Source: a virus. From it: a stretch of DNA of 31,678 bases. Below, piece by piece: positions 1 through 31,678 of the stretch (the first letter of the stretch is position 1; the number at the start of each line of letters is the position of its first letter). The position numbers and the translations under genes were made by a program. A model generated the notes under the pieces. The model saw only the letters and a program-made list of their open reading frames with translations. It made no database searches and was not told the DNA's origin. The stretch spans positions 1-31,678 of IMG/VR virus record IMGVR_UViG_3300047564_000521. One strand, given 5' to 3'.

Positions 1-22
1 CTATTAGGTGAATTTTTAAGTT

Positions 23-466
23 TCAAAAAAAATGCGGGGTATGGCGGGGGTAATCTTCGATTCGATACTCGACCCTGTCAGCCCCTCTGAAATCGTAATA
101 GACTCCCTTCTTCTCCATCTGCGACTTGCTTGCGTGGCACTCATGGCATAGGCATTGAAAGTAATTGCGATAAAACGCATCCTTGCCTATATGCCTCCAA
201 GCAAACACATGGTCTATATCAGTAGCGGGAGTAACTATCCCTCTTTGTAGGCAAGCATGGCATAGAGGGTGCTTAGATAGATGGAGTTGTCTATGCCTAG
301 ACCATCGGCTGGTCTGATAGAGGGCATTAGCCTCTAGCCTGTCTTTATCAGCATAATACTTCTGAGTGTCCCTGCCTCCATGCTCTAAGCACATAGAGGA
401 GTATTTAGTGCGAGGGTTATTGCACCTTAGATGAGAGCATTTAGTAGCACTAGGGACAGTAGGCAC
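23..466 (-). CDS. HNH endonuclease
   Basis: This 147-residue protein carries an HNH nuclease core. The core has the DIDH segment at residues 83-86, N101, and a CLCHECH cluster at 105-111 that supplies the last histidine, with CHAC at 69-72 as a zinc-knuckle half. The N-terminus holds a second possible zinc site (C10, C15, C26, H29). The start is GTG directly after the TAA of the upstream gene, and no good ribosome binding site is visible, so translation probably depends on coupling. Stand-alone HNH proteins of this kind are common in tailed phages, either in packaging or as free-standing nucleases. Its place as the last visible gene of the 7-deazaguanine operon gives no specific role. Family assignment is firm, function is open. 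Confidence 0.85.
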   Translation of the reverse strand: MPTVPSATKCSHLRCNNPRTKYSSMCLEHGGRDTQKYYADKDRLEANALYQTSRWSRHRQLHLSKHPLCHACLQRGIVTPATDIDHVFAWRHIGKDAFYRNYFQCLCHECHASKSQMEKKGVYYDFRGADRVEYRIEDYPRHTPHFF

Positions 467-841
467 TTATCGCAATTCACGCAACTTATAAACGGTGCTA
501 TTAATCAGGTTGAGGATAGTATCAACCTCGTTCTGTATCTCGCTATCATCAGGCAGATTGCTTCTATTCTCCCTTACATAGTCCTGTAATAGTTCTAAGT
601 ATGGCAAAGGAGCAAACTGGCTCAGTTCAACGGTCGTTGGGTATCCGTTGATAATCTCATAAGACCCCTGTAATGATTCAGTAAGGGTATCTACTAGGTC
701 GGGAATAGCATCATAATACTTCTGCAAGGCTTTGTGCTTGGCATAAGAGCCTTCCCCTGTTACTTGAAAGTGCATGATATGTGTGCATACTGCTGAGTGT
801 AATAGTGTGCAGATAAATTCCGCTACCTTAGTCATATTCAT
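467..841 (-). CDS. Small all-helical phage protein, possibly ferritin-like (DUF5856 type)
   Basis: This 124-residue protein looks entirely helical. Near residues 15-45 it has histidines in HSAVCTHIMHF followed by an AKHKALQKYYDAIPDLVD segment. That pattern resembles, from memory, a family of small phage proteins of unknown function with a ferritin- or Dps-like helix pair (DUF5856). The start ATG overlaps the stop of queE as TAATG and has a good ribosome binding site (TAGGAG), so it is translationally coupled to the modification operon. I cannot assign a reaction. A metal-binding or scaffold role is possible but is only inference. Confidence 0.6.
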   Translation of the reverse strand: MNMTKVAEFICTLLHSAVCTHIMHFQVTGEGSYAKHKALQKYYDAIPDLVDTLTESLQGSYEIINGYPTTVELSQFAPLPYLELLQDYVRENRSNLPDDSEIQNEVDTILNLINSTVYKLRELR

Positions 842-1509
842 TATCGGACTCCTATAAATTTGTGCGTTTGGATAGACACCTTCATATTATGCTCTGTTGC
901 TTTATTCACGCAAAGGGTTGTTGCTGACTTGTTTTGGGATAAGGGTTGCATCCATACGGGGGTTTCACGTGAAACATAAGGCATTACTCGTTCCGCTAAT
1001 TTCTCAAAATCGACCTCTTTGCCAATAGGAAATTTAATCTCGTTAGCACGGGCATAAGACTCTTTCATTACATCTAACCCGCCTGCCATGTCTAGTTTAG
1101 GGCTAACAGTAACGAATGTATCGGGGTGGCATCGGATAGGGAATGTGCCTGAGGTCTCAATTTGGACTGTCCTTCCGCTTTTGAGAATCTCAGCAGTCAA
1201 GTCGTTAAGGTCATACATACAAGGCTCTCCCCCTGTGATAACGATATGCCTTGCCTTTAATTGAGAAAATACTTCCATTAGTTCGGCTACTGTCATATGA
1301 GAATAAGTATCTTCGTCCTCATACTTCATAAGCATTCCTGTAATCATAATGACTTTTTCAGGCTTGGTTTCCCAAGTATGCTTGGTATCGCACCAATGAC
1401 ACCCAACAGGGCATCCTTGAAGTCTTACGAATATAGCGGGAGTGCCTGTAAAGGTCGCCTCGCCTTGCATGGTTTCAAATATTTCATTTACGGGCAATGT
1501 ATTGTTCAT
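841..1509 (-). CDS. queE: 7-carboxy-7-deazaguanine synthase (radical SAM)
   Basis: QueE converts 6-carboxytetrahydropterin to 7-carboxy-7-deazaguanine, the ring-contracting step of preQ0 synthesis. The 222-residue product closely follows the enterobacterial enzyme: NEIFETMQGE near the N-terminus, the radical SAM cluster C33-x3-C37-x2-C40 within RLQGCPVGCHWCDTKHTW, HIVITGGEPC at 88-97, IETSGT, TVSPKL, and QTHKFIGVR at the C-terminus. I chose the ATG at 1509 because it has an AGGAAG ribosome binding site and matches the family N-terminus. A longer frame reaching 1569 would only add residues foreign to the family. The gene overlaps the upstream phosphoribosyltransferase by 26 bases and the next gene by TAATG. 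No catalytic residue appears to be missing. Confidence 0.95.
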   Translation of the reverse strand: MNNTLPVNEIFETMQGEATFTGTPAIFVRLQGCPVGCHWCDTKHTWETKPEKVIMITGMLMKYEDEDTYSHMTVAELMEVFSQLKARHIVITGGEPCMYDLNDLTAEILKSGRTVQIETSGTFPIRCHPDTFVTVSPKLDMAGGLDVMKESYARANEIKFPIGKEVDFEKLAERVMPYVSRETPVWMQPLSQNKSATTLCVNKATEHNMKVSIQTHKFIGVR

Positions 1510-1870
1510 AATCTTCCTGTGCTTTATCTTTGCTTTCCCAAGGAAACACAATCCAATCGTCTGTGTCATCCTCTATGATTCCAAAAACACCCCGTTCTTT
1601 GCATCTAGTCTTTTTAAATATGCAATGAACAGGTCCATTGTTATACCTAATGCGGGCATCTAGTATGGTTCGCCCGCTATCCGCTATGTCGTCAATAAAC
1701 ACCGATTTAACAGATGCTCTAGTGGTAAGCGGAAGCCCAAACTTATGGCTAAGAGCCACAGCATAAACAAGCCCGCCACGAGGGAGAGGAAACAACTCAT
1801 GAGCAATAGGTTTAGGAGTTTTAGCCACTGCCTCATCAAACTCCTCCCATGTAAAGTATCTTAGGTTCAT
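1484..1870 (-). CDS. Gpt-like (xanthine-)guanine phosphoribosyltransferase
   Basis: This 128-residue type I phosphoribosyltransferase has the PRPP-binding loop VFIDDIADSGRT at 58-69, a PRGGL segment at 30-34 and a C-terminal DDWIVFPWE at 104-112. The last element matches the WIEQPW region of E. coli Gpt, which as I recall contacts the purine base. It is shorter than Gpt (152 residues), having lost sequence mainly in the middle. It lies between queD and queE and starts with an ATGA overlap. The known preQ0 route and DpdA base exchange need no phosphoribosyl transfer. The most attractive role is salvage of the guanine that DpdA expels, giving GMP and then GTP for FolE. Acting on a deazapurine base is an alternative. 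Family is confident, substrate is inferred. Confidence 0.85.
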   Translation of the reverse strand: MNLRYFTWEEFDEAVAKTPKPIAHELFPLPRGGLVYAVALSHKFGLPLTTRASVKSVFIDDIADSGRTILDARIRYNNGPVHCIFKKTRCKERGVFGIIEDDTDDWIVFPWESKDKAQEDYEQYIARK

Positions 1871-2307
1871 ACGGAATAAATTGCTGAGTTAGCCCCATGC
1901 TCAGATACTTCAACGCTAACCAAACGACATCGAGGAGCATAACCATTGTCTTTAAGCCATAAGTCGGTTACTTCATAGACATATTCAGCAAATTTCTCGC
2001 ACCCGCCATCAGGAATAACGACTAAGCGTAATACACCTAATTGCTCGCCTTGTTTAAAGTAATCAAGGTGTGGGTCGTTTTCAGCAATAACAGTAGTATG
2101 GTCAAAAGTGTCTTCCAATATGCCTTTGAGGGACTTTAGGCTTCCAAAATCGACTACCCAGTTGCGATAGTCTAATTCTTCGGTTTCAAAGACTAATTTA
2201 AACGATAAGGCATAGCCATGAATTAACTTGCAATGGCTTTCCGCTTTCCATTGTCTAAACGCACAAGAAAAGCCTGTTTCAAATTTTTTGGTAGATTGGT
2301 ATTTCAT
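1867..2307 (-). CDS. queD: 6-carboxy-5,6,7,8-tetrahydropterin synthase
   Basis: QueD converts dihydroneopterin triphosphate to 6-carboxytetrahydropterin. The 146-residue protein has the catalytic CxxxHG motif (C26-KLI-H30-G), the WVVDFGSLK segment at 50-58, the FDHTTV catalytic Asp-His at 69-70 and a C-terminal Glu in SVEVSEHG. It is longer than E. coli QueD (about 121 residues). Two of the usual three zinc histidines are changed: the AAH position reads SCA (Cys15), and the HGH motif reads HGY. The family assignment therefore rests on fold motifs and context rather than on an intact metal site. ATGA overlaps couple it to folE upstream and the phosphoribosyltransferase downstream. Confidence 0.88.
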   Translation of the reverse strand: MKYQSTKKFETGFSCAFRQWKAESHCKLIHGYALSFKLVFETEELDYRNWVVDFGSLKSLKGILEDTFDHTTVIAENDPHLDYFKQGEQLGVLRLVVIPDGGCEKFAEYVYEVTDLWLKDNGYAPRCRLVSVEVSEHGANSAIYSV

Positions 2308-2963
2308 TTGATTAGCCTAAAAAATTCAGCACGGGTTTCAGCCTCATCTCTAAACGCTCCCCGCATAACGCTTGTATTCATCTTGGTTTCGGACTCTTTA
2401 ACTCCCCGCCATGTCATACATTGGTGCGTTGCCTCAATTACGACTGCCAAGCCTTTAGGCTTAATCAATTCCTCAATAATGTCGGCTAGTTGGACTGTTG
2501 CTTCTTCTTGAATCTGTGGTCTAGCCAAAACCCAATTCGCAAGACGGACAAACTTGCTAATACCAATAACCCTGTCACTAGGCAAAATGCCAATCCAGCA
2601 ACGACCTGTAATAGGAACCATGTGATGCGAACAAGCAGAACGCACCGTAATAGGACCCAATGTATAAACTTGGTCAAGACTCTTAGCGTTGGGGAAATCG
2701 GTAATCTTGGGTTGTGCATCATATCTCCCTGCAAAGACCTCTTTGAGGTACATTTTTGCGATTCGTTTAGCAGTTTCTTGCGTGTTGTGGTCATTTTCTG
2801 TGTCAATGACAAGGGCTTTGAGTAAGGCTTTGACCTTCTCCTCAACCTCTGCCTGCAAGTGCTCGATTTCGGTTGGTTGCAAGTACTTCGATATATTATC
2901 GTTGGCATAAAAAGAGCCTCCATCTTGTCGAATTCGACTAATAATTGATTCAGACATACTCAT
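2304..2963 (-). CDS. folE: GTP cyclohydrolase I
   Basis: FolE opens GTP to 7,8-dihydroneopterin triphosphate, the first step towards preQ0. With the start chosen here the product has 219 residues. It carries the zinc ligands in SACSHHMVP (C111, H113/H114) and in ATHQCMTWRG (C182), plus TAKRIAKMY and the PITGRCWIGILPSDRVIG strand. The ATG at 2963 has a GAGGTG ribosome binding site at the right distance. An ATG at 2975 and one at 2957 also exist in frame. The gene overlaps queC by 14 bases upstream and queD by ATGA downstream. A phage copy raises flux into deazapurine synthesis independently of the host enzyme. Confidence 0.95.
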   Translation of the reverse strand: MSMSESIISRIRQDGGSFYANDNISKYLQPTEIEHLQAEVEEKVKALLKALVIDTENDHNTQETAKRIAKMYLKEVFAGRYDAQPKITDFPNAKSLDQVYTLGPITVRSACSHHMVPITGRCWIGILPSDRVIGISKFVRLANWVLARPQIQEEATVQLADIIEELIKPKGLAVVIEATHQCMTWRGVKESETKMNTSVMRGAFRDEAETRAEFFRLIK

Positions 2964-3705
2964 GACGCACCTCATTGTAGTTAGGGGTTTCAGGCAAAGA
3001 CATTAAGCCTTCTTTATAAGCACGAACAATTAATGGGTCAGGAGTATTAGCCTCTAAGAATCCCTGAGCCCTTAAAACTGTCGCATGGTCTTTACCGACA
3101 GGCGGGTATTGCCCGTCATAAGCAGTATGGCTATACGCTAGTGCCTCCATACAGCCATCTAATGTCTTGGCAAGCCCGATGCTTTGTGCTTTAGATAAGT
3201 CCATCAATGGGGTATGGATACGGAAATGGTCTATGCCAAGAGCCTCATTGATAGTGCGTTGTTGCCAATCAATAAAACGCTGACGGCAATCAGGATAGTT
3301 AGCATTGTCTTGCTGACATACTCCCGTTACTAGGTCATAGCAGTCTTCTGCTAGAGCATAATTTGCCGCTAATGTCAAAAAGAAAGCATTACGCATAGGG
3401 ACAAAAGTCAATTCGACTCTATTGCCTATGATGTTTTCCATCTGCTCGTAATTATCGTATTGCTCTAGTTTTTGGCTTCTATCAAGCAATGGGCTACGGC
3501 TTTTTAGGACATGAGGGACATGGACTAATTGCCATGACTTGACCCCTGCCATATCAGCAACAGTAGTTGCCGCTTCTAGTTCCCTGTCGTGGGTCTGCCC
3601 GTAATCAAATGTAATAGCATGAACTTCATCGAAGTTCTTTTTTGCCCAAAATAGGCAAGTAGTTGAATCCTGTCCGCCCGACAGGACTACCATGACTTTG
3701 CTCAT
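2950..3705 (-). CDS. queC: 7-cyano-7-deazaguanine (preQ0) synthase, variant lacking the zinc cysteines
   Basis: QueC uses ATP and ammonia to turn 7-carboxy-7-deazaguanine into preQ0. The 251-residue protein has the PP-loop SGGQDSTT at 9-16, the FDYGQTHDRE segment at 33-42 and VPMRNAFFLTLAANYA near 102-117, all typical. The unusual part is residues 189-216. E. coli QueC has four zinc-binding cysteines there (a Cys, then CGxCxxC). This protein instead reads SHTAYDGQYPPVGKDHATVL and then RAQGF, with no cysteine. His193 and His207 lie near the lost positions. The surrounding family pattern is kept, so this looks like a variant subfamily rather than a broken gene. The start overlaps the GNAT gene by ATGA. 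Confidence 0.93.
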   Translation of the reverse strand: MSKVMVVLSGGQDSTTCLFWAKKNFDEVHAITFDYGQTHDRELEAATTVADMAGVKSWQLVHVPHVLKSRSPLLDRSQKLEQYDNYEQMENIIGNRVELTFVPMRNAFFLTLAANYALAEDCYDLVTGVCQQDNANYPDCRQRFIDWQQRTINEALGIDHFRIHTPLMDLSKAQSIGLAKTLDGCMEALAYSHTAYDGQYPPVGKDHATVLRAQGFLEANTPDPLIVRAYKEGLMSLPETPNYNEVRHEYV

Positions 3706-4148
3706 GATTCTTCCTTCACAGTTTTATTGGTTATCTGCCACAAGTTGAGAGGTCGTTTCTTACCTTGCTCAACTCCCATTTTCTCACCAATTCGAGAATA
3801 AAATCCATTACTTTTATTATCAATTGGACATTTAAGATGTATTTTTTCGCATTTAGTCAATACTGCCTCGATTAATTGCTTGCCACCGCCCTTGCCTCTT
3901 ATGGCAGGGTGAGTTCCGACTTCATAAATAACCCCAATGCCATCTTTTTTGCGAATGTTGTAATTACAAAAGCCCATGACTAAATTACCTGACATAAGCA
4001 GAAGTAAATTACCTTTACTGGCTTGCTCCCGCAAAACGATAGGCATTACATAGCCAATCTCTTTAGTCATCAATTTGGTTATCTTGATGATTTGATTCAG
4101 TTGGTCTTCAAAAGCCAACGAATTAGGATTGGCTAGTATGACGTTCAT
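3702..4148 (-). CDS. GNAT-family N-acetyltransferase in the deazaguanine operon
   Basis: This 148-residue protein has the GNAT acetyl-CoA motif A as [20 protein letters not shown] (about 78-96, with R84-GKGGGK) and a C-terminal [10 protein letters not shown] resembling motif B. It lies between queF and queC with ATGA overlaps on both sides, so it is made together with the preQ1 enzymes. No acetyltransferase belongs to the known preQ0/preQ1 pathway. Candidate substrates are the free aminomethyl group of preQ1 (as base or in DNA), a host protein such as a restriction factor, or an unrelated small amine. The substrate cannot be read from the sequence. The location makes the first option worth testing. 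Confidence 0.8.
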
Positions 4149-4549
4149 TTTTTAATGAAAGCAGTTGGGTTAATGCTAATACCGCCTCTAGGCATAAAGT
4201 CGCCACGCACTTTAATCCATTTTGGTTGCATTAAGTCAAATAAGTCCTTAGCAATAGTATTGATGCAGTCTTCATGGAATGAACCATGCTGACGGAAACC
4301 AAATAGATATAGTTTTAACGCTTTAGATTCCACTAAATGCGTATCAGGCTCATATACGATTGTGATGTTTGCAAAGTCAGGCTGACCAGTCTTAGGGCAA
4401 ATGTGAGTAAATTCAGGGCACTCAATTTCTACTTCATAAGACTGATTAGGAAATTGATTCTCAAACTTTTCCAAGATTGCAGGGTTATAGCCTGCGGAAT
4501 AGTCGGTAGTATTAGCACCTAGTAGGGTTAGCGTTTTGGTATCGCTCAT
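4145..4549 (-). CDS. queF: NADPH-dependent preQ0 reductase (nitrile reductase)
   Basis: QueF reduces the nitrile of preQ0 to the primary amine of preQ1. The 134-residue protein is of the single-domain (Bacillus YkvM-like) type. The catalytic Cys51 lies in [12 protein letters not shown] together with Asp58. The QueF signature [17 protein letters not shown] runs from 73 to 89, FHED follows at 92-95, and [11 protein letters not shown] at 118-128. All key residues of a genuine reductase are kept, which argues against the amidino-transferring QueF-like branch that makes archaeosine. Both ends overlap neighbours by ATGA. Its presence predicts that the final base is preQ1 or something derived from it, rather than preQ0. 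Confidence 0.95.
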
Positions 4550-5430
4550 TTAATTACCTTTCTTTCTTTCATTAGTTGTAAAGAGTCATACACATTTTGC
4601 AGTTGAGATTCATTCCCAAATGCTAAATACACTTTCGTGCCAAGATTATTTTCAATATCGATGGCTCGTCTTAGATGATTGGTCACTGTTATAAATGATG
4701 CTAAACCTTTTGGATTGGAATTAGGCGGTTGAGCACCCCCTACCCAAGCATCTTGATTTTGCAACATCAAGATTTCTTTCATCGTAAATCCTGATTTTAA
4801 TAAGTAATTTATAGCCTTTTCAGGAGGTCGCCTTGCACAATCAACTCTGTTAATAGTTTTTAACTGCCCTGCACCTACATAGTATTGCAAGTTACCGAAT
4901 CGTTGTGCTGAGTAGGCTGATGATGAATCTACTGAATATGGTTTGTAATGCTTAATGAATGGGATATTTACAAAGCCTAGCCAATGTGCGTGTCTGCCTT
5001 TATTGACTTCACAGAACCATTTAACGTAGTTTTTGTTTTCCCCGCCAATAGCAATTCCCCCGAACATAATGTAGTCGGTATAGGAATAGAATTCTTCAAG
5101 TCGCTCGATTGTGTCGCCTCTTGTAAATACTGGCATGACATCTGTGTATCCAGCATCCAACATTCTGAGGTAATTCGTATAAGTTTGTTCAGGGTTTCCG
5201 TATACATCTAACTGCACCGCTTTATATTCCCAATGACTAGGAATGGTTTTGAGGAACTTGCAATAGTCCTCCATGCTGATATGTTTGCCTGTATTCCATG
5301 CGGTAAATGCCCCCGAATCCACAATTAAGCGGAATGTCGAGGGGTCTTTATCCATCAGAAAGCGATAGACCTGCTGACTGAAATAAGGAAAAGCAACAAG
5401 GATATTTAATTTAACTGACTTCGACATCAT
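4546..5430 (-). CDS. dpdA: DpdA-like DNA guanine transglycosylase
   Basis: This protein of about 294 residues belongs to the TGT-like DpdA group, which exchanges guanine in DNA for a 7-deazaguanine base. The motif DSGAFTAW (Asp at about 38) corresponds to DSGGFQ of tRNA-guanine transglycosylase. [15 protein letters not shown] near 122-136 matches the TGT AIGGLAVGE substrate-binding loop. [10 protein letters not shown] near 165-174 offers the likely nucleophilic Asp. It is much shorter than tRNA TGT (about 375 residues) and lacks the cysteine-rich zinc site, as phage DpdA proteins do. The start is uncertain: in-frame ATGs lie at 5445, 5430 and 5427, none with a clear ribosome binding site. All overlap the end of the ParB-like gene, so translation is probably coupled. 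Confidence 0.9.
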
Positions 5431-5962
5431 GCAAGCCAAGGTCATCAATCAAGTTAGTAATCTTTTCACGGAGCATGGCTTTTTCTTCTCCGCTACAACT
5501 GATTACAATTTTTTCCTTTGCTTGCGTATCAACTGCATCAATTCCATCCATGCGGTCAATGTCGGACTGCCATCCGTTAAATAGTAAGTTTAGTTCCTCA
5601 GGACTAAAACCCGTAGCAATCTGCTCAATATCAGTCATACCCTCTAGTTCTAGTTTTAGGAGTTCTTCGTCCCATCCTGAGTTAAGAGCAATCTTGTTGT
5701 CGGCAATGATATAAGCCTTGCGTTGGCTTTCGGATAGGTGGGTAAGCCTAATACAAGGCACTTCGCCCATATCCAAAGCACGGGCGGCTAGAACCCGTCC
5801 ATGCCCCGCAATAATGGTTGAGTTCTCATCTACCAATACAGGGTTGTTGAATCCGAACTCACGAATAGAGGCGGCAATTTGTGCTACTTGCGATTCGCTA
5901 TGAGTGCGAGCATTATTGGCATACGGAATTAACTTTTCGGTGGCGACCTTTTCAATTTTCAT
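5411..5962 (-). CDS. ParB/Srx-fold protein, possible DpdA partner
   Basis: This 183-residue protein has an N-terminal ParB/sulfiredoxin-type domain (about 1-95). It includes KLIPYANNARTHSESQVAQI, IREFGFNNPVLVDE and the phosphate-binding-like signature IIAGHGRVLAA, then a helical C-terminus. The family is often fused to a DNA methylase in phages, but here the methylase half is absent and dpdA follows, overlapping by about 20 bases. As I recall, DpdB of the bacterial dpd system has a ParB/Srx domain and works with DpdA. That makes a partner or nucleotide-hydrolysing accessory role a reasonable inference. The ATG at 5962 has an AAAGG ribosome binding site and overlaps the preceding gene by 11 bases. 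Confidence 0.85.
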   Translation of the reverse strand: MKIEKVATEKLIPYANNARTHSESQVAQIAASIREFGFNNPVLVDENSTIIAGHGRVLAARALDMGEVPCIRLTHLSESQRKAYIIADNKIALNSGWDEELLKLELEGMTDIEQIATGFSPEELNLLFNGWQSDIDRMDGIDAVDTQAKEKIVISCSGEEKAMLREKITNLIDDLGLHDVEVS

Positions 5963-6218
5963 TTTGAGCCTTTAGGTAACGGTTATCGGAATAGGTGTAG
6001 AGCCACACTTTTTTTCTTTCTTTTGGACGGGGGTTATCAATCTGCTCTCTCTGAACATATCGCTGACGCATGAAATAGCAGAGAGTCATTGAAATCTGAC
6101 TTGCCTTTAGGTCAGGTAAGGCTTCCCGTATCTCAGTAATTGAAAGGGGTTTTGCCCGTTCTCTGAATAGGTTTCGTATCTTAGTTACTGCCTGACTGCT
6201 CTGATTGTTTTCAGTCAT
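5952..6218 (-). CDS. Small winged-helix-like DNA-binding protein
   Basis: This 88-residue basic protein has a pattern of short helices, SITEIREALPDLKASQISMTL (about 26-46), which fits a helix-turn-helix. It is followed by a QREQIDNPRPKERKKVWLYTY stretch that fits the wing of a winged helix. Such proteins are common single-domain phage regulators. It is the first gene of the deazaguanine operon and its ATG directly follows a run of eight T, the tail of a terminator hairpin. The only ribosome-binding-like sequence is the GGGG in the 3' arm of that hairpin. It may regulate this operon, but that is inference. Confidence 0.7.
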   Translation of the reverse strand: MTENNQSSQAVTKIRNLFRERAKPLSITEIREALPDLKASQISMTLCYFMRQRYVQREQIDNPRPKERKKVWLYTYSDNRYLKAQNEN

Positions 6219-6247
6219 AAAAAAAACCCCATGTATTACACATGGGG
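6219..6247 (-). terminator. Rho-independent terminator between DUF932 gene and deazaguanine operon
   Basis: On the minus strand CCCCATG, a 7-base loop and CATGGGG form a perfect 7-bp stem, followed immediately by eight T. It ends transcripts of the DUF932 gene. The T-run touches the ATG of the next gene, so the hairpin is also the 5' leader of the deazaguanine operon. Confidence 0.8.
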
Positions 6248-6251
6248 CTAA

Positions 6252-6279
6252 GTATTACAGTAGAACTAATACTTGTCAA
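6252..6279 (-). promoter_or_regulatory. Candidate promoter of the deazaguanine operon
   Basis: On the minus strand TTGACA (6279-6274), a 16-base spacer and TAATAC (6257-6252) form a good sigma70-type promoter overlapping the end of the DUF932 gene. The wider TGTAATACTT also differs by one base from the TATAATACTT found at three other promoters here. Transcription would start inside or just before the terminator hairpin. AGTATTA and TAATACT form an inverted repeat across the spacer. Confidence 0.5.
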
Positions 6280-7250
6280 GCAAGCAGTAATTCCATGGCT
6301 TGATTCTTGATTCTATCGCCTCTGCCGAACCATGCTGAATCCAAACGGGCATCATCAGTACGGCTTTGAGCATGGTGGTCGTAATACTCAGTAACCGCAT
6401 TGAGCATACCCCACTTGGTAAAGCCAACCATTTCCTGACCTTTAGCCTCGCCCTCAAATAAAGAGAGGATTTTCTTGAACTGGCGATTGTCTTCCAACTT
6501 AGCCTCGTCCCGCTTGACTTGATTCCATGGAGCAATCAAACGCTCTAGGAATTTCTTGGCTTGGGCTTGGCTCATTTTCTGCTTTTGTAATACTTGTGCC
6601 ATTTCCATAAATGAACCAAAAGTGCTAACTGCTCCTGCCAAACGCATCTGCATATCCTGCGGGTCAAACTTGCTTAGGTGGCTAAGGCTAACTAAATGAC
6701 GCTTATCTTGCATAGCCATCTGCAAGGTGTTATTGCAAACCACTCGGATAGAAGTAAAGCGGGCAGTAGTGGCTAAGGTGCGGTCGCATGAGGTGGATAA
6801 CAAAAGGAAACCGCCTACTGCATCGTTCTTAACAACCTCGCCCATCGTGCCAGTTTCGGCAATAGCCCACATACGCTTACCGCCTGCCAAGGTTCCCGCT
6901 ACTTGAATCTTAAAGCCTGCGACATCAACCAATTCACGGAAAAACTCTAATACATCTCGTGGCTGAACGGGATGGTAGCGATTACTAACAACTGATAACG
7001 GGGCTTTAGTATCGGAACGATACAAAACATTCTGCCCTGTAAATTCCTGCATTTCAAACTGCTCTTTTTGAATATGAGCCTCGTAGCGAACTGGAGCAGA
7101 AACTACTTCCCAGTCCATGCCTGCATTGACTTGCCATTCCTCAATGGTCGCATCAGGATTGATTTCCTGACCCAATCCGTGCCAAGGAGTTTCGCCTGCA
7201 AAAGCAGTTTCAGCAAAGCCATTTTCTCTAATTGTGATTTCGTGTGACAT
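6276..7250 (-). CDS. DUF932 phage/plasmid-like protein
   Basis: This 324-residue protein matches the DUF932 (TIGR03299, phage/plasmid-like) family. Typical features are an N-terminal ETPWHGLGQEI segment near 20-30, the NRYHPVQPRDVLEFF stretch near 90-104, VVCNNTL near 170, and a helical C-terminal half ending in a NAVTEYYDHH motif. The function of the family is unknown; members occur on phages and plasmids among early genes. The start at 7250 has an AAAGGAAC ribosome binding site. It forms a two-gene unit with the small membrane protein upstream and ends at a clear terminator. Confidence 0.88.
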   Translation of the reverse strand: MSHEITIRENGFAETAFAGETPWHGLGQEINPDATIEEWQVNAGMDWEVVSAPVRYEAHIQKEQFEMQEFTGQNVLYRSDTKAPLSVVSNRYHPVQPRDVLEFFRELVDVAGFKIQVAGTLAGGKRMWAIAETGTMGEVVKNDAVGGFLLLSTSCDRTLATTARFTSIRVVCNNTLQMAMQDKRHLVSLSHLSKFDPQDMQMRLAGAVSTFGSFMEMAQVLQKQKMSQAQAKKFLERLIAPWNQVKRDEAKLEDNRQFKKILSLFEGEAKGQEMVGFTKWGMLNAVTEYYDHHAQSRTDDARLDSAWFGRGDRIKNQAMELLLA

Positions 7251-7271
7251 GATTAAGTTCCTTTAAGATGA

Positions 7272-7439
7272 TTACTTGTTTAAATTGATAAAAAGACATT
7301 CGTTCTGAATTACACGACCTTTAGAGTCGATGTAATACTCACCACAACCCGCCATCCATTCCAATGCTAGGACTGCAATCCCTGCACCAAAAATAATGGC
7401 GATTACTACATTTACAAACCAAGATAAAAGTTTCTTCAT
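7272..7439 (-). CDS. Small membrane protein
   Basis: This 55-residue protein starts MKKLLSWFVNVVIAIIFGAG and has one hydrophobic segment (about 5-27), then a polar tail with two cysteines. The ATG at 7439 has an AAGGAG ribosome binding site at good spacing and follows a well-formed promoter by about 35 bases; a longer frame upstream has no such support. It precedes the DUF932 gene in the same transcript. No known function. Confidence 0.65.
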   Translation of the reverse strand: MKKLLSWFVNVVIAIIFGAGIAVLALEWMAGCGEYYIDSKGRVIQNECLFINLNK

Positions 7440-7455
7440 ACTTGCTCCTTTTCGT

Positions 7456-7485
7456 GTATGGCGGGATGCCATACAAGTATTATAG
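7456..7485 (-). promoter_or_regulatory. Promoter with palindromic operator
   Basis: On the minus strand a TATAAT box (7484-7479) sits in the string CTATAATACTT. It is followed by a perfect 7-bp inverted repeat GTATGGC-5-GCCATAC (7474-7456), which covers the expected start of transcription, and then ACGAAAAGGAG, the ribosome binding site. No good -35 box is seen. The same arrangement recurs upstream of 9880, suggesting a shared regulator. Confidence 0.6.
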
Positions 7486-7648
7486 GGACTATTCTTGACG
7501 AATAAAACAAGTATTTGTTACGGCTAAGACTGGTAACGGGGGTGCGTGATGGGGTTATATCTAGGGTTTTCCCTAACCATATCGAGGACTTAAGAGAACG
7601 GGTTTTGCGGGGTTTTGGCTCGGGCTTAGGTAAAGCCATTAGATAGGC

Positions 7649-7676
7649 AAAAAGAACCCCGCCTCGAGGACGGGGT
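7649..7676 (-). terminator. Rho-independent terminator of the recombination operon
   Basis: On the minus strand ACCCCG and CGGGGT pair around a 9-base loop containing the palindrome CCTCGAGG, followed by TCTTTTT. It lies downstream of the SSB and lipopeptide genes. It separates the recombination operon from the next promoter. Confidence 0.75.
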
Positions 7677-7699
7677 AAGCCTGCTGTGCTGAAAAGGGC

Positions 7700-7776
7700 G
7701 GGGGGTAGTCACGAAAAGGTCGCTCAGTGTGAAAAAGCGAGGAAGTTTTCGGTTATTCCTAGAACCACTACCCCCC
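7700..7776 (-). ncRNA. Candidate structured RNA
   Basis: This lies in a 343-base stretch without a protein gene (7440-7782). A perfect 10-bp GC-rich outer stem pairs GGGGGGTAGT (7700-7709) with ACTACCCCCC (7767-7776). Nested inside are CGAAAA (7712-7717) with TTTTCG (7746-7751), and TCGCT (7720-7724) with AGCGA (7736-7740). An alternative small hairpin GGTT/AACC sits at 7751-7766. All arms are stackable in one fold of about 77 bases. It starts seven bases after the lipopeptide stop codon and precedes the terminator, so the minus strand is the likelier transcript. It does not fit a tRNA. The strand and function are unknown. Confidence 0.4.
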
Positions 7777-7782
7777 TATTTG

Positions 7783-7914
7783 TTAGCGGATTCCGCACCC
7801 GCAAATCATTTTGCCATTCATACCCTGTTTGCATCCGTAAGGACTATACGGGGGACAAGCGGCAACTGCACCAAATGAAACTGTCAATAGCAATACGGCT
7901 AGTGCTTTTTTCAT
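7783..7914 (-). CDS. Small secreted or lipoprotein peptide, cysteine-rich
   Basis: This 43-residue frame starts with MKKALAVLLLTVSFGAVAAC, a clear signal peptide. VAAC fits a lipobox with Cys20 as the lipid-modified residue, or AVA-A fits ordinary cleavage. The mature part is about 24 residues, rich in Pro, Gly, Tyr and Cys (C20, C28, C38, C40). The ribosome binding site AAGGAGT overlaps the stop codon of ssb and lies five bases from the ATG, so it is coupled to ssb. It is the last protein of the recombination operon. A periplasmic or membrane-anchored early peptide could act in superinfection exclusion, but nothing in the sequence proves that. Confidence 0.7.
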   Translation of the reverse strand: MKKALAVLLLTVSFGAVAACPPYSPYGCKQGMNGKMICGCGIR

Positions 7915-7924
7915 ATCTTACTCC

Positions 7925-8335
7925 TTAAAACGGTATATCTTCGTCAATATCCGAAAGGTTGCCAGTAGGGGCAGTTTCGGGCTTTGTCAGGTCTTTTGGT
8001 TTGGCATCTGACTTACCACCTACCATCTGCATAGACTCACCAATAATTTTCGTAATGTATCGGTCTTGTCCATCTTTTTGGTATTTTTCAGTCCGCAATT
8101 TACCTTCAACATAAACCTGCGAACCCTTGTGTAGATATTGCCCTACGATTTCCGCTAACTTGCCAAAAAATGCCACATTGACCCATTCGGTAACTTCTTT
8201 CTGTTCCCCGTTTTTGTCTTTGTATTTTTCGGTAATAGCGATGCTGATATTTGCTACGGCTTTTCCATCAGGCATAAACCTCATTTCGGGGTCTTTGCCT
8301 AAATTGCCGATTCCGTGCCATTTATTTACTGCCAT
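7925..8335 (-). CDS. ssb: Single-stranded DNA-binding protein
   Basis: This 136-residue protein has a full OB fold of the bacterial SSB type: [17 protein letters not shown] at 4-20, [25 protein letters not shown], and [20 protein letters not shown] linker leads to the acidic tip DIDEDIPF, which in SSBs recruits partner proteins. It protects single strands during phage replication and supports the annealing protein and exonuclease encoded just upstream. The ribosome binding site AGGAGAG overlaps the end of the YqaJ gene. Length is shorter than host SSB (about 170 residues) through a shorter linker. Confidence 0.97.
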
Positions 8336-8337
8336 GA

Positions 8338-9003
8338 TTACTCTCCTAGTTTGATGATTAAGTCCTCTACTTCGGACAAAAACTGCTTTACTTCTACCTC
8401 CATATCCGCAATGAGTGATTCATCACGATTACAACGCATTACAAACAACTGATTACGCTTAGGCAGTCGTGGGTCAAATGAAATGAAATCGCACCATTGT
8501 CTATTCGTTACCCATAACTGACATTGAATTTGTTTGTAATACTCAGAGGGTACTTTATTTGCAAAGATGTAGTCAAGGTGCGTGGTCGTATTAGGGCATT
8601 TCACCTCTACCAATCCGTCATTCCCTACCAAGCGGTCAGGACTAACTCCGACCCACTTAATCGTAGGGTGCAACCAAAACCCCGTCTTATCTACCAAGAC
8701 ATCATTGCTTTCTTCGTAAGCCATACAAGCAAAGCGTTCTTGCTCAATGCCCCATTCCATCGCTGAATTGGTATATGACTCAGGACTAGCACCAGTCATG
8801 CGTTCAGCAACTAATCGCACTTTGTATTTGTAACGAGTAATAGCCTCGCCTGTTTTGCCTTTAGCCATAACATCAGCAACATTTGAGGCGGTTACATGAC
8901 CAAGACGGGCTTGTTTCCAAGCCTCAGAACCTTGCTCCAATAATCGTTCAGGGTATTGAATAGTTACGGCAGATAGGCGGTCTTCGGTAGTAAAAGTGGT
9001 CAT
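8338..9003 (-). CDS. YqaJ-family recombinase exonuclease
   Basis: This 221-residue protein is a YqaJ/lambda-Exo-type nuclease. It begins its domain with [18 protein letters not shown] (about 26-43), then has GVSPDRLVG and VEVKCP, supplying the Asp and ExK of the PD-(D/E)XK site, and finally [12 protein letters not shown]. It should degrade one strand of duplex DNA 5' to 3' so that the annealing protein can load. It overlaps the annealing-protein gene by ATGA, as expected for a two-component SynExo recombination pair, and is followed by ssb three bases on. Confidence 0.93.
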
Positions 9004-9545
9004 GCCGTTACCTCAGTCAATAAAGCCTTGCGTTTATCTTTAGCCTGCTCTAATACTTTAAGGGCATCTTGATTGCTTTTGCAAGCCTTAACCCCTGCTA
9101 CATAGTGTTGCTTTAGACCATCTAAGTCTTGTGAACTTTCAATGTTTTGCAAAATAGCACCAATATCAACAGGCTCAGGTTCGCCCTCAGATGGGAGGTC
9201 TTCACCCGCATACACATATAGCCCAATTCCAAAACAGGCAATGCACTTGGCAAGGCATCGCATCGTGGCATCAGAAATCTTGCGGGTGTCGGGATTCTTA
9301 ACTGCGTTATTGCGATTATCCATAACGGGCAACTGCATACGCATAGTTTTGCCAAAAGCAGTCACATTACAAAAGACCATGACTGTTTCGTTCCAAACTT
9401 TAGGCTCAGGGAATTCCCAAGTCGCAGTCGGGTCGTTTTGCAAAAGGGTATCTACCGCCCAAGTCCACGAAAGGTAGTTCAATTGACCTTTGCGTTCAAT
9501 ATGCTCATTGACATTAATAGTGCGGAGTTCGTTAAAAGTTTTCAT
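9000..9545 (-). CDS. Single-strand annealing protein, DUF1071 (Sak-type)
   Basis: This 181-residue protein matches DUF1071, a single-strand annealing family of the Rad52-like/Sak group. The signature runs HIERKGQLNYLSWTWAVD near the N-terminus, and further on ISDATMRCLAKCIACFGIG then LYVYAGEDLP. The C-terminal third looks like a charged helical tail. The ATG at 9545 has GAGGA as ribosome binding site; a longer frame to 9560 has none. With YqaJ and SSB it forms a complete homologous-recombination module. Confidence 0.88.
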   Translation of the reverse strand: MKTFNELRTINVNEHIERKGQLNYLSWTWAVDTLLQNDPTATWEFPEPKVWNETVMVFCNVTAFGKTMRMQLPVMDNRNNAVKNPDTRKISDATMRCLAKCIACFGIGLYVYAGEDLPSEGEPEPVDIGAILQNIESSQDLDGLKQHYVAGVKACKSNQDALKVLEQAKDKRKALLTEVTA

Positions 9546-9574
9546 GTTTACATTCCTCATTGATGATTAAAAAA

Positions 9575-9880
9575 TTAGCAAAGACCTTGGTTATATCTAT
9601 CAACCGCATGGTCTTCAGCCCAACGGTCTAACATTACTGCTACTGCATCAAAAATTGCTTGACCAAGAGCCAATCGGTCTCCCGTCTGTAAAGCCTCGGT
9701 TATCAATTTTTTATGCTCATCTCCGTACAAAGCATCGTTTGCAATCGCATCCATAAAGACATCAAATTTCTTAATGTCATACTCATCTGCCAATAAAGCC
9801 TCAACCTCTTGGTCAATGGCATCTTCTTCATCGTACTTATCTTGATATGGCTGTTCAAGCCATCTGTCATAGTTGCTCAT
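9575..9880 (-). CDS. Acidic early protein of unknown function
   Basis: This 101-residue acidic protein starts MSNYDRWLEQPYQDKYDEED and is predicted to be mainly helical, with no motif I recognise. The ATG at 9880 has an AAGGAA ribosome binding site and follows the palindrome-bearing promoter by about 40 bases. A longer frame to 9955 would run through that promoter and is not supported. It is the first gene of the recombination operon. The strongly negative charge is compatible with a DNA mimic or inhibitor, but that is only a possibility. Confidence 0.75.
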   Translation of the reverse strand: MSNYDRWLEQPYQDKYDEEDAIDQEVEALLADEYDIKKFDVFMDAIANDALYGDEHKKLITEALQTGDRLALGQAIFDAVAVMLDRWAEDHAVDRYNQGLC

Positions 9881-9900
9881 AAATTTTCCTTTTCGTAGGT

Positions 9901-9930
9901 ATGGCGGTTTGCCATGAGAAGTATTATAGT
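9901..9930 (-). promoter_or_regulatory. Promoter with palindromic operator, divergent region
   Basis: On the minus strand TATAAT (9928-9923) within TATAATACTT is followed by the inverted repeat ATGGC-5-GCCAT (9915-9901) and then ACGAAAAGGA. This is the same order as at 7456-7485. It serves the recombination operon. The 59-base gap to rusA is the divergence point of the two early transcripts, so a protein bound here could affect both. Confidence 0.6.
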
Positions 9931-9939
9931 ATCGGAACA

Positions 9940-10296
9940 ATGAATGTGGACACAATTTTTCTTACCTTACCTTATCCCCCATCCGTCAATACGTATTGGG
10001 GGTTTCACGGGCATCGCAGATTCCTTACGACTAACGCAGTAAAGTTTAAAAAAGAAGTGGCTCGTCAGGTGAGCCTTTGCCCGACTAAATTTACAAATGA
10101 ACGATTAGAAGTAGTCATAACGCTTAACCCGCCTGATAAACGGGTGCGTGATATAGATAACATTGCAAAGCCAACCCTCGATGCTTTAGTAAGTGCGGGT
10201 CTATTTTTAGATGATGGTCAGATAGACCGACTTTTAATCGTAAGGTCTAATGTTGTGAAAGGTGGTTGTATGACAGTAGGGGTAGGAAAACTATAA
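9940..10296 (+). CDS. rusA: RusA-family Holliday junction resolvase
   Basis: This 118-residue protein matches RusA: TLPYPPSVNTYW near the N-terminus, NPPDKRVRDIDNIAKPTLDAL in the middle with the catalytic aspartates, and GLFLDDGQIDRLLI. It resolves branched DNA made by recombination and replication before packaging. I start it at the ATG at 9940, which matches the family N-terminus; the frame extends to 9901 but the extra residues are foreign. No strong ribosome binding site is visible. It is the first gene of the rightward early transcript. Confidence 0.93.
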   Translation: MNVDTIFLTLPYPPSVNTYWGFHGHRRFLTTNAVKFKKEVARQVSLCPTKFTNERLEVVITLNPPDKRVRDIDNIAKPTLDALVSAGLFLDDGQIDRLLIVRSNVVKGGCMTVGVGKL

Positions 10297-10332
10297 TACT
10301 TCCTCTATCATTATCCTGACACGAAAAGGAGA
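10291..10332 (+). promoter_or_regulatory. Rightward promoter of the replication genes
   Basis: TATAATACTT (TATAAT at 10292-10297) overlaps the stop codon of rusA. Nineteen bases later ACGAAAAGGAG (from 10321) forms the ribosome binding site of the gene at 10336. Both strings are shared with the two leftward promoters, but here there is no palindrome between them. No clear -35 box. Confidence 0.5.
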
Positions 10333-10335
10333 ATC

Positions 10336-11085
10336 ATGCACTACTTTCAATTTGAAATAAAAGAATGGATTGCCAACACGGCACATCTAAGCCTAGAGGA
10401 AGAATCGGCTTACCTTAGGCTAATTTTTTACTACTACGATTCGGAAAAGCCAATCGCTAATGCGGACTTGGATAAGATTTTTCGCAAGTGCCGAATCCCG
10501 AAAGACTTGGGGTGCTACATCTTGGCTGAATATTTCCAATGCGAAGACGAGCAAAATTGGATTCATAAAAGATGTGATGAGGAAATAGCCCGATACCATG
10601 CCAAAAAAGAGCAGGCATCTAGGGCGGGGAAAGCATCTGCTGAACGGAGAAGCAACGGGCGTTCAACAGACGTTCAACCAATCATAAATCAAGAATCATT
10701 AATCATTAATCAGGAATCAATTAAAAAGACTAAGCCTAAAGGCTCTTATGAATCTAAAGATTGGATTTGTCCTGTAGATGTATGCCCTAATGTATTTGAA
10801 GATTTCCTAAGAGTAAGAAAAGCAAAACGCTCTCCATTGACTGTTACGGCATTAAATGGATTAGAACGAGAAGGTAAAAAGGCTGGGCTTAATCTGCAAG
10901 AAGTATTACAGATGTGTTGTGAAAGAGGGTGGATTGGATTTAAAGCAGAGTGGGCTAACGATAAAGCAAAGCAATTTAACTCACCTACAAGCAAAAATGT
11001 AAGTGCGGCAAGAGCAATTTTTGGCGATGAAAGGGGATTGGTAAATGAACGAGCAATCGACATTACCCCAAAGAAGATTACCTGA
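10336..11085 (+). CDS. DUF1376 replication-initiator-like protein
   Basis: This 249-residue protein has an N-terminal DUF1376 (YdaU-like) domain: FEIKEWIANTAHLSLEEESA near 6-25, AYLRLIFYYYDSEKPI and WIHKRCDEEIARYHAKKEQA, followed by a lysine- and asparagine-rich linker and a C-terminal domain. In many phages this gene precedes the lambda-P-like loader and is thought to act in replication initiation, like lambda O. The linker is encoded by short direct repeats (10660-10722) that look like an origin, as iterons lie inside lambda O. The ribosome binding site is strong (AAGGAG). The 3' end overlaps the next gene by 41 bases. Confidence 0.85.
   Translation: MHYFQFEIKEWIANTAHLSLEEESAYLRLIFYYYDSEKPIANADLDKIFRKCRIPKDLGCYILAEYFQCEDEQNWIHKRCDEEIARYHAKKEQASRAGKASAERRSNGRSTDVQPIINQESLIINQESIKKTKPKGSYESKDWICPVDVCPNVFEDFLRVRKAKRSPLTVTALNGLEREGKKAGLNLQEVLQMCCERGWIGFKAEWANDKAKQFNSPTSKNVSAARAIFGDERGLVNERAIDITPKKIT
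10660..10722 (+). repeat. Iteron-like repeats, candidate replication origin
   Basis: Two CGTTCAAC copies start at 10660 and 10671, exactly 11 bases apart, and an inverted TGAACG lies at 10641. Next come two 21-base AT-rich imperfect repeats (10681-10701 and 10702-10722; 17 of 21 positions agree), which encode IINQES twice. The string then runs into ATTAAAAAG. Repeats plus an AT-rich stretch inside the initiator gene fit a lambda-like origin. Confidence 0.45.
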
Positions 11086-11461
11086 TGGTTGGGTTCAAAA
11101 AATCTTTGCCACTATGCAAGGGCATTATGGGACTCGTTTTCTAAATATGTGGAAAACAGGGCAAGAACTTCCTGATGGCAGAGATGCGGGGGTAGTTAAT
11201 GCTATGAACCATTGGGCTGATAAGTTAGGGGGTTACAAAGACCATCCCGACACTATTAGACGGGCATTGGAAAACCTACCCATTGACCCGCCAAGCCTGC
11301 CCCAGTTTGCGGAAATCCTTAGACATAGTTATATGCCTCCAGTAGTCCCGCAATTAGAAAATAAGTGGACGGAAGAACAGTTAGCCCGCAATCGGGAGCG
11401 TATTAGGGAATTGATAGAAAGATTAGATTTAACCTCGAAAAGGAAAGAAAAAAATGATTAA
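11045..11461 (+). CDS. Lambda-P-like replication protein (helicase loader type)
   Basis: This 138-residue protein resembles the phage replication protein P family: LPDGWVQKIFATMQGHYGTRF near 12-32, then VVNAMNHWADKLGGYKDHPD and IRRALENLPIDPPSLPQFAEI. Lambda P brings the host DnaB helicase to the origin. This copy is shorter than lambda P (233 residues), keeping mainly the N-terminal conserved part and a charged C-terminus (about 105-138). It overlaps the DUF1376 gene by 41 bases, supporting joint action at the origin. Confidence 0.8.
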   Translation: MNEQSTLPQRRLPDGWVQKIFATMQGHYGTRFLNMWKTGQELPDGRDAGVVNAMNHWADKLGGYKDHPDTIRRALENLPIDPPSLPQFAEILRHSYMPPVVPQLENKWTEEQLARNRERIRELIERLDLTSKRKEKND

Positions 11462-11657
11462 TCTCGCTTATTGCGATTACATAGCCCATGTAATCAAACA
11501 GAATCTAAAGCCGTTAGATACAGAAGGTCTAATCGGTGCAGTTGGAAAAGTGCAATATGACTTAACCCCTACGGGTGAGTTTTGCAGTACGACCAAGACC
11601 TTATGGGTTGCGGATAAAAATGGCAAGCAGTATGTAATCACTATACAGGAAGCGTAA
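11454..11657 (+). CDS. Small hypothetical protein
   Basis: This 67-residue frame starts with an ATG that overlaps the lambda-P-like gene by eight bases, and ends two bases before the next gene. The AGGAAAG stretch upstream can serve as ribosome binding site. The C-terminal half (TKTLWVADKNGKQYVITIQE) looks like a beta hairpin pair. I do not recognise the family. The tight packing supports it being real. Confidence 0.6.
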   Translation: MINLAYCDYIAHVIKQNLKPLDTEGLIGAVGKVQYDLTPTGEFCSTTKTLWVADKNGKQYVITIQEA

Positions 11658-11659
11658 TC

Positions 11660-11995
11660 ATGCACAACGAAGATATTAGTCCATTTAAAGCACTCGACTT
11701 TATTAGAGATAACGCAAAGGCTTTTGCACAAGCCAAAGCAGATGTCGTCTATATGTCCGAGTTTCGTAAAACAATGAAAGCATTGCTAATGAATGAATGC
11801 ACGGCTAAAACGCAAAGCGAAAAAGAATCGTATGCGTATGCCCATGCCTCATACATAAAACACCTCGATGCCTTGCGAGAAGCCCATGAGAAATGCGAAG
11901 AATTGCGATGGCTTATGGTAGGTGCGGAAGCCAAAATTGAAGTGTGGCGAAGCCTAGAATCATCTGCTCGAATGGAAGTAAAGGCGACCCAATGA
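11660..11995 (+). CDS. Helical early protein of unknown function
   Basis: This 111-residue protein is almost entirely helical, with likely coiled-coil character between about 55 and 105 (YIKHLDALREAHEKCEELRW and KIEVWRSLESSARMEV). Proteins of similar size ending in an IEVWRSLE-like segment are common in early regions of phages of Gram-negative bacteria; their role is unknown to me. It is followed by an ATGA overlap with a tiny membrane protein. Confidence 0.7.
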   Translation: MHNEDISPFKALDFIRDNAKAFAQAKADVVYMSEFRKTMKALLMNECTAKTQSEKESYAYAHASYIKHLDALREAHEKCEELRWLMVGAEAKIEVWRSLESSARMEVKATQ

Positions 11996-12090
11996 TTGAA
12001 ACTATCCTAACTGTAATGGGTTTAGGATTATTTCTAATATTGGTAGGGGTAGCGGTCATCTGTTTCATACTTTATGTAGGTTCAAGATGA
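11992..12090 (+). CDS. 32-residue single-pass membrane peptide
   Basis: A 33-codon frame starts MIETILTVMG and is nearly all hydrophobic through residue 29, ending in GSR, so it should form one membrane helix. Both ends use ATGA overlaps (11992-11995 with the gene before, 12087-12090 with the gene after). A frame this short linked at both ends is unlikely to be chance. Function unknown. Confidence 0.6.
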   Translation: MIETILTVMGLGLFLILVGVAVICFILYVGSR

Positions 12091-12581
12091 TTCGCTTTTA
12101 TCCCTCAGTAACGGAAATAGAGATTTGCAGGCATATTGGGTCTATAAAGCATCGGGAAACCTCAAAGCAAGGTACTGAACGAAAGCAAGATGATAAGCAA
12201 GATTCATTAGAAATATCATTTGTAGGTGTCATATCAGAATATGCCGTAGCAAAATACTTAAACCTTAATTTTGATTTGAACTGCGATTTTAGAAAATTTG
12301 GTGCAGACCTAATATCTAAAAAAGGCTCTAAGATTGATGTTAAATGTGCCAAGACCACCGATGGCAATTTAAATGCAGTTGCTTGGTCGGGCAGTAAAGA
12401 TGCTGATATTTATATTCTTACTGTCTTAGCCAATAACTATATCGGCATTGTGGGTTGGGTAAGTAAAGAAAATTTTATAATTGACGACAACTTAAAACAG
12501 GGTAAAAATGGTCAGTATTATTCATTACCTCAATCTGCCCTCATACCTTTTTATGAACAAAGCCCAAAGAAAACATTATGA
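12087..12581 (+). CDS. PD-(D/E)XK-like nuclease-fold protein
   Basis: This 164-residue protein has the outline of a restriction-type nuclease fold: an early Glu in GVISEYAVAKYLN (E51), then FGADLISKKGSKIDVKC with D74 and the D84-V-K86 pair. An Asp/Glu-Val-Lys after a Gly-Ala-Asp-Leu hairpin is typical of PD-(D/E)XK enzymes. The beta strand DADIYILTVLANNYIGIVGW follows. No family name comes to mind. It could process replication or recombination intermediates, or attack host DNA. It overlaps the Ref-like gene by 29 bases. Confidence 0.65.
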   Translation: MIRFYPSVTEIEICRHIGSIKHRETSKQGTERKQDDKQDSLEISFVGVISEYAVAKYLNLNFDLNCDFRKFGADLISKKGSKIDVKCAKTTDGNLNAVAWSGSKDADIYILTVLANNYIGIVGWVSKENFIIDDNLKQGKNGQYYSLPQSALIPFYEQSPKKTL

Positions 12582-12852
12582 CCAAATCGCAAAACTCGGG
12601 TGCATCCTTTGCAGACATCTTGGCTACAGAGATAGCCCTGCGGAAATCCACCACGTCAGAAAGTTTGGAGGTAAAAGAGAACTTGCCCCAGTTATCCCCC
12701 TCTGCCCTGAACATCATCGAGGAAATACAGGTGTTCACGGACTTGGCAAAAAAGGATTTGCAACTCGCTACTCGCTTGACGAACAGGACTTGGTGGAACT
12801 TACCGAAAAAGCATTAGGCGAAAGCCCTAGTGCCTTGCTTGTCAATGATTAG
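12553..12852 (+). CDS. Ref-like HNH nuclease
   Basis: This 99-residue protein matches the Ref (recombination enhancement function) group of HNH nucleases. It has LGCILCRHLG (C17, C20), AEIHHVRKFGGKRE (H33, H34), LAPVIPLCPEHHRGNTGVHGLGKKGF (C51, H54, H55). Phage P1 Ref, as I recall, needs RecA filaments to cut DNA. The ATG at 12553 fits the family N-terminus, although an in-frame ATG at 12508 exists; neither has a strong ribosome binding site. It ends the rightward early transcript, and its last 39 bases overlap the endolysin gene on the other strand. Confidence 0.85.
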   Translation: MNKAQRKHYDQIAKLGCILCRHLGYRDSPAEIHHVRKFGGKRELAPVIPLCPEHHRGNTGVHGLGKKGFATRYSLDEQDLVELTEKALGESPSALLVND

Positions 12853-13266
12853 TTTTGAGTACCGAACATAGTCGTTAGGTTTATTAGGCACGCTGATATG
12901 AGTCCATCCACCACCTTTTTCAGGGTCGTAGAACTCACGAATAATCTGGTCATATTGAATATCGCTTGCAATAATGGCTTTGCAAACTTCATCAGGGGTC
13001 ATACCTACAACCCGTATATCAGCCGCACAACCAATGCGATGCTGACTGCTATCCTTTGACCCTACCGCATCATTAACTTGCTTAGAGCGAAACGCAGAAT
13101 TTATGACAATAGGCTTGCCAAGTAAAGCCCTTACCTTTTCCAACATATCAGCAAGTCGTTTTAGGTTTTCTAATTCCTGAGGACTAGGACTGTTATCCCA
13201 TCCATTTCTTGCCGCTAATTCGGAAACGGTTAATTCTTGAAGATTAAAATGTTCACTTATCTGCAT
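12814..13266 (-). CDS. Endolysin, peptidase M15 type
   Basis: This 150-residue protein is an M15 zinc peptidase of the D-Ala-D-Ala carboxypeptidase/endopeptidase type. The zinc and catalytic pattern is SAFRS at 57-61, SSQHRIGCAADI with H76 and D83, and GGGWTHISV with H123. It would cleave peptidoglycan stem peptides at lysis. There is no signal peptide, so it needs the holin encoded directly upstream. It overlaps the holin gene by 14 bases. No separate wall-binding domain and no obvious spanin gene are seen nearby. Confidence 0.93.
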   Translation of the reverse strand: MQISEHFNLQELTVSELAARNGWDNSPSPQELENLKRLADMLEKVRALLGKPIVINSAFRSKQVNDAVGSKDSSQHRIGCAADIRVVGMTPDEVCKAIIASDIQYDQIIREFYDPEKGGGWTHISVPNKPNDYVRYSKLIIDKQGTRAFA

Positions 13267-13663
13267 TTTGCTTGGCTTTCATATCCATAATCTTTTCCAA
13301 TGTTCTGCCACCAAAGTAAAAAGACATAATTAGCATACCCCATTGACCAAGCAGTTCTACATATTTTTCGTTAGCATTATTTCCAAAAGCAGACATCATG
13401 GCAAATAGAAAATAAGCAAACAAAATAAAAATTAAAGTCATAGGTCTAATATTTTTAGATAGCCAACTATCCGAAGCCATGTCTGCTTGTTGCCGTTTAG
13501 TGAGTTCTTGCGACTCAATATTGTCTGCATTAAGTTCTGCCAAACGACCTTCTTGTTGCATCTGCAATAGTTCTTTTTGAGCCTTTGCTTTAGCCTCAGG
13601 GTCAGGAATAAATTTATCTAATACTTTCATTCCAACATCAAGTAACGCAGTCAAAGGAAACAT
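13253..13663 (-). CDS. Holin (3TM, gene-transfer-agent type)
   Basis: This 136-residue protein resembles the 3TM holin family of gene transfer agents and phages. It has an N-terminal PLTALLDVGMKVLDKFIPDP segment, a charged helix (EAKAKAQKELLQMQQ and on to about 65), then two strong hydrophobic segments (about 74-92 and 106-120) with GRTLEKIMDM at the end. It should form lesions that release the M15 endolysin. The start at 13663 has an AAGGAG ribosome binding site. Confidence 0.82.
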   Translation of the reverse strand: MFPLTALLDVGMKVLDKFIPDPEAKAKAQKELLQMQQEGRLAELNADNIESQELTKRQQADMASDSWLSKNIRPMTLIFILFAYFLFAMMSAFGNNANEKYVELLGQWGMLIMSFYFGGRTLEKIMDMKAKQNADK

Positions 13664-13665
13664 AA

Positions 13666-14037
13666 TTAACTCCTTGTAGAGATAGTTTCGTTATCGCCTT
13701 TGCGAACAGTAACCTTATCTCCATCTACCTGAACCGACATTGGGTCACGGTCTGCCATTTTATCGAGACGAGCAATTAACTCTTTCATAATCTCAAATTC
13801 AGGTTTATCTTGCTTAGGAGTAGCACCCGCCACACCATTTAGCATTGAAATAAGAGCCGTTAAAGATGCACCAAGCAATCCCATAACTGCCGCCATCTTT
13901 CCTTCTTCAAGAACAATAGATGCTCCTACTCCCATTGCAACGATAATAGTAATGTAAATAAGACCATGTTTACCAATAGCCTTGCCCGCTACTTCTTTTG
14001 CGGTTTCCATGTAATCAGTTTTAGTTTCTTTGTTCAT
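13666..14037 (-). CDS. Membrane protein of the lysis cassette, holin-like
   Basis: This 123-residue protein has two hydrophobic segments (about 26-43 and 48-70) separated by a short charged turn, then a cytoplasmic-looking tail. Two-helix proteins beside a holin gene often serve as second holin, antiholin or pinholin. I do not recognise the family. The start overlaps the gene upstream by ATGA, so the three membrane proteins are made together. Confidence 0.65.
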   Translation of the reverse strand: MNKETKTDYMETAKEVAGKAIGKHGLIYITIIVAMGVGASIVLEEGKMAAVMGLLGASLTALISMLNGVAGATPKQDKPEFEIMKELIARLDKMADRDPMSVQVDGDKVTVRKGDNETISTRS

Positions 14038-14267
14038 CGGTCAGCCTTTGTCTCAAGTTTTTCAAAAATTTTATCTAGCAATAATTCAACTCTGTCAAAA
14101 CGATAATTTATTTCGTCTTTTTTTACATAATGAGTAGGAAGGTCAATTTCTATTTGCTTGACATCATCTTTAAGCCGTTGTACCGAATCCCAAATTTGAC
14201 GGGCAAACCACCCCAATGTAGCCAACATTGAACCTGCACCGATATTTATGATGGTCTGCCATTCCAT
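14034..14267 (-). CDS. Small membrane-anchored coiled-coil protein of the lysis region
   Basis: This 77-residue protein has one N-terminal hydrophobic segment (about 5-25, IINIGAGSMLATLGWFARQI) and a C-terminal amphipathic coiled coil (FDRVELLLDKIFEKLETKAD). Similar proteins occur next to holins in many phages of Gram-negative bacteria, often annotated only as hypothetical. It could modulate holin timing. Family assignment is from memory and weak. Confidence 0.65.
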   Translation of the reverse strand: MEWQTIINIGAGSMLATLGWFARQIWDSVQRLKDDVKQIEIDLPTHYVKKDEINYRFDRVELLLDKIFEKLETKADR

Positions 14268-14269
14268 TA

Positions 14270-14437
14270 CTACTCCGTTTTAGGTTTTGTTCGTAATTCT
14301 TCGGGAACTTGTGGTGCTCCCTGAGTTAGAACTTTTTGTATTAAATTAAAAGCATTGCTTTTTGTAGGCATTTCACCCAATGCTTCAAGAATAAAATCAA
14401 CTTCTTTAATTTCTAAATCTAGTTTTATAGTAGTCAT
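14270..14437 (-). CDS. Small conserved phage protein
   Basis: This 55-residue protein reads MTTIKLDLEIKEVDFILEAL and then GEMPTKSN, a pattern I recall from small proteins near lysis or tail genes of several phage groups, without a known role. The ATG at 14437 has an AAAGGAAAC ribosome binding site; a longer frame to 14461 has none and would overlap the fibre gene. Confidence 0.7.
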   Translation of the reverse strand: MTTIKLDLEIKEVDFILEALGEMPTKSNAFNLIQKVLTQGAPQVPEELRTKPKTE

Positions 14438-14453
14438 GTCGTTTCCTTTAGTG

Positions 14454-15941
14454 TTAAACAATTACCCAAACTGCGCCAGTTTGTACTGTTACAGTAAATC
14501 CTGTATTGATGGTTATTGGTCCAGCAGATAATCCGTTGTTACCAGTCGTTACTGTAACATTCTCTCCAATGCTATTAGCATTATAAGAAATTGCTTTAAC
14601 TGCCGCACTACCAAAATATTGACCGCCTGATACAGTTGCAGTCGATACCGCAGTTACTAAACCTTTTGCATTAACTGTAACTACGGGCACAGCAGTTGAT
14701 GAACCAAATGAGCCTACATTTGAGTTTACGGTTGCAAGCGTGCCTGTACCCGTTACGTTTGCAGAGCCATTAAATGAGCCTGATGTATAACTAATATCAC
14801 CAGTAATTGAAATAGTCCTGCCAGTAGTTAAAGTTGCCGCACTACCCGTAGTGTTTTGATTAAGAGTAGGTACATCAGCCGCTTGAATAGCGGACATAAC
14901 CACATCAGTACCATTACCCCGTAAATATTGACCGCTTGTAACTGCTCCAGCAAGTGCGTCCATAGCATTTTGTCGGGTTGTTGCTCCTGTTCCTCCATTA
15001 GCAATAGCAAGAGTTCCCGCAAGGGTAATAGCCCCTGTTGTGCCTGTGCTTGGAGTTAAACCAGTAGTGCCTGCACTAAATGAAGTTACTCCACCCGCAG
15101 AGCCATTAGCCGCAGAAGTAATGCGACCTTGTGCATCTACGGTAATGTTTGCGTTTGTGTATGAGCCTGCCGTAACCGCAGTATTCGCAAGGCTAATAGT
15201 CCCGCTAGTAGTAATCGTTCCACCATTAAGACCAGTTCCCGCAGTAATGCTAGTAACAGTACCGCCTGAATTAGTATCAGTCCAAGGAATATTCACCACA
15301 CCTTGACCCGCACTATTGACTTGTAATGCGTAAGTACGAGAAGCAGTAGCCGTAACCGCATTAGCGGCAACAGATTGAACTGTGTCAGAACCTAATTCAA
15401 TAAGACCTAATACTGTGCTAGTTGCTAAACTATATGTCGTATTAGTACTTGTAATAGTAAAGTTTGGATATGTGCCACTAATGCTAGTAGCACCAGCACC
15501 AGTTAATGACACTACTTGGTCAGGAGCACTATTTGTAATTACGGGGTCTTGCGAAGAACCATTACCATGTGCAACAGATATACCTGTTCCTGCCGTAATA
15601 GTTCTTGCCGCAATAACACCCGAACCGTTTTGCGTAATAAACCCTGCACTTGATAAATTTTCAATAGCAGTTAATTTTGTACTTAATCCAACAGTAATAT
15701 TACCGCTTGTAGTAATTGGACCACCGCTAGATGTAACACCCGTTCCCGCAGTAATTCCTACGCTTGTAACTGTTCCTGTGCCTCCAGTACCCGAGCCTAC
15801 TAATATAACAGTACCGCCTGCATTTTTACTATACAGTTTTTGGTCGGCTAAGTTTACTGCTATCTCACCAACTTCAAGGTCGCCCGCAACGGGAACTTTC
15901 GCTACCGTTGAGGACTTTTTAAGAATAATTTTATTAGCCAT
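14454..15941 (-). CDS. Tail fibre protein with repeated beta modules
   Basis: This 495-residue protein starts ANKIILKKSS with a short particle-binding N-terminus (VGEIAVNLADQKLYSKNAGG). It then consists of Gly/Thr/Ser-rich repeats such as GTVTSVGITAGTG, TAGSYTNANITVDAQGRITS and TVNAKGLVTAVST, typical of trimeric phage fibres. IANGGTGATTRQNA is the common tail-fibre repeat. The C-terminus (LSAGPITINTGFTVTV through WVIV) is shared with the fibre at 20109-20576. It most likely contacts the host surface. Codon use is GC-poor, and long frames on the opposite strand are shadows of its bias. Confidence 0.85.
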   Translation of the reverse strand: MANKIILKKSSTVAKVPVAGDLEVGEIAVNLADQKLYSKNAGGTVILVGSGTGGTGTVTSVGITAGTGVTSSGGPITTSGNITVGLSTKLTAIENLSSAGFITQNGSGVIAARTITAGTGISVAHGNGSSQDPVITNSAPDQVVSLTGAGATSISGTYPNFTITSTNTTYSLATSTVLGLIELGSDTVQSVAANAVTATASRTYALQVNSAGQGVVNIPWTDTNSGGTVTSITAGTGLNGGTITTSGTISLANTAVTAGSYTNANITVDAQGRITSAANGSAGGVTSFSAGTTGLTPSTGTTGAITLAGTLAIANGGTGATTRQNAMDALAGAVTSGQYLRGNGTDVVMSAIQAADVPTLNQNTTGSAATLTTGRTISITGDISYTSGSFNGSANVTGTGTLATVNSNVGSFGSSTAVPVVTVNAKGLVTAVSTATVSGGQYFGSAAVKAISYNANSIGENVTVTTGNNGLSAGPITINTGFTVTVQTGAVWVIV

Positions 15942-15956
15942 AGGGCTTGCCTTTCT

Positions 15957-15970
15957 CTGCTATATAGCAG
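15957..15970. repeat. Perfect 14-bp palindrome in the fibre leader
   Basis: CTGCTATATAGCAG lies between two fibre genes, about 15 bases upstream of the ATG at 15941 and next to its ribosome binding region (AAAGG). It could be a protein-binding site or an RNA processing hairpin. Confidence 0.35.
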
Positions 15971-15979
15971 GCATATACA

Positions 15980-17182
15980 TTAGAATGTGCCGCCGTCGAT
16001 TGTAATGCCATCAAAGGTAGTCAAATTGGTAATTGAACCGCCAGTAATTGCAACACTATTTGCGTTTTGTGTGGACATAGTTCCAAGTCCTGACACTTGC
16101 GTATTAGCAATCGCAATATTGGTAGCCGCCAATGCAGACAATTGACCTTGTGCGTTTACTGTTGCAGTTAATGTTTGGCTTGCAGAACCATACGAACCCG
16201 CAGTAACACCAGTATTGGTAATGCTAAAAGTATTGCCAGTAAGCGTTAAGCCTGTGCCTGCTTGGTAAGTACCCGCACCACTAAACTGTGACCAAGTAAT
16301 AGGAGTTGTACCAAGTGTGCCACCTGCATTAACCGTACATACCCAACCCGTATCTGCATAAGTAGAACCTTCTTCAACAAATGTGTATGCAGAGACTAAT
16401 TCAGCAAAAGTATTAGTATCAGCAGAACGACTCCAAGAAGTATTAGATGCTACATAAATACCATTGTCGGCTTGTGCAGTTTGATTTTTAACCAATACTC
16501 GGTCGCCTGCAACGATAGATACTCCATCAATTGTTTGAGCACCCGATAGAGTAATATTGGCAGTAGTAGCCGCTTTAACAGAAGCCTTAACATCAAGACC
16601 TTGAGCCACTTGGTCTACATAAATCTTAGTTGCCGCATCTTGGTCGCCAACAGGGTCAGCCAAATTAGTAATGCGCTGACTTCCAAAAGCAACTGCTCCA
16701 GTTGGAGCAGATAAATCGCTAATAGAAGCAGTAGAAGCGGCAGTAACTAAACCTTTTCCATTGACTGTTAGTTTAGTAAATGTACCCACATTGCTATTAA
16801 CTGTTGCTAAAGTAAGTGTGGCAGATACGTTAGCACTACCATCTACTGCAGTTAAAGTAGCAGTTGCATCACCTGAAAGACTTAAATTGCGAGCAGTAGC
16901 CCATTTAGTAGCCGTGCCTGCATTACCATCAACAGAACCAACGATAGTGCTAGAGAAAGTCTTAACACCGCCAATAGTCTGTGCGTTAGTCAAATCTACA
17001 AAAGCACCATTACCTGCAATAGCAATAATGCTAGTTGCTGAACCACCCGCACCGCCTGTGCCTGTACCGTAGTACAGAATATTAGTTTGTTCGTTAAACG
17101 CTAGTTCAGCGTTTGCTAAAGTTGCTGGTGCTCCTGCTCCACCACCATTTGCCCGTCTTTTAATGCGAATTGTATTGCTCAT
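15980..17182 (-). CDS. Tail fibre protein
   Basis: This 400-residue protein starts SNTIRIKRRANGGGAGAP, an N-terminus typical of phage fibres (IKRR, then LANAELAFNEQTNILYYGTG). The body has IGGVKTFSST, VDGNAGTATKWATARNLSLS, QRITNLADPVGDQDAATKIY and DNGIYVASNTSWSRSADTN, standard motifs of fibre beta modules. It shares LATVNSNVGTF and NGKGLVTAAST with the 495-residue fibre. The protein ends in a short SITNLTTFDGITIDGG segment. It probably attaches to the tail tip and contributes to host binding. Confidence 0.85.
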   Translation of the reverse strand: MSNTIRIKRRANGGGAGAPATLANAELAFNEQTNILYYGTGTGGAGGSATSIIAIAGNGAFVDLTNAQTIGGVKTFSSTIVGSVDGNAGTATKWATARNLSLSGDATATLTAVDGSANVSATLTLATVNSNVGTFTKLTVNGKGLVTAASTASISDLSAPTGAVAFGSQRITNLADPVGDQDAATKIYVDQVAQGLDVKASVKAATTANITLSGAQTIDGVSIVAGDRVLVKNQTAQADNGIYVASNTSWSRSADTNTFAELVSAYTFVEEGSTYADTGWVCTVNAGGTLGTTPITWSQFSGAGTYQAGTGLTLTGNTFSITNTGVTAGSYGSASQTLTATVNAQGQLSALAATNIAIANTQVSGLGTMSTQNANSVAITGGSITNLTTFDGITIDGGTF

Positions 17183-17200
17183 GTCTAATACTCCTTAAAA

Positions 17201-17446
17201 TTAAAAATTGCCACCATCGGCTATTTCGGTTTGTGGAGTATTGACCCACTCGCCTACACCAAACATCAAAACATCATATTGTTGGGCACTTGCAATATTA
17301 ATTGGATACCCACCAATAGCATTCGGACCCGCAGGACCCGCAGGACCCGCAACACCTTTATCTATCTGAATAGTTTGTTGTGCTACGGGTGTAACGGCTA
17401 CTGTTAAATTATTTCCATCCGTTACATTTACATTTAAATTAGCCAT
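17201..17446 (-). CDS. Short collagen-like fibre-associated protein
   Basis: This 81-residue protein has a beta-type N-terminal half, a short collagen-like GPAGPAGP stretch (about 34-41) and a C-terminus with DVLMFGVGEWVN and EIADGGNF. The ending DGGNF resembles the ending IDGGTF of the fibre that follows. Such proteins commonly act as adaptors or trimerisation segments of fibres. Confidence 0.7.
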   Translation of the reverse strand: MANLNVNVTDGNNLTVAVTPVAQQTIQIDKGVAGPAGPAGPNAIGGYPINIASAQQYDVLMFGVGEWVNTPQTEIADGGNF

Positions 17447-17447
17447 A

Positions 17448-17933
17448 TCACACCTTTACGATTCCATCTGACCGCACTATAAATAGCAAGAAAATAATAT
17501 TATCTTCGGCAGGCTGAGAGCCTACGACTGGAAAACTAATCTTTATGCGACCTGAAAAGCCTGCTCCGTTAGCAGAACTAATCGCCAGTTGGTCATCACT
17601 TGTGACTAAACCCCAAGCATCTGAATCAATCACTAAAGTAAAACTGCCTGAGGCATCAACCCTGTTTGTAATAGTTAGGGGAATGGCAGTAGGAGTAGGG
17701 GTGTAATTGCCTATGTCAAAAGAAAGCCCATAACGGGTATCTTTTACATTGGTGAGGGTTCTGCGAACAATTTGTGCATTGATAGTAGCACCCGTCAAAT
17801 TTACGGGATTGTTTCCTACATCTGTAATAGTCAAATTCCAATAGGTTGCTTGGTCATAGACTAATTCGCCAGTAATGCACGGATTATCAAATCCTGAGAC
17901 TTGATAAATTGAATTTTTATTAAACGCCGCCAT
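17448..17933 (-). CDS. Baseplate/tail structural protein, BppU-like N-domain
   Basis: This 161-residue all-beta protein resembles the upper baseplate or fibre-adaptor type: YWNLTITDVGNNPVNLTGAT and INAQIVRRTL, followed by FTLVIDSDAWGLVTSDD and SGRIKISFPVV. The start at 17933 has an AGGAG ribosome binding site. It lies among fibre genes and probably links fibres to the tail tip. The family assignment is tentative. Confidence 0.6.
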   Translation of the reverse strand: MAAFNKNSIYQVSGFDNPCITGELVYDQATYWNLTITDVGNNPVNLTGATINAQIVRRTLTNVKDTRYGLSFDIGNYTPTPTAIPLTITNRVDASGSFTLVIDSDAWGLVTSDDQLAISSANGAGFSGRIKISFPVVGSQPAEDNIIFLLFIVRSDGIVKV

Positions 17934-17955
17934 GATGGCTCCTCACTAGGTTTTA

Positions 17956-17979
17956 TGGTTCTAAGCCCTCTCAGAACCA
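17956..17979. other. Unassigned hairpin between tail genes
   Basis: TGGTTCT and AGAACCA form a perfect 7-bp stem around a 10-base loop, in the 86-base gap 17934-18019. On neither strand is it directly followed by a T-run, so it is not a clear terminator. It may be an RNA processing or stability element. Confidence 0.35.
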
Positions 17980-18019
17980 CGCATCATGTCTTGTCTTATT
18001 TTTTTACATTGTAACTAAA

Positions 18020-18382
18020 CTATCCCCAAACTTCTACGGGTTTAGTAGGAAATATTGGGTCAGCAACAGGATTAACTGCTAATGCACGAACTTGACTTCG
18101 CCATGCAATAAAGTCGGCTTGATTAGTCAAGTAAGGGCTATTGGCAGGGTCAGCAACATCAGGAATAGTAGTCCAATCTGTTTCATAAAGAAGTTGCGAT
18201 GCTTGTTCTTTGCAAGATTGTTTTGCAATTGTTTCTTGCGTAGGAATCCATAAAGCATCAAGTTCTTCTTGCGTTGGTTGCGGTGTTGCATCCATCCAAA
18301 CAATATCGGAATATTCGCTTCCCAAAATTGTCCATTGTTTATCAACAAAATTTGTTGAAAGTATTAAAGCGTAATTTATCAT
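18020..18382 (-). CDS. Tail-associated protein of unknown role
   Basis: This 120-residue protein has an N-terminal beta part (NYALILSTNFVDKQWTILG), a TPQPTQEELDALW segment and a C-terminal stretch YETDWTTIPDVADPANSPYL then AWRSQVRAL. This last pattern is common in phage tail-fibre chaperone or XkdW-like proteins. It lies among fibre genes and may help fibre assembly. Confidence 0.65.
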   Translation of the reverse strand: MINYALILSTNFVDKQWTILGSEYSDIVWMDATPQPTQEELDALWIPTQETIAKQSCKEQASQLLYETDWTTIPDVADPANSPYLTNQADFIAWRSQVRALAVNPVADPIFPTKPVEVWG

Positions 18383-18384
18383 GG

Positions 18385-18864
18385 TTAACTTCCCGAAATT
18401 TCCATTGCAGTAATTACAGAAGAACCGCCAAATGGTTGATTTATTTGCAAACTTGTTACTGATGAAGTTGTTTTTGCACCGTAAATTTGATAAGTAATTG
18501 CGCTAGTAGTTGCGGGTGAATCTAAAAATTCCATAGATATAACAGAATGGCATGGCGCACCACCAAGCGAACCACCATTTAATCCTGCAAACATAGTATT
18601 AGGTGTATATCCGGTTGATGGTCCATTAGGGGTTGCCTGCGAACCATTCCTGTAAATATGAAACATGGTTGGAAAATTATTGTTATCCCATGTTTGTATT
18701 TGTGCAGTTATTAAAATTTTATTTGATGCAGATTTTGGGGTTATAGATAAACTTAACCCTGTAATAGCAACATACGAACCGGGCGATGCAGTAAAGGTTG
18801 TTGACAATACAGTTTGTACCACCTGTATAGGAACCTGACCATTACCAAAAATAGTTACCGGCAT
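18385..18864 (-). CDS. Tail fibre/receptor-binding-like beta protein
   Basis: This 159-residue protein is Thr/Ser/Gly-rich and predicted to be a beta sandwich: FTASPGSYVAITGLSLSITP, KILITAQIQTWDNNNFPTMF, FHIYRNGSQAT, and a C-terminus SSVITAMEISGS. The pattern fits short phage tail-tip or receptor-binding modules. The ATG at 18864 sits three bases after the gene upstream. Confidence 0.6.
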   Translation of the reverse strand: MPVTIFGNGQVPIQVVQTVLSTTFTASPGSYVAITGLSLSITPKSASNKILITAQIQTWDNNNFPTMFHIYRNGSQATPNGPSTGYTPNTMFAGLNGGSLGGAPCHSVISMEFLDSPATTSAITYQIYGAKTTSSVTSLQINQPFGGSSVITAMEISGS

Positions 18865-18866
18865 AA

Positions 18867-19283
18867 TTACACCTCTGCTTTCAAAGCCCGTAGTTCTTCT
18901 AAAGAGTTTGCAGTATCGGCTAGTTTTGTAATATCACGCAGTCTTTGCTTTTCAGCAACAATGGCTTTAGTGTCCGCACCTTCTTCTAATGCACGCTGAA
19001 AGGCTACATCTTGTGCTTGCAATAGAGGCTCTCGTTCCATACGCAAACGCTTCTTTGTTAGTTCTTTAGCCTTAGTCATATTGACCTGAACAGTCTTGTC
19101 GGTCATTTCCCAAGCATCATAGAAGTCGTTATATTGATTAGGAAGGTCTGCAATACTTACGATTCTTGCACCCTTGCCTTTTGGAACATCTTTTTCCATT
19201 ACGGCTTCAATGCTAATTTCGCCAGTTGGAATGCAGGTAGATACCCCGCCGTTGTCGTTAGTAAAAATAATTGCTTGGGTCAT
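18867..19283 (-). CDS. Tail fibre assembly-like protein
   Basis: This 138-residue protein has an N-terminal beta part and a highly charged helical C-terminal half (KELTKKRLRMEREPLLQAQD, VAFQRALEEGADTKAIVAEK, QRLRDITKLADTANSLEELR). This C-terminal pattern is common in small phage proteins next to fibre genes, taken as tail-assembly chaperones. Function is inferred from that and from location. Confidence 0.65.
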   Translation of the reverse strand: MTQAIIFTNDNGGVSTCIPTGEISIEAVMEKDVPKGKGARIVSIADLPNQYNDFYDAWEMTDKTVQVNMTKAKELTKKRLRMEREPLLQAQDVAFQRALEEGADTKAIVAEKQRLRDITKLADTANSLEELRALKAEV

Positions 19284-19297
19284 TTATTGCTCCTTAA

Positions 19298-19684
19298 TTA
19301 ACGAAATATTGTGACATAAACGCCATCTACGGTTGTTCCGCTAGAATTATTCCAAACAGAAGATGCGGTTTGCACTCTTACTGATGTAGTAGTAGGTGAA
19401 GTGCCCCTTCTTAATCCAACTGCGGCAACTAATGATGATGATGTATCAGCACCATACCAAGAACTAATTTGGGTTGCATAATTTGCATCTGCTAATGCAT
19501 TTGTAAAATTAACGGTGAAATCGCCAGCCCCATTATTTGTAATAGAAGATACATTATAAGAAGCACGAATTGATGTGGAATTTCCATTAAAGTTTACCCA
19601 AGCCTTTGCTGAGCCTTGAATCACATTTGCTGAACTGGTACTTACTGTTCCGTTGGATATTGTTTGTGCGACTAATGTAGACAT
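19298..19684 (-). CDS. Tail fibre-type protein, paralogue of its upstream neighbour
   Basis: This 128-residue beta-rich protein contains GSAKAWVNFNGNSTSIRASY, NVSSITNNGAGDFTVNFTNA and LADANYATQ. The AKAWVNF and NVSS-V/I-T ... DFT-V/I-NFTNA parts are shared with the next gene (19694-20098), so the two are tandem paralogues. This module is widespread in tail fibres and host-range proteins of phages. Confidence 0.7.
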   Translation of the reverse strand: MSTLVAQTISNGTVSTSSANVIQGSAKAWVNFNGNSTSIRASYNVSSITNNGAGDFTVNFTNALADANYATQISSWYGADTSSSLVAAVGLRRGTSPTTTSVRVQTASSVWNNSSGTTVDGVYVTIFR

Positions 19685-19693
19685 GATTTATCC

Positions 19694-20098
19694 TTATGAA
19701 GCATTTACTGTAACGCAAACTCGCCAAACTGACTGTAAAGCATTATATGCATAAAGACTTACAAGCCGTAATTGTGTAGTGGATTGCGTACCGAATGAAA
19801 TATATCTTCCTGGTCCGTTAGTTACATCACTCGAATAAGCCGCAAGCCCAGCAACCGCATAATTTGAATTTGCCATTGCATTGGTAAAATTTATTGTGAA
19901 ATCAGCAGTTGTATTTACAGTTACGCTTGATACATTAAAACTACTATTAATTACTCCTGCACTTCCGTCTGCATTTCCAGCAGAATCTCTACCACCGCCA
20001 AAATTTACCCATGCTTTAGCAATACCAGTCATGCCGTTTTGCGTTGCCAATACTCCAGTATCGTTGTTTAGTGTACTAATTGTTAGTGCGCCTGCCAT
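19694..20098 (-). CDS. Tail fibre-type protein, paralogue of its downstream neighbour
   Basis: This 134-residue protein shares GIAKAWVNFGGG, NVSSVTVNTTADFTINFTNA and MANSNYAV with the 128-residue protein next to it. The C-terminal parts differ more, as expected when the exposed side diversifies. It probably forms part of the same fibre tip or an alternative to it. Confidence 0.7.
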   Translation of the reverse strand: MAGALTISTLNNDTGVLATQNGMTGIAKAWVNFGGGRDSAGNADGSAGVINSSFNVSSVTVNTTADFTINFTNAMANSNYAVAGLAAYSSDVTNGPGRYISFGTQSTTQLRLVSLYAYNALQSVWRVCVTVNAS

Positions 20099-20108
20099 AA
20101 TTTATCCT

Positions 20109-20576
20109 TTAAACAATTGTCCAAGTTGAGCCATTAGGCACAGTTACGTCAATTCCATCATCAATAGTTATTGGTCCTGCTGTCATAGCATTTTTGCCTG
20201 CTGTAATAGTGTAATTGACTGTAACGTTTGTGTCATTCTCAAAAAACACTTGATTGTTGCCACCGCCTTTTGCACCCGCACCAATAGACCCCCATGCCGT
20301 GCCATTGTATCCCTCAAAACTGGTAAAAGAAGTATTAAATCGTATATAGCCTGCTTGCGGACTAACATCTCTCTGTGCCGTAGTGCCTGCGGGTAAGATT
20401 TCAGACCCAGTAGCCGAAGTAATTATGCTTAGGTTAATTTTGGCATTGGTAGAAGATGTTGCACCTGTGCCGCCATTAGCAACGGGAGTGGCATTGTATA
20501 AACCCTGCGAGGCATCTAACTGCCCGCTAGAGTTTGTAAAATTAGCCAGTTGGCTTAAGTTAAACGCTTGTGTCAT
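20109..20576 (-). CDS. Tail fibre protein with shared C-terminal cap
   Basis: This 155-residue protein has a common phage N-terminus (LSQLANFTNSSGQLDASQGL), the repeat PVANGGTGATSSTNA, and AGYIRFNTSFTSFEGYNGTA with W, a pattern seen in many fibres. The C-terminal 40 residues (TITAGKNAMTAGPITI through VPNGSTWTIV) match the end of the 495-residue fibre at 14454-15941. It starts with an ATGA overlap on the tail-tip gene, so it is probably joined functionally to the tail tip. Confidence 0.75.
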   Translation of the reverse strand: MTQAFNLSQLANFTNSSGQLDASQGLYNATPVANGGTGATSSTNAKINLSIITSATGSEILPAGTTAQRDVSPQAGYIRFNTSFTSFEGYNGTAWGSIGAGAKGGGNNQVFFENDTNVTVNYTITAGKNAMTAGPITIDDGIDVTVPNGSTWTIV

Positions 20577-23500
20577 GCCGCCCCTGTTCTATTAAAGGTT
20601 TGTTGTAATAGTATTTGATTGATGTCAGTTGGGACATTATCCAATACATAATCACCAAAACCTGCGGTATAGTCAGTTCCTTCGTCTAATAATACCCCAT
20701 TTTGGTAGATATTTAAAGCATTAGCAACATAACTAAACGGATAGGTGTCTTGTCCTATTACACTATTCGTTACTTCGTTAATTGGTGTGCCGTTTTGGAC
20801 TCCAAGGTTGTTATTGCTCCATTGAAGGATTGCCAACTTGCCCGTTACTAGGTTAGGGAAGTTTGTAATTGTTTGTCCCACAATATCGTAGTCTTGGTCA
20901 TTTACGACTGTGCCGTTTAAGAACAATAATTCATAACCACTAACAAGCGTAAAGCCACTTGCCGTATAAGAACTGGCATTGGTTAAATCTACATATTGAA
21001 TAGTAAACGCATCATATGAGCCTGTTGTGGTGTTATAAGGTGCAAAAGATACGATTGTAATAATGTCGAATAAATCAGCACCCGTATCAAGGGTTACTGT
21101 TCCCGTAGTGCCTCCAGTATCGGTAAATTCGGATTGCTCTAACCAAACCCCGTTTTGGAATACCCAACAGTTATTGATTCGGTAGCGAGAGGTTCTAGAC
21201 ACATTAAAGACTGTCTGACCCGCACTAGCCGTAAATTGTTGCATTGAATAACCAAAGTCGTCAGGTGGCTCAAATCCTAGAACCCGACCATAAATGTCGA
21301 TAGTAAGTTTGGCGACAGTTGCCGTGTATGTGCCTGCCCCGCCTGCCAATGATTGCAAAGCAGGAATTGCCGCCAAGGAAGCCACGATACGACCATCTGC
21401 ATTGTTCTTGACCTGAATTTCGCCTGTGCCGACTGTTGTTGTGCCTGTTTCAGTTAATTGACCAGTACGCTTATCGAGGTCAATGTAATTAGTGCCATCA
21501 GGCAAACCTGACCACAATGATGGGTCATATAAAGCCGTATCTGTTGGAACAAACGCACCCGTAGATGCGGCATAGTTAGCCGTGCCTGTTGCCAAAGTAA
21601 ACTTACGGCTACCCCTATTCGTAAACAATAAAAAATTATCGGTACTAAATGCGGGGTTAGCCAAATACCAAGTGAATGATGCTGGGTTAGTTATTGGTGA
21701 AGATGATGTCTGATTAGATATGCCGTAGTAGGCTTTATTACGAGGGTTTGAAGTAAAGCCTGATGTGCCAGTAGCATTGTCCGCATAAGCCACTACTAGA
21801 TAACGATTAGCATATTGCACAGTCGTTGGTCGCCATTCCACCAAAGCACTTGGCGGGCTAAAAATAGAGTTACCAAGGCTATTAACCATACGGCTAAAGA
21901 AATACCAATTTCCAAGTGGCAAATTAGCAACAGTCACATTTCCCATTGAAGCATTAATGTTGTAAGGAGCACCACTAGCGTTAATAGCAGTTGTGCCTGC
22001 AAAGAATCGTTGTGAAGATGTTGGGTTGCTAAAAGCCGAATACCATACCTCACCATATTGGCTAATACCTGAACTAGCAGAAGTCACCCCAACAATAACG
22101 GTAGGGTCAGCACTATTAGGCAAAGTGCCAACAATAGTTGGTGCGGGAATAGTGCCAAAGAATAGCGGGTCGCCTATGCCAGTATTAGGGCTTGGCTGGA
22201 AAGCCGTAATGCTTGCATCATCATAAATAGATGGATTAAATTCCATCAAAATTAATTGCACAACGATAGAGCCATCGTCTTTAAATGTTTCAATACATTT
22301 ATTAATACGGAATAGTTTTGCGACCCATCCGTAGTTTGCATTTGTAATAGTTACTATGTCGCCTGCTTCAAATTGCAAGCCTATATAGCCCACAGAGCAA
22401 TCGACCTGTAAATCTTCTCTTGCACCTTTAAGCAAGCGGTTAGCAATATATTGAGCCCTAACATTATCATTAACCAATGGCAAAGATACCGATTGCTTAT
22501 TGACAGGCTCATTAGGAAATAGCAACGCAGGGTCAATCTGTGCCAAATCAAAAGTAGCGGTATTAAATGCGTCTTGATTGCTTTTATCAGGAAACTTACA
22601 TTCAATAATGTTAAATGAGTTATTGAGGTCAATCGGAGTAATTTGAATAGCAGATACGATATTGCTATCGTTAATATCCATCGCTACTGTGTAAGTAGGC
22701 TTTTGAACAATGACACCCCATTGAGCAGTCATTTCGTTATATTTAAGAACGCAGTCGCAACAAGATGCCATATCTTGCAAATTTTGCATAATGGTTCTAT
22801 TTGTATCTAAAGTACCATCGAATCTAAAACGGGCTTGTGTTGCAGGATTGCCGTTAGCATCTGTGTAAGCAAACGAGCCACTACTGTAAGAATTTAGTTC
22901 TTGTAGGCTTGTGTTATTAATTTGCGATGGCGAAAGTGCCGCACCATATCTTGTATTGACAAGGTAATCGGAAATGCAGTCACCCGGAGCAGAGCGACTA
23001 TTAATAATTTGAAAACGAGTCTGCTCAATACCTCTAATGCCCGCATCATTGTTATATGTCAAATGAATAATAGCGAAAGCACTATTTGACATTAGTTTAG
23101 TGTTATCCCATTTATAGATTAAATCGGGATTTGATAGCACTTGAATAGCACTTTGACTGCTATTGGCAGGCTGATTAGAGCCATTACGATACAAATAGAA
23201 CCGAATCTTATCTGCAACTTTAGTATCAACAATGCCAGTAGATTCATCAGTCAAAGATGCTACAGTATGACCATCTGCCTTAAATGTTACTTTTTTACCC
23301 CCATAATAAATATCGCCAAAAGAAATATTGTCAGGGCTTTGACCACTATTAGAATTAGTCACCTCTGATAGTGCTAATACATAATAAAGTTCTTGGTTAT
23401 TGTTGCTAATACTTAAATCGACAATCGTGCCTCCGACCCAAGCAGAGCCATACACTACGGGCAATTTATTATCCGTAGCAGGCGGGATTTGCTGACGATT

Positions 23501-23740
23501 GCCCGGATTAGGACTAGCACTAGCAGAACTGCCATCATAACTAGGCTGATTAGGACTAAACAATGCTTTTGAAATAACTGTGGATACGACCATGTTAATT
23601 GCAAACGCAATAACTGCCGCAAGTGCCGCATTTGCCGCAACCCAAGCCGAGCCTGCGATTGCCGCAACAATAATAGTTCCTGCCGCACTTGACTCTAGTG
23701 CAAAGCCTAAACCAAATACAAGAACCCAAAGTCTAAACAT
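20573..23740 (-). CDS. Central tail-tip (host specificity, J-like) protein
   Basis: This 1055-residue protein is the largest in the window. An N-terminal hydrophobic region (about 1-60) is followed by the tail-tip core: NKLPVVYGSAWVGGTIVDLS, ISDYLVNTRYGAALSPSQI, LDTNRTIMQNLQDMASCCDC, and YIGLQFEAGDIVTITNANYG. The middle has fibronectin-type beta domains. The C-terminal third has SAGQTVFNVSRTSRYRINN and VFQNGVWLEQSEFTDTG, repeats common in fibres. It should form the cone or hub at the tail end and bind the host. The ATG at 23740 overlaps the GNAT stop as TAATG; a TTG at 23752 is less likely. Confidence 0.88.
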   Translation of the reverse strand: MFRLWVLVFGLGFALESSAAGTIIVAAIAGSAWVAANAALAAVIAFAINMVVSTVISKALFSPNQPSYDGSSASASPNPGNRQQIPPATDNKLPVVYGSAWVGGTIVDLSISNNNQELYYVLALSEVTNSNSGQSPDNISFGDIYYGGKKVTFKADGHTVASLTDESTGIVDTKVADKIRFYLYRNGSNQPANSSQSAIQVLSNPDLIYKWDNTKLMSNSAFAIIHLTYNNDAGIRGIEQTRFQIINSRSAPGDCISDYLVNTRYGAALSPSQINNTSLQELNSYSSGSFAYTDANGNPATQARFRFDGTLDTNRTIMQNLQDMASCCDCVLKYNEMTAQWGVIVQKPTYTVAMDINDSNIVSAIQITPIDLNNSFNIIECKFPDKSNQDAFNTATFDLAQIDPALLFPNEPVNKQSVSLPLVNDNVRAQYIANRLLKGAREDLQVDCSVGYIGLQFEAGDIVTITNANYGWVAKLFRINKCIETFKDDGSIVVQLILMEFNPSIYDDASITAFQPSPNTGIGDPLFFGTIPAPTIVGTLPNSADPTVIVGVTSASSGISQYGEVWYSAFSNPTSSQRFFAGTTAINASGAPYNINASMGNVTVANLPLGNWYFFSRMVNSLGNSIFSPPSALVEWRPTTVQYANRYLVVAYADNATGTSGFTSNPRNKAYYGISNQTSSSPITNPASFTWYLANPAFSTDNFLLFTNRGSRKFTLATGTANYAASTGAFVPTDTALYDPSLWSGLPDGTNYIDLDKRTGQLTETGTTTVGTGEIQVKNNADGRIVASLAAIPALQSLAGGAGTYTATVAKLTIDIYGRVLGFEPPDDFGYSMQQFTASAGQTVFNVSRTSRYRINNCWVFQNGVWLEQSEFTDTGGTTGTVTLDTGADLFDIITIVSFAPYNTTTGSYDAFTIQYVDLTNASSYTASGFTLVSGYELLFLNGTVVNDQDYDIVGQTITNFPNLVTGKLAILQWSNNNLGVQNGTPINEVTNSVIGQDTYPFSYVANALNIYQNGVLLDEGTDYTAGFGDYVLDNVPTDINQILLQQTFNRTGAA

Positions 23741-24174
23741 TATTGAATCCAATTCTCGTCTTTTTTGTGAAACCCGTATTTGGAATAATCCAATTCAGGG
23801 CTTACATCTAATTTCGTCATTGTGAAGTATTTAATGCGACCACTTTTTTTTAATTCGTTGCCGTATTCAATATAGGCTTGAAATAGTCTATAACCCGTAG
23901 TGCCTTTTCGGTAATCGGGTCTTACATACCAAGCCAACTCATGCAAAGCAAACATTTTGTCGTCCCATATAGTCGGCATAATGGCACACATCAAAAGACC
24001 TTTGCCCTCTGCGTAAAAGACTTTACCCGCACCCGCAAAAAGATTGTCTAGCAATTTATGCCAGTAAGCCACATTGTCTTCGGCTAATATTTCAATAAAA
24101 TCTGCGTTATCACGAAACTCTTTCATGAGTTCTATGAGTGCATCTTTATCGTAACGATTAGCCTCTCTTATCAT
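23740..24174 (-). CDS. GNAT-family acetyltransferase within the tail module
   Basis: This 144-residue protein starts MIREANRYDKDALIELMKEF and has KVFYAEGKGLLMCAIMP, then LHELAWYVRPDYRKGTTGYR with the acetyl-CoA loop RKGTTG and FQAYIEYGNELKKSGRIKYF. Proteins of this kind sit between tail-tip genes of many siphophages and podophages; their substrate is unknown. It is not similar to the GNAT at 3702-4148 beyond the family fold. It is coupled to both neighbours by ATGA and TAATG. Confidence 0.8.
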   Translation of the reverse strand: MIREANRYDKDALIELMKEFRDNADFIEILAEDNVAYWHKLLDNLFAGAGKVFYAEGKGLLMCAIMPTIWDDKMFALHELAWYVRPDYRKGTTGYRLFQAYIEYGNELKKSGRIKYFTMTKLDVSPELDYSKYGFHKKDENWIQ

Positions 24175-24764
24175 GCTTCTTTACCAAACTGATAGTTAAT
24201 AGTGGTAATGAATGCGACTCTATCCATGCTTGTATCGCCTGAATTAAAAAACTGCCAAGCGTTGTCATTGGTATAGCGACCCGCAATTCGGTTCTGCAAA
24301 ATCAACTGAATACTAGATGCGGCAACTGTAATAATGCCAACAAACTCACGGGCTTCTTCTAGCCATTGTTCCGTAATAGAAAATGTAGAGATATAACCAT
24401 TAAAAAATTGATATAGCCCGCCTGACCCGCCTGTGGTAATCAATTGACCATCAGTATCAAAAAAGCCTTTCCAAGCCTCTATTTGACTACCTTTAATCTG
24501 CTGACCTAATACAAAGCCAAGCATAGCCGTATCAATTCCAACTAAAGTAAAAGTAGTTTCATTAGCCGTAGATTTAATATCCCGTTGAGCATCGCCTACT
24601 TTAACCAACTGACCTAACGCATTAAATGGCTCTGCATCTACCGCAGGGATAGTTAAAGTACTAGGGGTAGTAGCAAATCGGTATGTGCCACTAGGGCTAG
24701 TGACCCTTACAAAGTCTGCGTAACGAATATTATTAGTATTCTCAACGGGAGTAATAATATTCAT
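24171..24764 (-). CDS. Minor tail protein (tail-tip, DUF2163-like)
   Basis: This 197-residue beta-rich protein contains YADFVRVTSPSGTYRFATTP, FTLVGIDTAMLGFVLGQQIK and IEAWKGFFDTDGQLI, then YQFFNGYISTFSITEQ. The nested pattern of a substrate-like strand set and a tail-hub fold resembles minor tail proteins between the distal tail and J-like proteins. It starts with an ATGA overlap. Confidence 0.7.
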   Translation of the reverse strand: MNIITPVENTNNIRYADFVRVTSPSGTYRFATTPSTLTIPAVDAEPFNALGQLVKVGDAQRDIKSTANETTFTLVGIDTAMLGFVLGQQIKGSQIEAWKGFFDTDGQLITTGGSGGLYQFFNGYISTFSITEQWLEEAREFVGIITVAASSIQLILQNRIAGRYTNDNAWQFFNSGDTSMDRVAFITTINYQFGKEA

Positions 24765-25441
24765 AAGACACTTTCAAAGGCTTGAAACGAGCCTGACCAT
24801 TGAATAAATGAATCGTCTTTAATTGGCATTAAAGTGTAGTTTGGATATTCCCTAAGAATAACGGGGAAAGTAACTCCCGTATAAGTCGTGCCACCTAAAG
24901 ATACCGTAGTACCAAACTGCCCTATGACTGCATTAACGGGGCTGACAAGCGGGGTAATTAAATTCCTATGTACTGGTATAGAAACAGTAGAAGAACTGCC
25001 TCTAAGCACATCTTCAGTAGCGATATACGCATAGCGACCTACTTGGCAAAAATCGCCCGCTTTGACAATAAATGCAGAAGCACTAATAGCAGGCAAATTT
25101 CCTAATACTAATACTTTGTTTGCAGACGAGATTTGCCATTGGCAAGCGGATATTTGAACCGCCGTCATATTGCCTTGATACTTAATGTAATTGACCCACC
25201 CTGTCGCTTGAAAGTTTAAATACTGTTCAAGGGCTTTATCGGGTATGCGTAACGAATTAAGTAAGCCACGATTTTCGCTATATCGTAGGTATGGCATTGG
25301 ACTCATTTCAAATCCAAACGGCACAACAGTAAGCACTTCGCTAGTACTAATACGCTGATTTCGGCTAATAACTTGACCAATAAATCGGTGGTCATTAATC
25401 CCGACTGATTCGCTAATTGAAAGAATAGTAGTTAGGCTCAT
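24761..25441 (-). CDS. Distal tail-like protein
   Basis: This 226-residue beta-rich protein directly follows the tape-measure gene, the usual place of a distal tail protein. It has LTVVPFGFEMSPMPYLRYSE, an insertion of strands in the middle (NKVLVLGNLPAISASAFIVK) and FPVILREYPNYTLMPIKDDS. The assignment is mainly by position and size. Confidence 0.65.
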   Translation of the reverse strand: MSLTTILSISESVGINDHRFIGQVISRNQRISTSEVLTVVPFGFEMSPMPYLRYSENRGLLNSLRIPDKALEQYLNFQATGWVNYIKYQGNMTAVQISACQWQISSANKVLVLGNLPAISASAFIVKAGDFCQVGRYAYIATEDVLRGSSSTVSIPVHRNLITPLVSPVNAVIGQFGTTVSLGGTTYTGVTFPVILREYPNYTLMPIKDDSFIQWSGSFQAFESVL

Positions 25442-25443
25442 AA

Positions 25444-27354
25444 TTACCTCGATTGCGGAATAGACCTGCCTGCAGATTGATTAGCAGACCAAACCGCCAT
25501 CTTATTCTTAGCAAGAAATTGAGTAGCACTTTGCGTATCAATAGCACTAAGATTGGCGATATATGGTCCGTTGTAATTGACGACTTGACCGCTACCGCCT
25601 GTAAGCGTTTCACTAAGTCGGTTATTAGGAATAATTGTTCCTGAAGAATTAGGAATAAACAATTCAGGACCTTGTTCGCCCACCATATAAGGCAAACCTG
25701 ACCCCACCTGACCGCCTGAGGCTTTACCGCCTGCCGTTGGGGTTGCTCCCGATAAACCAAAATAAGACAGTCCCATGCGGAACAACTGCATAGCCTGCAT
25801 TTTCATTTCAATCTTAATTAAGTCTTTAATAATGCTTGCAGTAAAGTCCCTGAAAGAAAATTTGCCTGTTTCTACAAAATTGTCTATTGCATTGTTCATA
25901 TTATTTGTTACTGCATTAAACATGGCTTCGCCTTTTTTCATATAGTTTTCACTATCTTCGGCATACTGTCTAAATGCTTTATTCCAACCAAACGCAAAAG
26001 TATTTTGTACGTTTTGAATATCGACTGTTTGTTTAGCAGTTTTTTCTTCAAATGATTTACCGCTTGCCTCTACTTCATCACGCACCTTACGCAACACATC
26101 GACCATTTCATTATTTTTTTCAATGGTTGCATCAATGATTTTTAAGTCAATGTCTTTTAATTGGCTTGCAGTCTGTTCCTTAACACGCAATACAGCCTCG
26201 GCTACTTCTCTTTCTTTGGTAGCCAAGCCGTTCAACTGAGCCCTTAGTGCCGCTTGTTCCAAATTTAATTGTTGTTGCTTTTCAAATTCGCCAGTAATGC
26301 CTTTTGCTTTTTCTAAACTTTCGGCTAATTTTTTGGCTTTTTCAGCCTCAGGGTCTTTAGCAGGAGTAACTAATCGTCCTGCAACACCTTTAGGTTTTGA
26401 CGCATCTCGTTTATCAGCCTCACGATTTAGTACACGATTAGCAAAGTCTTTATCAGACTTGACCATCGCCTCTACTTTTTCTTTATAGGCTTTATAGTCA
26501 TCAGCCATCTCCGCAAATTCAAATTTAAAGACCCGACCAATAATAGTTCCCAAGAACTTAAAGTCTTCAATAAGAACTCTAACCACAGTAGTTGTATATT
26601 TAACTAATACTGCTACGACTTCGGTAGTAGTGCGTACTATATCCATAAAGAATTTCATAGCACCCGCATCTTTAGTCAAGGCATCGAATAATTCGTTAAG
26701 TGCAGGGAGTGCCGCTTCCGTAAAAGCAAGAGTAAAACTTTTAGTGCTTGCTTCTAATTTATCGTTTAGTTCTGCCGCAATTTCGATAGACCTTGCATAC
26801 TTTTCATAAGCCTCACGATTGCCTTCAACGTTGTCAGCCATGCCAACCCAATCAACCCCTTTAGCCGCCTTGCCAAACATTTGCATAGCAAGAGCATTTC
26901 GGGTCATTGGGTCTTCAATTTTTGATAAGGCTATTACAGTCTTATCAAACAAAGCAGTAGCATCTAATTTGGCTAAATCGTTAAGGGAGATGCCTACTTT
27001 GGCAAAAGCCTTTTGAGCACCTAATGAACCTTCTGCCGCCTCATCAACCTGAGCCGTAAAAGAAGAAAGTAATCGCCCTGCCATCTGTGCATCGCCACCA
27101 TTTTGTTGCAACGCAGTACCAAGGGCAAGGATTGAGGATACAGCCATGTCATTAGCCTTAGCCGTATCAGCCACGGCATCAGCGTATTGCAAGGCTTTGT
27201 AAGTTGCGGCAATAAAAGCGGCTCCCGCTACTGCGGCAAACTTAGGCATCTGTGCCGAAATGTTATCTAGTTTCCTGTTGGCATCGGCTATGCCTTTTTG
27301 AAATTCAGCGGAGTCAAGTCCTAAGACCACACCTAGTCTGGCTAACATACCCAT
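25444..27354 (-). CDS. Tail tape-measure protein
   Basis: This 636-residue protein has a tape-measure N-terminus (ARLGVVLGLDSAEFQKGIAD, then KLDNISAQMPKFA), hydrophobic helices near 36-50 and 215-260, a long charged coiled-coil middle (about 300-470) and a C-terminal Gly-rich region with SGGQVGSGLPYMVGEQGPEL, a motif common in tape-measure proteins. From its length a tail of roughly 90-100 nm would be expected at the usual ratio. The ribosome binding site is AAGGAG and the ATG follows the stop of the chaperone frame directly. Confidence 0.93.
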   Translation of the reverse strand: MGMLARLGVVLGLDSAEFQKGIADANRKLDNISAQMPKFAAVAGAAFIAATYKALQYADAVADTAKANDMAVSSILALGTALQQNGGDAQMAGRLLSSFTAQVDEAAEGSLGAQKAFAKVGISLNDLAKLDATALFDKTVIALSKIEDPMTRNALAMQMFGKAAKGVDWVGMADNVEGNREAYEKYARSIEIAAELNDKLEASTKSFTLAFTEAALPALNELFDALTKDAGAMKFFMDIVRTTTEVVAVLVKYTTTVVRVLIEDFKFLGTIIGRVFKFEFAEMADDYKAYKEKVEAMVKSDKDFANRVLNREADKRDASKPKGVAGRLVTPAKDPEAEKAKKLAESLEKAKGITGEFEKQQQLNLEQAALRAQLNGLATKEREVAEAVLRVKEQTASQLKDIDLKIIDATIEKNNEMVDVLRKVRDEVEASGKSFEEKTAKQTVDIQNVQNTFAFGWNKAFRQYAEDSENYMKKGEAMFNAVTNNMNNAIDNFVETGKFSFRDFTASIIKDLIKIEMKMQAMQLFRMGLSYFGLSGATPTAGGKASGGQVGSGLPYMVGEQGPELFIPNSSGTIIPNNRLSETLTGGSGQVVNYNGPYIANLSAIDTQSATQFLAKNKMAVWSANQSAGRSIPQSR

Positions 27355-28190
27355 TTATGACTCCTTAAACAAGGTTTTTGGCGCATTTGGACTCATCCTC
27401 ATATAATTCTTTAGTGCATTGTTTGCTCTTTCGGCTTGTTCTTCCTTAGACAATGGAGGGTAAATATACTCGTATGCCCTTGGTATGATGTCTTGTAGTG
27501 TAAATGCCCGTTGATGTTCAGACCTCATGTAATTGTAAACTGCACCCGTCAAAGAGCCAAGTGTTTCCAATATTCCACGATTACCAATTAAACCATCAAT
27601 ATACATAATACATATATCGGTAAATCTTTCTTCATCAACGCTATCAGGGTCAGTTCCGTGTGCCGTTAAATAGGCTTTAACTTGCCTACGGACTGACCCA
27701 GTTATTTTCCCTTAGCACCTTCGTAGTTAAGAGAAATAACATTACTAATTTGTTCGATTATTTGCATTTGAATGGGGAACGGGAATAGTTCCTCAATCAT
27801 TGGATAAGTAATCGTTTGCATATCAAATCCATCTTGCTCAGGGACAAGCATCTTAAACATTTCTGTAATTCGTTGTTCTGCAATAAGTTTATTTTTTGCC
27901 GCCTCTTTCATAGACTTACCTTCGACTATTACATCATCTTTGGTAAATTCAACTTTAATATCAGGCTCAGTACTATTCCTAAACTTTTCTAAATCTTTAA
28001 TAATTTCTTTGTAATACTCGTCAAGTTTGTCCGCAGGCATTTCTTTCATGCGTTGTTGCATAAGTTCAAATTCGGCAGTTAGTGGTACTTTGACTTTAAA
28101 AGTATGACCGCCCATTTCAAATGAACGGATACGTACTGCTTCTTTCTTTTTAACGAAATCTTTGCCTAATGCGTTTGCGAGGTTATTCAT
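27355..28190 (-). CDS. Tail assembly chaperone GT fusion (via -1 frameshift)
   Basis: Reading the G protein to GGGAAAA and slipping back one base gives a 278-residue fusion. After Lys162 the -1 frame reads ITGSVRRQVKAYLTAHGTDP, continues open through DICIMYIDGLIGNRG, and ends KTLFKES at 27355. The 116 added residues include the frame whose first ATG lies at 27606. As in lambda G/GT, the T part should bind the tape-measure and tail-tube subunits during assembly. The open -1 frame directly at the slippery site and the position before the tape-measure gene make this firm. Confidence 0.88.
27702..28190 (-). CDS. Tail assembly chaperone G
   Basis: This 162-residue helical, charged protein is the unshifted product. 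It starts MNNLANALGKDFVKKKEAVR and has KVPLTAEFELMQQRMKEMPA, a pattern seen in tail assembly chaperones, and ends NYEGAKGK at the slippery site. It is needed in excess over the fusion in lambda-like tails. It lies between the gp10-like gene and the tape-measure gene, as expected. Confidence 0.85.
   Translation of the reverse strand: MNNLANALGKDFVKKKEAVRIRSFEMGGHTFKVKVPLTAEFELMQQRMKEMPADKLDEYYKEIIKDLEKFRNSTEPDIKVEFTKDDVIVEGKSMKEAAKNKLIAEQRITEMFKMLVPEQDGFDMQTITYPMIEELFPFPIQMQIIEQISNVISLNYEGAKGK
27705..27711 (-). other. Programmed -1 ribosomal frameshift site
   Basis: The heptamer G GGA AAA, in frame with the G gene as AAG-GGA-AAA, fits X XXY YYZ and differs from the lambda site (GGGAAAG) only at the last base. 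The G stop codon TAA follows immediately, and the -1 frame is open from here to 27355. Confidence 0.88.
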
Positions 28191-28193
28191 ATC

Positions 28194-28724
28194 TTATTTT
28201 CCTTTTGTCTTACGGGCTTTGTATTTATTTAAAGCCGTTCTTAAATGGTCAGCCAATGATTCGACCATCGCTTGTGACTGACTTTCCAATGCGGGTCGTA
28301 AAAACGGTTTAGCGGCAACATTAGCCGTACCAAACTCCATAGCAACGGCACGGGCATCACTAGGAATACCAACTTGCTTAATATTGCTTTTTGTATTGTG
28401 TAAATTATGAAATTTAGTGCGGGCAAGCACGGGACCCGGAGCAGTCGTTACTGTTCCTATAATAGTATCCGTAGGGCGAACATATTTTGACCGCATATCT
28501 TTTTTATTAGGCTTGCGAGTTTCTATACGCAAAGAGGCTCGCAACGCACCCGTGTCAGCAGGGGCAAGTAGTTTGGCTTGATACAGAGCAGGCTTCATGG
28601 CTTCACGGACACCACGCTTCATAATGGTTTTGGCATCTTTAGCACCAAAGTCGTCATTTAGTTCCCGCAGAACCTCTTTTAATTCTTCCGCACCCTCAAG
28701 TCGCCATCTAACTGTTGCCATCAT
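28194..28724 (-). CDS. HK97 gp10-like protein
   Basis: This 176-residue protein resembles the HK97 gp10 family of neck/tail-completion proteins: an N-terminal EGAEELKEVLRELNDDFGAK, KPALYQAKLLAPADTGALRA SL, and the C-terminal AVAMEFGTANVAAKPFLRPA. The motif APADTGxLRxS with EFGT and PFLRPA is diagnostic. Usually this gene precedes the tail terminator, but here it lies downstream of the major tail protein. The ATG at 28724 overlaps its neighbour by ATGA; a second ATG follows. Confidence 0.88.
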   Translation of the reverse strand: MMATVRWRLEGAEELKEVLRELNDDFGAKDAKTIMKRGVREAMKPALYQAKLLAPADTGALRASLRIETRKPNKKDMRSKYVRPTDTIIGTVTTAPGPVLARTKFHNLHNTKSNIKQVGIPSDARAVAMEFGTANVAAKPFLRPALESQSQAMVESLADHLRTALNKYKARKTKGK

Positions 28725-28945
28725 TCCCCCTTAAGGAGTTTTTGAAAGATAGCGTTATTTAGTTTTATGACATATTCGACTACTTCCTCAGGAGTCATTT
28801 TGTCTGCGTGTATTTTGGCAATTTCGTATGCCAAATGAATACCCGCAATCCTTTGCTGAGGAAAGCCAAACCAATTCTTGTTACCACTATTGGCTAGAGT
28901 AACAATGTATGAAAGTAGGTCTTGTGAGTTTGTAATTTGTGTCAT
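28721..28945 (-). CDS. Small helical protein of unknown function
   Basis: This 74-residue protein is mainly helical (QRIAGIHLAYEIAKIHADKM, PEEVVEYVIKLNNAIFQKLL). It lies between the major tail protein and the gp10-like gene and ends in an ATGA overlap. It starts close behind the terminator of the major tail gene. I do not recognise the family. Confidence 0.65.
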   Translation of the reverse strand: MTQITNSQDLLSYIVTLANSGNKNWFGFPQQRIAGIHLAYEIAKIHADKMTPEEVVEYVIKLNNAIFQKLLKGE

Positions 28946-28952
28946 ATCTTAT

Positions 28953-28974
28953 AGAAAAACCCCCGAAGGGGTTT
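28953..28974 (-). terminator. Terminator after the major tail protein gene
   Basis: On the minus strand AAACCCC and GGGGTTT form a 7-bp stem with a TTCG tetraloop, followed by a T-run (TTTTT). It directly follows the major tail protein gene, so it probably lowers transcription into the less abundant tail proteins. Confidence 0.85.
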
Positions 28975-28977
28975 CTG

Positions 28978-29499
28978 TTATGGGTTATTAGACCATCCGT
29001 AAGAGTTACCTCCTACTGGGTGAATCGTAAACATAAACTTGCTTTCTGCTGATGGGCTTAAATCCCATTGCAAGCCACCAACTCGACCATTAAATGCGTA
29101 TGCAACAGTATTAGTGCCATCATAAACCGCAACTACATAAGTACGGATAATTTGACCGCTATCACCATCGGCACGCATTAGCAACTGAGCAGGGTCAGCA
29201 GGATTCCAAGGTGCAGTAATGTTTAAAGAAGTTACTTGGTTTTGAGTAGTAATCTTTGCACCAGTACGAGCACCCGCAATGGAATAAGTCGCTGAAGCAT
29301 CATCACTACCAAAAGCAGGAACTGCCTCAACCACTAATTGCAGACCACCAGTACCTAAACCGCCTGCTGATGCACCTACGATGTCATCAACGCTACCCCA
29401 AAGGCTAAGTTGTGAATCGGTAAGAGCAGTAGGGTTAGCACCTGATTGACACCAGAGGGTTGCTACAAATCCCGGTAAGACTTTGTTAATTAGAGCCAT
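28978..29499 (-). CDS. Major tail protein
   Basis: This 173-residue beta-rich protein fits a siphovirus tail-tube subunit: NKVLPGFVATLWCQSGANPT, LQLVVEAVPAFGSDDASATY, YVVAVYDGTNTVAYAFNGRV, and SPSAESKFMFTIHPVGGNSY. It lies between the tail terminator and chaperone genes and is followed at once by a strong terminator, as expected for an abundant structural protein. Confidence 0.85.
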   Translation of the reverse strand: MALINKVLPGFVATLWCQSGANPTALTDSQLSLWGSVDDIVGASAGGLGTGGLQLVVEAVPAFGSDDASATYSIAGARTGAKITTQNQVTSLNITAPWNPADPAQLLMRADGDSGQIIRTYVVAVYDGTNTVAYAFNGRVGGLQWDLSPSAESKFMFTIHPVGGNSYGWSNNP

Positions 29500-29537
29500 T
29501 TTAATTTCCTTCTTAAAAAGAGTTAATCAATCTTGTC

Positions 29538-29954
29538 TTATGTCGGAATATCCATAGTGCAATCAATTATCACTTGGTTTAATCCTAATTCGTTGTCATA
29601 AGTATTGTAAAGCCAATCACAGTCGATTTTGGCAACCCAAAAGCCACCAACTCCACCGAACTGACCTGAATAGCCATGCAACGATTGTATTATGGTATTG
29701 CTTAAATTGAAAGCATCATTCATATCTTGTGCAAACACAGATACTTGAAATATGGGTCTATCAATACCCTTATTACTTTGCGTTTGTCCCGTATAAACAG
29801 GCTGATGCACATTACGCAAATACCAAGTAATAAACTTAGGTTGCGTTGCAAAGTTCCTATTAAAACTTGCATAGACAGGGGTAGGCGACAAAACGCTACT
29901 TAACTGTGCCTGTATAGCAGTCGCATATTGGGTAGGGTTCTGTTGTACGCTCAT
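29538..29954 (-). CDS. Tail terminator/completion-like protein
   Basis: This 138-residue protein has the layout of a tail terminator (DUF3168/gpU-type): an N-terminal helix (YATAIQAQLSSVLSPTPVYA), strands with FITWYLRN and RPIFQVSVFAQDMNDAF, a helix NLSNTIIQSL and a C-terminal strand QVIIDCTMDIPT. It lies between the head-closure gene and the major tail gene. Assignment is mainly by position and predicted fold. Confidence 0.75.
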   Translation of the reverse strand: MSVQQNPTQYATAIQAQLSSVLSPTPVYASFNRNFATQPKFITWYLRNVHQPVYTGQTQSNKGIDRPIFQVSVFAQDMNDAFNLSNTIIQSLHGYSGQFGGVGGFWVAKIDCDWLYNTYDNELGLNQVIIDCTMDIPT

Positions 29955-30298
29955 ACAGGAGTCTGCGGGTCGTTTCTATAACAAGTAAATTGGATTCGTT
30001 GCCTATCATTGCTTTCACGGCAATCGGTAATTCGCCACTCTCTATCTCGCCAAGTAATGCTATACAAATTTTGGTTATCCACCATTTCCTTTGTATTGGC
30101 TGTGTAGTTTAGAGATATAACTACTAAATCAGAGTAAACACGATACCTTTCGCTAATCCTTAACGAGTTAGCAACATCATGCACTAACCCCCTTGTTTCA
30201 AACCAAGGTGCTATACCCGTAGTGTATTGACCAATAGCATCCGTACCATTGGTTATGTTGTTTACAGTTACGTTTTCATAGCGGACTATTGAATCCAT
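29951..30298 (-). CDS. Head closure (stopper) protein
   Basis: This 115-residue beta-rich protein reads YENVTVNNITNGTDAIGQYT, TGIAPWFETRGLVHDVA, YRVYSDLVVISLNYTANTKE, and YSITWRDREWRITDCRESND. The arrangement and size fit SPP1 gp16/HK97-type head-closure proteins. It overlaps the tail terminator gene by ATGA. Confidence 0.78.
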   Translation of the reverse strand: MDSIVRYENVTVNNITNGTDAIGQYTTGIAPWFETRGLVHDVANSLRISERYRVYSDLVVISLNYTANTKEMVDNQNLYSITWRDREWRITDCRESNDRQRIQFTCYRNDPQTPV

Positions 30299-30955
30299 TT
30301 ACATCACCAATGGCTTATAGGGACGAAGTAACATTTGTAAACTATAAGGAATCTCTTTCAGAGTATTCACATTAGTCATTGAACGATTGTTGTATAAATG
30401 AGTCAATAACATCAATCCAGCCTGTTGTATTACAGGGTAAGAGGCTAATGGATTGGCATTACAAGTATATGTAGCAACAATAGGGTTAGCCACATTTTGA
30501 TTCAAAGTATTGGGCACTTGATTCAAAAGAATCTGATTGCCAGTCGGGTCATACGAATAAGTAGCAGGGTCAATAGGCACAGGCACGGTGTTGCTTGAAC
30601 TGCCATAAAACTCTACTGAGTTAATTGTTACCCCTGCTGAACCTATGCCAGTTTCAGGCAAATCTAAATAGACCAACGTATTGTATAAACCAAGATTGCT
30701 GTAATACACCCGCCATTGAGTAGAAAAAATTGCTACTCCTAAATAGTCTTCTATTGCCATGCGGGTAGCCAAATCAAGACCAAATAAATAATCGTCTTGG
30801 CTATCATCACCAAACAAGTTTAATTGGTCACGGATTTGTTGTATATCAAACCAACTGGTCGTAACATCTCTCTGAATCTGCTCAAACTTAGCATAATTCT
30901 GAGGGTTACGACTTGTCCCATAAAACGGGGCTAAGGTTAAATCATTGACAGGCAT
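30299..30955 (-). CDS. Head-tail connector (adaptor) protein
   Basis: This 218-residue protein resembles the gp6-like adaptor family. Helices EDYLGVAIFSTQWRVYYSNL and the C-terminal YPVIQQAGLMLLTHLYNNRS followed by IPYSLQMLLRPYK are typical of the ring that binds the portal. The ending LRPYKPL is characteristic of these adaptors. It lies directly behind the major capsid gene. Confidence 0.82.
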   Translation of the reverse strand: MPVNDLTLAPFYGTSRNPQNYAKFEQIQRDVTTSWFDIQQIRDQLNLFGDDSQDDYLFGLDLATRMAIEDYLGVAIFSTQWRVYYSNLGLYNTLVYLDLPETGIGSAGVTINSVEFYGSSSNTVPVPIDPATYSYDPTGNQILLNQVPNTLNQNVANPIVATYTCNANPLASYPVIQQAGLMLLTHLYNNRSMTNVNTLKEIPYSLQMLLRPYKPLVM

Positions 30956-30967
30956 TTTGCCTCCCTA

Positions 30968-31678
30968 TTAAGCGGCACTAGCACGAACACCTGCAAATGG
31001 GTCACGGACAGTACTTACAACACGCTTTTCCGCATACATAGTGACGAAACCCGGAGCCGTCTGTTCAAATGCTTGAACTGCAATTTCTTCAATGTCAGCA
31101 ATTTGCAAGAAGCATTCCCAGCAAGCCAAATAAATTGGGAAGGTCGAATTTAAATATGAATTAGGAATAACAGGGAATCCAAAGATTGAGCCTACTGCTC
31201 CGCTTTCATGTGGCTCGCCCATTTCTAAGAATAGAGGCAATCCTGCCGTATCTTTTAGTTGGCGAAGCGTTTGAATCATAGTAGGAGTCATATGCCATGC
31301 AGTAGTAGGCATAGACCAAAATTGTGGTGGCAAAGCATTAGCAATATCTACAATCTTGTTGTAGGTAGGTGCTACACCGCCAAGCGATACAGTCGCTAGG
31401 GTATGAATTCCGTTAGTAATTGCAGTACCGCTAGAGCCAAAAGCGGCAGTCGCTCCTGATGCGTAACTATTCAAGCCACGCAAGCCAAATGTACCGCCAG
31501 TAGTCGTAGTAGTCGAGCCTGCTTGGTCATCATTGACCGCCATTGATGCGGCTTCTACTTGGCTAAATTCTAATTTAAGGTCTTCAATAATTTCGTTTTC
31601 AATGCCGTTAATATCACTTAGTACGGCAGTACGAACAGGGAAAGATGCGGCAACTACACGGGTTGGCAACTGCCAAAA
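30968..31678 (-). CDS. Major capsid protein (HK97 fold), N-terminus beyond the window
   Basis: The 236 visible residues are the C-terminal part of an HK97-type capsid protein. The frame is open to the right edge with no ATG; a TTG at 31669 is an internal codon. Typical parts are NGIHTLATVSLGGVAP, WHMTPTMIQTLRQLKDTAGL, PLFLEMGEPHE, GSIFGFPVIPNSYL, FLQIADIEEIAVQAFEQTAP and the C-terminal RVVSTVRDPFAGVRASAA. Capsid assembly follows lambda-type order: portal and terminase should lie to the right. Confidence 0.92.
   Translation of the reverse strand, partial: FWQLPTRVVAASFPVRTAVLSDINGIENEIIEDLKLEFSQVEAASMAVNDDQAGSTTTTTGGTFGLRGLNSYASGATAAFGSSGTAITNGIHTLATVSLGGVAPTYNKIVDIANALPPQFWSMPTTAWHMTPTMIQTLRQLKDTAGLPLFLEMGEPHESGAVGSIFGFPVIPNSYLNSTFPIYLACWECFLQIADIEEIAVQAFEQTAPGFVTMYAEKRVVSTVRDPFAGVRASAA

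Follow-up and report, generated by a model that had tools for sequence, protein, structure and literature searches.

Genomic context of the structured RNA

The window (the whole stretch of 31,678 nucleotides analysed here, taken from an IMG/VR virus record) contains a leftward block of minus-strand genes arranged around a structured RNA at 7700–7776. Read 5' to 3' on the minus strand, the order is SSB, a 43-aa ORF, the RNA and a terminator; after a gene-free gap of about 200 nt come a TATAAT box, a short hairpin and an ORF at 7272–7439. The RNA stands at the 3' end of a recombination operon that comprises a first gene, a Sak single-strand annealing protein (9000–9560), a YqaJ exonuclease (8338–9003) and the SSB (7925–8335), all on the minus strand. 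The SSB, which was identified by Pfam and ends in DIDEDIPF*, is the conserved upstream neighbour of the RNA: an SSB-type tip, DDIPF*, was found at most 300 nt upstream in 42 of 49 family members (a script count in which one case, L178, looks spurious).

Between SSB and RNA, the sequence reads as a 43-aa, signal-peptide-like and Cys-rich ORF (7783–7914, minus), which is evidently a small gene inserted beside the conserved RNA. A close relative (L002/L045), whose neighbouring proteins are mostly 88–94% identical to those of the window, is without this gene and carries the element nearly unchanged, with 1 difference in 77 nt that turns a U-G pair of P3 into U-A. In distant phages with the gene order SSB, small ORFs and DUF932, the element occupies the equivalent site and keeps its architecture with a quite different sequence. 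Among isolates, Methylophilaceae phage P19250A matched the tape-measure and capsid-region proteins best, at 37–52% identity. Elsewhere in the window, a minus-strand cluster at 841–5448 encodes 7-deazaguanine functions (QueE-like radical SAM, QueD, FolE, QueC, a GTP-cyclohydrolase/QueF-type protein and a DpdA-like transglycosylase, phrog_887), which suggests that the phage DNA is modified.

Fold and covariation

The RNA was assigned to the minus strand, with its 5' end at 7776 and the 3' end of P1 at 7700, because all neighbouring genes and the terminator lie on that strand; a plus-strand RNA was ruled out, as genes, terminator and the logic of the seed described below are all minus. Compared with 200 shuffles per strand, the 77 nt showed a z-score of -3.3, and an equally good fold arose in 1/200 shuffles for the plus strand and 0/200 for the minus strand. 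An earlier, sequence-only reading had proposed a candidate structured RNA here, closed by a perfect 10-bp outer stem. This stem is present as P1, formed by the 5' arm GGGGGGUAGU (7767–7776) and the 3' arm ACUACCCCCC (7700–7709). The inner stems are not simply nested as the reading had it: the comparison of 50 sequences supports P2, whose loop forms a pseudoknot, and P3. P2 is the hairpin GGUU-CUAGGAAU-AACC (7751–7766), and GGAA within its loop (7756–7759) pairs with the downstream strand UUCC (7741–7744); P3 is the hairpin UCGCUU...GAGCGA (7720–7740). Between P3 (or the pseudoknot) and the 3' arm of P1 lies a single-stranded segment, CCUUUUCGUG (7710–7719), which has no partner in the fold and is hereafter called the seed.

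IMG/VR contigs yielded 71 copies of the family, representing 50 distinct sequences; wherever an entire record was scanned, it had a single copy. The fold consists of an 11-bp P1, the hairpin P2, whose loop engages in an H-type pseudoknot, and P3, which is optional. In an alignment of 20 elements (A4; 11 pairs in P1, 4 in P2, 4 in the pseudoknot and 4 in P3), 96.2% of the cells were paired, 19 of 23 pairs showed double changes, and covariation reached 0.579 compared with 0.206 in shuffled and at most 0.152 in slid controls; P3 had 95.7% of its cells paired and double changes in 4/4 pairs, and the seed core CCUUUUCGU was invariant. A covariance model restricted to the nested pairs (R1), which scored the window's element at 66.5 bits (E 1.6e-10), was used to find further members. 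With all 50 distinct sequences aligned to R1 (A5), 95.2% of the pair cells were standard, double changes occurred in 17/18 pairs, and covariation was 0.764 versus 0.226 shuffled and at most 0.164 slid. P1 had 95.6% of its cells paired in A5 with double changes in 8/9 pairs, and P2 was 94% paired with double changes in 4/4.

The pseudoknot was absent from R1, so its count in the 50 sequences is unbiased by the fit: 94.4% of its cells were paired, with 40 double-change cells against 9.3 in shuffles and a covariation of 0.584 against 0.224. Other versions of the loop strand include AGCA, UGUA, GAUG, UACA and GAUA, each with its downstream complement. A GAAAA/UUUUC helix in the single-sequence minimum free energy fold was discarded, being without support in the 50-sequence comparison and burying the conserved single-stranded segment. 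A fold better than that of shuffled sequences and very many compensatory changes among homologues, the check that the sequence-only reading had named, bear out its candidate: the folded RNA is real and represents a previously unrecorded family in freshwater phages.

Pattern matches in L144, L151, L170, L171, L173, L176 and L184 were unconfirmed by the covariance model and were set aside. A DNA search of phage and plasmid collections with the window's element returned terminator-like matches or nothing, an 18-mer of the element had 2 matches in bacterial genomes, no more than chance gives, and a search of bacterial genomes with R1 did not find the RNA. Among the isolated phages searched, including the nearest isolate P19250A and three DUF932-bearing phages, none was found to carry it. 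In one clade (L084, L124, L132 and L056), a small hairpin of the GGGG...CCCC type followed by CNCC and TCTA/CCTA lies 5' of P1, and this upstream sequence may offer an alternative pairing with the P1 5' arm.

Flanks, possible processing and termination

The flanks of P1 are conserved without pairing: in the 50 sequences, T at -3 was found in 49, a pyrimidine at -1 in 48, a purine at +1 in 50 and CC at +2 and +3 in 48. The resulting RCC immediately 3' of P1 (48/50), which is GCC at 7697–7699 (minus) in the window, is a candidate RNase P recognition element. The window's own flank departs from the family pattern, with A at -1 and G as the purine, beside the inserted 43-aa gene. RNase P substrates carry the signature Y(-1)-G1...C72-R73-C74-C75, in which R-C-C pairs with GGU of the RNase P RNA, and the phage C4 RNA is a known substrate (PMC11143913) that is cut at the 5' end of P1 to ~77 nt (PMC5320573). 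Given the match of the P1 flanks to this signature and the precedent of C4, it is a reasonable inference that RNase P cuts the 5' end of the RNA out of the SSB operon mRNA.

Downstream of the RNA, an intrinsic terminator lies at 7676–7656 (minus), and clear terminators stood directly downstream in 16/50 copies, as opposed to 7/426 random stretches. Since this terminator is separate from the RNA, the possibility that the element is itself a plain terminator was ruled out.

Seed and predicted targets in the window

The seed is complementary to the Shine-Dalgarno (SD) leader (C/T)ACGAAAAGG of three window genes, exactly apart from one G-U in one case, and these leaders include the head of the RNA's own operon. 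ACGAAAAGG occurs four times in the window: three copies stand directly before start codons, at 7456–7447 (minus), 9897–9888 (minus) and 10320–10329 (plus), and the remaining one is antisense, within the RNA; CGAAAAGG was observed 6 times where 0.96 were expected. The first predicted target, the leader CACGAAAAGG at 7447–7456, belongs to the small membrane ORF at 7272–7439, with a TATAAT box (7479–7484) and a 5' hairpin upstream; the leader of this ORF reads ACACGAAAAGGAGC. The second, TACGAAAAGG at 9888–9897, precedes the ORF at 9575–9880, with which the RNA's own operon begins, and the third, CACGAAAAGG at 10320–10329 on the plus strand, precedes a replication-initiator-like gene (10336–11085; DUF1376, primosomal/O-like).

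Their duplexes with the seed, at -18.1, -13.6 and -15.3 kcal/mol, rank 1, 3 and 2 among the 34 gene starts of the window. For shuffled 16-nt seeds, the third-best energy had a minimum of -15.8 and a median of -12.0 compared with the observed -13.6, so that duplex energies alone are weak proof, as shuffled seeds sometimes reach the window's values. A short 5' hairpin (ATGGC...GCCAT) lies directly 5' of the pairing site in several target leaders, in the window at 7457–7475 and ~9900–9915 (both minus), and might make the mRNA more stable or stack on the duplex with the RNA.

Concerted change of seed and leaders

Seed and leaders change together among relatives. Most phages combine seed CCUUUUCGUG with leaders CACGAAAAGG, while relatives with seed CCUUUCGUG have targets CACGAAAGG, one phage (L059) with seed CCUUUUCGAG has TCGAAAAGG at four start sites, and L012/L013 combine seed CCUUUUCGUA with leader TACGAAAAGG. 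Counting the motif NCGA(2-6)GG at start sites, 169 of 246 occurrences matched the seed of their own phage, compared with a mean of 88 and a maximum of 132 when the RNAs were permuted among contigs (10,000 permutations); away from starts, only 6 of 151 matched. Phages with a 4A seed had 73 4A sites versus 8 3A sites, those with a 3A seed had 92 3A versus 6 4A, and the TCG-seed phage had 4 TCG versus 1 ACG. A search for more TCG-type seeds recovered only this known phage, its contig appearing again as L195. When every 9-mer of each RNA was compared with its own contig, the seed accounted for 415 of 474 complements at start sites and for 31 of 248 at other places in the contigs, a contrast whose P value is merely indicative because the 9-mers overlap.

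Own-seed sites head DUF932 genes (28), the first gene of the recombination operon (27) and the opposite-strand replication gene (16), as well as many non-homologous small ORFs, which often come first downstream of the RNA, at +160 to +320 nt. At these sites, GG mostly stands 5–10 nt from the start codon, and across the family the leader is kept while the gene behind it is swapped. Most DUF932 relatives without a detected RNA have different ribosome sites. On the DUF932 tree, at least 5 changes of the 3A/4A state were counted for the seed and 4 for the target; these phages are related and non-independent, and an independent-pairs test on this tree had too few pairs for significance. Some loci were fetched with a pattern that contained the seed, which biases the share of seed types and leaves the seed-target match unbiased.

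One exception (L155, RNA at 2823–2882) has a 3A seed and a 4A leader, possibly a recent seed mutation that the targets have yet to follow. In L079, L081, L087, L119 and L121, ribosome sites ACGAAAGG were present and the RNA was not found, so that it has either diverged or been lost there. Overall, base pairing between seed and leader is strongly supported by these comparisons.

Relation to known RNAs

In line with the sequence-only reading, the element matched no RNA family in Rfam: in the window and 12 relatives, no Rfam family reached its gathering threshold, and low-threshold scans of three members gave weak, unrelated matches only. The window's best match, anti-hemB (RF02837), reached 27.6 bits against a cut-off of 49.5, and the Betaproteobacteria toxic sRNA (RF02278) 17.7 bits against 50; both were rejected. 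The scores came mainly from the terminator hairpin, and L009 and L132 had no match of either type. A preQ1 or other riboswitch, such as one serving the phage's 7-deazaguanine genes, was likewise dismissed, with no Rfam riboswitch match and with the RNA placed 3' of SSB and before a terminator. The C4 model (RF01695) matched 0/7 records at E<=10 and none at gathering; the control genomes also had no match over the cut-off, which limits the weight of this negative.

Alphaproteobacterial 'cuckoo' anti-SD sRNAs expose an anti-SD motif and silence many mRNAs. They are chromosomal and have other structures, whereas the seed described here reaches beyond the SD and is phage-specific.

The nearest functional likeness is to C4 of phages P1 and P7, a phage-encoded RNA of ~77 nt, closed by P1, whose loops block translation by pairing with a ribosome-binding site (PMC5320573, PMC12197685, PMC11143913). 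Like C4, the present RNA has a segment complementary to ribosome-binding sites of phage genes, in this case at the 169 own-seed start sites. In place of the single pseudoknotted hairpin, optional P3 and single linear seed found here, C4 has three stem-loops and a pair of antisense loops, a' and b'. Its target is the ant (antirepressor) mRNA, as opposed to a small membrane ORF, the leader gene of a recombination operon and a replication gene, and unlike C4, the present RNA addresses many leaders that have one sequence in common. Among other small phage RNAs, sar (P22) and OOP (lambda) pair with phage mRNA, and sar stops initiation of ant translation (PMC12197685); each has one described target, in contrast to a short seed with several targets and another structure. 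VpdS (phage VP882) and PreS (lambda) are trans-acting phage sRNAs (PMC12197685); they are Hfq-dependent, PreS acting on the host dnaN mRNA and VpdS on host and phage mRNAs, and the sections of the review drawn on here describe for neither a leader sequence common to the targets and co-evolving with the RNA. The class of function is thus known from C4 and sar, while the structure and the multi-target, common-leader logic were not found in Rfam or in the sections of this review drawn on here.

Proposed mechanism and alternatives

The structure, the pseudoknot, the complementarity, its position at start sites and the concerted change come directly from the comparison of relatives. These make it highly likely that the element is an antisense RNA which the phage encodes and which acts in trans, masking the starts of early genes, and very probable that it is a phage-made regulator of the phage's own early genes. 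For transcription, RNase P processing, repression and timing, I infer the following course. Transcription of the recombination operon (Sak, YqaJ, SSB, RNA, terminator) would yield an mRNA with the RNA in its 3' part, and host RNase P probably cuts the 5' end of the RNA at P1. P1, P2 and the pseudoknot would then form a rigid scaffold that presents the 9–10-nt seed unpaired. The seed would pair with (C/T)ACGAAA(A)GG SD leaders of three genes, namely the own operon's first gene, the replication initiator and the gene next downstream of the RNA; many relatives add the leader of DUF932. Such pairing would mask the ribosome-binding site and lower translation as the operon product accumulates, making the circuit a feedback on, or shut-off of, early genes. 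The sign is taken as repression because the seed covers the SD, and the targets are taken as early because their functions are recombination and replication. Of the roles suggested by the sequence-only reading, that of a small regulatory RNA is now favoured, with an origin in the 3' UTR likely as well; the seed, the pseudoknot and the co-evolution had escaped it.

The pairing itself is supported, and the RNA might conceivably use it to activate or protect its targets, for instance if it kept a nuclease away or opened a leader fold that inhibits translation; several target leaders do have a hairpin directly 5' of the pairing site. This hairpin leaves the SD unhidden, and the seed covers the GG of the SD, a cover that blocks initiation in the known cases of P1 C4 and P22 sar, which makes activation unlikely. 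Action in cis only, in which the RNA would pair with the following gene's leader on its own transcript or serve as a 3' stability element of the SSB operon, would fit two features: the ORF that comes first downstream of the RNA is often a target, at +160 to +320 nt, and some family members have a terminator downstream. Other targets lie kilobases upstream or, as with the replication gene, on the opposite strand, in both cases out of reach in cis, so that cis action alone is insufficient, and a 3' stability element has no need for a co-evolving seed. I consider this reading very improbable.

The seed's CUCCUUU resembles the 3' tail of 16S rRNA. The main targets might then be host mRNAs or sRNAs, with the seed mimicking the 16S anti-SD tail and phage SDs matching it through the same consensus. 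The conserved match runs past the SD into CG(U/A)(G/A), the part that co-varies with the phage leaders, leaving little room for host targets as the main ones. The remaining rival takes ACGAAA(A)GG as a DNA operator of a phage regulator protein, with the copy in the RNA gene as one more operator and its changes tracking the specificity of the protein. All sites in one phage change together, as a changed DNA-binding protein would also cause, and operator-like palindromes exist at some early promoters. These palindromes lie elsewhere, in the -35 region, whereas the motif sits at the SD position with SD-like spacing to the start codon, and in the RNA the motif invariably appears as its reverse complement, in a single set position before the P1 3' arm and within a fold kept by covariation. 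A DNA operator is accordingly very unlikely, and the antisense RNA described above is preferred.

Known phage antisense RNAs mostly have one phage target, while the single structured RNA described here seems to reach a whole group of early genes by way of a ribosome-site leader common to them. The metagenomes record RNA and targets changing together, so that natural variants show how specificity is re-set, and the system offers a testable early-gene RNA circuit in freshwater phages as well as a seed-presenting pseudoknot scaffold. A more far-reaching idea, which is possible yet rather doubtful, is that the RNA is a master RNA repressor, with (C/T)ACGAAA(A)GG as a portable leader that serves as an RNA operator and outlasts exchanges of the gene it precedes, and with seed and operators diverging in concert into the 4A, 3A and TCG groups. 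If this were true, these groups could define immunity or exclusion groups among related phages, like those of protein repressors and DNA operators. As a separate observation, the palindrome ATTTGTTACAAAT, with variants, lies near the -35 of early promoters upstream of target leaders in L012 (1775), L009 (4375) and L058 (4980), and is perhaps the site of a protein repressor.
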